Shown in pieces: positions 1-64,000 of a DNA stretch of 64,000 nt. The first letter of the stretch is position 1, and each line of letters starts with the position of its first letter. Both the position numbers and the translations under genes were made by a program. The notes below the pieces were generated by a model. It was not told the DNA's origin. It did no database searches and saw only the letters and a list, made by a program, of their open reading frames with translations. The stretch comes from Bacteroidota bacterium (lineage in GTDB: Bacteria > Bacteroidota > Bacteroidia > Flavobacteriales_D > Crocinitomicaceae): NCBI GenBank assembly GCA_006226425.1, contig SBGX01000011.1:124001-188000 (forward strand). The letters are read 5' to 3'.

Positions 1-2
1 GT

Positions 3-371
3 CTGGGTTATTTTCGGAAAATCAGCACGCGAAAAGCGATTAAGAAGTTAATGCTCAAACGGATTGATCCCCGAATTCATTATGCCTTGAATTGTGGTGC
101 CAAAAGTTGTCCGCCAGTCATGTTTTATGACGATCAAAAACTTTCGGAACAGCTCGATTTGTCAAGCCGCGCCTATTTAGAAACGGAATGTGAACAGAAA
201 GATGGGAAACTTTACGTCCCTGCACTCTTTAGTTGGTTTCGGGGCGATTTTGGAGGGAAGCGGGGGATTTATCGTTTTTTGAAAAAGTACGGAGTCATTG
301 AGGCTGGAGAAAAGCCCTCGCTGGTTTTTAAAGAGTATGACTGGACACTGTCTTTAGGGCATTATCAATAA
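3..371 (+). CDS. DUF547 domain protein, 5'-truncated by window edge
   Basis: The reading frame is open to the first base of the window, so the gene starts upstream; the first internal ATG is at 51. The visible C-terminal part has the DUF547 hallmarks: an HYALNCGAKSCPP segment around 70-110, then a charged region and a C-terminal FLKKYG segment. DUF547 proteins are secreted or envelope proteins of unknown biochemical role, though the conserved Cys/His core resembles a papain-like fold (inference). It ends 9 bases before the next gene on the same strand and is probably co-transcribed with the membrane proteins and desaturase that follow. The signal peptide, if any, lies outside the window. Confidence 0.8.
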   Translation: MGYFRKISTRKAIKKLMLKRIDPRIHYALNCGAKSCPPVMFYDDQKLSEQLDLSSRAYLETECEQKDGKLYVPALFSWFRGDFGGKRGIYRFLKKYGVIEAGEKPSLVFKEYDWTLSLGHYQ

Positions 372-380
372 GATCTTCTC

Positions 381-710
381 ATGTCACTTACGAAAAAATA
401 TTTACTGATATTCCTGGGAATATGCATATTGTTCACCGCGTTATGCCTGTTTTTGCCCATACAGATTTTTGACGGGGAAGTTATTCTGGAACGGGGAGCC
501 TCCGAAATGAAGCTACCAATTAAATTGAGCCTGTCCCATTTCATTGGAATCGGCTTGCAACGTGGAGATTTGGATGGGGTGAAAGATTTTTACCTGATCA
601 AAACAGGTTATCTCAATGTACTACTGTTATTGCTTGCATTGCCAGCTTTGATAAGCTACCGCTTCTATTTGCGCGAAAAACAACGAATCAAAAAAGAGAA
701 AGGAGTATAG
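381..710 (+). CDS. small two-TM membrane protein, unknown function
   Basis: A 109-residue protein with one hydrophobic segment near the N-terminus (about residues 7-27) and a second near the C-terminus (about 75-93), followed by a strongly basic tail ending in KKEKGV. This pattern predicts two inner-membrane helices with the basic tail in the cytoplasm and about 45 residues in the periplasm. No family is recognised. The stop is one base from the start of the desaturase-family gene, and AAGGAG lies just before that start, so the two are very likely translated from the same mRNA. A role in the same membrane-lipid process is only an inference from context. Confidence 0.7.
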   Translation: MSLTKKYLLIFLGICILFTALCLFLPIQIFDGEVILERGASEMKLPIKLSLSHFIGIGLQRGDLDGVKDFYLIKTGYLNVLLLLLALPALISYRFYLREKQRIKKEKGV

Positions 711-711
711 T

Positions 712-1593
712 ATGACTTGGTTAGAAATGATCACAAGGGCCTATGAAGGATATGCCAACTACCTGGTCAAGGAATTGGGTAATCCCATGAACAATGGTGG
801 AAGTTACTTTTATCTTTTGATTCTGGTATCCCTTTTCGCCTGGTGCCTGGAAATTATGGTTCCATGGAGGAAAGAACAATCAATTTTCAGAAAGGATTTT
901 TTCCTGGATGCCTTTTACATGTTCTTCAATTTTTTCCTGTTCAATTTGATCATTTTCGTGGCCCTTTCTTCAGTGAGTGAACATTTTTTCCAGGGGCTAA
1001 TGGCAAAAATAGGCTTGCCCCGGAAGGGAGTATTTGACATTTCGTTCTTGCCACTTTGGGGACAATTCATCATTTACTTTCTGTTGGCAGATTTTATTCA
1101 GTGGTCGGTACATGTCATGCTTCATCGGAATCGGTGGCTATGGAAAGTGCATCAGGTGCATCATTCTGTAGTTGAGATGGGCTTTGCGGCACACCTCAGG
1201 TATCATTGGATGGAAAATGTCGTCTATAAAACAGCATTATACCTCGTATTGTCATGGTTCCTGAACTTTAAATTGGAATATACCTTTCTCATGCATGCAT
1301 TCACCATTCTGATCGGACACCTGAATCATACGAATGTACGACTGGATTATGGACCGTTGAAGTACGTATTGAATAATCCGAAAATGCATATCTGGCACCA
1401 CGCCAAAAAGTTACCCGCGGAACACCCTTACGGAATGAACTTTGGGATTACGCTAAGTATTTGGGATTACCTGTTCCGTACAAATTATATCCCTTATGAC
1501 GGGAGAGATATCCCCCTTGGTTTTGAGGAGATTGAGAAGTATCCGAAGAGTTTTTGGCGACAATTGATAGAACCATTTAAAAAATCACGATGA
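712..1593 (+). CDS. sterol desaturase / fatty acid hydroxylase family protein
   Basis: A 293-residue integral membrane protein with the histidine clusters of the fatty acid hydroxylase superfamily: HxxxH at H134/H138, HxxHH at H147/H150/H151, HxxxH at H161/H165, and a final HxxHH at H226/H229/H230. In this superfamily these bind a di-iron centre that hydroxylates or desaturates lipids. Four or five hydrophobic helices surround the clusters. The substrate cannot be told; bacterial members act on fatty acids, sterol-like lipids, carotenoids or sphingolipids. It starts one base after the previous gene and overlaps the next gene in an ATGA junction, so it sits in a tight membrane-protein operon. 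Confidence 0.88.
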   Translation: MTWLEMITRAYEGYANYLVKELGNPMNNGGSYFYLLILVSLFAWCLEIMVPWRKEQSIFRKDFFLDAFYMFFNFFLFNLIIFVALSSVSEHFFQGLMAKIGLPRKGVFDISFLPLWGQFIIYFLLADFIQWSVHVMLHRNRWLWKVHQVHHSVVEMGFAAHLRYHWMENVVYKTALYLVLSWFLNFKLEYTFLMHAFTILIGHLNHTNVRLDYGPLKYVLNNPKMHIWHHAKKLPAEHPYGMNFGITLSIWDYLFRTNYIPYDGRDIPLGFEEIEKYPKSFWRQLIEPFKKSR

Positions 1594-1829
1594 ATCAACA
1601 GTATAGAACACAATTAATAATTGCAGCAGTTGCTTCTTTGACCCTCGGACTGGCACCTTTTGGAGAACCTCATTTGTTCGGAAAAATCAAATGGGTCATG
1701 GGAGGAGCCATTGGAATGAAGCCAATGGATTGGTTTGACCTCGTCATGCACGGAGCGCCCTGGCTCTTTTTGATCTTCGTTTTACTAAAAGGAGCATACC
1801 TGCTGGCACGCAAAAACAAAGCAAAATAA
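1590..1829 (+). CDS. small membrane protein, unknown function
   Basis: A 79-residue protein whose ATG overlaps the stop of the desaturase-family gene (ATGA), implying translational coupling. It has a hydrophobic N-terminal segment (about residues 8-24) and a second one (about 52-70) followed by a basic tail, RKNKAK. The middle holds a short amphipathic stretch, KPMDWFDLVMHG. No family is recognised. Coupling to a di-iron membrane oxygenase makes an accessory or partner role plausible, but nothing in the sequence shows it. Confidence 0.65.
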   Translation: MNQQYRTQLIIAAVASLTLGLAPFGEPHLFGKIKWVMGGAIGMKPMDWFDLVMHGAPWLFLIFVLLKGAYLLARKNKAK

Positions 1830-1869
1830 AAAACCGGTTTACTATACCTGTTTATTGGGATTTTTGAAG

Positions 1870-1877
1870 TACTTTTG
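1870..1877 (+). promoter_or_regulatory. -7 promoter element for purH (TACTTTTG)
   Basis: TACTTTTG fits the Bacteroidota -7 consensus TAnnTTTG exactly and ends 22 bases before the purH ATG at 1900. No clear TTG lies at the ideal -33 distance. It marks the likely end of the preceding operon and the start of a purH transcript with a leader of about 15-18 nt. Confidence 0.55.
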
Positions 1878-1899
1878 CGGCAAAATTTAAGCTTCGGTT

Positions 1900-3435
1900 A
1901 TGAGTCAAGAAAGAAAGATTAAAAGTGCCCTGATATCCGTTTACGATAAAACAGGTTTGGAACCAATTATTGAACAACTGAACGCTTTGGGCGTCACGAT
2001 CTACTCAACCGGAGGAACACAGGTCTTCATCGAATCGATGGGAGTGCAGGTAGAACGGGTCGAAGACCTGACGGATTATCCATCTATTTTGGGAGGACGT
2101 GTTAAGACCTTGCATCCGAAAGTGTTTGGAGGAATCCTGAATCGAAGAAATTTCCAGGAAGATCAGGCACAAATAGCCGAATACGATATTCCTTCCATCG
2201 ATTTGGTAATTGTGGACCTGTATCCTTTTGAGGAAACAGTTGCCAGTACAACGGATCATCAGGCAATCATAGAAAAAATTGATATTGGTGGAATTTCCCT
2301 GATTCGCGCCGCAGCGAAAAATTTTGAAGACGTTACCATCGTTCCTTCAATGGCCCAGTATCGTTTTTTACTGAATGCTTTGACACCGGAAGGAATGATC
2401 AGTCGAGAAAACCGAATGATCCTGGCTAAAGAAGCTTTTCAGGTTTCTTCCCATTATGACACGCACATTTACCAGTATTTTGTGGAGCAATGTGAAGACG
2501 AGTCTCCGGCACTCAAATATTCTGAAAGCAAATCCAACGTACTTCGTTATGGAGAAAACCCGCACCAGAAGGGAACCTTTTATGGAGATTTGGAGGCTTT
2601 ATTTGACAAGTTACACGGAAAGGAACTTTCTTATAACAACCTTCTAGACGTGGATGCAGCGGTTCAACTTATGGAAGAGTTTAAAGGAGATGCTCCTACG
2701 TTTGCCATTTTGAAGCATAACAACGCTTGTGGTTTGGCTACTAGAAACTCAGTATCTGAAGCCTATGAGGCAGCCCTGGCAGCAGATCCTGTTTCCGCTT
2801 TTGGAGGGATTCTTATTGCCAACTGTCCAATTGATTTGAAGGCAGCCGAAAAGATCAATGAACTTTTTTGTGAAGTGGTCATCTGTCCGGAGTTCGACCA
2901 GGAGGCACTTGAGCTTTTGAAGAGCAAGAAAAATAGAATTTTACTCAAACAGAAACCGGTAAAACTTCCGAAGAAATTACTTCGAACGGCACTGAATGGC
3001 GTCCTGGAACAAGACAAAGATTTAAGTATGGAATCGCTCGCCGATTTGAAATATGTGACAGATCGAAAACCATCTGAAGAGGAAATTCGGGATTTGTTGT
3101 TTGCGAACCGCATTGCGAAGCATACGAAGTCAAATACGATCGTGTTGGCGAAAGACAAACAATTGCTTGCCAGTGGAACAGGCCAAACATCGCGAGTAGA
3201 TGCATTGAAACAGGCCATTTTGAAGGCAAAAAATTTCGGTTTTGATTTGCAGGGTGCGGTAATGGCATCTGATGCCTTTTTTCCTTTTCCAGATTGTGTT
3301 GAAATAGCTGAAAAAGAGGGTGTTAAAACGGTGATTCAACCGGGCGGGTCAATCAAGGATGAACTGTCAATTGACTATTGTAATCAGCACGGGGTAGGGA
3401 TGGTGATGACCGGCGTGCGACATTTCCGTCACTAG
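1900..3435 (+). CDS. purH: bifunctional AICAR formyltransferase / IMP cyclohydrolase
   Basis: PurH catalyses the last two steps of de novo IMP synthesis in the cytoplasm. The 511-residue length is normal for the bifunctional enzyme. The N-terminal MGS-like IMP cyclohydrolase domain (about 1-150) shows STGGT near residue 36 and GGRVKTLHP near 65. The C-terminal AICAR transformylase domain carries the catalytic Lys-His pair at K272/H273 in KHNNACG, and the protein ends in the typical GVRHFRH. The ATG at 1900 follows a -7 promoter element. mreB follows 98 bases downstream, and purH-mreB adjacency is common in this phylum. Confidence 0.98.
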   Translation: MSQERKIKSALISVYDKTGLEPIIEQLNALGVTIYSTGGTQVFIESMGVQVERVEDLTDYPSILGGRVKTLHPKVFGGILNRRNFQEDQAQIAEYDIPSIDLVIVDLYPFEETVASTTDHQAIIEKIDIGGISLIRAAAKNFEDVTIVPSMAQYRFLLNALTPEGMISRENRMILAKEAFQVSSHYDTHIYQYFVEQCEDESPALKYSESKSNVLRYGENPHQKGTFYGDLEALFDKLHGKELSYNNLLDVDAAVQLMEEFKGDAPTFAILKHNNACGLATRNSVSEAYEAALAADPVSAFGGILIANCPIDLKAAEKINELFCEVVICPEFDQEALELLKSKKNRILLKQKPVKLPKKLLRTALNGVLEQDKDLSMESLADLKYVTDRKPSEEEIRDLLFANRIAKHTKSNTIVLAKDKQLLASGTGQTSRVDALKQAILKAKNFGFDLQGAVMASDAFFPFPDCVEIAEKEGVKTVIQPGGSIKDELSIDYCNQHGVGMVMTGVRHFRH

Positions 3436-3533
3436 GAGCATAATTTTTCTTTGATATGTGAAACAAAAATTGCAGTTTTACAAATTATTTAGAAGAATAG
3501 ATACCTCCACAAAAAGTATCGGACAACTGAGGA

Positions 3534-4559
3534 ATGGGAATATTTAGTTTTTTGACCCAGGAGATAGCGATTGATCTTGGAACAGCGAATACGCTGATCA
3601 TCATGAATGACAAGGTGGTTGTTGATGAACCATCGATTGTAGCAAAGGACATCCAGACGGGAAATGTTGTTGCCATCGGAAAGAAGGCACAACAAATGCA
3701 TGGAAAAACGCATAAGTTGATTGAAACAGTCAGACCCTTGAAAGATGGGGTAATTGCTGATTTCCAGAGTGCAGAGGCCATGATTCGGGGGATGATCAAG
3801 ATGATTGGCTCAGGAAAAAACCTGTTTTCTCCAAACCTTCGAATGGTGGTTTGTATCCCTTCCGGAATTACGGAAGTGGAAAAACGGGCCGTTCGGGATA
3901 GTTGTGAACATGCAGGTGCCAAAGAAGTTTATTTGATTCATGAACCCATGGCTGCGGCGATCGGTATTGGAATCGATGTGGAAGAACCGATGGGAAACAT
4001 GATCATCGATATCGGTGGTGGTACTTCCGAAATTGCCGTCATTGCCCTTGGAGGAATCGTATGTGATAAGTCGATCCGAATTGCCGGGGATGATTTTACA
4101 CAGGACATCGAAGAATACATGCGTCGTCAGCACAACATTTTGGTTGGAGAGCGTACAGCAGAGCAAATCAAGATTGAAGTTGGAGCAGCGATTCCGGAGT
4201 TGGATAATCCGCCACCTGATTTTGCCGTTCGAGGACGAGATTTGATGACTGGAATTCCGAAAGAAATCATCGTTAGTTATTCCGAAGTAGCACACGCCCT
4301 GGACAAGACCATTTCCAAGATTGAAGAAGCAATTCTGAGTGCGTTGGAGATGACTCCACCAGAACTTTCAGCAGACATCTACAAGACAGGAATCTACCTG
4401 GCGGGTGGAGGATCCATGTTGCGAGGACTGGACAAACGAATTTCTCTAAAGACAAAGTTGCCAGTGCACATTGCTGAAGATCCGCTTCGAGCTGTTGCCC
4501 GTGGAACAAGTATTGCGCTGAAAAACATCGACCGTTTCCAGTTCCTGATCCGCGACTAG
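3534..4559 (+). CDS. mreB: rod shape-determining protein MreB
   Basis: A bacterial actin that forms membrane-associated filaments and positions cell-wall synthesis. The 341 residues include the phosphate-1 motif IDLGTANT (13-20), IDIGGGTSEIAVI in the middle and LAGGGSMLRGLD towards the end, all expected for MreB. The ATG at 3534 is preceded by a weak GAGG. In many Bacteroidota mreC, mreD, a PBP2 gene and rodA follow directly, but here the next gene is convergent (gldH) 13 bases away. The elongation partners must therefore be elsewhere or absent. Confidence 0.97.
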   Translation: MGIFSFLTQEIAIDLGTANTLIIMNDKVVVDEPSIVAKDIQTGNVVAIGKKAQQMHGKTHKLIETVRPLKDGVIADFQSAEAMIRGMIKMIGSGKNLFSPNLRMVVCIPSGITEVEKRAVRDSCEHAGAKEVYLIHEPMAAAIGIGIDVEEPMGNMIIDIGGGTSEIAVIALGGIVCDKSIRIAGDDFTQDIEEYMRRQHNILVGERTAEQIKIEVGAAIPELDNPPPDFAVRGRDLMTGIPKEIIVSYSEVAHALDKTISKIEEAILSALEMTPPELSADIYKTGIYLAGGGSMLRGLDKRISLKTKLPVHIAEDPLRAVARGTSIALKNIDRFQFLIRD

Positions 4560-4572
4560 GAAAATTCAGATA

Positions 4573-5049
4573 TTACAAATCTTTTTCGTTGGAAGCTTCG
4601 ATGCGAAGACCAATATCCAGCACTTCTTCCAGGTCTTCCTGGATGACTCCCTGTTCCAATTTGAAGATATAAGTGCCCTTCATGGGAAATTTACGCTTTC
4701 GGAAATGAAGGACGTTTTCAACAATGGTCCCGGATTTGTTTCCAATCCAGGAGCCATCAGCCTGAGCAATTTTAAATTCAAAAGGTTCCCGCGCCTTTAT
4801 TTTGTTGGGAGTCTCCGATATTAGATAAATCCAACAATTGGAATACGGGTAGTCGGTCGTATGCCTAAATGTGATCATGAAATCATACACCTGGGAAGTG
4901 TCCTCAATTTGGACCTTAAAATCAGGCTTTACTTCCTGATTCCATTTGTTCCCCTGGAAAGAATACGACTTGTCATAAAAGACAGAATCAGTACATGAAC
5001 TGAGCCCGATGATCAACAAGAGAAAAATGATGTAAGGTGTTCTACGCAT
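4573..5049 (-). CDS. gldH: gliding motility lipoprotein GldH
   Basis: A 158-residue lipoprotein. The start is placed at 5049 because translation from there gives a clean signal peptide MRRTPYIIFLLLIIGLSSC with lipobox Cys19; the longer open frame upstream is only ricT read in another frame. GldH is one of the Gld lipoproteins required for gliding in Flavobacterium johnsoniae, and it also occurs in non-gliding relatives. The start overlaps the ricT stop by 8 bases. The ricT-gldH pair is a conserved Bacteroidota arrangement. The PBP1A-type gene that often follows gldH is absent here; mreB comes in from the other strand. Confidence 0.9.
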   Translation of the reverse strand: MRRTPYIIFLLLIIGLSSCTDSVFYDKSYSFQGNKWNQEVKPDFKVQIEDTSQVYDFMITFRHTTDYPYSNCWIYLISETPNKIKAREPFEFKIAQADGSWIGNKSGTIVENVLHFRKRKFPMKGTYIFKLEQGVIQEDLEEVLDIGLRIEASNEKDL

Positions 5050-6328
5050 TTTTGTTTGGAGCATTGTTATTTTGCTGCTTTCCTCTTCGTCGTTGGTTCT
5101 TACCCTTCCTGTTGCGGTTCCCCTGAGGAGCGTTACTATTGGCTGGGGCAGCCTCTTTCGTGCTGTTATCAGGTCTTCCTTTCGCTTGTTGGTTTTCACC
5201 AGGTTTTCCAGCTGGTTTTTTACGCTTTTTCTTTTTCTTTTTGAATTGATTGTCAAAGCGATTCAGGCTATCCTGTCCAACGACATTCGTGTAATCAGGT
5301 TCTTTGATGATACTTGGTTCAACGAAATCAAGCAGATCCATTGGTTTTTTCTTCTCCTGATTCATGCGTTTGATCTCGGCAACGCGTTCAGGTTTCAGTG
5401 CAATGAGACCCGAACCACCATCGTAGATATACCACATGATGCGTTTGAAAACATCCGTCTTCACGTGAAATGCCGTTCCCTTTTCGGTATGCAATTTTGT
5501 TTCCGAAGCCGGAAAGGATTTAATGGCATCCAGGTACATATCTAACTCGTAGTTAAGGCAGCATTTTAATTTACCGCATTGACCAGCTAGTTTTTGGGGG
5601 TTAAGCGAAAGTTGCTGATACCTAGCTGATGAGGTTGAAACCGATCTGAAATCTGTCAACCAGGTGCTGCAACAAAGCTCACGTCCACATGAACCGATTC
5701 CGCCCAGGCGAGAGGCCTCCTGGCGTGATCCGATTTGGCGCATTTCGATTCGAACTTTGAAAGCGTCCGCCATGTCTTTGATCAGCTGACGAAAGTCAAC
5801 GCGTTGCTCGGCGGTATAATAAAAAGTCGCCTTTGTTAAATCTCCTTGATATTCTACATCGGAAATTTTCATTTCCAGTCCCAGGTTGACAGCAAGCGTG
5901 CGAGCGCGATACATCACCTCTTTTTCGAGGTTTCGTGCCTCAACCCACTTATCAATGTCTCCCTGATCGGCAATGCGAAGAATTTTCCGGGTCTCAAGTG
6001 CCTTGAGATTCGGAGCACGTCGATTAACTTGTATTCTGGCTAGTTCTCCAACAACTGAAACAATCCCGACATCGTGACCGGGACTGGCTTCCACAATAAC
6101 CGCGTCACCTACCTGAAGAGACAGGTTTTTGGCGTTTCTGAAGAAGCTTTTTCGACTGTTTTTGAATCGAACTTCAACTATATCATACGGGCTTTGTCCG
6201 TTGGGAAGTTGCATGTTCCCCAACCAATCGAACACGCCCAGTTTATTACATCCACCAGAACTACAGGTTCCATTATTTCCGCAGCCTCTGGGAGTTCCTC
6301 CCCCACTGCTACAATTGGTACATCCCAT
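5042..6328 (-). CDS. ricT: RicT / PSP1 domain regulator
   Basis: A 428-residue PSP1-family protein, also called RicT or YaaT. In Bacillus, RicT works with RicA and RicF in an iron-sulfur-containing complex that affects RNase Y-dependent mRNA processing. Visible features are an N-terminal Cys-rich segment (C3, C6, C16, C22, C27) and the PSP1 core with CGRELCC and CGKLKCC cysteine clusters, suitable for iron-sulfur ligation. From about residue 350 there is a long Lys/Asn/Gln-rich, probably disordered tail. The Cys-rich N-terminus is usual in Bacteroidota members. The gene overlaps gldH downstream. Its function in this phylum is not established; the family call is firm. Confidence 0.93.
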   Translation of the reverse strand: MGCTNCSSGGGTPRGCGNNGTCSSGGCNKLGVFDWLGNMQLPNGQSPYDIVEVRFKNSRKSFFRNAKNLSLQVGDAVIVEASPGHDVGIVSVVGELARIQVNRRAPNLKALETRKILRIADQGDIDKWVEARNLEKEVMYRARTLAVNLGLEMKISDVEYQGDLTKATFYYTAEQRVDFRQLIKDMADAFKVRIEMRQIGSRQEASRLGGIGSCGRELCCSTWLTDFRSVSTSSARYQQLSLNPQKLAGQCGKLKCCLNYELDMYLDAIKSFPASETKLHTEKGTAFHVKTDVFKRIMWYIYDGGSGLIALKPERVAEIKRMNQEKKKPMDLLDFVEPSIIKEPDYTNVVGQDSLNRFDNQFKKKKKKRKKPAGKPGENQQAKGRPDNSTKEAAPANSNAPQGNRNRKGKNQRRRGKQQNNNAPNKNA

Positions 6329-6502
6329 AGTTATGCTATTTGATGTAAAATTAAGATAATTTTATGGTTTATATAGATCAGGGGATCAAAAAAAGGAAAT
6401 CGCCCGGCCTTCCGGGAGATGGATGTATTGACTTAACATAAATTAACAGGGAAATGCCCGGTCAGTTATTAACTTTAACCGTTTGTGAAATAAGAAACAG
6501 AA

Positions 6503-7528
6503 ATGTCAGAAGATACTCAAAATGAAGGACTGAATCCGGCCGAACAACTTCGGATGTTGGCGGATAAAATTCAATTGGAAACCCAGATCGTCACCCGCCT
6601 CAAGAGTGAGGTGGCAAAGGTGATTGTTGGTCAGGAGAAAATGATGGAAAGACTCTTGATTGCTTTGTTGGCCGATGGACATATTTTGTTGGAAGGAGTC
6701 CCGGGGCTCGCCAAGACACTGGCCGTCAAGACGCTTTCTAGGGCGGTGGATGCCGATTTTAGCCGAATTCAATTCACCCCGGATTTACTGCCTGCTGATG
6801 TGACCGGAACGTTGATTTACCAACAGAAGACAGAGAGTTTCCAGGTCAAGAAAGGGCCTGTATTTGCGAATTTTGTTTTGGCAGATGAAATCAACCGGGC
6901 GCCGGCAAAAGTACAGTCTGCCTTGTTGGAGGCCATGCAGGAACGACAGGTGACCATCGGAGATGAAAGCATGCAATTACCTAATCCCTTTTTGGTGTTG
7001 GCGACGCAAAACCCGATTGAACAAGAAGGAACGTATCCACTTCCGGAAGCTCAGGTTGACCGCTTCATGCTCAAGGTGGTCCTTGATTACCCGAGTCCGG
7101 ATGAAGAACGAAAAATTATTCGCTCACAGATTCGCAAAGAAGGGGAACAGGAGGTGAGCACCGTATTGAAGCCAACGGACATTTTGAGGATGAGAGATCT
7201 GGTTCGGGAAGTTTATCTGGATGAAAAAATAGAGCAGTACATTGTGGATATTGTGTATGCGACCCGGGAACCAGCTAAGTATCGTTTGCCGGAATTGGCA
7301 CCACTCATTAGTTTTGGTTGTTCTCCACGAGCAGGAATCAACCTGGCCAAAGCGGCCAAGGCCTACGCATTTATCCAAAATCGGGCATTTGTGATCCCGG
7401 AAGACATTCGGGTTCTTGCCAAAGATGTTATGTGTCACAGATTGGGATTGAGCTATGAAGCAGAAGCGGAGAACATCACGGCTTCCGACGTAGTATCTAA
7501 AATTTTGAACCGGGTAGAAGTACCTTAA
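6503..7528 (+). CDS. MoxR family AAA+ ATPase
   Basis: A 341-residue MoxR-type AAA+ ATPase, a chaperone-like class that usually acts on VWA-domain partners encoded beside it. The Walker A motif is GVPGLAKT (65-72), Walker B is VLADEINRAP, and the family signature FTPDLLPADVTG lies between them. It heads an operon with DUF58 and two VWA proteins, the classical MoxR-Bat arrangement. The next gene starts at the base after its stop. No strong promoter element was found in the 174 bases upstream. The N-terminal 30 residues look like a flexible extension. Confidence 0.95.
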   Translation: MSEDTQNEGLNPAEQLRMLADKIQLETQIVTRLKSEVAKVIVGQEKMMERLLIALLADGHILLEGVPGLAKTLAVKTLSRAVDADFSRIQFTPDLLPADVTGTLIYQQKTESFQVKKGPVFANFVLADEINRAPAKVQSALLEAMQERQVTIGDESMQLPNPFLVLATQNPIEQEGTYPLPEAQVDRFMLKVVLDYPSPDEERKIIRSQIRKEGEQEVSTVLKPTDILRMRDLVREVYLDEKIEQYIVDIVYATREPAKYRLPELAPLISFGCSPRAGINLAKAAKAYAFIQNRAFVIPEDIRVLAKDVMCHRLGLSYEAEAENITASDVVSKILNRVEVP

Positions 7529-8695
7529 ATGAGGATCATGTTAGAAAATCAAAAAGATAAATTCAATTTGGAAGGAGACGTAAGGTACATTAATTGTGCC
7601 TACATGTCTCCGATCTTGAAGAAAGCAGAAGAAGCAGGTATAGCGGGAATTAGGAGAAAGAGAAGACCCTATGAAATAGGTCCTTCGGATTATTTTGATG
7701 ATGTGATCCTTGCGAGGCAAAAAATGGCTCGCTTGATAGGTGCTGAAACAGATCAGGTAGTCATGATTCCATCCGTTTCCTATGGGTTTTCCATGTTGTT
7801 GCAAAACATGAAGGGAAAACGTGGACAGAAAGCGATCGTGATCACCAATGAATTTCCAAGTGGTTTTTTAAGCTTAGAACGTTGGTGCCGGGAACAAGAA
7901 GTTGATTTGGAAATTATCGAACCTGTGTCTGAAGGCATTCCAAAAGGGAAATCATGGAATGAACGCATTCTGGAGGCGATTGATGAACGAACGGCTTGTG
8001 TACTGATGTCATATGTGCACTGGATGGACGGAACCTGTTTTGAAGTTGAAGAAATCGGAGAAAGATGTCGCCAATACGGGGCATATTTTCTGATGGATGG
8101 CACCCAGGGAGTAGGAATTCGTCCGATTGATGTCTCCAAACTCAAAGTAGACGCGATTTGTTGTGCAGCGTATAAATGGCTGATGGGACCCTATTCAAGC
8201 GGTTTTGCTTATGTAGGAGAACGTTTTTCAGAAGGAAAACCCCTGGAAGAAACCTGGATGAATCGGGCAAATGCGCAAGATTTTTCCGGACTGACCGGGT
8301 ACTGCAGCGAATATACACCGGGAGCTACAAGATACAATGTCGGACAGACAAGTGACTTTATAAAAGTTCCCATGCTTATAGAGGGTCTGAATCAGCTGCT
8401 TGATTGGAAGACCGTTGAGATGGATCGCTACGTTGAACAATTGATGGAGCCCCTGGATCGTTTTCTGGAAGAATATGGTTTCGGATTGGAGGAGAAAAAG
8501 TATCGTTCCAATCATATCCGGGGAATTTACTTGCCCGAAACAGTAGACCGGGAATTACTACTCCAGTCCTTTGAAGAAGAAAGAATCAAGCTGTCCTTCC
8601 GGGGAGCCTCAATCAGAGTTTCACCGAATGTCTATAACACGAGGGAGGATATGGAAGCACTGATTTTCTGTCTGCAGAAGAGCATGAACAAATAG
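7529..8695 (+). CDS. aminotransferase class V-fold PLP enzyme
   Basis: A 388-residue fold-type I PLP enzyme of the class V aminotransferase group (cysteine desulfurase, kynureninase and isopenicillin-N epimerase-like proteins). The cofactor lysine is predicted as K216 in AAYKWLMGP, and the preceding DGTQG holds the Asp that contacts the PLP ring nitrogen. No conserved cysteine-desulfurase active-site Cys loop was recognised, so sulfur transfer is not supported; the substrate is unknown. It begins at the base after the moxR stop, and a second ATG lies at 7538. Its place inside the MoxR-Bat operon is unusual. Confidence 0.85.
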   Translation: MRIMLENQKDKFNLEGDVRYINCAYMSPILKKAEEAGIAGIRRKRRPYEIGPSDYFDDVILARQKMARLIGAETDQVVMIPSVSYGFSMLLQNMKGKRGQKAIVITNEFPSGFLSLERWCREQEVDLEIIEPVSEGIPKGKSWNERILEAIDERTACVLMSYVHWMDGTCFEVEEIGERCRQYGAYFLMDGTQGVGIRPIDVSKLKVDAICCAAYKWLMGPYSSGFAYVGERFSEGKPLEETWMNRANAQDFSGLTGYCSEYTPGATRYNVGQTSDFIKVPMLIEGLNQLLDWKTVEMDRYVEQLMEPLDRFLEEYGFGLEEKKYRSNHIRGIYLPETVDRELLLQSFEEERIKLSFRGASIRVSPNVYNTREDMEALIFCLQKSMNK

Positions 8696-8696
8696 G

Positions 8697-9572
8697 ATGA
8701 TGAGAACGGAGGACTTGCTGAAGAAGGTGCGGAGGCTCGAAATCAAAACAAAGGGCCTGACGAAACATTTGTTTTCGGGAGAATACCACTCCAGCTTTAA
8801 AGGGAGAGGAATGGCCTTTAGTGAAGTCCGCGATTACCATTTTGGGGATGATGTTCGGAACATTGACTGGAACGTGACAGCCAGGTTCAGGGAACCGTAT
8901 GTGAAAGTCTTTGAAGAAGAAAGGGAATTAACTTTGATGCTCATTGTCGATTTATCTGGCTCCACAGACTATGGAACAGGAGAACAAACAAAGCGGGACC
9001 TCGCAGTTGAGTTGAGCGCCGTACTTGGTTTTTCGGCAGAAGCTAATAATGATAAGGTTGGGGCCATTTTTGTGACAGATCGGGTAGAACGATTCATTCC
9101 TCCAATGAAAGGAAGAAAACACTTGCTCTATTTGCTCCGGGAGTTGATTGAGTTTCAACCGAAAGGAAGTGGGACGAACCTGGAAGAAGGTCTCCGCTAC
9201 TTTCGGAATGTGGTGAGAAAAAGAAGTATCGCTTTCGTCATTAGCGATTTTGTTCAGCAGGAAGATAGCTACCTGGAGGCCCTGAAAATTTCTCAACGAA
9301 AACATGATGTGCTGGCGATTCGCTTACAGGATGCCTCTGAAAAGAGTTTGCCGGATATCGGAATGGTAGAAATGTTTAATGCGGAAACTGGTCGAAAGAC
9401 CTGGGTCAATACCAGTTCGAAAAAACTTCGGGAGGACTTTGAAAAGCGTCAGCGTCAGTTAGAAGAGGAAATGGAAAATCGGTTCGAAAAGAATGGCATC
9501 GACTATGCTTCCATCGAAACCGGGGAGGATTACATCCCGGTATTAATGCGTTTATTCCGGCAAAGAAAATGA
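8697..9572 (+). CDS. DUF58 domain protein of the MoxR-Bat operon
   Basis: A 291-residue cytoplasmic DUF58 protein with the family signature FSEVRDYHFGDDVRNIDW (about residues 41-58) and a VWA-like core with a partial MIDAS, IVDLSGS (about 82-88). DUF58 proteins nearly always accompany MoxR ATPases and are thought to be part of the same metal-dependent chaperone or assembly machine. Two Met codons at 8697 and 8700 are possible starts. Its stop overlaps the next start in ATGA. Confidence 0.93.
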   Translation: MMRTEDLLKKVRRLEIKTKGLTKHLFSGEYHSSFKGRGMAFSEVRDYHFGDDVRNIDWNVTARFREPYVKVFEEERELTLMLIVDLSGSTDYGTGEQTKRDLAVELSAVLGFSAEANNDKVGAIFVTDRVERFIPPMKGRKHLLYLLRELIEFQPKGSGTNLEEGLRYFRNVVRKRSIAFVISDFVQQEDSYLEALKISQRKHDVLAIRLQDASEKSLPDIGMVEMFNAETGRKTWVNTSSKKLREDFEKRQRQLEEEMENRFEKNGIDYASIETGEDYIPVLMRLFRQRK

Positions 9573-10525
9573 AGATCATATTGATCATATTGACTCTGCT
9601 GACAGCCGTCGGAATCTGGGGACAGACAGAAAGTTCTCTGGATAAAAAGCACATTTTTATTGGCGAGCACGTGATCTTAAAGTACCGTGTACAGTTGAAG
9701 TTAGAAGAGCAAAAAAAAATTGCTTTTCCGGTATCTGAAGGAACGATCAAATGTGTTCTGAGACAAGACTTGGGAAATGTGAATGAAAGTAATGATGCTG
9801 AGTTAGAGGTCATAGGCGCTTTTCGGGATACATTGGTGACAAAAAACGGAAAATCATACTGGGAGGGAAGATATACCCTGACGGCCTGGGACACCGGCTA
9901 CTTTGTTATTCCACCCGTCAATATTCCGTTTCGGGATTCGGTTTATCAGTTCGATCCGCAACTCTTGTATGTGACAGGGCCGGAAATTGAACAGGGGAAG
10001 GATGAAATTTATGGTTTGCGCGAAAAGTTTGTTGAAGTGGACCTGAGCCAGGAGCCCTGGTGGAAACGAAACTGGTATTACCTCTTAAGTGCTTTGGTAC
10101 TGCTTGCCGGCGTATTTTGGTTCCTCAAAAGAAGAAAGAAGAAGGAATTGAAACCTGAGGTCAAAATCATGACCCTGCGAGAAAGAAGCTTGTTGGCCAT
10201 CGATGCGCTGGAAAAAGAAAGTCTGTGGAGCAAAGGAAAATTAAAAGAACACTATGTGGAATTGTCATTTCTGCTTCGATCTTATTTGAGCGAGCAGTAT
10301 CAGATCAATTTGCTGGAAAAGACAAGTAAAGAGACGGGACTGTTGCTGCGGCAATTGAATCTGAGTGAAGATACCTGTCGAACCATCCAGGTCATTTTGG
10401 ATTATTCCGACATGGCCAAATTTGCCAATTCCAGGCCCGGTGAAGGGGAAATTTATCGAAATCTGCAGCAAGTCAGGCAGATCGTTGTAGAAACCAGTCC
10501 GATTGAACTGAATTATGCTGAGTGA
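9569..10525 (+). CDS. BatD/DUF4381-like membrane protein of the Bat operon
   Basis: A 318-residue protein with an N-terminal signal sequence (about 1-18, ending in GIWGQ), a beta-rich periplasmic domain of about 150 residues, one TM helix (about 172-186, YYLLSALVLLAGVFW), an RRKKKE stop-transfer and a cytoplasmic helical domain. This matches the small single-TM protein encoded between DUF58 and batA in many Bacteroidota, distantly similar to BatD and DUF4381 proteins. The role is inferred from context: a membrane partner of the MoxR/VWA complex. ATGA overlap with the previous gene and an 11-base overlap with batA indicate translational coupling. Confidence 0.75.
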   Translation: MKIILIILTLLTAVGIWGQTESSLDKKHIFIGEHVILKYRVQLKLEEQKKIAFPVSEGTIKCVLRQDLGNVNESNDAELEVIGAFRDTLVTKNGKSYWEGRYTLTAWDTGYFVIPPVNIPFRDSVYQFDPQLLYVTGPEIEQGKDEIYGLREKFVEVDLSQEPWWKRNWYYLLSALVLLAGVFWFLKRRKKKELKPEVKIMTLRERSLLAIDALEKESLWSKGKLKEHYVELSFLLRSYLSEQYQINLLEKTSKETGLLLRQLNLSEDTCRTIQVILDYSDMAKFANSRPGEGEIYRNLQQVRQIVVETSPIELNYAE

Positions 10526-11549
10526 TTTTAATATCATCCCCTGGGAGTATGATTACCTCTCTCCGTACTGGCTCTATTTGCTGGTAATTATCCCATTGTT
10601 CCTTTGGTTTCGGCATCGAAAGGGAAGTTCGGCAGAGATGGGCTTAAAATATGCCGGAACAGAGGAAAGTCAGCTTCAACTAGGTCAAAACTGGGTCAAA
10701 TATGTGCGTTGGTTGCTCTCTTTTTGCTATGCCTTAACAGGAACTCTTTTAATCATGGCCATGGCTCGTCCGAGCCATGTATCTGGTTATGATGATTATG
10801 AGGAAAAGTACCAGAATGGAATCGATATTGTATTGAGTATGGATATCTCTATTTCCATGCTGACAAGGGATTTTGTTCCCAACCGACTGGAAGCAGCTAA
10901 AAAAGTAGCCTGTGAATTTATTGATGGCAGAAAAGGTGATCGAATCGGTTTGGTGGCCTATGAAGGAGAGGCCTTTACAGCTTGTCCGGCAACCATAGAT
11001 CACGACATTCTCAAGGAGCAGATAAATCGTCTGGAACCGGGAATGTTGGGCGATGGAACGGCCATTGGGATCGGTTTGGGGACAGCAGTTACCAGGTTGC
11101 GAAACGACAGTTTGCCCTCACGGGTGATCATTCTCTTAACAGACGGGGTGAACAACACAGGTGATATTTCTCCGATCGAGGCGGCACGTTTGGCGGAAGC
11201 CAAAAAAATAAGAGTCTATACAATTGGGATTGGTTCGAGAGGAATGGCCCCGTCTCCGGTGTTTACTCCTTTCGGAATCAAGTACCAGAATCGTCCGGTG
11301 GAAATTGATGAAATGACGTTGACCAGAATCGCGGAGATTACCGGAGGAAAGTACTTTCGTGCGACGGATGAAAAGAGTTTGCGGGTAATTTATCAGGAAA
11401 TCGAAAAGCTGGAGAAAAGGAAAATCAAAGAAGCTGATTACAAGACAGAAGCTCCGGTAAGACCTTTGCCTTTTTTGCTTTGGGCAAGCATCTTCTTGTT
11501 GTTAAGCTTTTTCATACAATTATTTTATTTCAGGACACATGGGGCCTAA
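10515..11549 (+). CDS. batA: VWA domain membrane protein BatA
   Basis: A 344-residue Bat (Bacteroides aerotolerance) protein. Two N-terminal TM helices (about 15-32 and 58-78) precede a von Willebrand factor A domain with MIDAS motif MDISIS (DxSxS) and LLTDGVNN, and a final TM helix lies near the C-terminus (about 317-336). The VWA domain should face the periplasm and bind a divalent cation. Bat proteins were linked to oxygen tolerance in Bacteroides; elsewhere the role is unsettled. It overlaps the genes on both sides (11 bases each). Confidence 0.92.
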   Translation: MLSDFNIIPWEYDYLSPYWLYLLVIIPLFLWFRHRKGSSAEMGLKYAGTEESQLQLGQNWVKYVRWLLSFCYALTGTLLIMAMARPSHVSGYDDYEEKYQNGIDIVLSMDISISMLTRDFVPNRLEAAKKVACEFIDGRKGDRIGLVAYEGEAFTACPATIDHDILKEQINRLEPGMLGDGTAIGIGLGTAVTRLRNDSLPSRVIILLTDGVNNTGDISPIEAARLAEAKKIRVYTIGIGSRGMAPSPVFTPFGIKYQNRPVEIDEMTLTRIAEITGGKYFRATDEKSLRVIYQEIEKLEKRKIKEADYKTEAPVRPLPFLLWASIFLLLSFFIQLFYFRTHGA

Positions 11550-12684
11550 GGGAACATATCAGTATGCGCTTCGCAAGATTGCCCTTGGAGTAATCCTCTG
11601 GGAGCTGCTCTTCTGGTCTCTTTTCGGATCCCTGATGTGGATGTTGGGTTACTGGTCAACAGGGGCCTCCGACGCATCTCTGGGCTTTAAATTCCCGGAA
11701 AAGTTGCGTTACCTGATCGTATTAATTCCGATGATACTTTCTTTTTTGTGGTTGATCCGTAAAAAGAACACGCAGTTTGAAGGAATGGGAAATGAACGGG
11801 TTCGTGCTTCGCTGATTCGCCCATTGAATTCCTCAAAGGCTTTTTGGTCATTCGTATTGATCCGCAATGTGGTTGTTTTCGTTATCCTGGCTGCGGCACA
11901 ACCGGTGTTCGGGACGAAAAAAGTGAATGCAACAATGGAGGACATGGAACTGGTTCTGGCGATCGATATTTCAAACTCCATGAATACCGCTGATATCGAT
12001 CCGAAAATGTCCAGATTGGAGATTGTCAAGCGCGCATTATCCCAATTGGTTAACACACTACACGGGGAAAAGATAGGGATCGTTGTCTTTGCAGGAGGAG
12101 CCTATACACAGCTTCCACTCACCAGCGATTACGGGGCAGTCAAAATGTATTTGAAGGAAGTTGAAACGGATATGTTGTCCAATCAGGGAACGAATATTGC
12201 AGCGGCTTTGGGCCAGGCAGGAGTTATGTTCTCACAAGAAAAAACAGGCAAAGCCATTCTATTGATAACGGATGGGGAAGATCATGAGGGAGGCTTGGAT
12301 GAGGCAATTAAACAGGTGAAAGAAAAAGGAGTCTCCCTGGCAGTGATGGGAGTAGGAACGAGCAAAGGAGGTTTGATCCCCAGGGTTCCGGGCCGACCGG
12401 AGCGGGGGTACAAAACTGACCGGACCGGGAATACAATAGTTTCCAGAATGGATGCAGCAATGGTCCGAAAAATCGCGTCCGATGCAGGAGGCTTTTCCAT
12501 CATTTGCGATACACCTTATCCGAACCTGTTAAGAATTCAGGATCGCTTTAAGCAGAGCCAGCGAAAGATCGTTCGAGGCCACCGAATGGAGGTGAAAGAA
12601 AACTGGTATCAGCTTCCACTGTTCTTCGCTCTACTGTGCTGGCTGCTCTTTCACGCACTTTTTTTGCTTCGCAAAAATGACTGA
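11539..12684 (+). CDS. batB: VWA domain membrane protein BatB
   Basis: A 381-residue paralogue of BatA with N-terminal TM segments, a VWA domain with MIDAS AIDISNSM, the LLITDGEDHEGG segment and a C-terminal TM helix (about 355-373). It overlaps batA by 11 bases. In most Bacteroidota operons a TPR protein (BatC) and a large BatD follow, but here a GH3-family gene follows after 42 bases. The operon therefore ends early, or batC/batD sit elsewhere. Confidence 0.92.
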   Translation: MGPKGTYQYALRKIALGVILWELLFWSLFGSLMWMLGYWSTGASDASLGFKFPEKLRYLIVLIPMILSFLWLIRKKNTQFEGMGNERVRASLIRPLNSSKAFWSFVLIRNVVVFVILAAAQPVFGTKKVNATMEDMELVLAIDISNSMNTADIDPKMSRLEIVKRALSQLVNTLHGEKIGIVVFAGGAYTQLPLTSDYGAVKMYLKEVETDMLSNQGTNIAAALGQAGVMFSQEKTGKAILLITDGEDHEGGLDEAIKQVKEKGVSLAVMGVGTSKGGLIPRVPGRPERGYKTDRTGNTIVSRMDAAMVRKIASDAGGFSIICDTPYPNLLRIQDRFKQSQRKIVRGHRMEVKENWYQLPLFFALLCWLLFHALFLLRKND

Positions 12685-12726
12685 CAGGAATTTTTTTGAC
12701 TATCTTTAACTAAGTTTACAGCGCAG

Positions 12727-14259
12727 ATGAAGATCGTTGGTAGATTACTCAAGAAAACAGCAGAAATAGGATACAAACGAGGCCAAAACAAAGGGCTTAG
12801 TTTTGATTATCAGGTTAAGGCATTAAGCAATTTGCTGGATACGGCCAAGAGGACAGATTTTGGGAAAAATCACCGTTTCTCAGATATTCTGAAAGGAGTC
12901 GAAATTGTCCGGCAGTATCAGGAAGAGGTTCCAATTGTCGATTACGAAGAGTTTTATCAGACCTGGTTGCACCGAACCTTGGATGGCCTGGAAGATCATA
13001 CCTGGCCAGGACGTATTTCGAATTTTGCCTTGTCCTCCGGAACTACCGGTTCACCAAGTAAACGCATTCCTGTAACGAAAGACATGATCCGCTCGTTCCA
13101 AAAGACGAGTATGAGACAGATCAGTACGCTTCATACCCTGGATTTACCGCCCGAATTTTTCCAAAAATCCATCCTGGTTGTAGGTGGTTCCACAAAGTTA
13201 GAGAAGATTCAGAACCGGGTGGAGGGTGATTTGAGTGGCATTCTCAAAAAACATACTTCCTGGGTGGTGACCCCCTTTACTCAGCCATCAAATAAGGTTT
13301 CGGAGATCAAAAACTGGCACGAAAAATTGGATCGCATGGTCGATGAAGCTCCTAATTGGGATATCGGTATCGTGGCAGGAGTTCCAAGTTGGTGTATCAT
13401 GTTGATGGAACGAATTATCGAACGATATCAGCTCGAAAGTATTCATGACATGTGGCCGAATTTTGGCGTATACGTACATGGAGGCGTTTTCATGAAGCCC
13501 TATTTACACCGTTTCGGAAGATTATGCGGAAAGAAGGTGCATCTCCTGGACACTTATTTGGCAAGCGAAGGTTATTTCGCCTATCAGACCTCGGTGGAGA
13601 GTAATAGCATGAAACTGTTATTGAATAACCAAATTTTTTACGAGTTCATCCCCTTCGATAGCGCCCATTTTAACTCAAATGGAAATCTGATCGACAAACA
13701 TAAAGCGCTGACGGTTGATGAGGTTGTTCAGGGTGTGGATTATGCGCTGGTGATCTCTACTAATGCTGGTCTTTGGCGATACCTATTGGGAGATCTTGTG
13801 CAGTTCACCGATGTAGCGAATCGCCAGCTAAAAATTACGGGAAGAATCAAACAATATCTGAGTTTGGTTGGAGAACATTTGTCATTGGACAACATTAATC
13901 AGGCCCTGGAAAACGTCTGTACGAAATTGGATACGGAAGTGAATGAATTTTGTATTTGTGTCAATGAGGAAAAACAACGACATGAATGGACGATTGGTTG
14001 TCATGAACATATCCAGGAAGATCTTTTCATGGAAGAGTTAGACAAAGAGCTCGCGCTTTTGAATGATGATTACCGTTCCGTTCGGAAATACAATCTGAAC
14101 AAGCCAACTTTGAAGTGCGTGGAGACGAACCTGTTTTACAAGTACATGGAGTACATGGGGAAACTAGGTTCGCAGAACAAATTCCCACGAGTCATGAATG
14201 ATTATCAGGCTTCCGAATGGAAACGTTTCCTTTCGGAGCAACATCAGATCGAGCTTTAG
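12727..14259 (+). CDS. GH3 auxin-responsive promoter family protein (acyl-adenylating enzyme)
   Basis: A 510-residue GH3-family protein of the ANL adenylating superfamily. The phosphate-binding loop is SSGTTGSPSK (103-112), followed by the YLASEGYFAYQ segment and the LWRYLLGDLVQF segment typical of the family. Plant GH3 enzymes join carboxylates such as auxin or jasmonate to amino acids through an acyl-AMP. Bacterial homologues are common in Bacteroidota, but their substrates are unknown. TATCTTTA at 12701-12708, one base off the -7 consensus, lies upstream. The gene converges on queA with 7 bases between stops. Confidence 0.9.
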   Translation: MKIVGRLLKKTAEIGYKRGQNKGLSFDYQVKALSNLLDTAKRTDFGKNHRFSDILKGVEIVRQYQEEVPIVDYEEFYQTWLHRTLDGLEDHTWPGRISNFALSSGTTGSPSKRIPVTKDMIRSFQKTSMRQISTLHTLDLPPEFFQKSILVVGGSTKLEKIQNRVEGDLSGILKKHTSWVVTPFTQPSNKVSEIKNWHEKLDRMVDEAPNWDIGIVAGVPSWCIMLMERIIERYQLESIHDMWPNFGVYVHGGVFMKPYLHRFGRLCGKKVHLLDTYLASEGYFAYQTSVESNSMKLLLNNQIFYEFIPFDSAHFNSNGNLIDKHKALTVDEVVQGVDYALVISTNAGLWRYLLGDLVQFTDVANRQLKITGRIKQYLSLVGEHLSLDNINQALENVCTKLDTEVNEFCICVNEEKQRHEWTIGCHEHIQEDLFMEELDKELALLNDDYRSVRKYNLNKPTLKCVETNLFYKYMEYMGKLGSQNKFPRVMNDYQASEWKRFLSEQHQIEL

Positions 14260-14266
14260 AAGTCTT

Positions 14267-15325
14267 TTACAGAATCAGCATCGCGTCACCGTAAGAATAG
14301 AAGCGGTACTTTTCTTTGATGGCAATTTGATACGCTTCGGTCATCAACTCATGTCCTGCAAAAGCAGAAATCATCATGAGTAGTGTGGAAAGAGGCGTAT
14401 GGAAATTGGTGATCATGCAATCTGCAATGCTGAACTCATAAGGAGGATAAATGAACTTGTTGGTCCATCCCTCAAAAGGTTTCAGGAGGTGATCCGTCGA
14501 TACGGAAGTCTCAATAGCGCGCATGGAAGTCGTCCCAACCGCACAAATTCTCTTTTTATTCAGTTTTGCATTATTGACGATATCAGCACAGGTTTGATCG
14601 ATGAAAACCTGCTCTGAATCCATTTTGTGTTTCGTCAAATCTTCCACCTCAACCGTCCGGAAAGTTCCCAGTCCTGTATGGAGTGTAATTTCAGCAAAAT
14701 CAATTCCTTTTAGCTCCAGGCGCTTCAACAGCTCTCTGGAAAAGTGAAGACCGGCAGTTGGAGCAGCAACAGCACCTTCCTGCTTGGCGTAGATCGTCTG
14801 GTAACGATCTTCGTCAGACGGTTCAGCCTTTCTCTTGATGTACTTTGGAAGTGGAGTCTCTCCCAGTTCCGTGATCTTGGCTTTGAAATCTTCATAAGGT
14901 CCGTCAAAGAGGAAACGCAAAGTTCGTCCTCTGGAAGTGGTGTTGTCAATAACTTCCGCTACCAGCGAGTCGTCTTCCCCGAAATACAATTTGTTTCCGA
15001 TTCTGATTTTTCTGGCAGGATCAACCAGTACGTCCCAAAGCAAGCTATCACGATTTAACTCACGAAGCAGAAAAACTTCAATCTTGGCACCCGTTTTTTC
15101 CTTGTTTCCGTACATTCGGGCAGGAAAAACACGTGTATTATTCATGATCATGACATCCCCATCTGAAAAATAGTTGATGATATCCTTGAATAGCTTGTGT
15201 TCGATTTTTCCGGTTTTTCGATGAATCACCATTAGACGTGATTCGTCCCGGTTTTCCGTTGGGTAGTTCGCGATTAGATCTTCTGGTAATTCGAAGTCAA
15301 ACTCCGACAGTTTCATTTTGCTCAT
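14267..15325 (-). CDS. queA: tRNA preQ1(34) S-adenosylmethionine ribosyltransferase-isomerase
   Basis: QueA transfers and isomerises the ribosyl group of SAM onto preQ1 at tRNA position 34, making epoxyqueuosine. The 352-residue length is normal. Characteristic segments are [11 protein letters not shown] at the N-terminus, VPTAGLHFS-like [10 protein letters not shown] in the middle, [15 protein letters not shown] and [11 protein letters not shown]. The start is taken at 15325 (MSKMKLSEF), with 15316 as an alternative; the open frame further upstream has no family similarity and includes the promoter element. It is the last gene of the ftsX-uppP-truB-queA block, a conserved Bacteroidota order. 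Confidence 0.97.
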
Positions 15326-15356
15326 GGACCTTACTTTCTTTTGAACGAAGAATTCG

Positions 15357-15364
15357 CAAAAGTA
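15357..15364 (-). promoter_or_regulatory. -7 promoter element for queA (TACTTTTG)
   Basis: On the minus strand TACTTTTG matches TAnnTTTG and lies 31 bases before the queA start at 15325, in the 65-base gap after truB. No TTG at the ideal -33 distance was found. It suggests queA can be transcribed on its own. Confidence 0.5.
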
Positions 15365-15390
15365 CAAAAAAAGTTGGCTAATCTAAAGCC

Positions 15391-16086
15391 TTAGTCAGAG
15401 ACTTCGATTTCCTGGATAATTTGGACCCATTCTTCGACGCTTCGGGCATCCCGAACATCATAGTTGCCAGATCTCGTTCTTCTCAAAGAAGTGAGTGTGG
15501 CTCCTGAGTGAAGCTTTTGACCAAAATCGTGTGCGATGGATCGGATATAGGTTCCTTTTGAGCATTGAATTTGAAAAGAAATTTCAGGGAAGTTTGAGGC
15601 ATCAATCTCAAATTTTTCAATGTGTATTTCATTGCTTTTGAGGTCAGGGACTTTTCCTGCTCGTGCCAAATCATAAGCTCGTTTTCCATCAATTTGTTTG
15701 GCAGAAAAAACAGGAGGTTTCTGGAGCTGCGTACCCAAAAAGGAAGCACGTACTTCTTCCAATAATTGTTGGTCAATATGCTCGATTGGAAACTCCTGAT
15801 CGAAGTCGGTTTCCAGGTCGTAGGAAGGTGTTGTTTTGCCAAGTAAAAAAGTACCGGTGTAGCATTTTTCTTCAGCCTGAATCTGCATGATTTCTTTCGT
15901 TTTCTTACCAGTACAGATGATTAAAAGTCCTGTGGCGAGGGGATCAAGTGTTCCGGCATGACCTACTTTGATCTTCTTGACACCGAGCTTGCGTTTCAGG
16001 TTCCAGCGAATTTTGTTGACCGCGTCAAAAGAAGTCCATTCCAGGGCTTTGTCTACCAACAGTATTTCGCCGAGCTGAAAGTCCAA
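15391..16086 (-). CDS. truB: tRNA pseudouridine(55) synthase TruB, TTG start
   Basis: TruB makes pseudouridine 55 in the T-loop of tRNAs. The 231 residues contain the catalytic motif HAGTLDPLATGLL, with its Asp nucleophile, and CSKGTYIRSIAHD. The only suitable start is a TTG at 16086: the in-frame codons just upstream are TAC and then the TAA stop of uppP, and no early ATG exists. The gene thus begins 3 bases after the uppP stop, probably by translational coupling. It is at the short end for the family, with no clear C-terminal PUA domain, as is usual in this phylum. Confidence 0.95.
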   Translation of the reverse strand: MDFQLGEILLVDKALEWTSFDAVNKIRWNLKRKLGVKKIKVGHAGTLDPLATGLLIICTGKKTKEIMQIQAEEKCYTGTFLLGKTTPSYDLETDFDQEFPIEHIDQQLLEEVRASFLGTQLQKPPVFSAKQIDGKRAYDLARAGKVPDLKSNEIHIEKFEIDASNFPEISFQIQCSKGTYIRSIAHDFGQKLHSGATLTSLRRTRSGNYDVRDARSVEEWVQIIQEIEVSD

Positions 16087-16089
16087 GTA

Positions 16090-16905
16090 TTAAGGATTTA
16101 AGGTGAAATAAGCCACGAGGATGAGACCCACGATGATCCGGTACCAACCCCAGATCTTAAAACCATATTTTTGGAGAATTCCAATGAAAAATTTAATGGC
16201 GATAATGGCCACCACAAAGGCAATGACATTTCCAAAAATGAAGTTATTCAGGTTTTCTGAAGATGCCATGATCATTTCATAGCCCTTTTGTTCAACGCCC
16301 TGATATTCCCAATCCTTGACAAGTACCGAATACACGGTCACTGCAAGCATGGTAGGTACAGCCAGGAAGAAACTGAATTCAGCTGCCAGTTTTCTACTGA
16401 GTCCCTGTTGCATCCCCCCGACAATTGAAGCGGCCGAACGGCTTGTACCAGGCATCATGGCCAAACATTGCCAAAAACCGATGATAAATGCTTTCAGAAA
16501 GGAAATATTCTCTTCCTTTTCAACCTTGGGCTGTTGGAAGAAACGGTCGATGAAGAGCAGAACTACCCCACCGACGATGAGCATGACAGCGATGGAAATC
16601 GTTTCGCCCATGATTGCTTCAATTTTATCGTCGAGCAAAAAGCCCAGAACCAGTGCGGGAATTACAGCTACTGCGAGTTTAAGATAAAAACGAATAGAGG
16701 TAAAGTCGAAGAATTTTTTCCAGTAAAGTGCAACAACTGCCAGAATTGCTCCGAATTGAATGGAAACCTGGTACATCTTGACAAATTCATCTTCCTGAAT
16801 CTGAAAAATGGAACTGGTAAAGATCATGTGTGCGGTGGATGATACCGGCAAATATTCGGTCAATCCTTCTACAATGGCAATTAAGATTGCTTGGAGAGCA
16901 GTCAT
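16090..16905 (-). CDS. uppP: undecaprenyl-diphosphate phosphatase
   Basis: UppP (BacA) dephosphorylates undecaprenyl diphosphate at the membrane to recycle the lipid carrier for peptidoglycan and polysaccharide synthesis. The 271-residue multi-helix protein has both family motifs: EGLTEYLPVSSTAHM near the N-terminus and MPGTSRSAASIVGG in the middle, which supply the catalytic Glu, Ser and Arg. It is followed 3 bases later by truB. Overexpressed UppP gives bacitracin resistance in other bacteria. Confidence 0.97.
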   Translation of the reverse strand: MTALQAILIAIVEGLTEYLPVSSTAHMIFTSSIFQIQEDEFVKMYQVSIQFGAILAVVALYWKKFFDFTSIRFYLKLAVAVIPALVLGFLLDDKIEAIMGETISIAVMLIVGGVVLLFIDRFFQQPKVEKEENISFLKAFIIGFWQCLAMMPGTSRSAASIVGGMQQGLSRKLAAEFSFFLAVPTMLAVTVYSVLVKDWEYQGVEQKGYEMIMASSENLNNFIFGNVIAFVVAIIAIKFFIGILQKYGFKIWGWYRIIVGLILVAYFTLNP

Positions 16906-16935
16906 GGGTTAGGCTTTAATGATGAGAGAACCGGT

Positions 16936-17163
16936 TTATTCTGATTTCTTTCCGGCTTTTTTCATGATTGCGTAAATGACAATCAGGTATCCTGCAATAA
17001 TGAGGATAGGGGCAACGGTTAATCGGACCGGACTAAACAATTCGTCTGCATTGAACTTGTTCGGATCATCAGATCCTCCACCGATCATCAGGATGTATCC
17101 TACAATATTGACCAATAGACCGATCAATAACCACTTGTAATTTTCTTTTTGAAAAGCAAACAT
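16936..17163 (-). CDS. DUF3098 small membrane protein
   Basis: A 75-residue protein with two TM helices (about 11-27 and 48-67) joined by a short loop containing GGGSDDPNKFN, and a basic C-terminus. Together with its place between ftsX and uppP this identifies the DUF3098 family, a Bacteroidota protein with a conserved neighbourhood and no known function. A role near FtsX or undecaprenyl metabolism is only inferred from gene order. A -7 element lies 22 bases upstream. Confidence 0.85.
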   Translation of the reverse strand: MFAFQKENYKWLLIGLLVNIVGYILMIGGGSDDPNKFNADELFSPVRLTVAPILIIAGYLIVIYAIMKKAGKKSE

Positions 17164-17185
17164 GCCCGCGTAATTTAGTGAGAAG

Positions 17186-17193
17186 CAAATGTA
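17186..17193 (-). promoter_or_regulatory. possible -7 element before DUF3098 gene (TACATTTG)
   Basis: TACATTTG on the minus strand matches TAnnTTTG and lies in the short gap between the ftsX stop and the DUF3098 start. No TTG was seen at the expected -33 distance, so it may be chance or a secondary operon promoter. Confidence 0.4.
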
Positions 17194-17199
17194 CGAAAC

Positions 17200-18090
17200 T
17201 TAATATAAATCGTCCAGTTTCATACGCAAATATTTGTTAAGAGCAATCCAGGTGGACAGTAAGCTGATGATGATTCCGATCCCAAGAATTCCAGCGAAAA
17301 GGTAAATGAAATCCATGAAGCGGAAATCAATCTCGATGTTGTCAAGGAGGTTGTTCAATACGTAGAAAAGACTCATAAGTAGGGCCATACCGATCACGGC
17401 AGAGACAATTCCCTGGAAGATCGATTGAATAATGAAAGGCCTACGAATGAAACGGGAATTGGCTCCCACAAGCTGCATGGTTTTTATCGTAAAGCGCTTG
17501 GAATACAAGGCGAGTCGGATTGTATTGTTGATCATGGCTACTGCTACAACAATCAATAAGGCTGCTACCAAAAGAATGAGAAAAGCAAATTGCCGGAATC
17601 CCAGGTTCACGTTTTCCACGCTGGCGGCGTCATAATACACCTCGTCAATTTCTTCCGGATAGTGAGCCAGGATTTTCTCCCGGATCAAGTGCATTCCTCT
17701 TTTGTTAGCGTGTTCCGCTTTGGGCTTATAGCCAACTGTAGGTGGTAGTGGATTTTCTCCTTCAAAGATGGCCAGGACCTCATTCGTTTCTTCTCCTGCT
17801 CCACTAAATTCTTCGATCGCACGTTCCGGAGAGACAAAAAAGACCTCTTTAAACTCGGGCCAGGTCTTTAATTCCTGCTCAATTTGCTTGATATCTGCTT
17901 CGTTGAGTTCGGACTTGAAGAAAAGATCGCCCTGTAGATTTTCCTTGGCCTGCTTGTGGACCGACTCAAGAGCCAATACTCCTCCAAGTACCAGTCCGAT
18001 CATGAATAAGACTAGTGAAATGCCTATCACCGTGGAAACATAGCTGGTTCTTAAACCGCGCTTATTGTATTTTTCTGCCCTCGAACTCAT
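17200..18090 (-). CDS. ftsX: cell division ABC transporter permease FtsX
   Basis: FtsX is the membrane subunit of the FtsEX complex that controls peptidoglycan hydrolases at division. The 296-residue protein has a cytoplasmic basic N-terminus, TM1 (about 18-42), a periplasmic loop of about 120 residues rich in Glu and three C-terminal TM helices, as in the family. The start is taken as the ATG at 18090 (MSSRAEKYNKRG) rather than the GTG two codons upstream. ftsE is not adjacent, as is common in Bacteroidota. A -7-like TAAATTCG ends only 5 bases before this ATG. Confidence 0.95.
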   Translation of the reverse strand: MSSRAEKYNKRGLRTSYVSTVIGISLVLFMIGLVLGGVLALESVHKQAKENLQGDLFFKSELNEADIKQIEQELKTWPEFKEVFFVSPERAIEEFSGAGEETNEVLAIFEGENPLPPTVGYKPKAEHANKRGMHLIREKILAHYPEEIDEVYYDAASVENVNLGFRQFAFLILLVAALLIVVAVAMINNTIRLALYSKRFTIKTMQLVGANSRFIRRPFIIQSIFQGIVSAVIGMALLMSLFYVLNNLLDNIEIDFRFMDFIYLFAGILGIGIIISLLSTWIALNKYLRMKLDDLY

Positions 18091-18095
18091 AGGCA

Positions 18096-18103
18096 CGAAT
18101 TTA
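18096..18103 (-). promoter_or_regulatory. -7-like element abutting ftsX start (TAAATTCG)
   Basis: TAAATTCG differs from TAnnTTTG at one position. The same octamer occurs at 61215-61222 with a perfectly spaced TTG, which supports it as a working variant. Five bases separate it from the ftsX ATG, so transcription would begin at or next to the start codon. Confidence 0.45.
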
Positions 18104-18177
18104 GGAAAATTTGATTGTTAGTGATCCTGGCAGTTGAAAAACTTACTCACAGTGAACTATGGGTATCCTCGGACGAA

Positions 18178-18762
18178 TTAATCCTCCAGCTCTCCGACGT
18201 ATTCATATTCACTACCGACCTTTTTGTACAGGTGTCCTCCAAACTCATAATATTCCTTTCCGGAAATTTTTACGACTTCAACATCGTTCATGGGAAGTAA
18301 TGGGATTCGGATTCCAATGACTGGTTTCACAACGACGTAAGAAGTTTTACTTTTCTTGAACAGGACGCCCTGATGGAAGTAGTAATTTTTCCCCTTGAAA
18401 CTGATTCGGTGGTAGCTTCCGGTCATGAAATTGATGCTCAGCCCAATGGATGGGTGACATACCACGTAGTTTGTTCCAATCCGGCGGTAAAAAAGGCCGT
18501 TGTGCCAGTAGTATTTTGATCTTCCGTAATTGACAACACGGTGTCCCGGAGGCAAGACCTTGATGTGCTTGTGTGGCCTGGCCTTAACGATTACCATGTG
18601 TTTGCGATGGTACCCCGGATGTTTATGAACTTTATGAACAGTTTTCTTCTGGGGTGCATGATGATGACCCTTGCCGTGTCCGTGACCATGTCCCTGTGAA
18701 AAAGCAGTTCCAAAAGCTACAGCAAAAAAACTTGACAATAAAATGACGATTGATGATTTCAT
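18178..18762 (-). CDS. secreted His-rich DUF6515-like protein
   Basis: A 194-residue protein. The start at 18762 (MKSSIVILLSS) gives a good signal peptide ending near AFGTAFSQ; the longer frame adds nine residues before it. After the signal comes a His/Gly run (HGHGHGKGHHH), then repeated segments with the pattern YYWHNGLFYRR and YYFHQGVLFKK, each followed by a YVVxxPxxGxxI stretch, which resemble DUF6515. The His-rich start could bind metal (inference). It is probably periplasmic. It is transcribed towards ftsX and diverges from the metalloprotease gene. Confidence 0.72.
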   Translation of the reverse strand: MKSSIVILLSSFFAVAFGTAFSQGHGHGHGKGHHHAPQKKTVHKVHKHPGYHRKHMVIVKARPHKHIKVLPPGHRVVNYGRSKYYWHNGLFYRRIGTNYVVCHPSIGLSINFMTGSYHRISFKGKNYYFHQGVLFKKSKTSYVVVKPVIGIRIPLLPMNDVEVVKISGKEYYEFGGHLYKKVGSEYEYVGELED

Positions 18763-18838
18763 GGCAATTGATTTAGGGGGTTCGTACAATGTTAGACAAT
18801 AATAAACGGAAAAAGTTTAATCGAGTCAAGTTTTTGAG

Positions 18839-18867
18839 TTGACTTTTGATTAGCATGCTTATTTTTG
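18839..18867 (+). promoter_or_regulatory. promoter (TTG-N18-TATTTTTG) abutting the protease gene
   Basis: TTG at 18839-18841 and TATTTTTG at 18860-18867 are 18 bases apart and fit the Bacteroidota -33/-7 pattern. The -7 box ends 6 bases before the ATG at 18874, so the transcript should be leaderless or nearly so. Confidence 0.6.
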
Positions 18868-18873
18868 ATGATC

Positions 18874-20028
18874 ATGAGTCGAGGTTTAATCCGTTTTATG
18901 GGGATTCTATTTTTACTGGGGATAATGTCCTGTGCTCCGAAAAGTTTTGAGGATTCCGGACGCATTAAAAAAGGCCCGGTCGAAACCTCTCTCTATGGAG
19001 ACTATTACAATCGTTACGATTTTTACCGTGACTACTATGAAATGCGACCAATTGTGGTCATCCCGATTAATATCAACGTTTGGCAGAAAGATGATGGCAC
19101 CGGAAATTGGCAGGATACAGAGGCCCATCGGGAACGATTGAATACCGTGATTGATTTTTTGAATGCACATTACCGGGATGTGGGTACTCCGTCAGATCCT
19201 GTGGAGGGAGTGGATTCAATCCGTGATACTAAAATCAGATTTCAGTTAGAGGGGGTTTATTTTTACCGCAACAGCCAACTTTGGGCAAGTGCCTTCGGGA
19301 AAACGGCGGATCGATTGGATAGCGCTATGTGCGCAATTGATTCCAACCGGATCAAACAACTGAACATTCACATTACGGGTTATGAGAATCCATCGAGCAC
19401 GGTTGAGGGTTATGCACAGTTTCCATCCTATGAACTGAGTAGAAAACATTCCGTGATTACCTTCCACAATGAAGCGGAACCCTATAACAAGCATGCCGAT
19501 TTCGCTTTCTCAAAGCATTTGGCGCACGAGTTGGGTCACGTATTGGATTTAAGGCATACGTATGGAGCGGCCAACTGTCACCAGGAAGATCCAGATTATC
19601 TGGATGATGTTTTTGGAAGTGGTGAAAATGCGCATTGTCCGCATCGGGCCCCGAGAGGTTCCTTGTGGGGTTGTGATCCATATTCACCAGACAATGAGTG
19701 TACGAATAACCTGATGGGGGGAACCCGTGATATGCGCTATTTGTCTCCCAAACAAATTTTTCGGATGCACCGGGCACTGTCCTTGAAATCCATTCGAAAT
19801 TATGTAGCCTATACCCTGGAAGAAACGACTAAACCATGGGTAATAAGTGGGGTGGAGAAGTGGGATTTTGACATCCGTATGTACAACGATATCCTCATCA
19901 AAAAAGGAGGCCGGTTAATCGTTGAAGGGCAGGTATATTTGGGAGACCAAAATAAAATTATAGTCCGGAAAGGCGGCAACTTGGAAAAGGTAGGAAAGGG
20001 AGCGGTGCATCATATTAAGGACAATTAG
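18874..20028 (+). CDS. metzincin-like (M43-type) lipoprotein protease
   Basis: A 384-residue predicted lipoprotein with signal and lipobox LGIMSC (Cys20) and a metalloprotease domain. The zinc motif is HELGHVLDLRH, with H218, E219, H222 and H228 in the HExxHxxxxxH spacing of metzincins. A Met-turn candidate, NNLMGG, follows about 60 residues later, and several Cys residues lie between, as in pappalysin-like M43 proteases. The C-terminal 70 residues have a repetitive IIVRKGGNLEKVGKG pattern that may form a small beta structure. The start is set at 18874, but ATG 18868 is also possible. It overlaps the convergent next gene by 14 bases. The substrate is unknown. Confidence 0.82.
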   Translation: MSRGLIRFMGILFLLGIMSCAPKSFEDSGRIKKGPVETSLYGDYYNRYDFYRDYYEMRPIVVIPININVWQKDDGTGNWQDTEAHRERLNTVIDFLNAHYRDVGTPSDPVEGVDSIRDTKIRFQLEGVYFYRNSQLWASAFGKTADRLDSAMCAIDSNRIKQLNIHITGYENPSSTVEGYAQFPSYELSRKHSVITFHNEAEPYNKHADFAFSKHLAHELGHVLDLRHTYGAANCHQEDPDYLDDVFGSGENAHCPHRAPRGSLWGCDPYSPDNECTNNLMGGTRDMRYLSPKQIFRMHRALSLKSIRNYVAYTLEETTKPWVISGVEKWDFDIRMYNDILIKKGGRLIVEGQVYLGDQNKIIVRKGGNLEKVGKGAVHHIKDN

Positions 20029-20794
20029 CTCCTTGAGATACAGGTTCTTCAGGGATAAAGTTGATGCCAGAATAAATTCTATTTTCCATTTCAATTTGGA
20101 ATTTATTCAGCGGGGTGTTTTTCCAAATAATTTCTTGTTCAGCCACGACTTTTCCATCAACTCTTTTGTAAACTGTTTTTTCACCGTCTTTTGTTTGACC
20201 GGTTACCCAACAAGTTAGCATGGGAACAACGAACTCAAGTTCTTCTTCCTTGTACCCAGGGCTTCCGATAATCGGCAGTTTTCTCAGAATTTTCTTTCCC
20301 TTGGGCTCGTTCATCACTTCGTCTACGTAGACGCGGTCATAGTTCTTTTCCCAGGTGTGCTGAAGCCTGGATCTGGTCATGGGGTAGTATCTGTTGCGAG
20401 ATAAGTTTAGGAAGGGAGAATTTTCTTTTAGGTCATCTTTCGTGAAGACATAGACGTAAGCATATTCCTTCCCTTTAAATTTTTCAAGGTCTTTTTTCTC
20501 AATGTAAAAGGTGTAAGTTTCGTGCTCACGATATTTGAAATCCCCCGTTCGGATTTTGATGTCCAGTCGGTCGCATTCAAAATGCTCCTTCTTGAGGTCA
20601 AAAGCGACGACTAAGTTCTTAAAAGTATAACAACTCATTTTACTCAGCTTCGTCTGCCCGTCATTGACAAAAAATCCTGAGGTAGGGGAATCTCCCAAAA
20701 CTTCTTCAGAAACTGGTTTTTCGACGTCAATCTGTGCTTGCAGTATGAAACAAAATAACATACTGAAAATGGAAAGTGGGGTTTTGATATTCAT
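20015..20794 (-). CDS. secreted protein of unknown function
   Basis: A 259-residue protein with a signal peptide (about 1-20, ending FILQAQ) and no recognised domain. It is rich in Lys, Glu and Tyr and has a Pro/Gly segment, LPIIGSPGYKEEE, near residue 185. No lipobox and no T9SS sorting domain are visible, so it is probably periplasmic or released. TATATTCG, similar to the -7 consensus, lies at 20812-20819 on the minus strand, 17 bases before the start. Its C-terminus overlaps that of the metalloprotease gene by 14 bases on the opposite strand. Confidence 0.65.
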   Translation of the reverse strand: MNIKTPLSIFSMLFCFILQAQIDVEKPVSEEVLGDSPTSGFFVNDGQTKLSKMSCYTFKNLVVAFDLKKEHFECDRLDIKIRTGDFKYREHETYTFYIEKKDLEKFKGKEYAYVYVFTKDDLKENSPFLNLSRNRYYPMTRSRLQHTWEKNYDRVYVDEVMNEPKGKKILRKLPIIGSPGYKEEELEFVVPMLTCWVTGQTKDGEKTVYKRVDGKVVAEQEIIWKNTPLNKFQIEMENRIYSGINFIPEEPVSQGANCP

Positions 20795-21022
20795 GATTTA
20801 ATATTTGTGGCCGAATATAGGGCTTCGTCGTGCGCACTGAGACGTCTGCTTTGTGATTGGATGCTTTGAGTTCACAAATGGGATGGGAGGGGTCTTTCGA
20901 GGAAGTAAAAGGACATTTTCTAAGCGTCTATTTGGTCGTTGGTAAACTGCCGGATACAATTGGTGAATTAACTCCATGGAGTGACGAAGTAATTCTTTTT
21001 TTTATTTAAAAAATCACTGACG

Positions 21023-21637
21023 ATGAAAAGAATAAATGTATTGATAGCCTTATTGATCTCATGTTTTACTCAGGTTTATGCGCAAGAAGGCCTGGAAATT
21101 TTGTTGAATGGACAGAAATTAAACAGGGATACGATCATTTCAGATGAAATCGAGACGATGAAGTTCAGTTTCGCTTATGAAGAGAAAGTACGGAATTATG
21201 ATAAGGTGGTGTTTTGCATAGAAACGAAGGAGGCCTACCTGAGAAGGTATGAGAAGAGTGCGGACATTTACATGTCGGAGAGAGAAGATTTTGATCCCCT
21301 GACGATGATATTGAGTAAAGAATGCAAATCCGACAAGGCAAATGAACTTTGTTTGGGTGATCTGGCGCACAAAATATTCTACAAGAATAAAGCGGAAAAC
21401 GGAGACCTGATTACCATTTCTTATCGGGGGCTAAAAATCACCGGTTACGAACAAAAGTGGAATGAGTATTCAAAAAGTTACATTTCAAGCCCCATTTATG
21501 GAGACGGGAAGACTTTTGCCAAGCGGGAGATTGTCGTGAAACCGAATGCAATACGCGCTAGGCAGGCAAAAAGAAGAAGAATCATTGGAATGGCGGTTGG
21601 ACTCCCACTAGCCATTATGTTTTTTGTCTTTTTGTAG
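21023..21637 (+). CDS. exported protein with C-terminal TM anchor, unknown function
   Basis: A 204-residue protein with a signal peptide ending at QVYAQ (about residue 21), a 160-residue soluble domain with four Cys, then an RRR cluster and a C-terminal hydrophobic segment (about 186-204) ending at the stop. This suggests a tail-anchored periplasmic domain. No family is recognised. The 228 bases upstream hold no other gene or RNA that I can support. It converges with the YdeI-family gene, with no terminator hairpin in the 21-base gap. Confidence 0.62.
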   Translation: MKRINVLIALLISCFTQVYAQEGLEILLNGQKLNRDTIISDEIETMKFSFAYEEKVRNYDKVVFCIETKEAYLRRYEKSADIYMSEREDFDPLTMILSKECKSDKANELCLGDLAHKIFYKNKAENGDLITISYRGLKITGYEQKWNEYSKSYISSPIYGDGKTFAKREIVVKPNAIRARQAKRRRIIGMAVGLPLAIMFFVFL

Positions 21638-21658
21638 GGATGAAACCTTAATACGGCG

Positions 21659-22264
21659 TTATTTCCACTTTTTCATGTATTTCCAGTTGCGTGGTTTTCC
21701 TTCAGAAATCCATTCGATGGCTGTTTGAAGTCTTTTGTTTCGGGTGGCTTCCGTTTTTGCTTCCGTGAGCCACTCAACGTATTCTCTTTGCGCAGATGGG
21801 GCGAAATCCTCAAAATGCTTTTGTGCAGCAGGGTTTTCTTTGAGGTTCTTGGCAAGATCTTCGGGAATAATGTGCTGCTTCGGATCTATCTTTTTGGGGG
21901 AGTGAACCAGTCCTTTTCGTTGGTTTTCGATGGCTTCCAGAACGTACTGTCTGACCAGGTGCTCGTCGATGGAATCATCTGCGGTAAATTTCCATTGTCG
22001 CATGGCCTGGGTTTGTTCCTGGGCATTGCTCAATTTGCCGTTGGGGTCGGAAAGGAAAACGCCCTGAAAGAACCAAATACCATAATGCTGCTTAAAAGCG
22101 CCCAGCCCACAAACATTTTTCCCGTTCAGGCAGTAAGTAGGCATGCCCCATTTTAGTGTTTCTTCTAATTCGGTGGACTGAAGAATGTGTCGGAGCTGAT
22201 CGAGTTGATCCTTCCAGATACTTTGACGATCGTAAAAATCGTCAACGGTTTTGACTGATTTCAT
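21659..22264 (-). CDS. DUF1801 / YdeI (OmdA) family protein
   Basis: A 201-residue cytoplasmic protein. The N-terminal half (about 10-115) is a DUF1801 domain, with the family-like WGMPTYCLNGKNVCGLGAFK pattern. The C-terminal half (about 120-200) matches the YdeI/OmpD-associated (OmdA) family, with FEDFAPSAQREYVEWL and a basic tail, KPRNWKYMKKWK. Homologues in this layout are common in Bacteroidota; the family name comes from weak links to outer-membrane stress, and no activity is known. It stands alone, with a 44-base gap to the T9SS gene's stop. Confidence 0.85.
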   Translation of the reverse strand: MKSVKTVDDFYDRQSIWKDQLDQLRHILQSTELEETLKWGMPTYCLNGKNVCGLGAFKQHYGIWFFQGVFLSDPNGKLSNAQEQTQAMRQWKFTADDSIDEHLVRQYVLEAIENQRKGLVHSPKKIDPKQHIIPEDLAKNLKENPAAQKHFEDFAPSAQREYVEWLTEAKTEATRNKRLQTAIEWISEGKPRNWKYMKKWK

Positions 22265-22307
22265 ATCCTGAAAAATAGGATTTTATTTTGAACCGGTCGG
22301 AGGAAAT

Positions 22308-23459
22308 TTAGAGTTTCATGAATGGAGTCAGGAGGATTTTCTCAGGTAGAATGACTTGTACAAGGTAGCTTCCTGCCTCAAGACTGTTCAGATCAAGTGT
22401 GACTTTTTGCTCGGAAAGGAGTTGAATGTGATCCTCGGGACGTCCCATTTCTTTTCCCCGATTGTCCAGAATGCGAATAATGGCCTTGTCCAGGTTTTGA
22501 CCTTCTAAATGCAGGATTCCGGAAGTCGGGTTTGGATAGAGACGAATTTTTTCCGGTGTTGTTTCGATGTTGATGCTCTCAATCGGGAAATGTCTTTCTG
22601 TTCCGTTGAGGTCCGTTTGCTTCAGTCGATAGTAAGAAAGTCCAGTCAGTGGATTTTTGTCGTATGCCGTATATTGAGTTTGTGTTGAGCTGTTTTCCTG
22701 TGCTTCAATCTGGGTAATTTCGGTCCAGCTGATACCATCTACGGAGCGTTCGATCGTGTAGAAGTCACTGTTGGATTCGGAAGCAGTTTCCCAACGAAGA
22801 AGCACTCCCTCGTTCTTTTGTTCTTCCACTTCGAAAGTAAGGAGTTCAACTGGAAGCTCGACGCTTGCTTTGACAACGATATTATCAATTTGCCAGTATT
22901 CTGTTCCTGCCCAACACTGAACGCCAATTCGGATTTGAAGACTGTTTCCACCCACAATTAAACCGGAAGAGTAGCTCGTGCTTCCTCCTGCGATGTCGTC
23001 CGAAATAATCACATTAACTCCTGCGCAAGCTCCGCTACAGTAGAAGGAGTTGTCAGGGTTTTGCCAGGAGCCTCCATCAATTCGATATTGAAAACGAACC
23101 CAGTCACCGGAATTACAACCGGTATTGCAGGCTTCCATCGTTCCAATTTCCGCGACATCAAAAGAAACTTCGACATGGCTATATCCCGAAATATCGATGC
23201 TTCCCGATTCCCATTCGGCTTCTCCATTGGTATCATTTCCTTCCAGTAAGCCATTCTTTACATACCAGTAGTCCCCGGAAACACATCCTGGACAAGAAGT
23301 ATTCCATGAAACACCAAAGTTATCTGAACCAGAGGTAGAAGAATTGGCTTCGTTGAATGTTTCGTTGAAAATGATTTGCTGTGTAAATGCGGAAAACGAG
23401 CAAAGAAATAGTGCGATAAAAAGGGCTTTTGAAGAGTGATTTTTGGAAGTTAGTTTCAT
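22308..23459 (-). CDS. secreted protein with T9SS type A sorting domain
   Basis: A 383-residue cargo protein. It has a signal peptide (about 1-26), a beta-rich N-terminal region with six or more Cys (30-195), a fibronectin-type-III-like stretch around LRWETASESNSDFYTIERS, and a C-terminal T9SS type A sorting domain (about 305-383). The domain is recognised by LYPNPTSG, a central ILDNRGKEM segment and LEAGSYLVQVILPE. Such domains direct export by the type IX system, followed by cleavage and often surface attachment. The passenger function is unknown, perhaps adhesive. A canonical -7 box lies 20 bases upstream. Confidence 0.88.
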   Translation of the reverse strand: MKLTSKNHSSKALFIALFLCSFSAFTQQIIFNETFNEANSSTSGSDNFGVSWNTSCPGCVSGDYWYVKNGLLEGNDTNGEAEWESGSIDISGYSHVEVSFDVAEIGTMEACNTGCNSGDWVRFQYRIDGGSWQNPDNSFYCSGACAGVNVIISDDIAGGSTSYSSGLIVGGNSLQIRIGVQCWAGTEYWQIDNIVVKASVELPVELLTFEVEEQKNEGVLLRWETASESNSDFYTIERSVDGISWTEITQIEAQENSSTQTQYTAYDKNPLTGLSYYRLKQTDLNGTERHFPIESINIETTPEKIRLYPNPTSGILHLEGQNLDKAIIRILDNRGKEMGRPEDHIQLLSEQKVTLDLNSLEAGSYLVQVILPEKILLTPFMKL

Positions 23460-23479
23460 GTCTGTGTCAAATTTTTGGG

Positions 23480-23487
23480 CAAAGGTA
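23480..23487 (-). promoter_or_regulatory. -7 promoter element for the T9SS cargo gene (TACCTTTG)
   Basis: TACCTTTG on the minus strand is an exact TAnnTTTG match, 20 bases before the start at 23459. It lies downstream of the ATP synthase terminator, so the cargo gene has its own promoter. No TTG was found at the exact -33 distance. Confidence 0.6.
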
Positions 23488-23560
23488 CACTGACATCAAG
23501 GGAGCAGGAAGGAAGTTGTATTATGCTTAAAACAACTTATTATTTACTGTTTGTTAAAAC

Positions 23561-23595
23561 AAAAAACTCCGCACAAACTGTGCGGAGTTTTTTTT
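23561..23595 (-). terminator. intrinsic terminator of the ATP synthase operon
   Basis: A 9-bp perfect stem (ACTCCGCAC at 23566-23574 with GTGCGGAGT at 23580-23588), loop AAACT, flanked by runs of A and T that extend the helix. It sits 17 bases after the atpG stop. The flanking A and T runs could make it work in both directions. Confidence 0.9.
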
Positions 23596-23611
23596 AGTAT
23601 GAATTGAAAAA

Positions 23612-24481
23612 CTAGCCGTTCAGCGCTTCCGCACCACCTACGATCTCAAGGATTTCGTTGGTAATTGCTGCCTGACGTGCTTTGTTATAACTCAATGTAA
23701 GTTCTCTTTTCAAAGCATCTGCGTTGTCCGTAGCTTTATGCATCGCCGTCATTCGTGCACCATGCTCAGAGGCAAAGGAATCTCTCAAAGCCTTAAAGAA
23801 TTGAATTTTCAGCGACTTTGGAATGAGTTCTTCCACGATTTCCATTTTGGAAGGTTCAAAGATATAGTCACCGCTATTTCCACCTTCACTAACAGTTGGT
23901 TGAACTGGCAGGAACTGCTCTGATTTGATTTCCTGATTGGCTGCGTTGATAAAGGAATTGTAAACGATCACTACCTGATCGAATTTTTTGGAAAGAAATC
24001 CTTCCATCACTCCTTTGGCAATTTCAGAAGCCTCATCAAAACTTAGGTCCGCGAAAACATCCTCTACACCATATTCGGTAGTTGGGATGAATGCACCACC
24101 TTTTCGAAATGCATCGGATACTTTTTTACCAACGCCCAGGAACTGAACATTTTTTCCCTGGTACTTTTCAGCAACCAGTCGATTCATTTCCTTGATCACG
24201 TTGTTGTTAAATCCTCCGCAAAGACCTCTGTTTGAAGAAACACCGATGATCAGTACATTTTTCAATTCTCTTTCTTCTGCGTACGCATTTTCGGAAAGAT
24301 CAAGTGTTGCACTGAGGTTGTTCAGAATTTCTTTCAATTTTTCCGCATACGGTCTCATTTGAACGATGGCATCCTGCGCTCTTTTCAACTTGGCAGCAGA
24401 AACCATTTTCATCGCAGAAGTGATCTGCATGGTAGACCCGACAGAAGTAATTCGATTTCGTATTTCCTTTAAGTTAGCCAT
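23612..24481 (-). CDS. atpG: ATP synthase F1 gamma subunit
   Basis: Gamma is the central rotor shaft of F1 that turns inside the alpha/beta ring. The 289 residues have the N-terminal helix LKEIRNRITSVGSTMQITSAM, and the conserved C-terminal helix with YNKARQAAITNEILEIVGGAEAL. Length is normal. It is the last gene of the operon, followed by a strong terminator, and is separated from atpA by 58 bases containing a stable hairpin. Confidence 0.98.
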   Translation of the reverse strand: MANLKEIRNRITSVGSTMQITSAMKMVSAAKLKRAQDAIVQMRPYAEKLKEILNNLSATLDLSENAYAEERELKNVLIIGVSSNRGLCGGFNNNVIKEMNRLVAEKYQGKNVQFLGVGKKVSDAFRKGGAFIPTTEYGVEDVFADLSFDEASEIAKGVMEGFLSKKFDQVVIVYNSFINAANQEIKSEQFLPVQPTVSEGGNSGDYIFEPSKMEIVEELIPKSLKIQFFKALRDSFASEHGARMTAMHKATDNADALKRELTLSYNKARQAAITNEILEIVGGAEALNG

Positions 24482-24500
24482 TTGATCTGGAACAACTTTA

Positions 24501-24524
24501 ATGGCCCGCCCAAAAACGGGCCAT
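24501..24524 (-). promoter_or_regulatory. intercistronic hairpin between atpA and atpG
   Basis: An inverted repeat with an 8-bp perfect GC-rich stem (ATGGCCCG and CGGGCCAT) and an 8-base loop lies between the atpA stop and the atpG start. No T-run follows in the minus direction, so it is not a classical terminator. It may protect mRNA ends or attenuate atpG expression (inference). Confidence 0.55.
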
Positions 24525-24539
24525 ATACGTTACTATCTA

Positions 24540-26114
24540 TTAATATTTCTGGGCAATTTCTTTTGCCACTTGCGTCAACACATCTGTAGCTTCATCGGTG
24601 TATTTTCCAGACTGAAGTACAGACAATGTATCTGCATGTTTTGCTTCCAAATAGTTCAGGAACTCAGTCTCAAACTCTTTCACGCGATCAACTGGTACGT
24701 TTTGGATCAACCCTTTGGTACCAACATAAATAATCGCGATTTGTTTCTCAACTGGGAAAGGATCTCCTTCATTTTGCTTCAGGATTTCCACGTTTCTTGC
24801 TCCCTTGTCCAAAACAGATTTCGTTGCGGCATCCAAATCCGAACCGAATTTCGCAAATGCTTCCAATTCACGGTATTGAGCCTGATCCAGTTTCAAGGTT
24901 CCGGCTACTTTTTTCATGGATTTGATCTGCGCGTTACCTCCTACACGTGAAACCGAGATACCAACGTTAATTGCTGGTCGGATACCGGCGTTGAACAGGT
25001 CACCTTCCAGGAAGATCTGACCATCAGTAATCGAAATCACGTTTGTTGGGATATATGCAGAAACGTCACCTGCCTGTGTTTCAATAATTGGAAGGGCAGT
25101 CAATGAACCACCACCTTTTACCTTTCCTTTCAAAGATTCAGGAAGATCGTTCATAGTAGCTGCAATCTCGTCATCATTAATGACTTTCGCAGCACGCTCT
25201 AATAATCTTGAGTGCAGGTAGAATACGTCACCTGGGTAAGCTTCACGACCTGGAGGACGACGAAGCAACAAGGATACCTCACGGTAAGCAACCGCCTGCT
25301 TGGAAAGATCATCATAAATGATCAAAGCTGGACGACCTGTATCACGGAAGTATTCTCCGATGGCAGCACCTGTCATTGGTGCGTAGAACTGCATTGGAGC
25401 AGGGTCAGAAGCGTTGGCAGCAACCACTACTGTATAAGCCATGGCACCTGCATCTTCCAGTTTTTTCACGATTCCGGCAACCGTCGAACCTTTTTGACCG
25501 ACAGCTACATAAATACAGAATACTGGTTCTCCTTTATCGTAAAATTCTTTTTGATTGATGATCGTATCGATCGCAACAGTTGTTTTACCTGTCTGACGGT
25601 CACCAATGATCAGCTCCCGTTGTCCACGACCGATTGGAATCATCGCATCCACCGCCTTGATCCCCGTTTGAAGAGGTTCTGTTACCGGCTGACGGAAGAT
25701 AACTCCCGGAGCTTTACGCTCGATCGGCATTTCATACAACTCACCAGAAATTGCTCCCTTACCGTCGATTGGATTTCCTAGTGTGTCAACAACACGACCA
25801 ACAATTCCGTCACCAACATGCACTGATGCAATACGACCCAGACGTTTAACCGTGTCACCTTCGTTTACTTCAGAAGAGTTCCCCAAAAGTACGGCCCCTA
25901 CGTTATCTTCTTCCAGGTTCAGGGCAATTCCCTGCAAACCACCGTCAAATTCGATCAATTCACCGTACTGTACTCCGGTCAAACCGTAAATACGTGCGAT
26001 ACCATCACCGATTTGAAGCACGGTACCTACTTCCTGTAACTCTGCTTCCGATCTAAACCCGGAAAGTTGCTCTCTTAAGATTGCAGAAACTTCTGCTGGT
26101 TTTATATCTGCCAT
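24540..26114 (-). CDS. atpA: ATP synthase F1 alpha subunit
   Basis: The non-catalytic nucleotide-binding subunit of F1. The start is set at 26114 ([10 protein letters not shown]), giving 524 residues, normal for the family; the upstream ATG at 26120 would add only two residues. The P-loop [12 protein letters not shown] and the alpha signature region with [14 protein letters not shown] are visible. It lies between atpH (29 bases upstream) and atpG. Confidence 0.98.
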
Positions 26115-26143
26115 ATGCATTCAATTTTTTGGCCGACGCCAAA

Positions 26144-26677
26144 TTATCGTGTTAAACTAACTTTTAAACTATTCAATTTATTTGCCACCGAGGCATCGAT
26201 TCTTGTGTCGCCAACCTGTACGATAAATCCACCGATGAGGTCTGCGTCAATTTTTTCTTCCACTTCCAGTTTACCATTCAGTGATTTCTCCAGTTTGGAC
26301 AGGATAGCAGATTTGGTTTTGTCATCCAATGCGCTTGCAGAAGTGATGGTCACCGGGTTGATTCCCAATTGTGACTGCAACTGTTTTCCATAACTGTGAG
26401 CAATTTCTCCCAGAATGTTTTCCCGCTTGTTTCGGATCATCAACTGAATGAAGGCTGTGGTCAGTTCGTCAAACTGTGGAAACAGTTCTTTAAAGATGGC
26501 GAACTTTTTATCTCCGCCAATTACAGGACTGTCCAAAAACAACTGAAAATCGCGGGTGTCCTCAAATACATTGATGACCGCCTTCATGTCTGCCGAAACC
26601 TGATCCAGCTTACCTTGTTCTGTGGCAAGCTCCAAAAGTGCTTTGGCGTATCGGGAAGCTGATTTCGTTACTATCAT
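26144..26677 (-). CDS. atpH: ATP synthase F1 delta subunit
   Basis: Delta links the top of F1 to the peripheral stalk. The 177 residues start with the typical RYAKALLELA helix and end with a GGFIVQVGDTRIDASVANKL segment that is highly conserved in the OSCP/delta family. Spacing is 8 bases from atpF and 29 to atpA. Confidence 0.96.
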   Translation of the reverse strand: MIVTKSASRYAKALLELATEQGKLDQVSADMKAVINVFEDTRDFQLFLDSPVIGGDKKFAIFKELFPQFDELTTAFIQLMIRNKRENILGEIAHSYGKQLQSQLGINPVTITSASALDDKTKSAILSKLEKSLNGKLEVEEKIDADLIGGFIVQVGDTRIDASVANKLNSLKVSLTR

Positions 26678-26685
26678 GGTGATAA

Positions 26686-27180
26686 TTAATTCAGGTTAAT
26701 GTCTTCAGCCAATTTAGAAGCCAATTCTTTTTGTTTGTCGTCTGAAGCCAATTCTTTGCGAATGACTTTTTCAGCGATTTCAACAGATAGAACTGCTACA
26801 TGGGCTTTCAACTCAGAAATAGCTGCTGCTTTTTCCATTTCAATTGCCTGATTGGCAGATTCAATGATTTTGGCAGCTTCTTTTTTCGCGTTTTCTTTCG
26901 ACTCTTCGACCATTTTGGAAGCTGTTTCATGAGCTTCTTTCATGATTTTGTCTCTCTCCGCACGAGCTTCTTTCAACAGCTTCTCGTTTTCAGCCTGAAG
27001 CGCTTGCATTTCAGCTTTTGTTTTTTCAGCCAGTTCCAAAGAATCAGCGATGTTCTTTTCACGATCGTTAACCGCTTTTAGGATTGGTTTCCAGGCAAAC
27101 TTGGCCAATACGAACAGAAGTAACAGGAAAACAAGTCCTGTCCAGAATAAAAGACCGTAATCAGGTAATATCAAGTCCAT
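26686..27180 (-). CDS. atpF: ATP synthase Fo subunit b
   Basis: The peripheral stalk subunit: one N-terminal TM helix (about 9-27, LLFWTGLVFLLLLFVLAKF) followed by a long Ala/Glu/Lys-rich coiled coil that dimerises and holds F1 against rotation. The 164-residue length is typical, and there is only one b gene here. It is preceded by an 87-base gap after atpE with a hairpin. Confidence 0.96.
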   Translation of the reverse strand: MDLILPDYGLLFWTGLVFLLLLFVLAKFAWKPILKAVNDREKNIADSLELAEKTKAEMQALQAENEKLLKEARAERDKIMKEAHETASKMVEESKENAKKEAAKIIESANQAIEMEKAAAISELKAHVAVLSVEIAEKVIRKELASDDKQKELASKLAEDINLN

Positions 27181-27231
27181 TTTCTATTGTTGTTTTTTGT
27201 TTAAATTTTTCTTTTTAAATCAAATAAAGGC

Positions 27232-27256
27232 GGCCTACAACCAACCGTTGCAGGCC
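27232..27256 (-). promoter_or_regulatory. intercistronic hairpin between atpE and atpF
   Basis: An imperfect inverted repeat: GGCCT (27232-27236) with AGGCC (27252-27256), one A/C mismatch, then CAAC with GTTG around a 5-base loop. It lies just downstream of atpE on the transcribed strand. The c subunit is needed in many copies per complex, so a stabilising or attenuating hairpin here is plausible, but this is inference. Confidence 0.5.
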
Positions 27257-27267
27257 TACCTTAATTT

Positions 27268-27492
<225 letters not shown>

Positions 27493-27506
27493 TTAAAAGT
27501 TACTAA

Positions 27507-28619
27507 TTAATGATGGTGTTCTTCTACGGCCGCTCCGATGAACAGGGCGGACAACAAGGCAAATAAATAGGCCTGTAAGAAGGCTACCAACAATTCCAAT
27601 ACAGATATAAACAGGGTCATCGGCACGGACAATCCGGCCCAACCCAGGTTTTTATTAATAAAGATGATCGAAACCAAAGCCAATACAATGATGTGTCCAG
27701 CAGTAATGTTCGCAAACAAACGAATCATCAGGGCGAAAGGCTTGGTAAAGATTCCGATAATTTCCAATGGGATCATGATTGGCATCAGGGCAATAGGGAC
27801 TCCCGGAGGCCAGAAAATGTGTTTCCAGTAAGCTTTGTTTCCTGAAAGGACTGTTAATAATAAAGTACATACAGCCAGGAACATGGTTACTGTAATGTTT
27901 CCAGTCAGGTTCGTACCAATCAATGGAACAGAACCAAGCAGGTTACAGATCAAAATAAAGAAGAACACCGTTAATATATAAGGTAAATACCGCTGGTATT
28001 TATGTTCGTTAATGTGTTCCTTGGCAATATCATCACGTACAAATACGATCAATGGCTCAATGAATTTAGCAATTCCCTTTGGAGAAACGGCTCCGTTCTT
28101 ACGGTAGTATTTAGCAACGCTAAACATGATCAAAACCAGAATCAAGCTGGCAATCAACATAAAAGCAACGTTTCTTGTTAAAGAAAGATCCAATGGCTTA
28201 ACAGCTCCATGAACATGTCCTTCTTCGAAGTGCAGTTCACCGTGCTCCATTTTGTAAATTTTTTCGTGGAACATAGCGTAAGCTGCAGCTGGTCCAACTC
28301 CGGCAACGTAATCTACTTTTTCACCTGTTTTACTATCGACAGCACTTCGGTGTTCACCATGGTAAAAGTGTGATGCTGAAAATACGTGAAGGCCTTCGTC
28401 TACCAAAATAATTGGCAGGTAAATAGAAGTACTGTTTCCATGACCTCCCCACAGATGCCATTCGTGAGCATCCTTAATGTGGTGCATGATCATTTCACTC
28501 ACATTGAACTTTTCTTCTTCATGAGACTCGGAATGCTCGGTAGAAGCCATAACCGGCAGAGCAAACATTAAGCTTAAAACAATGATTGACAAACAGTTAG
28601 TAATGTTCTTAAACGTCAT
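27507..28619 (-). CDS. atpB: ATP synthase Fo subunit a with long N-terminal periplasmic extension
   Basis: The stator channel subunit that passes protons to the c-ring. The start is set at 28619 (MTFKNITNCLS), preceded by AGAAGG, giving 370 residues; the open frame continues 10 codons upstream without support. An apparent signal peptide ends near LPVMAS, followed by about 100 His/Glu-rich residues before the first core TM helix. The core has the conserved FANITAGHIIVLAL segment with the essential Arg just before it (ALMIRLFAN). The protein ends in EEHHH. The extension is known from other Bacteroidota. No atpI was recognised upstream. Confidence 0.96.
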   Translation of the reverse strand: MTFKNITNCLSIIVLSLMFALPVMASTEHSESHEEEKFNVSEMIMHHIKDAHEWHLWGGHGNSTSIYLPIILVDEGLHVFSASHFYHGEHRSAVDSKTGEKVDYVAGVGPAAAYAMFHEKIYKMEHGELHFEEGHVHGAVKPLDLSLTRNVAFMLIASLILVLIMFSVAKYYRKNGAVSPKGIAKFIEPLIVFVRDDIAKEHINEHKYQRYLPYILTVFFFILICNLLGSVPLIGTNLTGNITVTMFLAVCTLLLTVLSGNKAYWKHIFWPPGVPIALMPIMIPLEIIGIFTKPFALMIRLFANITAGHIIVLALVSIIFINKNLGWAGLSVPMTLFISVLELLVAFLQAYLFALLSALFIGAAVEEHHH

Positions 28620-28659
28620 ATCCCTTCTTTTTCTGAATAAAGGCTTCAAAATTTCAGCG

Positions 28660-28689
28660 CAAAGGTACTGAATGTTTCCGAATTAACAA
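28660..28689 (-). promoter_or_regulatory. promoter of the atpBEFHAG operon (TTG-N19-TACCTTTG)
   Basis: Minus-strand TTG at 28689-28687 and TACCTTTG at 28667-28660 are exactly 19 bases apart, the standard Bacteroidota -33/-7 spacing. The leader to the atpB ATG at 28619 would be about 35 nt. Confidence 0.75.
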
Positions 28690-28863
28690 TAGAAAATGAA
28701 ATTAATTGAAAAAACCACTTTTTGCCGGAATAGGCCATTTTTAAAGGAAAACAAATGCTTCCTGATTCACCGGGGAAAGAGTGCTGCTTCGAAAATGTCC
28801 GGGATGCTGATTCAAAGCGTGTTTTCACTTAGCCTGGTGGAGATTTAGGGCTTGAATTATTCG

Positions 28864-28871
28864 TATATTTG
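28864..28871 (+). promoter_or_regulatory. -7 element abutting the polyprenyl synthase start (TATATTTG)
   Basis: TATATTTG matches TAnnTTTG and ends 6 bases before the ATG at 28878, predicting a leaderless or near-leaderless transcript. No TTG lies at the ideal -33 distance. Confidence 0.5.
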
Positions 28872-28877
28872 TGGCCC

Positions 28878-29849
28878 ATGATGACAGTGAAGGAAATAAT
28901 GGCGCCCATTGAGGAGGAGATGCAAGAATTCGAGCATCGCTTCCAGCAAAATATGAAGTCAAAAGTTCCTTTGCTGGACAAAATCACCCACTTCATTGTC
29001 AGGAGAAAGGGAAAGCAAATGCGACCAATGTTTTTGTTTTTAACGGCAAAAATGCTCGGGGAAATTAATGATAAGACTTATCAGGCGGCTTCGTTGGTCG
29101 AGTTATTGCATACGGCCACCCTGGTTCATGATGATGTGGTGGATGACGCAAACGAACGGAGAGGTTTTTTTTCGGTGAACGCCCTTTGGAAGAATAAAAT
29201 CGCCGTTCTGGTTGGAGACTATATGTTATCCAAGGTGTTGTTGCTCTCCATAGAAAATAAGAATGTGCGTCTCCTGGAAATCATTGCCACCTCAGTGAAA
29301 GAAATGAGTGAAGGAGAATTGTTACAAATTGAGAAGGCTAGAAAACTGGACATCACGGAGGAGGTTTATTTTGAGATCATTCGACAGAAAACAGGCTCTT
29401 TGATTGCCACCGTTTGTGAGGCAGCCGCCTCTTCGGTAGACCGGGAGGATATTAGCAGTCACATGAGGAAGTTTGGAGAGTTGGTCGGGTTGGCATTTCA
29501 GATCAAAGACGACATTTTTGACTACGGAACTCCGAATGACATTGGGAAACCCACTGGCCTGGATATCCGAGAGCAGAAAATGACCCTGCCCTTGATTTAT
29601 ACTTTGAATAATTGCTCCAGGGAAGTGAAACGTGAACTGATTTATATTGTCAAAAATAAGAACGAAGATAGTCGACAGGTCAAAAGAGCCGTTGAATTGG
29701 TCGTGAATGCTGGGGGGATTGATTATGCATTTAAAAAAATGCACGCCCTGGTCGAGGAGGCGCTGGAAATGATTAAGGATGTACCTGATTCTCAGGCAAA
29801 ACAGGCCCTGATTGGCTTGGTGAAGTACACGGTTAACCGGGAAAAATAG
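28878..29849 (+). CDS. trans-polyprenyl diphosphate synthase
   Basis: A 323-residue all-helical isoprenyl chain-elongating enzyme that adds isopentenyl diphosphate to an allylic primer. Both aspartate-rich motifs are clear: HDDVVDDANERRG (first DDxxD) and FQIKDDIFDY (second). This places it with polyprenyl (octaprenyl or solanesyl-type) synthases, likely supplying the menaquinone side chain; chain length cannot be read by eye. The start is set at ATG 28878, because the longer frame begins with a TTG inside the promoter element. It leads a six-gene same-strand run ending with the lipid kinase. Confidence 0.94.
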   Translation: MMTVKEIMAPIEEEMQEFEHRFQQNMKSKVPLLDKITHFIVRRKGKQMRPMFLFLTAKMLGEINDKTYQAASLVELLHTATLVHDDVVDDANERRGFFSVNALWKNKIAVLVGDYMLSKVLLLSIENKNVRLLEIIATSVKEMSEGELLQIEKARKLDITEEVYFEIIRQKTGSLIATVCEAAASSVDREDISSHMRKFGELVGLAFQIKDDIFDYGTPNDIGKPTGLDIREQKMTLPLIYTLNNCSREVKRELIYIVKNKNEDSRQVKRAVELVVNAGGIDYAFKKMHALVEEALEMIKDVPDSQAKQALIGLVKYTVNREK

Positions 29850-29857
29850 TGGAACAA

Positions 29858-30280
29858 ATGGAAAAATGGATATTTAAGGTGGTTTTTTGGACAGCCTTGA
29901 TCGGGCTTACATTCATTTGGACAGCCTGTCAGAGTGAAGAAAAAGAGGTTCCTCCCACCAAAGAAGTCGCTGAGGTACTGATCGAACGACATGAGGGTCA
30001 GTTTAAGGAGTATTATCCAGGTCGAAAACAGGTGAAAATTGAAGGAGTAGAAGATGCAGAGGGTCAAAGACATGGCCGTTGGGTATTCTATTCCGAAAAT
30101 GGCGTGGAGCTTTCGGTCACCCTCTATGATCATGGGAAAAAGCATGGACATTCCGTGGTCAAGTACCCCAATGGGGCTCTTTACTATTATGGTGAATACG
30201 ATCAGGATCGAAAAATAGGGATTTGGAAAACCTATGATCAGGAAGGGAAATTGGTGGAAGAAAAAGACTTTGGAAAGTGA
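29858..30280 (+). CDS. YwqK/MORN-like repeat lipoprotein, possibly surface-exposed
   Basis: A 140-residue lipoprotein. The start at ATG 29858 gives a signal peptide ending in FIWTAC (Cys24); the GTG at 29849 overlaps the previous stop. The residues after the lipid Cys are QSEEKE, which resemble the acidic lipoprotein export signal that sends Bacteroidota lipoproteins to the cell surface. The mature part has MORN/YwqK-like repeats: GQRHGRWVFYSENG, GKKHGHSVVKYPNG and DRKIGIWKTYDQEGK. YwqK-type proteins are sometimes labelled antitoxins by automatic annotation, but nothing here supports that. It ends 3 bases before dnaG. Confidence 0.78.
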   Translation: MEKWIFKVVFWTALIGLTFIWTACQSEEKEVPPTKEVAEVLIERHEGQFKEYYPGRKQVKIEGVEDAEGQRHGRWVFYSENGVELSVTLYDHGKKHGHSVVKYPNGALYYYGEYDQDRKIGIWKTYDQEGKLVEEKDFGK

Positions 30281-30283
30281 TTG

Positions 30284-32260
30284 ATGGCAAGAATTCCCGC
30301 ACATATTGTTGATACTATATTAAGCACGGCCCGAATTGAGGAAGTGATCGGGGAATTCGTGAACCTCAAAAGAGCTGGTTCCAACTTGAAAGGATTGAGT
30401 CCTTTTACGGATGAGAAAACACCATCCTTTATGGTTTCACCGGCCAAACAAATCTTCAAATGTTTTTCAACCGGGAAAGGAGGGACTGTCGTCTCTTTTT
30501 TGATGGAGAAGGAACACTTTTCCTATCCGGAAGCCCTACGTTGGTTGGCCAATAAATATCAGATTGCTGTTCCGGAAGAAGAACAAACACCGGAAGAAAA
30601 AGAAGAGCAGTCCGAGAAGGAGAGTTTGCGAATCATCAATGAATTTGCAAAGAGTCATTTCAAACAAAATCTGCACGAGCATCAGGAAGGGAAAACGATA
30701 GGTCTAAGTTATTTTCAGGAACGAGGATATCGACTTGAAACAATTGAAAAGTTTGAGTTGGGTTACTGTCTGAACAGTGGGAAGGATTTGACGGAACATG
30801 CCCTCGAAAAAGGCTACAAATTGGAGTACCTGGAAAAAGTAGGGCTCGTTAAAAGCAAAGACGATCGTCATTTTGATTTTTTCCGTGGGCGAGTAATGTT
30901 CCCGATTCACTCGGTGACCGGTCGCGTACTTGGTTTTGGGGGTCGGATTCTGGGGAATGATAAAAAAACGGCCAAGTATTTTAACTCACCGGAAAGCCCG
31001 ATTTACAACAAAAGTGAGATTCTGTACGGACTCTATTTTGCGAAGGGCGACATTATCAAGTACGACAATTGCTATTTGGTCGAGGGATATACGGATGTGA
31101 TTAGCCTGTATCAGGCTGGAATTTCCAACGTTGTTTCCTCTTCTGGAACTTCGCTGACCCGGGAGCAGATCAAGTTGATGCGTCGTTACACGCAGAATAT
31201 TACGATCTTATATGATGGGGACGCGGCCGGGATCAAGGCTTCTTTCCGGGGAATCGATTTGATTTTGGAAGAAGGACTGAACGTTCACGTCGTGCTTTTT
31301 CCAGATGGGGACGATCCCGATTCGTATTCTAAAAAAGTCAGCACTTCAGAACTGGAAGATTATATTCGTGAAAACACGAAGGATTTCATTACTTTCAAAG
31401 CGGAGATGCTTTTGTCCGAAGGAACGGAAGACCCGAGTGTCCGGGTGAAATTGATCCATGACATTGTGAGTTCCATTTCCCTGATTCCAGACCAGATCAG
31501 TCGGAGTGTTTATGCCAAAGAGATTTCGGAGCGTTTTGAGATTGATATGAACGTGGTTTCTCAGGAATTAGCCTCGAACCGCAAAAAACATTTGTTGGAG
31601 AGTCAGCGACAAACTCCAGCGAACCCTGATCCGGTGGTGCAAATACGAAAAGAACCGATTGCCCAGTCGACCACTTCGGATAAGAAGAAAAAAGAAGTCT
31701 ATGAAGAGTTCGACCTGATTCGCATCATGATCAAATACGGGGCGTATGCCATTGAGGTGGACAAGCAAACGGAAGAAGGAAATTTTGAACCGGTGGAGAC
31801 GAGTGTATGTGAACTGATCGTGTATGAATTGGATCGCGATGAACTTACGTTTAAGAATGAATTATACAATCGGGTATATGAACTGGTCAGAAATAGCCTA
31901 AAGGAAAGTGTCGTGAACAAACCCAGTTTTTTCCTAAGACAGGAAGATCCGGGAATTGTGCGTCTGGCAACTGACATCGAGAGTGATCCTTATGAAATTA
32001 GCCACAACTGGCTGAAGCAACACAATATAGATACAAAGACCGAGCTGGAAAACCTGAAAGTGGGAGTGATCAATGCGATTTATGCCTTTAAAACACGACG
32101 CATTGCTGATCAGATCGAAATATTGCGGGAACAGCTGTTAGAAGCGGAGAAAAACAAGGACAATGAGCAGGTAGAAGACTTGTTAGCACAACAGATTCTA
32201 CTGGAAAATGTAAAAATGGCTTTGGCGAATCAATTGGGAAGAATAATTTTGCACGGATGA
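30284..32260 (+). CDS. dnaG: DNA primase DnaG with degenerate zinc-binding site
   Basis: Primase synthesises RNA primers for replication. The 658 residues contain the N-terminal CHC2-type domain (about 5-100), the catalytic core with TOPRIM motifs VEGYTDV and LYDGDAAG, and a C-terminal helicase-interaction region. The four zinc ligands of the canonical site (Cys, His, Cys, Cys) are here S39, T42, C60 and T63, so three are lost although the surrounding DEKTPSF and GKGG are kept. I recall the same loss in other Flavobacteriia. ATG 30284 is preferred over TTG 30281. It overlaps the mscS-family gene by 4 bases. Confidence 0.96.
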   Translation: MARIPAHIVDTILSTARIEEVIGEFVNLKRAGSNLKGLSPFTDEKTPSFMVSPAKQIFKCFSTGKGGTVVSFLMEKEHFSYPEALRWLANKYQIAVPEEEQTPEEKEEQSEKESLRIINEFAKSHFKQNLHEHQEGKTIGLSYFQERGYRLETIEKFELGYCLNSGKDLTEHALEKGYKLEYLEKVGLVKSKDDRHFDFFRGRVMFPIHSVTGRVLGFGGRILGNDKKTAKYFNSPESPIYNKSEILYGLYFAKGDIIKYDNCYLVEGYTDVISLYQAGISNVVSSSGTSLTREQIKLMRRYTQNITILYDGDAAGIKASFRGIDLILEEGLNVHVVLFPDGDDPDSYSKKVSTSELEDYIRENTKDFITFKAEMLLSEGTEDPSVRVKLIHDIVSSISLIPDQISRSVYAKEISERFEIDMNVVSQELASNRKKHLLESQRQTPANPDPVVQIRKEPIAQSTTSDKKKKEVYEEFDLIRIMIKYGAYAIEVDKQTEEGNFEPVETSVCELIVYELDRDELTFKNELYNRVYELVRNSLKESVVNKPSFFLRQEDPGIVRLATDIESDPYEISHNWLKQHNIDTKTELENLKVGVINAIYAFKTRRIADQIEILREQLLEAEKNKDNEQVEDLLAQQILLENVKMALANQLGRIILHG

Positions 32261-33378
32261 TGAGTTATGCCTTATTCAAGTTGGGACCGTATGAGGTCTG
32301 TATCTGGAATCTGATCGTGATTGCCCTGATCTTCCTGTTAGCAACCGTATTGAGGAGGATTATTCACCGCTCTTTGAAAAGAGCTTTGATCGGAGCCAAT
32401 ATCCGGATGGAAGGAACCCGCGCTACCTGGTTGAAACTCCTCAGTCAGAGTGTGTACATTGTCGCGGTGTACCTGGCGGTTTTGAGTTTCAGGATCAACA
32501 ACGAAGGGGTTTCTGTTCGGGAGTTTCTCGAAGTGAATTTGGTAGAATTGTCTTCGTTTAAGTTAGGGTTCTATCATGTCTTTATCATAGGATTGTTAAT
32601 CGTTGGAGCCCGCATGCTGGTCAATTTTTCGAAGTTGTATTTCAGCCGTAAATTCCGCGGGAAGGTCGGCTATAATCCAAGTACAGAGTATGTCTATGTC
32701 CAGCTAAGTAAATATGTCATTTATGTTTTTTGCTTCCTGTTTATTCTAAAGTCACTGGACATTAACCTAACGAATCTGTTTATCGGATCCGCAGCCCTGT
32801 TAGTTGGTGTTGGACTTGGTTTGCAGGATGTCTTTAAGGACATGGTTTCCGGACTGATTCTGCTTTTTGAGGGAACCGTAAAGATTGGAGATGTTATTGA
32901 GCTACAGGATTCCAGCTTTCCAGAGCCCATTATTGCTAAAATCATCAAAATAGATGTGCGTACGACCCAGATCGAAACACGGGATGGAAACGTACTAATT
33001 ATTCCGAATGCCCGGTTGACCCAAGAATACGTGGAGAACTGGAGTCATCAGGACCCACTGACCCGTTTCATCATTAATGTATCAGTGGCTTATGGTTCGG
33101 ACACAGAGCTGGTCAAAAACCTGATGCGTCAGGCAGCCTTATCTCATCCAAAAGTCAAGAAATCGAGACAGGTTCACGTTCGTTTGAAAAATTTTGGGGA
33201 CAATGGCTTGGAATTGGAATTAATCTTTTGGGCCGATCAGAGTTGGGAGGCAAATTTTTACAAATCAGACATCCGCTTTGAAATAGATCGTTTGTTCAGG
33301 GAGTATAACATCACTATTCCCTTTCCGCAAAGAACGATTAGCTATGGCAAGGGAGCGGAAGAGAAAAAAGCACCATGA
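32257..33378 (+). CDS. MscS family mechanosensitive ion channel
   Basis: A 373-residue membrane protein with TM helices at about 15-32, 63-81, 109-127, 150-167 and the pore helix. The Gly/Ala-rich pore segment is AALLVGVGLGLQDVFKDMVSG, trimmed here as two pieces around LGLQ, followed by the beta domain with GDVIEL and a C-terminal alpha/beta domain. MscS channels open under membrane tension to release solutes. The start overlaps the dnaG stop (ATGA), and its own stop overlaps the next start the same way, so expression is coupled along this operon. Confidence 0.94.
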   Translation: MMSYALFKLGPYEVCIWNLIVIALIFLLATVLRRIIHRSLKRALIGANIRMEGTRATWLKLLSQSVYIVAVYLAVLSFRINNEGVSVREFLEVNLVELSSFKLGFYHVFIIGLLIVGARMLVNFSKLYFSRKFRGKVGYNPSTEYVYVQLSKYVIYVFCFLFILKSLDINLTNLFIGSAALLVGVGLGLQDVFKDMVSGLILLFEGTVKIGDVIELQDSSFPEPIIAKIIKIDVRTTQIETRDGNVLIIPNARLTQEYVENWSHQDPLTRFIINVSVAYGSDTELVKNLMRQAALSHPKVKKSRQVHVRLKNFGDNGLELELIFWADQSWEANFYKSDIRFEIDRLFREYNITIPFPQRTISYGKGAEEKKAP

Positions 33379-35258
33379 TCGATCAAAAATACAGACCAGG
33401 TCCTGCCTGGACCGTATTACTGAAACGTTTGGGAATCATGCTTCTCGGCCTGCAAATATGCCGCTTGTTGTTCTGGTATTTTAATCGACATAGTTTTCAG
33501 AATCTTTCCTGGCAGGATTTTTTTGTTTCCGCCTGGTTGGACATCGTGAGCATCGCCCTGTTGGCATTTCCATTTATTGTTTTGTCGATTCTTCCCTTTT
33601 CTTTTGTGATGAAGAGGGGATATCAAATTTTTTTACGAATCATTTTTCATCTGATTAATGCAGTTTTCATTGCACTGAACCTTGTTGATCTGGAATATTT
33701 TCATTTTACCCAAAAAAGATCGACGACAGATTTATTTACTATCCTTTCGGCGGGAGAAGATTTTTCGCAGCAAATAGGTTCTTTTTTCAGGGACTTTTGG
33801 TTGGTGTTGGTTTTTTTCATCGTTTTAATGAGCCTGTCAATGTGGTTGGAACGACGAATCCGCATGGCGACAAAAACCAGGGCGTTTTGGTCTGAGACAC
33901 TCTATTTTTTCCTGGGAACAGCTGTGTTTGTAGTACTGGCCCGGGGAGGATTTAGTTTGCGTCCCCTAAGCCCGATGGATGCAGCGCGCTATACAGAAGT
34001 TGAAAATGCGGCCTTGGTCTTGAATACTCCGTTCACCATGGTGAAATCCATGAGTTATGATGGCCTGGAGGAGTTGCATTATTTTTCGGAAGAAGAGGCT
34101 GAAAAATTATTCAATCCAATTCGGGAGAGTAAACCACTAAATAAGTTGCCGAAGGGAACAAATGTGGTGGTGATTGTACTCGAAAGCTTTGGAAGCGAAT
34201 GGGTTGGGGCATCCGGAGCAGAAGAGTCCTTTACCCCCTTTTTGGATTCATTGGCCGGGCATAGTTTGTTATTTGAAAACGGAATCGCTAATGGAAAGAA
34301 ATCCATCGAAGCGGTCCCTTCGATTATTTGCTCTGTTCCTTCATTGATGGACAACCCCTATATCTCTTCCGCTTATGGAAACAATCAGACGGAATCACTG
34401 GCTTCCATACTCAAGAAATGGGGATATGAGAGTGGGTTTTTCCACGGGGCCACGAATGGATCGATGCGTTTTGACGGTTTTGCAGCACAGCTAGGATTTG
34501 ATCACTACTTCGGGCGAAAGGAATACGGGAATGATGAACATTTTGACAAAACCTGGGGGATACTTGATGAATATTTCAACCCCTGGACCGCCCGGCAATT
34601 AAGTGATTTCAAGAAACCATTTTTTGGATTTCTGTTTACCCTTTCGTCGCATCATCCATATTTTATCCCGGAACACATGCGCGGGAAGCTGAAAACGGGA
34701 AAGGAACCGATTTGTCAATCGATCAATTATGGAGATTACAGCCTTCGAAAGTTTTTTGAACAGGCTCAAAAAGAGAGTTGGTATGAAAATACCCTGTTCG
34801 TTATTTGTGCAGATCATACCTGCTCAACGAATGACCCACTGTATAATCAGCGAACGGAAATGTACCGAATCCCGATCATGTTTTTTGACCCGAAAGGTAG
34901 GGTGCAAGCACTTCGGGAAAAGCGAATTTTTCAGCAATTGGATATCATGCCGACATTACTGGACCTTTTGAATATCGATACAAAACTTTACGCCTACGGG
35001 AACTCCTATTTCCAACAGGAAGAAGGGGAGGCGATCACTTATATAGAAGGGGCTTACAACTATTTCAGAGGAAGTCACATGCTAACCTTTTCAAATGATC
35101 AGCCTCGAAATTATTACTACATTGGCCGTCGAATAGAGAATAATCCAGACTCGCTGGCCTTGTATAAACAAGAGGCCAGAGAGCGGTCCAAAAGGTTGAA
35201 AGCATTAATCCAGAGATACCACCACGACTTAATTCATAATCAGATGAGCGCCCCATGA
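33375..35258 (+). CDS. LTA synthase-family (sulfatase-fold) membrane phosphotransferase
   Basis: A 627-residue protein with about five N-terminal TM helices (to about residue 195) and a C-terminal extracytoplasmic sulfatase/alkaline-phosphatase-fold domain. Metal and active-site segments are VVIVLESFGSEW (about 255-266), ANGKKSIEA with the likely nucleophile S310 (Thr in Staphylococcus LtaS), SSHHPYF and CADHT. In related enzymes this domain transfers phosphoglycerol from phosphatidylglycerol and leaves diacylglycerol. In Gram-negative bacteria the acceptor may be a periplasmic glycan or lipid; it is unknown here. ATGA overlaps on both sides couple it to a channel and to a lipid kinase. Confidence 0.88.
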   Translation: MIDQKYRPGPAWTVLLKRLGIMLLGLQICRLLFWYFNRHSFQNLSWQDFFVSAWLDIVSIALLAFPFIVLSILPFSFVMKRGYQIFLRIIFHLINAVFIALNLVDLEYFHFTQKRSTTDLFTILSAGEDFSQQIGSFFRDFWLVLVFFIVLMSLSMWLERRIRMATKTRAFWSETLYFFLGTAVFVVLARGGFSLRPLSPMDAARYTEVENAALVLNTPFTMVKSMSYDGLEELHYFSEEEAEKLFNPIRESKPLNKLPKGTNVVVIVLESFGSEWVGASGAEESFTPFLDSLAGHSLLFENGIANGKKSIEAVPSIICSVPSLMDNPYISSAYGNNQTESLASILKKWGYESGFFHGATNGSMRFDGFAAQLGFDHYFGRKEYGNDEHFDKTWGILDEYFNPWTARQLSDFKKPFFGFLFTLSSHHPYFIPEHMRGKLKTGKEPICQSINYGDYSLRKFFEQAQKESWYENTLFVICADHTCSTNDPLYNQRTEMYRIPIMFFDPKGRVQALREKRIFQQLDIMPTLLDLLNIDTKLYAYGNSYFQQEEGEAITYIEGAYNYFRGSHMLTFSNDQPRNYYYIGRRIENNPDSLALYKQEARERSKRLKALIQRYHHDLIHNQMSAP

Positions 35259-36148
35259 AGAAGCGACTGAAATTTGTGGTAAATCCCAAATCGGGAATCG
35301 GGAGCAAAGAAGACTTCCCCCAGTTGCTGGAACGCAATCTGGATGCTGAAATCTTTGAATATGATATTCATTACACAGAGTATCGGGGGCATGCCAAAAA
35401 AATTGCAAAAGCAGCAGCAGACGAAGCCTATGATCTCGTTTGTGCCGTAGGGGGAGACGGTTCGGTACATGAAGTAGGAACAGCGTTAATCGGAACAAAT
35501 ACGGCTTTGGGAATCATTCCGATGGGTTCCGGTAATGGATTGGCCAGGCACCTAAAAATACCTTTGCAAGTAGAAAAGGCCATCAGGTCCCTGAATCACT
35601 GTGAAATTATCAGAATGGACACCGGGTTGGTAAATGACAAACCATTTTTAGGGATTGGAGGTTATGGCTTTGATGCACTCATCGCACAAAAGTTTGATAA
35701 ATACCACACCCGTGGCTTTTGGGGCTATACTCGTTTGACAATCCGCGAGTACCTTTCCTACAAACCGATTAAGATTGATATCCGCCTGGAAGAAGAAGAA
35801 CGAGAAGAAGAAGTGGTGCTGTGTACGATAGCCAATTCTTCGGAATTTGGAAACGGATTTACAGTTTCACCGGATTCGGATGTCAGCGATGGCATATTTG
35901 AACTCTGCATTTTGCATCCCTTCCCAAAATGGAAAGCACCCTGGGTGATCTATAATTTCTTTAAACGGAAAGGACACCTACTTCCCTATGCCGAAATCAT
36001 TCCCTTTAAGAAAGCACGAATTACCCTACACGAGCAAATGGCACATTATGACGGAGAGCCAGTTTCCGTCCGTAAGGAACTCAACGTGCAGATAAAACCG
36101 GAAAGTTTGCACGTAATAGTCGGGGAGGCATACTCAGTAAATGGCTGA
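35255..36148 (+). CDS. diacylglycerol/sphingosine kinase-family lipid kinase
   Basis: A 297-residue cytoplasmic DAGK-catalytic-domain protein (DgkB/YegS type). The ATP-binding motif VGGDGSVHEV and the GSGNGLARHL segment are present, with VVNPKSG at the N-terminus. It would phosphorylate diacylglycerol or another lipid alcohol; Bacteroidota also make sphingolipids, so a sphingoid substrate is possible. The start overlaps the stop of the LTA-synthase-like gene (ATGA), which suggests it re-phosphorylates the diacylglycerol that enzyme releases (inference). It ends the operon. Confidence 0.9.
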   Translation: MKKRLKFVVNPKSGIGSKEDFPQLLERNLDAEIFEYDIHYTEYRGHAKKIAKAAADEAYDLVCAVGGDGSVHEVGTALIGTNTALGIIPMGSGNGLARHLKIPLQVEKAIRSLNHCEIIRMDTGLVNDKPFLGIGGYGFDALIAQKFDKYHTRGFWGYTRLTIREYLSYKPIKIDIRLEEEEREEEVVLCTIANSSEFGNGFTVSPDSDVSDGIFELCILHPFPKWKAPWVIYNFFKRKGHLLPYAEIIPFKKARITLHEQMAHYDGEPVSVRKELNVQIKPESLHVIVGEAYSVNG

Positions 36149-36232
36149 CCTTTAATCAGGGGAAATTAAGAATTGAATACCTTCAGGTCGAACATTTATT
36201 CCGATATTCGCTATTGAACAGAAGAAAAGACC

Positions 36233-36694
36233 ATGGAATTTATTGAGCCGAAGCTAGAGCAAGCATTGATTTATCTGGAACGATTGGAACCCGAAACCAA
36301 AGCCCTTTGGGGAACGATGAATGCACAACGAATGGTAGAACATTTGACTGATGCCATCCGAATGGCTCAGGGAAAGGGAGATTATAAATTGGAAATTCCA
36401 GAAGATAAGGTGGCGAAAGCACAGGCGTTCTTGATTTCGGACTACCCAATGCCCAGAAATTTTCAGGCATCTTTTGCTCCGATAGAATATAGTTTGAGAA
36501 ATGAAGAAATGGCACTGGCCATCGATGAGTTTGTGCAGGAATGGCTGTCTTTTGAAGAGTATTACCAGGAAGAAGAAGGAAGAACCAATCTACATCCCAA
36601 TTTTGGTATCCTTAACTACGAACAGTGGTTGAGACTGCATGCAAAACACTTAACGCATCATTTTCAACAGTTTGCATTAATACCGGAGTCGTAG
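36233..36694 (+). CDS. DUF1569 (DinB-like) family protein
   Basis: A 153-residue helical protein with the DUF1569 C-terminal signature HPNFGILNYEQWLRLHAKHL followed by THHFQQF. The His residues (H46-like in MVEHL, and the HAKHLTHH cluster) suit the metal site of the DinB/YfiT four-helix fold. Function is unknown; such proteins may act as metal-dependent hydrolases or thiol transferases (family inference). It stands alone between the lipid kinase and the pseudouridine synthase. Confidence 0.85.
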   Translation: MEFIEPKLEQALIYLERLEPETKALWGTMNAQRMVEHLTDAIRMAQGKGDYKLEIPEDKVAKAQAFLISDYPMPRNFQASFAPIEYSLRNEEMALAIDEFVQEWLSFEEYYQEEEGRTNLHPNFGILNYEQWLRLHAKHLTHHFQQFALIPES

Positions 36695-36702
36695 AGAAAT
36701 TG

Positions 36703-36731
36703 TTGGTATAATAGTTTTATTCCTACCTTTG
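36703..36731 (+). promoter_or_regulatory. promoter (TTG-N18-TACCTTTG) of the RluB-type gene
   Basis: TTG at 36703-36705 and TACCTTTG at 36724-36731, 18 bases apart, match the Bacteroidota -33/-7 pattern. The box ends 18 bases before the ATG at 36750. The TTG inside the -7 box is therefore not a start codon. Confidence 0.7.
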
Positions 36732-36749
36732 CAGAAATTTCTGCTCGCG

Positions 36750-37643
36750 ATGAACACAAATAAAAAAGGGGGAAAGTACGATCGTAAGAAGACCCCGTCA
36801 AAATCAACTCCTTCAAATTCGAAGCCTGCTGCGACTGCTGCAGATAAGAAAGGAGTTTCCAAAAGAGATAAGCAAAAGTATGCAACCTATAAGGAACGCC
36901 TGAAAAAAGGTGATCCACTTCCTTCGTTCAATGAGGACGAAATTCGCTTGAATAAATTTCTGTCGAATGCAGGAGTGGCTTCCAGACGGGAGGCAGATGT
37001 ACTGATTTCTTCCGGTGTAATCTCTGTAAACGATAAAATCGTGACGGAAATGGGATTAAAAATCCGTCCGGGAGATGTTGTCAAATACGACGGTGAAACA
37101 ATTAATGCGGAGAAGAAAAGGTACGTATTACTGAACAAGCCAAAGGGGTTTATTACTACCATGGATGATCCCCTGGGGAGAAAGACCGTCATGAGCCTGG
37201 TTAGAAAGGCCTGTAGAGAACGGATTTATCCAGTTGGGAGGCTTGATCGGGAAACAACGGGCTTACTTTTGTTCACCAATGATGGAGATTTGGCAAAGAA
37301 GTTAACGCACCCAAGACATCAGGCATCCAAAATATACCACGTTCACCTCAATAAGGGGGCGTCGGTGGAAGACCTTAAAAAACTAATGGAAGGTGTTTTC
37401 CTGGATGATGGGAAGGTGATTTGTGATGCTGCCGAGTTTGTCAAGGGAGGATCATCTTATGAAGTTGGGGTGGAACTGCACTCTGGAAAGAATCGGGTTG
37501 TTCGGAGACTATTTGAAGCACTGGGTTATGAAGTCGTTAAGCTGGATCGCGTTCGCTTTGCCGGATTGACTAAAAAAGATCTTCCCAGAGGTTACTTTAG
37601 ACATCTGACAGAACAAGAGGTAGCCTTTTTAAAAATGAAGTAA
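36750..37643 (+). CDS. RluB/RsuA-family rRNA pseudouridine synthase
   Basis: A 297-residue enzyme. A 65-residue Lys/Ser-rich, probably disordered N-terminus precedes an S4 RNA-binding domain (IRLNKFLSNAGVASRREAD) and the RsuA-type catalytic domain with the GRLDRETTGLLLFTNDGD active-site segment carrying the nucleophilic Asp. It most likely modifies 23S or 16S rRNA; RluB, RluE, RluF and RsuA types cannot be separated with certainty, and RluB is the best guess. The start is ATG 36750, since the open frame upstream lies in the promoter. The next gene starts one base after the stop. Confidence 0.93.
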   Translation: MNTNKKGGKYDRKKTPSKSTPSNSKPAATAADKKGVSKRDKQKYATYKERLKKGDPLPSFNEDEIRLNKFLSNAGVASRREADVLISSGVISVNDKIVTEMGLKIRPGDVVKYDGETINAEKKRYVLLNKPKGFITTMDDPLGRKTVMSLVRKACRERIYPVGRLDRETTGLLLFTNDGDLAKKLTHPRHQASKIYHVHLNKGASVEDLKKLMEGVFLDDGKVICDAAEFVKGGSSYEVGVELHSGKNRVVRRLFEALGYEVVKLDRVRFAGLTKKDLPRGYFRHLTEQEVAFLKMK

Positions 37644-37644
37644 T

Positions 37645-38325
37645 ATGACTGGAAGAGCTCTGGGTCTCTTATTGTTTTTGGGCTTGTATGCCTGCGGAAA
37701 GCAAACATATAAGCATCCATATTCGGAATTCTTTTTCCCTTACAATGAAGAGGTAAAGGTGTACGTTTTTAAGGACCATAAGAACGCCTTGAAAGAGCAA
37801 TACTACAGGGTTTTTGGAATCAATGATTCGTATGGAAAGCACATTGTCCTTGAAATGTACAGTGAGGATGCCCGACTTTTGCAAGCCTACAATTACCAGG
37901 CAGACAGCCTATTTGTCATGGATCACATGGTGGTGGACCGTAACAAAAAGAAGTTAAAAGCCTTATTAATGAAAAGGGATTTGTTTCCAGGGTCAGTTGA
38001 TGAACAGAGTTGGTTTGCCAGTAAGTTCCCAGGATTCCGGGACTCTACAATTATTTTGAGTGAAATCAAACGAAATTTTGTCGAAGCAAGTCCTCAAAAA
38101 ATGCAAGTGATGGATGAATCCAGAAATGTGATCGTTTTTCGAGATACCATGCGGATGACAGCCATTAATTTGGGAAATAAGAAAGAAAATCAGGTTCAGT
38201 CCGTTTTCAAGGTGTATTTTGCGGAGGGAGTTGGACTGTTTCGCATCGAAGGAGAGGAAGGGAGAGCAGACTTAAGGCTTGATCGTATTCTGAGCCAGGA
38301 AGAATGGCTTCGTGCGATGAAATAA
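37645..38325 (+). CDS. predicted lipoprotein, unknown function
   Basis: A 226-residue protein with a short signal peptide and lipobox LGLYAC (Cys17). The residues after Cys are GKQTYK, basic rather than acidic, so periplasmic retention is more likely than surface export. The mature part is charged and mixed, with no recognised domain. It begins one base after the rluB-type gene and ends 4 bases before the next gene, so all three are probably one transcript. Confidence 0.68.
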   Translation: MTGRALGLLLFLGLYACGKQTYKHPYSEFFFPYNEEVKVYVFKDHKNALKEQYYRVFGINDSYGKHIVLEMYSEDARLLQAYNYQADSLFVMDHMVVDRNKKKLKALLMKRDLFPGSVDEQSWFASKFPGFRDSTIILSEIKRNFVEASPQKMQVMDESRNVIVFRDTMRMTAINLGNKKENQVQSVFKVYFAEGVGLFRIEGEEGRADLRLDRILSQEEWLRAMK

Positions 38326-38329
38326 TTGA

Positions 38330-39211
38330 ATGATGATGAAATTAGGGGTATTCATAGGGCTGATTTTGACCTGTTGTTTTGCAACAGAGTTACAAGCTCA
38401 AAAGGTCTTTAAAAATATCAAGAAGCATTCAACGGCAAAAAACACCTTATGGGGATATTGGGGCTACAATCGGTCGGTTTATTCCAAAAGTGACATTACG
38501 TTTCGTGGCAGGGGCTACGATTTTACACTGAAAGGATCAAGGGCTTCTGACAATCCGAGTAAAAAGTTCAGTGAGTATGTGGACTTGGCGAAGATTACCG
38601 TACCACAGTTCAACGCTCGAGTTGGTTACTACTACAAAGATCATTATTCGATTTCGTTGGGATATGACCATATGAAGTACCTGTTTAATGATGCGAACGA
38701 TGTGCTGATTGATGGCTATGTAAATCCGGGAATTGATTCCACCTGGTCGGGAATTTATCAGGATGCCAGAACCGTTACGAACCGGAAGAATTTCCATTAT
38801 GAGAATTCCAATGGATTAAATTATATCCGTTTTGAATTGACACGAAGTGACAAGTTTTATCAATCAAAAAACAAATGGGTGGCACTAGTCAGTAATTTTA
38901 GCCTGGGAACCGGGTGTGTGTTGACCATTTCGGATTTCAATTTTGCAGGGAAATTTGATCGCTACGTGGCATCGATTTCTGGGTATGGTTTTTCTGGTCA
39001 CGTGTCATTGAGACTGGAATTTTTCCGACATTTTTTCATTCAACCGGAACTGAGTGGAGGACGAATTAATCTTTCCAAGGTTCATTTGAGAAAAGATGAT
39101 GACAGCGCAGTTGCCAGTCACAAATTTTGGTATGGTCAACGCAATATTACAGCGGGCTTTCTCCTGTACCTGAAGCCTCAAAGTGGCTGTCAGGATTGCC
39201 CGGTTTGGTAA
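38330..39211 (+). CDS. predicted outer-membrane beta-barrel protein
   Basis: A 293-residue protein with a signal peptide (ending ATELQAQ near residue 24) and an alternating polar/aromatic pattern with many Tyr, Phe and Gly, as in small outer-membrane barrels: RVGYYYKDHYSISLGYDH is an example strand pair. It ends with a Cys-containing tail, GCQDCPVW. Three Met codons in a row at 38330-38338 leave the exact start open. No family name can be given. It converges with the TonB receptor gene, with a 5-base gap. Confidence 0.68.
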   Translation: MMMKLGVFIGLILTCCFATELQAQKVFKNIKKHSTAKNTLWGYWGYNRSVYSKSDITFRGRGYDFTLKGSRASDNPSKKFSEYVDLAKITVPQFNARVGYYYKDHYSISLGYDHMKYLFNDANDVLIDGYVNPGIDSTWSGIYQDARTVTNRKNFHYENSNGLNYIRFELTRSDKFYQSKNKWVALVSNFSLGTGCVLTISDFNFAGKFDRYVASISGYGFSGHVSLRLEFFRHFFIQPELSGGRINLSKVHLRKDDDSAVASHKFWYGQRNITAGFLLYLKPQSGCQDCPVW

Positions 39212-39216
39212 TCAAC

Positions 39217-41664
39217 TCATTTCCTCTTCTGAAGCCTGAGATCCAGGCGATAATAGAATAACGGAAGGAATCCGAGCTGTGTTTTTTCCGCAATTGGTTC
39301 GGCTGTCGGATTCGCCAGGTCCGGGGCAAAAGCCAGCCCAAGCAGGTTTCTCGTGTTGAAGAGATTGACAAGATCCAAACCAATTTCATGAGTCATATTG
39401 CGCGCGTTGTATTTCCAGTTCACTTTGAGATCAAAGCGGAAATAGTCTCGGAATTGACGTTCGTTGAAAGCCGAATCAATAAAGACGAGTTCATATTTTT
39501 TTCGAGTTTCATCCAGGTTGACAAAACCATAGCGTTTTCCACCTGCAACAGTCGTTTTGATTCCGATAGACAGACTTTGTTTTTCGCTTAGTTTGAATTC
39601 TTTTCCTCCCAAGAGATTAAGTGTATAAGTTCCGTTGTAGGAGGAGTTTCGTTCAATCCCATCCTGCCCCTTGTACTTCGAATCATAGAGCGAGGCGGTG
39701 AAGAGGAAAAAGAAGGATTTATCGAAGAATTTCTGAACCGTTAACTCAATTCCGTAGTTCCTGCCAGTCCCTTCATTGACCAGACTATCTGGGAAAATGC
39801 GGGCGAAACCGCTTCCCTGATTGAGTAATGAAAAGGCAGAAGGGTAATAGGTAACCGGAATCTGGAAAAGGTACTGGTAATAAGCTTCCGTTTTGATCTG
39901 TAAGTTTTTGGAAAAATTCTTTTGGTAACCGATCACCTGATGGATACTTTTGGTAAAATCCATCCCTTGATTAAATCGTCTTTTGGGACCTCCAAGGGAA
40001 TCTCCATGGTAGGAGTAGGTGTAGAGAGGTTGGGTTTGGCTGTGCAGACCCGCTCCGGCAAAAATAGCCTGACCTTTTTTGAAACGCCATTTCCATCCAA
40101 CTCTTGGTTCAACCGGAGAGAAACTTTTACTCAGGGAATAATATTGGGCATGCAGTCCGCTGGTAAAATCCATGTCTTCCGTAATTCGCCAGCGCCATTG
40201 CACAAAAGGTTGAACGAGTAAAGCACCTCCATTGAAATCCCAACGATTCACAAATTGACTGTGGTCGGTGACCAGGACGGAATCATTCATGTTCATCCAC
40301 TGATATTCCACGTTAGCACCAAATTTGATGAGGTGGCGAGTGTTGAACTTGTGATTCAGGCTGATGTAGTTAGACAGGCGTTGGGTTTTAAACTGATAGC
40401 CCATTAACTGGTAAATGGAATCGACAATGATTCGGTAAATCTCCTGATTGTTCTCCTGAACGGTGTCGAGGTGTCGGAGTAAAAAGTCGTGTTTCGAATG
40501 CTGTTCTTCCAGGCTATAGGCCAGGGTGTTTGTCAGGAAGGATTTTTCATTGATCGATTTTTTATACACCAGTCCGCTGACGCCCATAGAGGTTCCAAAG
40601 TACTGGTCGCGATCTCCTTCTCCGTACAGTTCGGTGGAATATTCCTCCAAATCTGAGATTTTGATGGCAATATTGCTTTTTCCACCAATTCCGAACCAGG
40701 AAAGGTTTCCTCCTTTGGCCAATTTCCAGTTGAACTTGAAGGCAGCATCACCGTATTCGGGAACAGCGTCTGTCCCGATTTGAATTCCGAGTACCTGGAA
40801 GAGGCGAAGGGTGGAGTATCTTCCCATGATTAGATAGCTCGATTTTCCGTTGGAGGAGAGTGGTCCTTCCAGAAGGAATTCAGTTCCGAGGAAACCAAAC
40901 TGACCAGTGAACTCATGCCGCTTATTATTTCCGTTCCGGAGTTTCAAATCAAAAACGCCGGAGATACTGTTTCCGTATTCTGCTGGGAAAGCACTCATGA
41001 AGAAATCCGAATTTCCCAGTAGCTTATTGTTCAGGATGGAAACAGGTCCACCGGTACTTCCTGAAATGGCGAAATGGGAAGGGTTCGGAATATCCACTCC
41101 TTCAATTCGATAGACGATTCCTAGAGGGGAGTTTCCCCGCACGATGATATCATTCCGAGAATCATCCGCTCCCTGAACTCCGGCAAAATTGGAGGCCATT
41201 CGAGCGGGGTCGGAACGGGATCCGGCATAACGGTCCGTTTCTTCCACACTGAATTGTTGTGCTGAAACGATAGCGAGTTCATTGATCGTTTCTCCTTTTT
41301 TTCTTCCGACGACCTGTACTTCCTGGGCTTCCTGAAACTTTTCGATCAGTGGAATTTCCAGAACGGTTTCCTTTCCGGTAATGACAACGATGGTGACACT
41401 ACTCGTCTGGTATGATAGGTAGGAGGCACGTAGATCATGTTTCCCAATGGGGACTTCTTTGATTTCGAAGTTTCCATCAAGATCTGTTAGTGTTCTCAGT
41501 AATTTGGTCGAGTCGGAAGTGAAGATCTGGATTTTGGCACCGGTGATGGGGACTTTGGTTTCCCGGTCGAAAACCGTACCTCTGACCGATTGCGTCAATT
41601 GAGCCTGAGATTCGATTGAAATGAGTGCAAACAGAATCGTTAAGATTGCAGCAAAAGCTTTCAT
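39217..41664 (-). CDS. TonB-dependent receptor with carboxypeptidase-like domain
   Basis: An 815-residue outer-membrane receptor. It has a signal peptide to about residue 21, an N-terminal beta-sandwich (about 27-110, with RGTVFDRETKVPITGAKI and TDLDGNFEIKEVP typical of carboxypeptidase-regulatory-like domains), a plug domain (NDIIVRGNSPLGIVYRIEGV) and a 22-strand barrel. No SusD-type partner is next to it, so it is not a standard glycan locus. It follows the peptide-binding lipoprotein gene by 20 bases on the same strand. The substrate is unknown; a peptide is possible from context. TAACATTG lies 5 bases before the start, a weak -7 candidate. Confidence 0.9.
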   Translation of the reverse strand: MKAFAAILTILFALISIESQAQLTQSVRGTVFDRETKVPITGAKIQIFTSDSTKLLRTLTDLDGNFEIKEVPIGKHDLRASYLSYQTSSVTIVVITGKETVLEIPLIEKFQEAQEVQVVGRKKGETINELAIVSAQQFSVEETDRYAGSRSDPARMASNFAGVQGADDSRNDIIVRGNSPLGIVYRIEGVDIPNPSHFAISGSTGGPVSILNNKLLGNSDFFMSAFPAEYGNSISGVFDLKLRNGNNKRHEFTGQFGFLGTEFLLEGPLSSNGKSSYLIMGRYSTLRLFQVLGIQIGTDAVPEYGDAAFKFNWKLAKGGNLSWFGIGGKSNIAIKISDLEEYSTELYGEGDRDQYFGTSMGVSGLVYKKSINEKSFLTNTLAYSLEEQHSKHDFLLRHLDTVQENNQEIYRIIVDSIYQLMGYQFKTQRLSNYISLNHKFNTRHLIKFGANVEYQWMNMNDSVLVTDHSQFVNRWDFNGGALLVQPFVQWRWRITEDMDFTSGLHAQYYSLSKSFSPVEPRVGWKWRFKKGQAIFAGAGLHSQTQPLYTYSYHGDSLGGPKRRFNQGMDFTKSIHQVIGYQKNFSKNLQIKTEAYYQYLFQIPVTYYPSAFSLLNQGSGFARIFPDSLVNEGTGRNYGIELTVQKFFDKSFFFLFTASLYDSKYKGQDGIERNSSYNGTYTLNLLGGKEFKLSEKQSLSIGIKTTVAGGKRYGFVNLDETRKKYELVFIDSAFNERQFRDYFRFDLKVNWKYNARNMTHEIGLDLVNLFNTRNLLGLAFAPDLANPTAEPIAEKTQLGFLPLFYYRLDLRLQKRK

Positions 41665-41684
41665 GCAGACAATGTTAGAATTGA

Positions 41685-43430
41685 TTAGTTCTTACGGACG
41701 TGTTTTTCGTATTCCTCCTTCGTCCACTCATGTAGATAGACTGATCTGAAATCGAAGTAATTCAAGGGGTTTTCGTGTAAATTACGCACCTTGGAGTAAA
41801 GAAGTTGAATATCACCATTGTACCAAAGTGGAATGAGTGGAGGATCTTTCATCAGCTCAACCTCTGCTTTGGCAAAGAGTTCCATTCGTTTCGATTTTTT
41901 CTCTTCTGATTTCGCTGCTTCGAAGAGGCGATCAAAAGCAGGGTTTACATACCTCGATTGATTCATTTTGGATGCTTCCGACATGGACTTGGGAACAATT
42001 TTTCCGTAAAAATTGGTCAGGAAAGATTCCGGACTGACGTAATCCGCAAACCAGGCGGTGCGAAAGAGGTCTCCTTTCAAGTAGTTAGCATCCTGTCTTT
42101 TTTGTTCAAAGGAGGAAGCATCGATATTGACATGGATGCCAAGGACCTGAAAAATCTGGTAAGAGAAATCTTCAGCCACGGCAGCGTGCACATCCCCAAC
42201 ATTTAGGCGGAGTGTGACTGTTCCGAAACCTTCTCCGTTTGGATAACCAGCTTCGGCAAGCAATTTTTTGGCTTTCTCCGGGTCATAACTGTAGGAGACG
42301 GCCTTGATGGCTTTAAAATCATAGGAGCGGAATTGTCTTGAAATAGGAGGGGTAATCCCGTAAATACCGTTTTCGTAGGCCTGTCCTTTCAGAATGGTTT
42401 GTGTAATTCTGTTTCTTCGGATGGCATAGTTGAAAGCCTGACGTACCCGTATATCTTGAAAACGGGGGTCCTTCATATTGAAGAAGTAGTAATTGGTCGC
42501 CAATAGCGGATTATTTCTGAGAATCAAAAGAGGCGGTTTGGAATTAAAATCCTTGATTCTTCCCTCTAGCATAGCTGAAATCCGACTGGTCGGAAGGGCT
42601 TCAATGTAGTGGGTTTTTCCCTCTTCAAATAAATCGAGTTCTTCCAGTTTTTTGTTTTCGATCAGGAACTCAATTTTATCCAGATAGGGAAGTGCATTGC
42701 CTTTTTCGTCGGAGAGATAATAGTCCTCGTTCTTACTAAGAACAATTTGTTTTCGATCGTCTACCTGTTCCGTACCATCGTATTTGAATGGTCCGGTTCC
42801 AATAAGTTCATCTTCTTTTCCAGCTTCAGCCAGTTTTTTGGAAACAATGGCTGCATTGACACCGGCAAGTTTCGAAAGGAAATTCGCATCTGGTTTTTGT
42901 AGCTCTATCTTGAGCGTTTGACCTTTATAACTGATCCCACTGATTTTTTTACTCGTACCTTCATGAAATTCATCAATTCCTTCAATGCTGCCATGAAAGA
43001 AGGAAGCGTACGCCGAAGTAGAATTTCCGTGCTGGTCCTTTTTACTAAGTGATTCAAAGCTAAATATAATGTCTTCCATCGTCAGTTTTCGGTCGGCTTC
43101 GGAACTCAAAAACTCATTTTCATGGAAAAGAACATCTTCCCTGATCTTAAAAGTGTAAGAGGTTTTATCATTAGATACCTTCCAGGATTCGGCCAGGCGT
43201 GGTTCGATACTTAAGTCTTTGGTATTGAAGGAAACGAGTCCTTCCATAACCTGACTGATGACCAGTGCCGAATGCACATCAATAATTTGATTGGGTCTGG
43301 TAGTCGATAATTCGGATCCAATACACATTCGGAAAGTTCCGCCTGCATGTTCAAATAAAGGCTTGTTTTTTCTCCCCCCGCATCCGGTCAAAACAAGAAG
43401 TGCCAACAAGAATGTTGCTAGTTTTTTCAT
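41685..43430 (-). CDS. ABC-type peptide-binding lipoprotein (SBP family 5)
   Basis: A 581-residue lipoprotein of the OppA/DppA (SBP_bac_5) family. The start at 43430 (MKKLATFLLALLVLTGC) gives lipobox LTGC. The residues after Cys are GGRKNK, basic, so it should stay in the periplasm. Family segments include HSALVISQVMEGLVSF, LAESWKVSNDKTSYTFKIR and RQAFNYAIRR. No permease or ATPase genes are adjacent; instead a TonB-dependent receptor follows 20 bases downstream. It may capture peptides delivered by that receptor (inference). Confidence 0.9.
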   Translation of the reverse strand: MKKLATFLLALLVLTGCGGRKNKPLFEHAGGTFRMCIGSELSTTRPNQIIDVHSALVISQVMEGLVSFNTKDLSIEPRLAESWKVSNDKTSYTFKIREDVLFHENEFLSSEADRKLTMEDIIFSFESLSKKDQHGNSTSAYASFFHGSIEGIDEFHEGTSKKISGISYKGQTLKIELQKPDANFLSKLAGVNAAIVSKKLAEAGKEDELIGTGPFKYDGTEQVDDRKQIVLSKNEDYYLSDEKGNALPYLDKIEFLIENKKLEELDLFEEGKTHYIEALPTSRISAMLEGRIKDFNSKPPLLILRNNPLLATNYYFFNMKDPRFQDIRVRQAFNYAIRRNRITQTILKGQAYENGIYGITPPISRQFRSYDFKAIKAVSYSYDPEKAKKLLAEAGYPNGEGFGTVTLRLNVGDVHAAVAEDFSYQIFQVLGIHVNIDASSFEQKRQDANYLKGDLFRTAWFADYVSPESFLTNFYGKIVPKSMSEASKMNQSRYVNPAFDRLFEAAKSEEKKSKRMELFAKAEVELMKDPPLIPLWYNGDIQLLYSKVRNLHENPLNYFDFRSVYLHEWTKEEYEKHVRKN

Positions 43431-43631
43431 GTATAATAAAAACACTGTTAGAATAACAAGTTTACGAAAAAAGCCGCGATTATCAGGAGTAATTTTGCAT
43501 TAAATTGATATGCGTCGAAAGAAATAAGCAATTGGTCGGATTCTAAATGCAAAAAATGATGAATCAAAATTTGGTTTTGCAAAAATTAGTACTTAAACTT
43601 GTACCCTACTAAAAAAGGCAAGATACTTTAG

Positions 43632-44444
43632 ATGAGTGGAAAGAGGATATTTTTAGCAGTTTCCTTTATACTGGCTTTAAGTAACTGGTCCTGGGCGACT
43701 TTATCAATTGAGGGAAGTTATCAGGGGAAGAATCTCTATGTCCAGAATCCGGAAGATAGTGATGGATTTGGGTTCTGCGCTACTAAAGTTACAGTGAACG
43801 GAGATGTAATGCCTGGAGGAACCTCTTCAAGTGCATTTGAGATAGACTTTTCGATGTTCAATATTGAAATCGGTGATCCAGTTTTTATTGTGATTGAGCA
43901 CAACGATGGATGTAAGCCTAAGATTTTGAACCCAGAAGTGTTGCTGCCAAGAAGTACCTTTAAAGTGACTTCGATGTCTGTTTCAGAAAATGGAAAGCTG
44001 GTTTGGAAAACGACAAACGAGCAGGGAAAACTTCCTTTCCTGATTGAGCAGTATCGCTGGAACAAATGGGTTGAAATCGGTGAAGTTCAAGGAAAAGGAA
44101 AAAGTGGAAGCAACGAGAATAGTTATGATTTTCAAGTGATTCCACATTCAGGAGAAAATACCGTAAGAGTTGCACAAGTAGATCACTCCGGTCTGAAAAA
44201 ATCTTCGAAAGAAGTAAAATTTACTTCCACAGCGCCCGTTGTTGAGAAGAATCCAATTAAAGTAAGAAACGAAATTAAATTCACGGCAAATGGAAGTCCG
44301 GTGGAAACCAAATACGAAATTTACGATGCCTATGGGAACATTGTGAAGAAAGGTTTTGGTTCATCCGTGAACTGTGAGAATCTCCTGAAAGGAGCTTACT
44401 ACATTAATTTTGATAATAAAACGGAGAAGTTCTTTAAAGGCTGA
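43632..44444 (+). CDS. secreted protein with possible short sorting-type C-terminus
   Basis: A 270-residue protein with a signal peptide (about 1-22, ending SNWSWA). The body is beta-rich, with a fibronectin-like middle section (about 115-190). The C-terminal 45 residues (KYEIYDAYGNIVKKGFGSS, then a LLKGAYYINF stretch) resemble the last part of a T9SS type A sorting domain, but the usual PNP motif is missing, so this is uncertain. It is followed by a strong intrinsic terminator. The 201-base divergent gap upstream shows no clear promoter match on this strand. Confidence 0.68.
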   Translation: MSGKRIFLAVSFILALSNWSWATLSIEGSYQGKNLYVQNPEDSDGFGFCATKVTVNGDVMPGGTSSSAFEIDFSMFNIEIGDPVFIVIEHNDGCKPKILNPEVLLPRSTFKVTSMSVSENGKLVWKTTNEQGKLPFLIEQYRWNKWVEIGEVQGKGKSGSNENSYDFQVIPHSGENTVRVAQVDHSGLKKSSKEVKFTSTAPVVEKNPIKVRNEIKFTANGSPVETKYEIYDAYGNIVKKGFGSSVNCENLLKGAYYINFDNKTEKFFKG

Positions 44445-44465
44445 TCCGAACAAAATAAATTTTTC

Positions 44466-44493
44466 AAACCCTGATTTAGTCAGGGTTTTTTTT
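44466..44493 (+). terminator. intrinsic terminator after the 43632-44444 gene
   Basis: A 9-bp stem (AAACCCTGA at 44466-44474 with TCAGGGTTT at 44480-44488), loop TTTAG, and a run of T continuing to 44493. It ends 9 bases before the mce start codon, so mce must have its promoter inside or rely on read-through. Confidence 0.88.
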
Positions 44494-44502
44494 GGTATCA
44501 AC

Positions 44503-44901
44503 ATGAACAAAATCGAACACCTGGGTATAGCAGTTAGTGACATGGAGGCTTCTCTGAAAGTTTATGAAACGCTTTTGGGAACCACTTGTTACAAGCAGGA
44601 GGAAGTAGCATCGGAAGGAGTATTAACAGCATTTCTAAAGATAGGAGAAACAAAAATTGAGTTGCTTCAAGCTACGAAGCCGGATAGTCCCATCGCCAAG
44701 TTTATTGAGAAGAAAGGACAGGGGATTCATCACATAGCCTTTGATGTGGACGATATTCATGCAGAAATTAAGCGCCTTTCGGAAGAAGGCTATGAGTTGA
44801 TCCATCAGGAGCCTAAAGATGGGGCAGATGGAAAGATCATTGCTTTTTTGCATCCGAGATCAACAGAGGGAGTTTTGGTGGAATTGTGTCAGGACCGTTA
44901 A
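44503..44901 (+). CDS. mce: methylmalonyl-CoA epimerase
   Basis: A 132-residue VOC-superfamily (glyoxalase-fold) enzyme that interconverts the R and S forms of methylmalonyl-CoA in propionate metabolism. The family pattern is clear: IEHLGIAVSDME at the N-terminus with a metal-binding His, GIHHIAFDVDDI in the middle and a C-terminal FLHPRSTEGVLVELCQ with the metal-binding Glu. The start is ATG 44503; the longer frame upstream crosses the terminator and is not coding. prfB follows after 9 bases. Confidence 0.95.
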   Translation: MNKIEHLGIAVSDMEASLKVYETLLGTTCYKQEEVASEGVLTAFLKIGETKIELLQATKPDSPIAKFIEKKGQGIHHIAFDVDDIHAEIKRLSEEGYELIHQEPKDGADGKIIAFLHPRSTEGVLVELCQDR

Positions 44902-44910
44902 GTAAAGGGA

Positions 44911-45996
44911 ATGGTTAATCAGGATCAAATAAAAGAGTTAAATGATCGGATCGGTGCCATTGCGAAGTACCTGAAAATCGATCAGAAGAAAGTGGAGCTT
45001 CAGGAGGCCGAGTTGAAGACGCAGGACCCTGGCTTTTGGGATGACCCCAATAAGGCTCAGGCACACATGAAGAACATTCAGGCGGTTAAATTTTGGATTC
45101 AGGCGCATGAAGAGTTGCGGAGCGGATTAGAGGATCTTGAAGTATTGGTTGATTTCTTTAAAGAAGGAGCCATCGAGGAGCAGGAAGTGGATGAAACACA
45201 TCATAAACTGTTGGAAGGAGTTGAAGAGCTTGAACTGAAAAACATGCTTTCCGGTGAGGAGGATCAATTGAGTGCGGTACTACAAATTACTGCTGGCGCA
45301 GGAGGAACCGAAAGTTGTGATTGGGCATCGATGTTGATGCGGATGTATCAGATGTGGGGCCAACGAAATGGTTATAAAATCAAAGAACTGAACTTCCAGG
45401 AAGGGGATGTGGCCGGGATCAAAACGGTGACCCTGGAGTTTGAAGGATCCTTCGCTTTTGGCTATTTGAAGGGAGAGAATGGAGTACATCGACTGGTACG
45501 GATTTCACCTTTCGATTCAAATGCGAAACGACACACCTCATTTGCGTCGGTGTATGTGTATCCCCTGGTGGACGATTCAATTGAGATTCAGATCAATCCG
45601 GCGGATATCACCTGGGAAACTTTTCGTTCTGGTGGAGCTGGAGGACAGAATGTGAACAAGGTGGAGACAGCTGTCCGTTTGCGTCACGCGCCTACCGGAA
45701 TTGTGATCGAAAACTCCGAATCTCGCTCCCAATTGGGAAATAAAGAGAAAGCGATGCAATTGCTTCGTTCACAGTTATATGAACTGGAGTATCGTTCCAG
45801 AATGGAGAAACGAGATGAAATTGAAGCGAGTAAGAAGAAAATAGAATGGGGATCTCAGATTCGAAATTACGTTATGCACCCGTATAAACTGGTGAAGGAT
45901 GTCCGAACTGGTTACGAAAGCGGAAATGTTGAGTCTGTGATGGATGGAGGGATCGATGAATTTCTCAAGTCTTACCTGATGACATATGGAAATTAA
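44911..45996 (+). CDS. prfB: peptide chain release factor 2
   Basis: RF2 ends translation at UGA and UAA. The 361 residues include the UGA-reading SPF motif in [11 protein letters not shown] and the catalytic GGQ at residues 244-246. The whole protein is encoded in one frame from ATG 44911. The programmed +1 frameshift with an early in-frame TGA, found in many bacterial prfB genes, is absent: the corresponding position reads KYLKIDQ with no TGA and no upstream SD-like AGGGGG. RF2 here therefore lacks that autoregulation. It is followed by the ArsC-like gene after 5 bases. Confidence 0.97.
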
Positions 45997-46001
45997 AGCC
46001 T

Positions 46002-46349
46002 ATGAAGACAATTATATATCACAATCCCAGATGTTCCAAGTCCCGCGAAGCGAAAGGCTTGCTGGAAGCGGAAAATTGCGAAATAGAAGTAGTGGAGTAT
46101 CTGAAGGATACCCCGGATAAATCAGAGATTAAAAAACTGGTTGATCTTTTGGGGATTGCGCCACATGATCTGATCCGAAAAGGAGAAGCAATTTACAAGG
46201 AGCAATACAAGGGAAAAGAGTTGTCGGATGAACAATGGATCGAAGCCATGGCAGCGCATCCCATTTTGATCGAACGCCCGATCATTATTCAGGGAAATAA
46301 GGCTGTTGTTGGACGACCACCCAGCCTGGTTTTGGATCTTGTTAAATAA
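46002..46349 (+). CDS. ArsC-family reductase (arsenate reductase-like)
   Basis: A 115-residue thioredoxin-fold protein of the ArsC/Spx/YfgD family. The active-site Cys is in YHNPRCSKSREA (Cys11 region), and the C-terminal part has the conserved HPILIERPIIIQ with the essential Arg, and VGRPP. Length fits glutaredoxin-dependent arsenate reductases, but no arsenic resistance genes are near and many family members are not arsenate-specific. It follows prfB closely and converges with the sugar operon. Confidence 0.88.
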   Translation: MKTIIYHNPRCSKSREAKGLLEAENCEIEVVEYLKDTPDKSEIKKLVDLLGIAPHDLIRKGEAIYKEQYKGKELSDEQWIEAMAAHPILIERPIIIQGNKAVVGRPPSLVLDLVK

Positions 46350-46358
46350 AGCGTTTGT

Positions 46359-47663
46359 TTACAAACTCCAGTATTCCAGTTCCTGAATTTTATTTCGGAA
46401 CAGGCCTTTGATGTCCACAAAAACACCTTTACCATCGTGCAACAAAGATTTGAAGTAAGCTTCATCTAACTCTTTGTATTCAGCATGATTGACTGCCACG
46501 ATGATTGCATCGTATTTTCCTGCAGGTTGATCCACCAGTCCGATTCCATATTCATGCATCATTTCTTCTGAAGAAGCATGTGGGTCAAGTACATCAACGG
46601 TCACCTGGAAGGATTTCAGTTCATTAATCACATCAATCACTTTGGAATTTCGAATGTCACTGACATCTTCTTTGAACGTTGCACCCATCACCAGGACTCG
46701 TGCATTCTGAATCACCTTTCCTTGCGAGATGATCTTTTTGGCGGTTTGTTTCCCAATGTAGAAGCCCATGGAGTCGTTCACATAACGCCCACTGTTAATC
46801 ACCTTGGAGTGATATCCGGCTTGTTGAGCACGGTGGGTCAGGTAGTATGGGTCAACTCCAATACAGTGTCCACCAACGAGGCCAGGGTAAAATTTCAAGA
46901 AATTCCATTTGGTTCCAGCCGCATCCAATACATCAAAGGTATTAATGCCCAGCTTGTTGAAGATTAGTGAGAGTTCATTGATCAGTGCGATGTTGACGTC
47001 GCGCTGTGTGTTTTCGATGATTTTGGCAGCTTCTGCTACTTTAATTGTAGGAGCCCGGTGAACACCAGCCCCAACGACGAGTTCGTAAGTTTTGGCAATC
47101 TGTTCCAGGGAACTTTCGCAACAACCTGAAACGACCTTGATGACGTTTTGCAGTGTGTGTTCTTTGTCTCCCGGATTAATTCGCTCGGGAGAATAACCAA
47201 CCATAAAATCTTCGCGGAACTTCAATCCGGATTCTTCTTCCAGAATCGGAACACAATCTTCTTCAGTACACCCTGGATATACCGTTGATTCAAAAACAAC
47301 GTAATCTCCTTTTTTTAGCACTTTTCCAACCGTACGGGAAGCTGCTAGCAGCGGGGTTAAGTCCGGCAACTTGGTCTCATCGATTGGCGTCGGAACGGCA
47401 ACCACATAAAAGCGGCAGGCTTTGAGGTCTTCCAATTGACTGGTGAACGTAATATCTGTGTTTTCAAAGGCGGAGGCATCTAGTTCTTTGCTGGGATCAA
47501 TTCCCTTTTGCATCAATTCAACACGCTCCTGGTTGATGTCAAAACCAACCACGCTGATTTTTTTGGCAAACTCCAGAGCAATCGGCAATCCGACATAGCC
47601 CAGGCCGATCACGGCAAGTTTCTCCTCTTTGTTTAGTAGTTTATCGTAAATTAAGTTGCTCAT
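46359..47663 (-). CDS. UDP-N-acetylhexosamine 6-dehydrogenase (WbpA/TviB type)
   Basis: A 434-residue nucleotide-sugar dehydrogenase that oxidises C6 of a UDP-N-acetylhexosamine to the uronic acid with two NAD+. The NAD-binding IGLGYVGLP is at about 19-27 and the catalytic Cys is in GGHCIGVDPYYL. The sequence style (ESTVYPGCTEEDC, SPERINPGD) is that of the UDP-GlcNAc/GalNAc group, not UDP-glucose. With the three next enzymes upstream it would give the first step of the Wbp/Wlb pathway. It overlaps the oxidoreductase gene by 23 bases and is the last gene of the operon. Confidence 0.9.
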   Translation of the reverse strand: MSNLIYDKLLNKEEKLAVIGLGYVGLPIALEFAKKISVVGFDINQERVELMQKGIDPSKELDASAFENTDITFTSQLEDLKACRFYVVAVPTPIDETKLPDLTPLLAASRTVGKVLKKGDYVVFESTVYPGCTEEDCVPILEEESGLKFREDFMVGYSPERINPGDKEHTLQNVIKVVSGCCESSLEQIAKTYELVVGAGVHRAPTIKVAEAAKIIENTQRDVNIALINELSLIFNKLGINTFDVLDAAGTKWNFLKFYPGLVGGHCIGVDPYYLTHRAQQAGYHSKVINSGRYVNDSMGFYIGKQTAKKIISQGKVIQNARVLVMGATFKEDVSDIRNSKVIDVINELKSFQVTVDVLDPHASSEEMMHEYGIGLVDQPAGKYDAIIVAVNHAEYKELDEAYFKSLLHDGKGVFVDIKGLFRNKIQELEYWSL

Positions 47664-48675
47664 CTCTAATTTTGTAAATTCGTTCTATGATCTCTACCAC
47701 TTTCAGGCCTTCCAGAGCATTGGTGGTAGCCGTTGTGTTTCCTTTCAAAGTTTGTACCACGTTTGCGATCACGAAATGGTGGTTGGCGGCAGAGCCCTTA
47801 TACGCTCCGTAATCATTGGCCGGACTGGCTTCAGGGAGTTCGGGCATCTCGTAATCCTTGATGTTACAAATTTCCACTTCGTTCATATATTGCCCCCCAA
47901 TCTTAACACTTCCTTTGCTTCCGATAATAGTCATGGAGCTCTCGAGGTTTTGGTGTTGGACCGAAGTGGAGTAGTTCAAGCTTCCCATTCCGCCATTGAC
48001 GAAGTCAAAACTGACGAAACCGGAGTCTTCAAAGGCAGTAAGATCCTGGTGTGTAAAATCGGCAAATTTTCCCTGGATATTGTGAATGTCCCCGAAAAGC
48101 CAGTACATAATGTCAATGAAATGGGAGAACTGCGTGAATAAGGTTCCTCCGTCCAGGTCGCTGGTTCCTTTCCAGTTTTGCTTGTTATAGTAACGTTCAT
48201 CCCGGTTCCAGTAGCAATTTAGCTGAACCATGAAAATATCGCCCAAAATACCTTTGTCAATCACCTCTTTGATCCAAACGGATGGAGGGGAATAGCGGTT
48301 TTGCATGACGCAAAAGACCTGTTTTGACATCTGCAGCGACTTAAAGATCACTTTTTCGCATTGATCCTTCGTCAGGCCCATTGGCTTTTCACAGACAACG
48401 TGCTTTTGTGCCTCCAGTGCTTTAATGGATTGCTCAGCATGCAGTCCGTTCGGAGTACAAATGGAAACGGCATCGAATTCGAGTCCTGAAGCCAGCAGTT
48501 CATCCATTGAATGAAAAAGGGGCACTTCAAGATCTTCCAGTCCACACTCCTTTTTGTCCCGGATATCGACCATTGCAACCAGTTCTGATTCATCGTTTCG
48601 ACGGATCATCTCCGCGTGTCGCTTTCCGATGTGGCCAGCGCCAACAACTGCAAATTTTATGTGATTTGTCGCCAT
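47641..48675 (-). CDS. Gfo/Idh/MocA oxidoreductase (WbpB/WlbA type)
   Basis: A 344-residue Rossmann-fold oxidoreductase. N-terminal GAGHIGKRHAEM binds the dinucleotide, and CEKPMGLT is the classic Gfo/Idh/MocA lysine motif. Segment GGTLFTQFSHFIDIMYWLFG matches the WlbA/WbpB subgroup, which oxidises C3 of UDP-GlcNAcA to the 3-keto sugar. Context agrees: a UDP-HexNAc dehydrogenase, a DegT aminotransferase and a hexapeptide acetyltransferase lie in the same operon. Its end overlaps the start of the dehydrogenase gene by 23 bases. Confidence 0.9.
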   Translation of the reverse strand: MATNHIKFAVVGAGHIGKRHAEMIRRNDESELVAMVDIRDKKECGLEDLEVPLFHSMDELLASGLEFDAVSICTPNGLHAEQSIKALEAQKHVVCEKPMGLTKDQCEKVIFKSLQMSKQVFCVMQNRYSPPSVWIKEVIDKGILGDIFMVQLNCYWNRDERYYNKQNWKGTSDLDGGTLFTQFSHFIDIMYWLFGDIHNIQGKFADFTHQDLTAFEDSGFVSFDFVNGGMGSLNYSTSVQHQNLESSMTIIGSKGSVKIGGQYMNEVEICNIKDYEMPELPEASPANDYGAYKGSAANHHFVIANVVQTLKGNTTATTNALEGLKVVEIIERIYKIRDEQLNLR

Positions 48676-48678
48676 AGT

Positions 48679-49254
48679 TTAATCTTCAATTTTGGATACG
48701 ATCCCTTCTGAGAGTTGATACTTTTCGCCACTTTCCTGGCACACGGCCAATCCTTCATGATCAAACTCCAGGCGATGACCGTGGGCACTCATCCAACCCA
48801 TTTGTTTGGCAGGATTTCCAACGACCAGGGCATAATCGGGCACATTTTTTGTCACTACGGCACCCGCTCCGACGAAGGCGTACCGACCAATATCATGTCC
48901 GCAGACAATCGTTGCATTCGCCCCGATACTGGCTCCCTGTTTTACAACGGTCCGGGCGTATTCGCTTTTTCGGTTTACAGCACTCCGTGGATTGATGACG
49001 TTTGTGAAAACCATCGACGGTCCCAGAAAGACATCGTCCTCACAGATGACCCCTGTATAGATTGAAACATTGTTTTGGACCTTGACATTACGTCCTAAAA
49101 CAACCTCTGGAGAGATCACAACGTTCTGTCCGATATTACAGCTTTCACCAATGGTACAATTGGGCATGATATGTGAAAAATGCCAAATTTTGGTTCCTGT
49201 GCCAATCTGACAACCAGGATCAATCACTGCGGTTTCGTGTGCAAAATAGTCCAT
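48679..49254 (-). CDS. hexapeptide N-acetyltransferase (WbpD/WlbB type)
   Basis: A 191-residue left-handed beta-helix acetyltransferase: repeated hexapeptides such as [18 protein letters not shown] and VVLGRN fill residues 15-145. The [20 protein letters not shown] segment is typical of sugar N-acetyltransferases. The segment [16 protein letters not shown] matches WlbB/WbpD, which acetylate the 3-amino group of UDP-GlcNAc(3NH2)A using acetyl-CoA. Its ATG follows the stop of the decarboxylase gene with no gap, and the WbpB-type gene begins 3 bases after its own stop. Confidence 0.9.
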
Positions 49255-50241
49255 TTACTTTCGGATGTATTTTTCGAAGTCGTTGTGTTCCTTTTGATTT
49301 AATTCTTCCTGGCTCAAGCCACAAAAATAAGCATAAGTTTTTTCCAGTCCTTCCCGACGGTTTACGACGGGTTGCCAACCTAATAACTCCCTGGCTTTTT
49401 GGATGTCCGGTTGACGTTGCTTGGGGTCGTCCTTTGGAAGCTCCTTGAACACAATTTTCTGAGTGGTATTGGTCAGTTTGATAATTTCTTCCGCAAACTC
49501 GCGAATAGAGATTTCATCCGGGTTTCCGATGTTGACGGGATGCGGGTAGTCACTAAAAAGGAGTCGCTGAATTCCCTCGATTAGGTCATCGACGTAGCAG
49601 AAGGACCTGGTTTGAGAACCGTCTCCAAAAATAGTTAGGTCTTCTCCACGCAGTGCCTGTCCGATAAAAGCAGGGAGTACGCGTCCGTCATTCAATCGCA
49701 TGCGTGGCCCGTAAGTATTAAAAATTCGTACAATTCGCGTTTCCAGCCCGTGATACGTATGGTAGGCCATGGTCATTGCTTCCTGAAAGCGTTTGGCCTC
49801 GTCATATACTCCTCTTGGACCTACCGGATTGACATTTCCCCAATAATCTTCCGTTTGTGGGTGCACGGTTGGGTCTCCATAAACTTCAGAGGTCGATGCG
49901 ATCAGGACGCGGGCATTTTTAGCACGTGCAAGTCCGAGGCAATTATGTACTCCAAGAGAACCGACTTTAAGGGTTTGAATAGGAATCTTCAGGTAGTCAA
50001 TTGGGCTCGCTGGTGAGGCAAAGTGCAGGATATAATCCAGTTTTCCTGGCACATGAATGAATTTACTCACGTCGTGGTGGTAAAATTCGAAGTGCTCCAA
50101 TTTGAACAGGTGTTCAATATTGCTCAGTCTTCCGGTAATCAGGTTGTCCATCCCAATAACGTGAAATCCGTCTCGGATAAAACGGTCACAAAGGTGTGAA
50201 CCTAAAAAACCTGCGGCTCCTGTGATCAGTACTCTTTTCAT
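49255..50241 (-). CDS. UDP-glucuronate decarboxylase (UXS-type SDR)
   Basis: A 328-residue extended SDR enzyme that converts UDP-glucuronate to UDP-xylose with bound NAD+. Seen: [12 protein letters not shown] at the N-terminus, [23 protein letters not shown], the catalytic YDEAK and the [10 protein letters not shown] segment. The ASPASP motif and overall length fit UXS. Neighbour ugd, 3 bases upstream, supplies its substrate. A small chance remains that it is a related epimerase. Confidence 0.9.
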
Positions 50242-50244
50242 AAA

Positions 50245-51561
50245 CTATCGTTCAATGGTATTACGTCCAATACTAGCGTAATAAAATCCTCGTTCGGTCA
50301 TTTCATCCAGATCAAAAAGATTTCTTCCGTCGAAAATCACTTTGTCTTTTAGTCCAGCAGAAATCTTATCAAAATCAGGGTTTCGGAAAATTCCCCACTC
50401 CGTACAAATGATCAGGGCATCAGCCTGTTCAATCGCCTCATATTCATTTTCGCTGTACGCAATGCGATCTCCAATTTGATTTTTCACATTCTTCATGGCT
50501 TCGGGATCGAAGGCGGTGATTTGCGCTCCTGCTTCCAACAATTTTTCAATCAGGTAGAGGGAAGGTGCCTCCCGAATGTCATCGGTATCTGGTTTGAAGG
50601 CGAGCCCCCAGATGGCAAAGTGTTTGTCTTTCAGCTCACCCCGGTAATAATTTTTGATTTTGGGGAATAAGGCCGTCTTTTGTTGTTCATTGACTTGCAT
50701 GACTGCCTCCAGGATGCGGAAGTCATATTCTGCTTCCTTTCCTGATTTAACCAGCGCCTGTACGTCCTTTGGAAAACAGGACCCTCCATATCCGATTCCT
50801 GGAAACAAGAACCGTTTTCCAATGCGGGCATCTGATCCGATTCCGACGCGGACATGATCAATATTCGCTCCTACCAGTTCACAGAAGTTAGCAACTTCAT
50901 TCATGAAGGTGATTTTAGTAGCCAAAAAGGAATTCGCCGCATACTTGGTAAGTTCGGCGGATTTTTCGTCCATGAAAATGATGGGGTTTCCCTGTCTGAC
51001 AAAAGGCTTGTAGAGTTGCTCCATGATCTTCCGGGCCTTGATCGAACTGCTTCCGATCACCACACGGTCCGGCTTTAGAAAGTCATCTACCGCAAAACCT
51101 TCCCGGAGAAATTCCGGATTCGAAACCACGTCAAAGTCAACACGTGCATGTTTTTCAATGGTTGCCCGGACTTTTTCAGCCGTTCCAACAGGGACAGTGC
51201 TCTTGTCCACCACGACTTTGTAAGAAGTCATCATCTGGCCGAGTTCTTCCGCTACCCCCAAAATGTAGGAAAGGTCTGCAGATCCATCTTCACCTGGAGG
51301 GGTTGGGAGGGCCAGGAAAATAATCTCTGCATTTTCGATCCCGTCCCGAAGATCGGTGGTAAAATGGAGTCTCCCGGCATTAATATTTCGCTCGAACAGC
51401 ATGTCGAGATGGGGCTCGTAAATGGGGACATGTCCCTCTTTTAAACGGGCCACTTTTTCCTGGTCAATATCTATACAGGTAACGCGGTTACCAGTTTCTG
51501 CAAAGCAGGTTCCGGTGACCAGGCCAACATATCCTGTTCCAACTACTGCAATATTCTTCAT
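50245..51561 (-). CDS. ugd: UDP-glucose 6-dehydrogenase
   Basis: A 438-residue enzyme that oxidises UDP-glucose to UDP-glucuronate with two NAD+. NAD-binding VGTGYVGLVTGTCFAE is at the N-terminus, the catalytic Cys is in GYGGSCFPKD and GLAFKPDTDDIREAPS is near the C-terminus, all typical of UDP-glucose dehydrogenases rather than the WbpA group. It overlaps the aminotransferase gene by 4 bases (ATGA) and precedes the decarboxylase by 3, giving a UDP-glucose to UDP-xylose route. Confidence 0.95.
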   Translation of the reverse strand: MKNIAVVGTGYVGLVTGTCFAETGNRVTCIDIDQEKVARLKEGHVPIYEPHLDMLFERNINAGRLHFTTDLRDGIENAEIIFLALPTPPGEDGSADLSYILGVAEELGQMMTSYKVVVDKSTVPVGTAEKVRATIEKHARVDFDVVSNPEFLREGFAVDDFLKPDRVVIGSSSIKARKIMEQLYKPFVRQGNPIIFMDEKSAELTKYAANSFLATKITFMNEVANFCELVGANIDHVRVGIGSDARIGKRFLFPGIGYGGSCFPKDVQALVKSGKEAEYDFRILEAVMQVNEQQKTALFPKIKNYYRGELKDKHFAIWGLAFKPDTDDIREAPSLYLIEKLLEAGAQITAFDPEAMKNVKNQIGDRIAYSENEYEAIEQADALIICTEWGIFRNPDFDKISAGLKDKVIFDGRNLFDLDEMTERGFYYASIGRNTIER

Positions 51562-52691
51562 GATTTTACCAAAAATGCTTTGATCGACTCACAGATATAA
51601 TTCAGTTCTTCTGTCTCCAGCTCGGTATGCATGGGGAGTGAAAGAACGCGAGTGGTCAACCAGTCTGTTACAGGAAGTTCCTGATCCTCACAATTAAACG
51701 CGGCAAACATTTTTTGTTTATGTGCCGGAACCGGGTAATAGATCATCGAAGGAACTCCTTTTTCCGCGAGGAAGCGATTCAGTTCATCCCGGTCAACGCC
51801 TTCCAGTTGGATGGTGTACTGATGAAAAACATGCTTCGATTTGGGATCCCGATACGGTGTTTTAATTTGTGGAACATCCGCAAATGCTACGTCATAATAA
51901 TCCGCTGCCTTACGCCGTGCGTCACAGTAGTTATCCAGTCGAGGGAGCTTGACTCCTAAAACCGCCGCCTGAATGGCATCGAGTCGTGAGTTGCATCCAA
52001 CCATGTCATGGTAGTACCGGACTTCCATACCGTGATTGGCAATTTTTCTCATTTGGTGGGCTAGTTCGTCGTCGTTGGTACAGATTGCACCACCGTCGCC
52101 GTAGCAACCCAAATTTTTTGAAGGGAAGAAGGAAGTACATCCGATATCTCCTATGGTACCAGTTTTTGAGATGCTTCCATCAGCATGTGTATAATCACAA
52201 CCAATGGCCTGGGCATTATCCTCAATCACCTTGAGTCCATGTTTCTGTGCAATCTGCATGATGCGGTCCATATTGGCAGCCTGGCCGTACAGGTGTACAG
52301 GAACTATGGCCTTTGTTCGTTCGCTGATTGCCGCTTCAATTTTATCCGGGTCGATGCAAAAGCTGTCCGGATCTACATCTACGAAGACAGGCTTGAGCCC
52401 CAAAAGAGCAATAACTTCTGTGGTTGCAATGAACGTAAAGGAAGGAGTGATTACTTCATCTCCGGTTTTCAATCCGAGAGACATCAGGGCAATCTGAAGA
52501 GCATCAGTTCCATTGGCACAAGGGATAACATGCTTGGCCCCCAGATAATCCTCCAATGCATTCTGGAAATTTTGGATGACCGGACCACCGATAAATTGGG
52601 TGCTGTCAATGACTTCAGAAATCGCTTTGTCAACCTCTTCTTTAATCGCAGCGTACTGCTTTTTAAGGTCAACCATTTGAATGTTTTTCAT
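51558..52691 (-). CDS. DegT/DnrJ/EryC1 aminotransferase (WbpE/WlbC type)
   Basis: A 377-residue PLP-dependent sugar aminotransferase. PLP lysine is K192 in TSFFPSKNLGCYGDGG; DGT at 61-63 region (NGTDALQIAL) binds the cofactor phosphate. The sequence style, especially the FFPSKNLGCYGDGGA and CNSRLDAIQAAVL segments, is that of WbpE/WlbC, which adds an amino group to UDP-3-keto-GlcNAcA using glutamate. It is the first gene of the six-gene sugar operon. In Porphyromonas gingivalis a homologue (PorR) is needed for the A-LPS that anchors T9SS proteins. Confidence 0.92.
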   Translation of the reverse strand: MKNIQMVDLKKQYAAIKEEVDKAISEVIDSTQFIGGPVIQNFQNALEDYLGAKHVIPCANGTDALQIALMSLGLKTGDEVITPSFTFIATTEVIALLGLKPVFVDVDPDSFCIDPDKIEAAISERTKAIVPVHLYGQAANMDRIMQIAQKHGLKVIEDNAQAIGCDYTHADGSISKTGTIGDIGCTSFFPSKNLGCYGDGGAICTNDDELAHQMRKIANHGMEVRYYHDMVGCNSRLDAIQAAVLGVKLPRLDNYCDARRKAADYYDVAFADVPQIKTPYRDPKSKHVFHQYTIQLEGVDRDELNRFLAEKGVPSMIYYPVPAHKQKMFAAFNCEDQELPVTDWLTTRVLSLPMHTELETEELNYICESIKAFLVKS

Positions 52692-52821
52692 GCTTCCTTA
52701 TTTAGTTTACCCAGGTAATTTTTATGACAAATGGGTAAGAAAGCAAAATTAATAGAAAATATCATACTACAAGCTGCGTTTTAGTAGAGGAATGGAGCAG
52801 TTTACAGGGAATTTTGAATGT

Positions 52822-52852
52822 TTGGCGGAGAAACAATATTCTCCTATCTTTG
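52822..52852 (+). promoter_or_regulatory. promoter (TTG-N20-TATCTTTG) abutting the OMP gene
   Basis: TTG at 52822-52824 and TATCTTTG at 52845-52852 with 20 bases between fit the -33/-7 pattern. Only 5 bases separate the box from the ATG at 52858, predicting a leaderless transcript. Confidence 0.6.
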
Positions 52853-52857
52853 CTAAC

Positions 52858-53616
52858 ATGAAAAAAGGCTTGTTGGTCCTGGTTTCGATCCTGTTTTGCA
52901 GTACATTTTTTGCACAGCGTAATGTGCGTGATAGTGCTGTTGCCACCCCTTGGATAGCCGTTCATTACGGTGGGAACTGGACGAAGAAGGATTTGGCCCT
53001 CCGTTATGGTTTTTTGAATCATCTGGGGGTATTGGCCGGATATAAAACAAAAAGCAACTGGTTTTTGGGCCTGGAAGGAAATTTTATTTTCGGTGATCAG
53101 ATCAATGCCAGGGGGTTGTTTGATAATTTAGTGGACAGTTACGGGAACATCACTGATGTAAATGGAACGGTGGCTCAGGTACTTGTGCTTGCACGGGGAA
53201 CAAATGTCAATGTTTCAATTGGGAAAATCATTCCCGTATTTGGAGGAAATCCGAACTCAGGAATTTTTGTCCATGCAGGAGCTGGTTATTTGATGCACAA
53301 AATGAGGATTGATACAAGGGATCAGGTCATTCCTCAAATCGAGCTGGATTATCGCAAAGGCTATGATCGGCTTTCCACCGGATACAATATTCACGGTTTT
53401 TTGGGCTATGGCTTCATGGCAAATCGGGGCTTGATTAATTTCTATGGCGGTTTTTACGTGCAACAAGGTTATACAAAGAACCGAAGATTGATCTTCTTTG
53501 ATCAACCGGATGTCCCTGTTTCGCAGGAAGTCATGAAAGATTTGCAGATCGGCTTTAAAGGAGGCTGGTTAATTCCCATCTATCGAAGAAAACCCAAAGA
53601 ATTTTATTTCAATTGA
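52858..53616 (+). CDS. predicted outer-membrane protein
   Basis: A 252-residue protein with a signal peptide (MKKGLLVLVSILFCSTFFAQ) and a Gly/aromatic alternating body that looks like an eight- to ten-stranded outer-membrane barrel (for example LGVLAGYKTKSNWFLGLEG, and GIFVHAGAGYL). The start is ATG 52858; the longer frame would run through the promoter. It overlaps waaA by one base (TGATG). Co-transcription with Kdo transferase suggests an envelope role, but the family is not recognised. Confidence 0.72.
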   Translation: MKKGLLVLVSILFCSTFFAQRNVRDSAVATPWIAVHYGGNWTKKDLALRYGFLNHLGVLAGYKTKSNWFLGLEGNFIFGDQINARGLFDNLVDSYGNITDVNGTVAQVLVLARGTNVNVSIGKIIPVFGGNPNSGIFVHAGAGYLMHKMRIDTRDQVIPQIELDYRKGYDRLSTGYNIHGFLGYGFMANRGLINFYGGFYVQQGYTKNRRLIFFDQPDVPVSQEVMKDLQIGFKGGWLIPIYRRKPKEFYFN

Positions 53617-54833
53617 TGTCATTCCTCTATCTGTTTGCGATTAGGCTTTTGGGTACAGGAATCTTTTTGGCTCAACTCATTAATCCCAAGGCAAAAAAAT
53701 GGGTTCGGGGCAGACAAGAGCAATGGAAAAATTGGCCTGAAGTGCCAAAAGGGCGCCGGGTGATTTGGTTTCATTGTGCCTCCCTGGGAGAATTTGATCA
53801 GGGCCTTCCCCTGATGGATCGAATAAAGGAAGAGGACCCTGAGGTCTTTTTGTTGCTCACATTTTTTAGTCCATCCGGATTCGAGCATTACCATAAAAGA
53901 AAACACCAGGTGGATTACGCTTGTTATTTACCACTCGATCTACCGTCACGAGCCAGCACCTTTTTGGATCATTTTCGTCCGGAGCAGGCCTATTTCGTCA
54001 AGTATGAATACTGGCATTTCTTTTTAAGAGAAGCCCACAAGAGGGCGGTGGACTGTTACGCTGTCTGCGCGATTTTTAGAAAAGATCATCGCTTCTTCAA
54101 ATGGTATGGTGCTTTTTTCCGGAAGACACTGACTTTCATGAAGCACTTTTTTGTGCAGAATAAGGAATCACTTGAGCTCCTTCATCAAATTGGAATTAGG
54201 AATTTGAGCCTGGTGGGAGACATGCGTTTTGACCGGGTGATTGAGCATCGGAAGAGTTTGGTTTCCGACACGGTAATTGAACAGTTTTTAGAAGGAGAAC
54301 GAGCTTTTATTCTTGGGAGCAGTTGGTCCGAAGGAGAGGCCATGCTTGAGTCCGGAATTAAATCTTATGTGGAGCAGGGAAAGGTAATCATAGCTCCTCA
54401 CGATATTGGTGAAGCACATTTAAAGGAAATTGAACAACGTTTTCGTGGACAATGTATTCGATATTCCCGAATGAGCGAGCATCAGGGAGAAAACATTTTG
54501 TTAATTGATTGTATCGGGAAACTAGCCAACGCTTATCAGTACGGGAAATTTGCCTATGTGGGAGGAGGTTTTAAAGGAAGCCTTCACAACATCCTGGAGC
54601 CGGCTGTATTTGGACTACCGGTTCTCTTTGGTCCAAAGCATGATCGCTTCCCGGAAGGAGATTTATTTTTGGAATCCGGGGTCGCTTTTGAGCTTCGAAA
54701 AGAAGCAGATTTCCCAGTCATTTTGAAGGCTATTGAATCGGCCAATGATTGGGAGCAAAAACTAGGTGCGCTGATTGAAAGTCAGCGAGGCGCCGCCGAG
54801 TTGATTTATCAAATAAATTTCGTAAAATCGTAA
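53616..54833 (+). CDS. waaA: 3-deoxy-D-manno-octulosonic acid (Kdo) transferase
   Basis: A 405-residue GT-B glycosyltransferase that adds Kdo to lipid IVA at the inner face of the inner membrane. It has an N-terminal membrane-anchoring segment, IWFHCASLGEFDQG with the catalytic Glu (about 58), a LVGDMRFDRV segment, LGSSWSEGE and a C-terminal VGGGFKGSLHNILEPAVFG CMP-Kdo-binding region. The start is ATG 53616, overlapping the previous stop. No other core LPS genes are adjacent. Confidence 0.95.
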   Translation: MSFLYLFAIRLLGTGIFLAQLINPKAKKWVRGRQEQWKNWPEVPKGRRVIWFHCASLGEFDQGLPLMDRIKEEDPEVFLLLTFFSPSGFEHYHKRKHQVDYACYLPLDLPSRASTFLDHFRPEQAYFVKYEYWHFFLREAHKRAVDCYAVCAIFRKDHRFFKWYGAFFRKTLTFMKHFFVQNKESLELLHQIGIRNLSLVGDMRFDRVIEHRKSLVSDTVIEQFLEGERAFILGSSWSEGEAMLESGIKSYVEQGKVIIAPHDIGEAHLKEIEQRFRGQCIRYSRMSEHQGENILLIDCIGKLANAYQYGKFAYVGGGFKGSLHNILEPAVFGLPVLFGPKHDRFPEGDLFLESGVAFELRKEADFPVILKAIESANDWEQKLGALIESQRGAAELIYQINFVKS

Positions 54834-54946
54834 AAATTGATTAAAAATTGCGATTTAATCGAATAATTTAGTCAAATTACGTAGGATGTCGTAGGCCTCA
54901 ACGAGGCAAAAATGTTACCTTTAGGCAATCGCTTAAAGTTAAAAGC

Positions 54947-56143
54947 ATGTCTACAAAATCAAGTAAAGGAAGCCGGATCATTCCCCTGATAATGGGAATC
55001 ATGATAGCTCTTTCCACTTATGCTCAGGAAACGATCCGTTTGGGAGATCAGATCTGGATGAAGAAGAACCTGGATACCCAAAAATTCAGAAATGGAGACC
55101 AAATTCGTTTGTGTCGGAATCGGGATGAATGGAAGCAGGCGATGAAAAATCGCGAGCCGGCTTGTTGCTATTACAATTTTGAGGCTGAAATGGGACTCAA
55201 ATACGGAATGATTTACAACGTATTTGTCTTGTTGGATGATCGCGAGTTGGCCCCTCAAAACTACAAACTACCAGATGGCGATGACTGGATGACTCTGGTG
55301 AATACCATTCAGGGAAGTTCAGATAAATTGAATGTCGGAAATCGCATCAAATCGACAGGAGGTTGGACCGAAATGTTGGAAAGAACCGAAGCTTCTTCTG
55401 GCTTTGAAGCCCTACCAGGAGGTTATTGCTCAAAGGGAGGTTACTGCATGAACGAAGGAAAAGGAGCCGATTTTTGGGTGGACGGATGGCGTTCCGCAGG
55501 TCGTCAGCGATTGTTTCGACTGTACAGTGATTACGCCCATTATCAAATGGTCACAGAAAACGCTCCGGGAGGTTATTATATCCGTTGTCTGATGGATCAG
55601 GAATCTCCGAAGTACAAGGAAATCACACTTGGATTCTTTGAAACCAAAGACTTTTATGTGACCTCTCACAATCTGGATGCAACGAGGTATCAAAATGGCG
55701 ATGAGATCCCGCAAGCGACGGATTCCGCTTCCTGGGAACGATATGCTGAGCAGAGAGTGGGGGCCTGGTGCTATTTGAATTTCAATGAGGAGAATGGGAA
55801 AAAGTATGGGAAGATGTATAATGTTTACGCCATCAATGATGCGCGTGGAATATTGCCGACAGGTTGGACGATCCCGACTAAGAAAGAATATAACAGTTTG
55901 ACCTACGATCCGGATTTCATCGATCACCTGATGGAACAGCAGGGAGGAGCTTATGAAATGGACGAGAAATTCACCACAGAAAAGACCTCTTTTTGGAGAA
56001 GGAAGGATAAAAAGAAGAAGAAGGCCGTTTATTTCATTGTTTATCCAGATAGTTCGTATTCCATTGCTTTTACCACAGCGAAAAACATTGGCTGCTATGT
56101 ACGTGCAATTAAAAAAATAGAGAGAGAAGATGAAGACAAATAA
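54947..56143 (+). CDS. secreted protein with two FISUMP domains
   Basis: A 398-residue protein with a signal peptide (about 1-26, ending LSTYAQ) and two copies of the FISUMP (Fibrobacter succinogenes major paralogous) domain. The first copy is about 27-220, the second about 222-390. Each starts with a LGDQIWMKKNLD- or FYVTSHNLDATRYQNGDE-type segment, then a CYYNFE- or CYLNFN-containing segment, KYGMIYN or KYGKMYN, and a GYYIRC or CYVRAI end. FISUMP proteins are extracellular or surface proteins of unknown function. The second copy has a Lys-rich insertion. Its end overlaps the WG-Hint gene by 14 bases. Confidence 0.85.
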   Translation: MSTKSSKGSRIIPLIMGIMIALSTYAQETIRLGDQIWMKKNLDTQKFRNGDQIRLCRNRDEWKQAMKNREPACCYYNFEAEMGLKYGMIYNVFVLLDDRELAPQNYKLPDGDDWMTLVNTIQGSSDKLNVGNRIKSTGGWTEMLERTEASSGFEALPGGYCSKGGYCMNEGKGADFWVDGWRSAGRQRLFRLYSDYAHYQMVTENAPGGYYIRCLMDQESPKYKEITLGFFETKDFYVTSHNLDATRYQNGDEIPQATDSASWERYAEQRVGAWCYLNFNEENGKKYGKMYNVYAINDARGILPTGWTIPTKKEYNSLTYDPDFIDHLMEQQGGAYEMDEKFTTEKTSFWRRKDKKKKKAVYFIVYPDSSYSIAFTTAKNIGCYVRAIKKIEREDEDK

Positions 56144-57662
56144 AATTTGGGGACTTTTATTAGTGCTCGTTTCCTTTGTCCATTTCGGAAATGGACAGGA
56201 TTTGTTCCCTGTATTCAAGGGGCATAATAGTGGAAAACATGGATACATAGACAATCAGGGGGAATTGAAAATTCCATTTAAGTACGCTTCGGCCGGACAT
56301 TTTCAGGAGGGCCTGGCGGTGGTTTCCACGGATTACGGAAAATCAGGGTACATTCGGAAAAATGGAACGTACGCGATCCCGGAAATTTATGACAAGGCGA
56401 ATCCTTTTGAGAATGGGTATGCACTAGTCAAAAAGGGAGATCAGTATCTGATCATCGATCAAGACGGTGAAGAATACCTGATCCCTAATTTGCCGAGAAG
56501 TTATGAAGTAGAAGTGTCGGACAAAGGTTTGTTGGAGATTAAGGTGAATCGCCATTCCGGTTTTGTGAACCTGAAAAACGAAGTGGTCATTCCGGCCATC
56601 TATTTGGAAGCCGGACCTTTTAAAAATGGGTGGTCAATTGCCAAAAAAGATTCGCAATTCGGGGATGTTTATGTGGCTTTGACGCGAAGCGGGAAAGAAG
56701 TTCCTCTGGAAGGGGTTCAGTCTGCCCGCGATTTTAGCGGAGGTTTGCTTGCAGTTCGGAACAAAGACCGTAAATGGGGCTTCATGAACGAAGACCTCGA
56801 ACTGGTGATTGACTATCAATTCAAAGAAGTGGGGGATTTTCACCACGGATATGCAGTATTTCACGAAGGAAAGAAAAAGGGATATATTAATGATCGTGGC
56901 GTGAAAGTCGTTCCGGCAAAGTATAGGCAAGCACAGGATTTTAGTGACGGAAGAGGGGTTGTCCTGACAGACGAATACGATGCGGTGATTTTTGATCAGG
57001 ATCTGAAAGAGATTGCCCGCTTTGAAGACATTGCTGAAGGGGTCACAAGGAACTTTTCTTATCACAATGGAATTTGCATGTTGCATTTGGCAACGAAGCC
57101 AAATCCTCGCTCCAAAGATCCACTTATTCGCGATTGGGGAGGGGTGATTACCATTTGTATCAACAAAGAAGGAAAGATCATTTGGAAGAGTGATGAATGG
57201 TACTCGTGCTTTCCGGGAGATGCGCTCGTTCGCATGGGTGATGGTGGTAGCCGAGCTATTTCTAAATTGGAAGCAGGTGACCTGATCCTGACTTTTGATC
57301 CGCTAAGTGAAACGGAAAAACAGGTTTCTTTAAATGCCTTGCAGGTGCATGAGGGAACATTTGAAATTCTGGAAATCAGTTTTGAGGCGACGACCAATAT
57401 GTATGCTGGTCTCGAGCACGGCATTTTGAATGCCCCACTTCGGGTCACGCCAAATCACCCGGTAATGACTTCTGAAGGAGTTCGGGAGGCTGGAACGTTG
57501 CGTCCGCAGGACTGGGTATATTGCTACAACGAACTCAATGGGCAACTGGAAAAGAGACAGGTTTTACATGTTGCCAGAGCTCCAGGTCAGCAAAAGGTGT
57601 ATAATCTGGACCTCGACGCCGACTTCTATTTTGTAGAGGGCATGTTGGTCAAGCGAAAATAA
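56130..57662 (+). CDS. secreted WG-repeat protein with C-terminal Hint domain
   Basis: A 510-residue protein with a signal peptide (about 1-23, ending FGNGQ). At least five WG repeats follow (about 35-290); examples are HGYIDNQGELKIPFKY, SGFVNLKNEVVIPAIY and KGYINDRGVKVVPAKY. The C-terminal 151 residues form a Hint domain: Cys360 in the CFPGDALVRM start, GDLILTFDP, and a block B TPNHPV with T440 and H443. These align with the catalytic Cys, Thr and His of hedgehog/intein autoprocessing domains. The protein ends after YFVEGMLVKRK without an intein-type C-terminal His-Asn, so cleavage without splicing is expected. It overlaps the FISUMP gene by 14 bases. Confidence 0.88.
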   Translation: MKTNKIWGLLLVLVSFVHFGNGQDLFPVFKGHNSGKHGYIDNQGELKIPFKYASAGHFQEGLAVVSTDYGKSGYIRKNGTYAIPEIYDKANPFENGYALVKKGDQYLIIDQDGEEYLIPNLPRSYEVEVSDKGLLEIKVNRHSGFVNLKNEVVIPAIYLEAGPFKNGWSIAKKDSQFGDVYVALTRSGKEVPLEGVQSARDFSGGLLAVRNKDRKWGFMNEDLELVIDYQFKEVGDFHHGYAVFHEGKKKGYINDRGVKVVPAKYRQAQDFSDGRGVVLTDEYDAVIFDQDLKEIARFEDIAEGVTRNFSYHNGICMLHLATKPNPRSKDPLIRDWGGVITICINKEGKIIWKSDEWYSCFPGDALVRMGDGGSRAISKLEAGDLILTFDPLSETEKQVSLNALQVHEGTFEILEISFEATTNMYAGLEHGILNAPLRVTPNHPVMTSEGVREAGTLRPQDWVYCYNELNGQLEKRQVLHVARAPGQQKVYNLDLDADFYFVEGMLVKRK

Positions 57663-57672
57663 GAGTTTAAAA

Positions 57673-60600
57673 TCAGGCTTTTTCCAGGCTGATTCGCGCG
57701 TCATTGTCTTCCAGGAGATTGACATCCAGTGCGGTCTCTCCGAGCATACCGAAGCTGATTTCGGAGGCCAAGACCTCATTGCTGACATAATCCATGTTCT
57801 GGGCGATCGCGTTTCTGATCTCTTCCCCGGAATCAATGGTTAAGCGGATGCGGTCGGTCACCTCCAATCCGGAGTCTTTTCGAAGATTTTGAACGCGGTT
57901 CACCAGTTCCCGGGCAATTCCCTCTTGTTTGAGATCTTCCGTGATTGTAATATCCAGGGCAACCGTGATGCCTCCTTCTGAAGCGACGAGCCATCCGGGA
58001 ATATCCTGAGCACTGATCTCAAAATCGTTCATGTCCAGTTCGATCTGTACACCATCAACTTCTCCCTGCCAACCACCACGACTTTCCACCTGGGTGATGT
58101 CATCCTGACTAAAGGACTGAACGAGGGAGGCGATGGATTTCATCTGCTTACCGTACTTGGGACCAATCGTTTTGAAATTGGGTTTGATCTGTTTAACCAA
58201 GCGGTCATTTCCCGGTTGTAAAATCTCAATCTCTTTGACATTGACCTCGGACCGAATCAGCTGATCCACATGGGTGAGGTTTTGCTCAAATTCAGCATTT
58301 AAGGCAGGAACCATTACTTTTTGCAAAGGCTGACGGACCCGCAGTTTTTCCTTTTTCCGAAGTCCCAGTACGAGGGAGGAAACCCGTTGTGCGATTTGCA
58401 TTTGATCTTCCAGTTGGTGATCGATCAGAGCTTCATTACTTTTTGGGAAAACGGCCAGGTGAACAGAGTCCACATCGTGTCGTTGACTCACTGAATTCAA
58501 ATCCCTGAACAGGCGATCCATATAAAAAGGTGCGATCGGGGAGGCTAAAATGGAAACACTTTCCAGACACAAATACAATGTTTGGTAAGCCGAAATTTTA
58601 TCCTGACTATAATCTCCCTTCCAGAAACGACGGCGACACAAACGAACGTACCAATTGGAGAGCTGATCATTGACGAACTCCTGAATCAACCTTCCCGCAC
58701 GGGTGGGCTCGTATTGTTCATAAGCTTCTTCGACCTGTTTGATCAGGCTATTTAATTTGGAGAGAATCCAACGATCAATTTCAGGTCGTTGATCCAGCGC
58801 AATATCTTCTTCCCGATAGTTGAATCCATCGATATTCGCGTACAAGGCGTAGAAAGCATAGGTGTTGTAGAGCGTTCCAAAAAATTTCCGTTGTACTTCG
58901 ACGATGCCTTCCGAGTCAAATTTCAGGTTGTCCCAGGGTTGGGCATTTGTGATCATGTACCAGCGCGTGGCATCCGGACCATATTTGGCAATGGTCTCAA
59001 AGGGATCAACAGCATTTCCAAGTCTTTTGGACATCTTCTGTCCATTTTTGTCCAGAACGAGCCCGTTGGAAACGACATTTTTGTATGCGACCGAATCAAA
59101 GATCAGGGTGGAAATGGTGTGCAAAGTATAGAACCATCCACGTGTTTGATCTACTCCCTCGGCAATAAAGTCCGCAGGATAGGATTTATTCTGTTCGATT
59201 AATTCTTTGTTCTCAAAAGGATAGTGCCATTGGGCATAGGGCATCGAACCTGAATCAAACCAGACGTCGATCAGGTCGGCTTCTCTTCTCATAGCTTTCC
59301 CGGAATCAGATACAAGAATGATCTCATCCATGTAGCTTTTGTGGAAATCAACGCGGGCATAGTTTTCTTTAGACATATCTCCCACGACGAAGTCGGCCAA
59401 CGGGTTTTTGTCCATTAATCCAGCTTGAACAGCTTTTTCACAAGCTGCTTTCAAATCTTCCGCGGAAGAAATGCAAATTTGTTCGCTTCGGTCTTCGGTG
59501 GACCAGATCGGAATCGGAATTCCCCAATATCGTGAACGGGAAAGGTTCCAGTCATTCACGTTTTCGAGCCATTTTCCGAAACGACCTGTTCCGGTAGATT
59601 CCGGTTTCCAGTTAATTTGTTTATTCAGTTCGATCAGGCGATCCTTTTTGGCAGTCACCCGGATAAACCATGAATCCAGGGGGTAGTACAAGACAGGCTT
59701 GTCCGTTCTCCAGCAGTGTGGATAGCTGTGTTCGTATTTCTCAACTTTGAAGGCCCGGTTTTCTTCTTTCAGTTTGATGGCGATTTGCACATCCACCGAT
59801 TTTTCCGGGGCATCCTCCTCGGCGTAGTATTCGTTTTTCACGTACATTCCGGCGAATTCACCCATTTCAGGACGAAATCTACCTTGCAAATCAACCAGCG
59901 GAACAGGAGAACCCTGTTCATCGAGCACCAACATGGCAGGAACTCCTGCATCAGCGGCCACTTTGGCATCATCGGCCCCAAACGTCGGTGCGATGTGTAC
60001 AATACCGGTTCCGTCTTCTGTGGTCACAAAATCACCTGAAATCACCTGGAATGCTTTTTCTGCATTTTCATGTGGTTGGGCATACGGCAATAGCTGCTCA
60101 TAGCGAAGTCCGACAAGTTCCCTTCCGGTGCATTCTCCCAATACGAAGTAGGGGATTTTTTTGGCGCCAGCTTCATAACTCCCAAGTTCTTCCCTACTTT
60201 CTACAGCGTGGAATTGTTTTCCGAATTGGTAATTAAGAAGATCCTTCGCAAGAACCACCTGGATGGCTTCAAAAGTATACGGGTTGAAGGAGGCCACCTG
60301 AACATAAGAAATCTTGGGTCCCACGCACAAAGCTGTATTTGAGGGAAGGGTCCATGGCGTCGTCGTCCATGCCAAAAAGAAGTCGTTTTCGCCTGATGTA
60401 CCAAAAGGTCCGTTTTGTCCTTCTTTGATTTTGAACTGGGCAACCACCGTTGTGTCCTTGACATCCCGGTAACAACCCGGTTGATTCAATTCATGAGAAG
60501 AAAGTCCTGTTCCGGCAGCCGGAGAATAGGGTTGAATGGTATATCCCTTGTACATCAGGTCTTTCTTGTATAGTTGGGAGAGTAACCACCAGACGGATTC

Positions 60601-61074
60601 CATGTATTTCGAATCGTAGGTGATGTATGGGTTTTCTTTGTCTACCCAGTAGCCCATTTTTTCGGTGAGGTCATTCCAAACATCGGTGTAACGCATCACC
60701 GCTTCCCGACAGGCCTGGTTGTAATCGTGGATCGAAATTTTACTTCCGATATCTTCCTTGGTAATCCCCAATTCCTTCTCTACACCCAATTCTACTGGTA
60801 AACCATGAGTGTCCCATCCAGCTTTTCGGTGTACCTGAAAGCCTTGTAGCGTCTTGTAGCGACAAAAAATATCTTTGAGGGCCCGGGCCAGTACATGGTG
60901 AATCCCGGGAAGACCATTCGCAGAGGGAGGTCCTTCGAAAAAGACGAATCCCTTGTTTCCTTCTCTTGACAGAATGGATTGATCAAAGGTTTTTTCTCCT
61001 TCCCAGACAGCTTGCATATCCTGTGCAACACCTGCCAGATCAAGTCCTTTATATTCGTTGTAAGTTGTGGCCAT
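57673..61074 (-). CDS. ileS: isoleucyl-tRNA synthetase, type 2 with GxHH motif
   Basis: IleRS charges tRNA-Ile and edits valine. The 1133-residue length and general style fit the eukaryotic-like type 2 enzymes. The class I HIGH motif is replaced by G57-I58-H59-H60 in NGLPGIHHVL, while the second signature KMSKR (680-684) is intact. The editing domain, with GWDTHGLPVE upstream and TTPWTLPSN, is present. From memory of published work, the GxHH form occurs in IleRS2 enzymes with very high mupirocin resistance. Start ATG 61074 follows AGGT and a canonical promoter. Confidence 0.97.
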   Translation of the reverse strand: MATTYNEYKGLDLAGVAQDMQAVWEGEKTFDQSILSREGNKGFVFFEGPPSANGLPGIHHVLARALKDIFCRYKTLQGFQVHRKAGWDTHGLPVELGVEKELGITKEDIGSKISIHDYNQACREAVMRYTDVWNDLTEKMGYWVDKENPYITYDSKYMESVWWLLSQLYKKDLMYKGYTIQPYSPAAGTGLSSHELNQPGCYRDVKDTTVVAQFKIKEGQNGPFGTSGENDFFLAWTTTPWTLPSNTALCVGPKISYVQVASFNPYTFEAIQVVLAKDLLNYQFGKQFHAVESREELGSYEAGAKKIPYFVLGECTGRELVGLRYEQLLPYAQPHENAEKAFQVISGDFVTTEDGTGIVHIAPTFGADDAKVAADAGVPAMLVLDEQGSPVPLVDLQGRFRPEMGEFAGMYVKNEYYAEEDAPEKSVDVQIAIKLKEENRAFKVEKYEHSYPHCWRTDKPVLYYPLDSWFIRVTAKKDRLIELNKQINWKPESTGTGRFGKWLENVNDWNLSRSRYWGIPIPIWSTEDRSEQICISSAEDLKAACEKAVQAGLMDKNPLADFVVGDMSKENYARVDFHKSYMDEIILVSDSGKAMRREADLIDVWFDSGSMPYAQWHYPFENKELIEQNKSYPADFIAEGVDQTRGWFYTLHTISTLIFDSVAYKNVVSNGLVLDKNGQKMSKRLGNAVDPFETIAKYGPDATRWYMITNAQPWDNLKFDSEGIVEVQRKFFGTLYNTYAFYALYANIDGFNYREEDIALDQRPEIDRWILSKLNSLIKQVEEAYEQYEPTRAGRLIQEFVNDQLSNWYVRLCRRRFWKGDYSQDKISAYQTLYLCLESVSILASPIAPFYMDRLFRDLNSVSQRHDVDSVHLAVFPKSNEALIDHQLEDQMQIAQRVSSLVLGLRKKEKLRVRQPLQKVMVPALNAEFEQNLTHVDQLIRSEVNVKEIEILQPGNDRLVKQIKPNFKTIGPKYGKQMKSIASLVQSFSQDDITQVESRGGWQGEVDGVQIELDMNDFEISAQDIPGWLVASEGGITVALDITITEDLKQEGIARELVNRVQNLRKDSGLEVTDRIRLTIDSGEEIRNAIAQNMDYVSNEVLASEISFGMLGETALDVNLLEDNDARISLEKA

Positions 61075-61094
61075 ACCTCAAAATTTTCGGAGCC

Positions 61095-61124
61095 CAAAGA
61101 TACGAAGAAAAGCCAGAAGGACAA
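61095..61124 (-). promoter_or_regulatory. promoter of ileS (TTG-N19-TATCTTTG)
   Basis: Minus-strand TTG at 61124-61122 and TATCTTTG at 61102-61095 are exactly 19 bases apart, an ideal Bacteroidota vegetative promoter. It ends 20 bases before the ileS ATG, with GAGGT in between. Confidence 0.78.
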
Positions 61125-61192
61125 GGGACAAAAAGTGGCTTTTGGAGACTGTTTCAGCTGTTTTCAAATAGTAGAGATCAGATAATTTGTTC

Positions 61193-61222
61193 TTGACAAG
61201 AGTTCAGGAAATTGTAAATTCG
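61193..61222 (+). promoter_or_regulatory. promoter (TTG-N19-TAAATTCG) of the 61253 gene
   Basis: TTG at 61193-61195 and TAAATTCG at 61215-61222 have the ideal 19-base spacing; the -7 box differs from the consensus only by C for T at position 7. It diverges from the ileS promoter. Confidence 0.6.
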
Positions 61223-61252
61223 CAGACGAATACTGAAAAAAATTGATTCGGA

Positions 61253-61795
61253 ATGAAAAAAATGCTTTTACTCCTAATTGTTTCCTCCCTTCTTTTTTCC
61301 TTTCAAAAAGGATCGATGTCCGAAGGTGGAATTTCATCGAAATTTGCATCAATGAACGGAGCCAGTTTTATACAGGTCAAAACCCTGTCCGCGTATATTG
61401 ATGAGGCTGCAATTAGAAAAGCTTATGGAATTCCTGAGGGGACAGAAGTTTCCGTTGAAGAATCCAATGAGGGAAAGAATCTAACAGCCAATTGGGTGGT
61501 GAATAGTCTTCCTCCAACGGATTTTAAACGAATGGCCATGTTGTTGGTTACTCGGATGCATGAATTTAAGGGAAACGCTGCCGACGTGAAGTTTTTGGCT
61601 GAAACCAAGCAGGCAGAGTACCTGGAGGGTGTGGGAGAACAGGGTGCTTACTTTATTCCTGATGAGCGAGGTGGAATCGTTGGTTTTTTCTTTGTGAAGG
61701 ATGGGTTCATGTTTAGAATCCACTCCCCGGCTTATTTGGGGGATAAGAAAAAAGAGAAATCACTGGCATTGGCTAAACACATGGCTGGGAAATAG
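61253..61795 (+). CDS. exported protein of unknown function
   Basis: A 180-residue protein with a hydrophobic N-terminal signal (MKKMLLLLIVSSLLFSFQ) and no lipobox. The mature part is about 150 residues with a central helix region (DFKRMAMLLVTRMHEFKG) and no recognised domain. It is probably periplasmic. It has a well-formed promoter upstream, so expression is credible, and converges with the next gene, with 4 bases between stops. Confidence 0.68.
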   Translation: MKKMLLLLIVSSLLFSFQKGSMSEGGISSKFASMNGASFIQVKTLSAYIDEAAIRKAYGIPEGTEVSVEESNEGKNLTANWVVNSLPPTDFKRMAMLLVTRMHEFKGNAADVKFLAETKQAEYLEGVGEQGAYFIPDERGGIVGFFFVKDGFMFRIHSPAYLGDKKKEKSLALAKHMAGK

Positions 61796-61799
61796 TCAT

Positions 61800-62324
61800 T
61801 TAGAGACGCTTTTTTCGCGTTCTCCGCTGTTGATTTTCCCTGATTTTGTCTGCTACCAAATCTTCACATGGAATTCCCATTTTAAAAAGACTTTCCAGGC
61901 ACTTACGGGCATTGCGGTATTCATTAAAATCATAGAGTACGTATTGGTCAGATGCCTGATACAGGTGAATGTCATAGGTTTTGAATGAAGTACTCCCATA
62001 GAAACTTCCCGGCCGGATGAGAGGCCCGGCGCTTCCATCTCGTTGAACCGTTCTCTCTGCATTGAGGACGAGTTTGGCCTCCTGAACATGATCCATGCTC
62101 TTCCAACTTCCCCAGTAGACTCCGTAGAGTTGACGGTATTTTTGAGCTCGTTTATTGACGGGATCAAGGCGGACACCGCTTTGAATGAAATAGCCGTGAA
62201 AAAGAATGAACTGGGCGAGCCAAAAAAGTCGGGAGTCTACAAGCAGTAGAAAGCAAGCGGCAATGCACAGTGCTAGTGTAGGGATCAGAAAAAGGAAATT
62301 GAAGCCCTCATTGATTTTGATCAA
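61800..62324 (-). CDS. small membrane protein, unknown, start uncertain
   Basis: A 174-residue frame with two hydrophobic helices (about 9-27 and 30-50) and a polar, basic C-terminal domain ending in RRTRKKRL. No family is recognised. No ATG exists near the N-terminus; TTG at 62324 is the first usual start, and the frame stays open another 31 codons upstream (to a stop at 62418-62420) with plausible but unsupported residues. The gene diverges from the MATE transporter gene. The domain architecture suggests a cytoplasmic-facing soluble part of about 120 residues. Confidence 0.58.
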   Translation of the reverse strand: MIKINEGFNFLFLIPTLALCIAACFLLLVDSRLFWLAQFILFHGYFIQSGVRLDPVNKRAQKYRQLYGVYWGSWKSMDHVQEAKLVLNAERTVQRDGSAGPLIRPGSFYGSTSFKTYDIHLYQASDQYVLYDFNEYRNARKCLESLFKMGIPCEDLVADKIRENQQRRTRKKRL

Positions 62325-62420
62325 GCCACTGGATGGTGTATGTTTTGGTGCGAAAGCTTTTATTTTTAGTGTACGTAGAAATCGTCTTTTTGTTTCTATG
62401 TGCTTCTCCGAAGTTTTTCA

Positions 62421-62428
62421 GACCTTTG
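62421..62428 (+). promoter_or_regulatory. possible -7 element before the MATE gene (GACCTTTG)
   Basis: GACCTTTG is one base off the TAnnTTTG consensus and ends 4 bases before GTG 62433, the same arrangement as at other near-leaderless genes here. There is no TTG at the ideal -33 distance, so the call is weak. Confidence 0.3.
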
Positions 62429-62432
62429 TTCA

Positions 62433-63746
62433 GTGAGTTCGGTCAAGGAAATCAGTTTGAAAGAAATTAATCGCCTGGCGATCCCAGCTATTATTGCCGG
62501 GATTTCGGAGCCGTTGATTTCATTGGCGGATACCGCTATTGTAGGGCATCTCGGAAGTCTGCAATTGGGGGCAGTAGGAATTGCATCCGGCCTTTTTTTG
62601 CTGTTTGTCTGGACCCTTAGTTCCATGAAAAGTGCCATCTCATCGATTGTGGCGCAATATGTGGGAAGGGGAGCACTGAAAGAAGTTGCCACCCTGGTTC
62701 CTCAATCGATTGTCTTTGCTTTGCTGATCGGCTTGTTGATTACGGCAGCAACCATCCCCTTTTCCGAAGTGATTTTGCACGAATTCTATCGGGCGGATGG
62801 AAAATTGCTGAATGAATCGGTCCTGTACTATAACATCAGAGCCTGGGGCTATGCTTTTAGTCTGGCAACCCTGACCATTTTCGGAGTGTATCGTGGCTGT
62901 CAAAATACTTCCTGGGCGATGCGAATTAGTTTGGTTGGTGGTGTGTTGAATCTGGTATTGGATTATGTGCTGGTGTATGGTTTGGGACCTATTGATTCTA
63001 TGGGAGTCGCTGGAGCTGCTTATGCAACGCTAGTAGCACAAATGCTCATGTTTTTGCTAGCCTGTCTGGTTTTGTGGCGAAGATTTTCCGAGAGTTACCG
63101 CTTTGACTGGAAGTTAAATACAGAATTCCGGAAATTATTGGGAATGTTCCTGAATCTCTTTTTGAGAACCATTTTTTTGAATGTGGCCTACTCACTGGCA
63201 ATTCGTTATAGTACCTCGTATGGAAGCAAGCAGGTGGCAGCGCACACGATTGCCATGAACATTTGGTTGTTCTCAGCATTTTTTATCGATGGTTATGCCA
63301 ATGCAGGAAATGCGCTGGCGGGACGTTTATTCGGTTCAGGAAATTCCAAAGAACTGCGACGGGTTGGATTGAGAATAGCCCGGATTAGTGTTTGGATCGG
63401 AGCCGCATTGGGCCTGGTGTATGTCTTGTTGTTCCCGGTATTGGGAGAAGTGTTTTCCAATGATGGGGAAGTGATTTCCCATTTTGAGAGCATCCTGCTT
63501 TACGTCTGTTTTTCACAACCGATCAATGGGGTATCGTTTTCGCTGGATGGCATCTTTAAGGGACTGGGCCGGGCCAGTTTGCTTCGAAACACCTTGTTCC
63601 TAGGAACATTTTTGGTTTTCGTACCGGTCTTGCTTTTAACAGATTACCTCCAATGGGGATTACACGCCGTATGGAGTGCTTTTGTGTGTTGGATGATTTT
63701 CCGGGGTTGGAGTTTGTTGTACGTTTTTCGGAGGGATTACCGCTAA
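62433..63746 (+). CDS. MATE family efflux transporter (DinF-like)
   Basis: A 437-residue, 12-TM multidrug and toxic compound extrusion protein, driven by a proton or sodium gradient. The N-terminal LAIPAIIAGISEPLISLADT and VGHLG segments are classic MATE/DinF. No ATG is available upstream of the first TM helix. GTG 62433 (about 9 residues before LAIPAI) is preferred; GTG 62400 would add 11 residues. The real substrate is unknown. It lies alone, followed by 254 bases without a gene. Confidence 0.92.
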   Translation: MSSVKEISLKEINRLAIPAIIAGISEPLISLADTAIVGHLGSLQLGAVGIASGLFLLFVWTLSSMKSAISSIVAQYVGRGALKEVATLVPQSIVFALLIGLLITAATIPFSEVILHEFYRADGKLLNESVLYYNIRAWGYAFSLATLTIFGVYRGCQNTSWAMRISLVGGVLNLVLDYVLVYGLGPIDSMGVAGAAYATLVAQMLMFLLACLVLWRRFSESYRFDWKLNTEFRKLLGMFLNLFLRTIFLNVAYSLAIRYSTSYGSKQVAAHTIAMNIWLFSAFFIDGYANAGNALAGRLFGSGNSKELRRVGLRIARISVWIGAALGLVYVLLFPVLGEVFSNDGEVISHFESILLYVCFSQPINGVSFSLDGIFKGLGRASLLRNTLFLGTFLVFVPVLLLTDYLQWGLHAVWSAFVCWMIFRGWSLLYVFRRDYR

Positions 63747-64000
63747 AAGAAAAATGGAAAACAGAACGGAATTGAAAGGTAAGTTAGCTTAGGTAAATAA
63801 TTTAAGAATAAGCTGCGTGAATGGTTAGTCGTGCTCTGTTTTCCTTATTTTTCTCTTTTACTAATTGTTCGTCCTATTATAAAGACCGACAAAGAAGGAT
63901 TTACCCCTAAAAAAAATTGAAAAAAAATAAAAATAATTTTCAATCAACTGATTTTCAGATAGTTTAAAATCAAAAAAAAACCGAGCCATTCGCTGATCCG
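63747..64000. other. AT-rich gene-free stretch at the window end
   Basis: No coding region, RNA gene or clear hairpin terminator was found. The last 110 bases contain long A runs on the plus strand. A 12-codon frame at 63764 is too short to support. Whatever begins after 64000 cannot be seen. Confidence 0.5.

Follow-up and report, generated by a model that had tools for sequence, protein, structure and literature searches.

The closest described relatives of the protein discussed here are the Hint domains of hedgehog proteins, inteins, BILs and polymorphic toxins. In the excerpted part of PMC3482391, HINT is described as a peptidase located just before polymorphic toxins. BIL and Hog domains possessing the residues of the first catalytic step are reported to cut N-terminally in the available passages of PMC7765530 and PMC7664689. 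The general base of hedgehog is Asp46 (Asp303), and the Asp303His variant of Drosophila Hh retains activity with a broadened range of substrates according to the available portion of PMC9163320, while an active-site Asp or His is given as a mark of Hog-Hints in the passages at hand of one review (PMC7765530). In Tetrahymena BIL2, His48 binds zinc together with His125 at a site away from the catalytic centre, as stated in the excerpts of PMC9200820 and PMC8616854. Bacterial Hints situated at the end of the chain are also found in the available text of PMC2362128, and the terminal position alone is therefore not new. The protein described in the following sections, WG-Hint, is encoded in the window, i.e., the whole 64,000-nucleotide stretch of DNA that was analysed. 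It ends directly at its Hint with a lysine, a feature which it shares with a wider family.

The WG-Hint gene and the fold of its C-terminal domain

The features of the gene and of its upstream partner are collected in Table 1.

Table 1. Features of the WG-Hint gene and the adjoining FISUMP gene, in window positions
Feature	Position	Strand	Remarks	Basis
WG-Hint gene	56130..57662	+	510 aa, ends TAA	ORF and Pfam
Putative Sec signal peptide	56130..56195	+	Residues 1-22, MKTNKIWGLLLVLVSFVHFGNGQ	By eye from sequence
WG-repeat part	56196..57206	+	Residues 23-359, five Pfam WG stretches	Pfam
Hint domain	57207..57659	+	Residues 360-510	Pfam, fold model, structure matches
Cys360 (Cys1)	57207..57209	+	Predicted nucleophile, 31/31 Lys-ended rows	
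His407 (His48)	57348..57350	+	Extra His, area of hedgehog Asp46, 29/31	
Thr440-Pro-Asn-His443	57447..57458	+	TxxH of block B; T 29/31, H 31/31	
Lys510	57657..57659	+	Terminal Lys at intein +1 position, 31/31	Superposition and alignment
Double FISUMP partner gene	54947..56143	+	Putatively exported (by eye)	Fib_succ_major

The upstream gene matches Fib_succ_major over two stretches (Pfam, E 9.9e-44), and its 3' end overlaps the start of the WG-Hint gene by 14 bases (56130-56143), which agrees with the FISUMP partner named in the first-pass annotation. The at least five WG repeats counted there are recovered by Pfam as five stretches of WG_beta_rep (E 8.4e-39). The Hint comprises 151 residues and ends in GMLVKRK followed by the stop codon, with no His-Asn. 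A gap of 10 bases separates the WG-Hint stop (57662) from the stop (57673) of a gene on the opposite strand (57673-61074), which we take by eye to be isoleucyl-tRNA synthetase. No cargo fits behind the Hint in this gap, and the earlier observation that nothing follows the domain is firm. When the contigs of the same genome were searched with the whole protein, one relative was found, matching through the WG part only.

Among the Pfam Hint models, PF01079 fits the protein best. The whole protein scores 28.6 bits (E 1.3e-6) against a cut-off of 29.7, the last 170 residues alone score 32.5 bits, and a six-frame search of the genome gives 29.7 bits, flagged as over the cut-off; the alignment spans only positions 10-134 of the 213 in the model. 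The PT-HINT model PF07591, in contrast, yields no Pfam row at E<=1 for the protein. In the same genome PF07591 matches on another contig only (C22, a 4125-residue frame), and since this genome is the only one of 99 to match, the PF07591 census is useless as a control. The AlphaFold2 model of the Hint, built from 23 aligned sequences, has a mean pLDDT of 90.6 and a pTM of 0.82. Foldseek searches with this model place Tetrahymena BIL2 first (E 4.1e-10) and also retrieve inteins and hedgehog. VIA-align gives Z values of ~20 to inteins and hedgehog (1at0/6tyy); with hedgehog 1at0 the Z is 20.4 and the rmsd 1.6 over 136 residues, with model residues 21-171 (Cys360 to Lys510) placed on residues 258-401. 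The C-terminal domain is thus confirmed as a Hint of the hedgehog/intein fold, the profile and the confident model agreeing on the domain that had been proposed for residues 360-510. The superposition further implies that Cys360, Thr440 and His443 would cluster in the modelled structure.

Orthologues reveal that these three residues are retained. Hint matches were obtained in four of 59 genomes, including the window's own; the match in G036 lies in an RHS-like protein that carries a Hint. A WG-Hint of 501 aa is present in G002, of the same genus, with a FISUMP gene directly upstream at a distance of 4 bases, and one of 541 aa in G045, of the same order and another family that is covered by G045 alone, again with a FISUMP gene directly upstream, 7 bases apart. 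For the fourth WG-Hint (L055, genome G081; Pfam WG E 1.3e-31), the 15 kb examined contain no FISUMP gene. The scan of 182 loci contains these four distinct WG-Hint proteins and no others. FISUMP genes adjoin three of the four and, within the 182 loci, occur beside the WG branch only, which bears out the suggested pairing. Matches listed without a locus are left out of these counts (e.g., 7 extra rows of the 395-genome class sample). Over the full length, two orthologues are 37 and 25% identical to the window protein. The three fully aligned WG-Hints all have Cys360, Thr440 and His443, and so does the fourth; the residues first assigned to the catalytic places are therefore conserved in all four WG-Hint proteins. 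Identity to G002 is 38.8% in the WG part and 35.8% in the Hint, and identity to G045 is 25.2% and 25.3%, respectively. Judged from these values, neither of the two parts has diverged faster than the other.

A wider family of Hints ending in lysine

The Lys-ended family is defined by an ORF that stops 0-1 residue after the lysine at +1, together with Cys1, TxxH and the extra His. Counts refer to 31 distinct intact rows in which the frame ends 0-1 residue past the last profile column. Two L121 pieces were left out (their Hint is broken by a stop and they belong to the same gene as in L142), L153 is a 32nd fitting row outside the count, and L087 was retained though its His-Asn is still present. 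By these sequence features the window protein falls within the family. The first-pass interpretation had recognized the terminal Hint and the residues of the first step, but it overlooked the wider family and the invariant lysine as a candidate acceptor.

Cys1, Phe2, Gly24, His84, Pro85 and the terminal Lys are each invariant in 31/31 rows. Asp25 (30), His48 (29) and Thr81 (29) are nearly so; Thr81 gives way to Ala in L031 and to Ser in L087; L087 and also L089 lack the extra His. The position of the C-terminal His of inteins holds His in 1/31 rows and that of the Asn holds Asn in 5/31. Residue -1 is Ile in 15 rows, Phe in 4, Tyr in 4, Ser in 2, Val in 2 and one of four others once each. Many of the proteins look exported by eye.

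A maximum-likelihood tree was built from 70 rows, all of them closed frames with at least 110 aligned columns; L104 and L115 were left out. A branch supported at 96/95 separates thirty Lys-ended Hints from the other rows, although the bootstrap of this tree is unsettled and several branches are long. L087, which ends in His-Asn-Lys, lies between the two sides, and all 31 are held together at 99/97. Because of this ending, we infer an order of events in which the +1 Lys would have come first and His-Asn been lost later. Those HN-type Hints that have long downstream parts are placed across the tree from the Lys-ended Hints. The placement bears on the possibility that the window's Hint releases a downstream toxin, as polymorphic-toxin Hints do. 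The genome does encode such a Hint in the 4125-residue frame noted above, but with no cargo in the 10 bases behind the domain, no PF07591 match and the long-tailed HN-type Hints across the tree, this reading is extremely unlikely. Toxin release at this locus is refuted unless the cargo is encoded elsewhere.

The genome census covers the window's phylum. With Hint profiles built from these sequences, matches were obtained in 24 of the 399 genomes sampled from the order, in 31 of 395 from the class, in 18 of 395 from the phylum and in 32 of 244 from a second class, as well as in 19 of 151 and 3 of 39 genomes of two families. There is some overlap between the samples, and inteins and toxin-type Hints are among the matches. 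The independent Pfam model PF01079 matches 10 of 198 genomes of the phylum. Three of these, one of them the genome of the window, exceed the curated cut-off, and their matching Hints are all Lys-ended. A plasmid search returned one record, a Streptomyces HINT toxin-type protein, and a phage search gave no match.

The commonest Lys-ended proteins are ~330 aa long (21 of the 31 counted rows, together with L121 and L153). All 23 loci of this branch contain a HisC-like class I/II aminotransferase, and 22 contain a flavin amine oxidase in one stretch with the aminotransferase and the Hint; the exception, G587, has no amine oxidase in the 13 kb examined. Both enzymes start with putative twin-arginine-like signals, by eye, in the loci inspected. 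Among related Hints there are fusions to YARHG, to F5/8-type and to unknown domains. The variety of fusion partners points to the Hint as a module used with several N-domains.

A conserved His is found 46-48 residues into the Hint in 28/31 rows and 41 residues in one (L048). The offset is 48 in the window protein, 46 in L016 and L021, and 47 in L030-L032; the offsets of 46 and 47 go with a shorter hairpin before the His. To lessen circularity, the His48 column was masked before a new search, and the number of frames matched was unchanged at 145 (78 distinct). In the strict column of the masked search, the His is absent from 15/15 HN-type Hints with a closed frame and at least 94 residues behind the domain. 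A His does align at this place in two of those 15 (L094 and L099) when the unmasked profile is used, and the extra His is also carried by L017 and L049, HN-type Hints whose tails are short. Overall, the His marks terminal or near-terminal Hints and not the loss of His-Asn as such. The His is also present in an in-between group that ends in Gly-Thr/Val-Glu plus a short tail (MAFFT, 23/23 rows of A4), where in several rows the masked model displaces it by some two columns. Its role in the window protein, where it is His407, may be that of a general base, a metal ligand or a structural residue. A zinc switch of the BIL2 type was rejected; the second ligand, His125 of BIL2, is absent and aligns to the Asn492 column, which holds Asn in 27/31 Lys-ended rows.

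Proposed cleavage and the fate of the thioester

Since the first-step residues are kept and those of C-terminal cleavage are gone, N-terminal cleavage is the natural inference. Cys1 and His84 in 31/31 rows and Thr81 in 29/31 form the pattern that retained first-step chemistry would leave. The most probable reading is that an N-S acyl shift would take place at Ser359-Cys360 outside the cytoplasm, by analogy with hedgehog and BIL domains, and would free or transfer the WG part. By calculation, a cut before Cys360 would divide residues 23-510 (54.9 kDa) into parts of 38.1 and 16.8 kDa. WG-Hint would be exported, putatively to the periplasm or the surface. The Hint would then convert the peptide bond between Ser359 and Cys360 into a thioester. 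With His-Asn gone and nothing following the domain, resolution of the thioester would be the only productive outcome, and it would free the WG part (residues 23-359) or pass it to an acceptor. Water or a small external nucleophile is tentatively proposed as the acceptor.

WG-Hint is rare, with four distinct proteins among 182 loci, the -1 residue is variable, unlike a strict junction, and L031, L087 and L089 lack the full residue set; these observations weigh against the proposed cleavage. They overlap with the grounds for its main rival, a decayed or purely structural Hint in which the fold is kept for binding or capping and no chemistry takes place. Such a domain would fit the loss of His-Asn, the variable -1 residue and the few members without Thr81 or the extra His. 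The catalytic columns are nevertheless conserved at the above counts across several families and two classes, and at a mean column identity of ~29% in the 23-row alignment this conservation exceeds structural need, which leaves the structural reading rather unlikely.

It is very unlikely that the WG part is passed on to a lipid or a sterol-like alcohol as in hedgehog. In favour of this reading, no other Pfam Hint model scores better than PF01079, the superposition on hedgehog covers 136 residues, and the His that the family has in the area of Asp46 recalls the Asp303His variant of Hh, which is active with wider substrates (PMC9163320, available portion). The window protein, however, has no sterol-recognition region, its chain ends at the Hint, PF01079 is aligned over 10-134 of 213 positions, and the aligned His48 of BIL2 binds zinc away from the catalytic centre in the excerpt of PMC9200820. 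In profile and sequence searches of solved structures no hedgehog chain was among the best five rows listed, and His48 is accordingly no more than a candidate for the spatial place of Asp46. Of the hedgehog-like mechanism suggested at first, N-terminal cleavage remains probable, while the likeness does not extend to a sterol region or to Asp in the Asp46 area, where a His is found.

The terminal lysine offers another acceptor for the predicted thioester. According to VIA, model residue 171 (Lys510) superposes on residue 144 of BIL2 (entry title N143A), on 146 of MchDnaB (entry title N145AA), on 441 of the RecA mini-intein and on 199 of GyrA; sister entries of the latter two place residue 170 on 440 and 198. 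The exception is 6zgq (title N146A), in which 171 is placed on 150 rather than 147. These ranges put Lys510 at the position of the intein +1 nucleophile. As a sub-case of the proposed cleavage, its side-chain amine could attack the Cys360 thioester and form an isopeptide, giving a branched protein in which the WG part hangs on the C-terminus of the Hint instead of the N-terminus. The chain ends at this Lys or one residue later in 31/31 rows, a constancy equal to that of Cys1, and the same holds for L153; in the His-Asn-Lys end of L087 the Lys stands one residue beyond the Asn position. An isopeptide bond to a lysine is described for BIL2 in the excerpt of PMC8616854, but that lysine is part of the next domain and not at +1, and the literature excerpts consulted mention no natural intein in which a +1 Lys is productive. 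The 6zgq mapping is at odds with a +1 position, and 16 of the 23 profile rows end in the same Lys, so that its constancy is counted within a family chosen partly by likeness. The lysine may alternatively be structural, or gate Cys1 in the way ascribed to hedgehog Cys143 in the available text of PMC8529194. Lys510 as a built-in acceptor is accordingly a doubtful proposal.

A broader conjecture, likewise improbable, would make these proteins a distinct bacterial Hint class, in which the terminal Lys resolves the Cys1 thioester, or activates a small amine, so that the N-domain would be hung on the C-terminus by an isopeptide in an ATP-free ligation outside the cytoplasm. The aminotransferase and the flavin amine oxidase of the dominant branch, both with putative Tat-type signals, would then make or alter the amine.

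Comparison with known systems

If active, the Lys-ended Hints would give a bacterial group, by its gene content probably the Bacteroidota, a hedgehog-like means to cut or tether exported proteins without protease, sortase or ATP, in the form of a compact 150-residue module terminating at its own active site. In the titles and the beginnings of abstracts searched, a set outside of which most subscription journals fall, there is no description of WG-Hint, of Lys-ended Hints or of the three-gene unit. The fixed terminal Lys makes thioester resolution testable in a terminal Hint that has no C-extein. The Lys-ended Hints are candidate ligation modules for protein engineering, and the conserved aminotransferase/amine oxidase/Hint unit is a starting point for tracing an amine pathway outside the cytoplasm.

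WG-Hint is filed under neither hedgehog nor BIL, as the sterol region and the His-Asn of type A are both absent. PT-HINT has the same fold and first-step residues. It precedes a toxin and keeps His-Asn, whereas nothing follows the domain here. Compared with inteins, WG-Hint ends in Lys-Arg-Lys-stop and lacks the C-terminal His-Asn, a Cys/Ser/Thr at +1 and a C-extein. The terminal Hint-like proteins of Myxococcus, Serratia and others (Buerglin 2008; Dassa and Pietrokovski) are also C-terminal, and some have signal peptides, according to the available text of PMC2362128. By the description given there, the Myxococcus/Serratia type shares two upstream Cys and would thereby be set apart, no such Cys being invariant in the three aligned WG-Hints.

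The hedgehog Hint (1at0, 6tyy; PF01079) resembles WG-Hint in its position on the C-terminal side, in having the N-side protein as the product, and in Cys1-TxxH. WG-Hint differs from it in the absence of a sterol-recognition region and a Hedge domain, in the His located in the Asp46 area, and in the terminal Lys by the Cys143/400 position. BILs of types A and B are bacterial as well, N-terminal cleavage is reported for BILs, and type B has no intein C-terminal motif, in the passages at hand of PMC7765530. Type A ends in His-Asn, which WG-Hint does not have, and a terminal Lys is not described in these BIL passages. Tetrahymena BIL2 (BUBL locus; 6tmm, 6y75) provides the best profile match (E 2.8e-12) as well as the best Foldseek match, with His48 aligned. 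It differs in its ubiquitin-like flanks, in Asn143, and in the zinc ligand His125, the counterpart of the Asn492 column. BIL2 is also described, in the excerpt of PMC8616854, as handing over the protein on its N-side through an isopeptide bond to a lysine, which lies in the domain that follows.

The three-gene unit of oxidase, aminotransferase and Hint protein

A flavin amine oxidase, a HisC-like aminotransferase and a 330-aa Hint protein of the Lys-ended family, in which the open frame stops 0-1 residue after a fixed lysine at the intein +1 position, constitute a conserved unit. The aminotransferase is found near the 330-aa Hint in 23/23 loci and the oxidase in 22/23, and both enzymes carry twin-arginine-like starts in the loci where these were read.

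One member of the 330-aa family, in genome G1137 (L121, L142), is disrupted by an in-frame stop within the Hint domain; the adjacent aminotransferase and oxidase retain full-length frames.

Features located in the source genome (G000; C, contig) and in compared genomes (L, locus)
Feature	Location	Remark
Three-gene unit	L057 3127-6995; L059, L060, L061, L062, L136-L149, L181, others	
Gly-Thr/Val-Glu Hint group	L018-L020, L022-L024, L027, L033, L086, L088, L090	
PT-HINT match	G000:C22:49554-52934 (L001)	sole match in own genome
Further FISUMP-like stretch, first of two	G000:C1:26892-27455	
Further FISUMP-like stretch, second of two	G000:C12:129147-129719	internal TAG

Other Hint termini

A second group of near-terminal Hints lacks His-Asn and ends in Gly-Thr/Val-Glu followed by a short tail. 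Among the domains on the N-terminal side of these proteins are YARHG, in L065 (the L018 locus), and, in L072 (the L027 locus), an F5/8-type NADase_transloc domain.

The PT-HINT match of the source genome lies in an open frame of 4125 residues, in which His-Asn is present and 94 residues separate the last aligned Hint column from the stop.

The frame of the G1023 Hint protein (L087, L150) terminates at His-Asn-Lys. This Hint is positioned between the Lys-ended family and the remaining Hints, and is possibly an intermediate.
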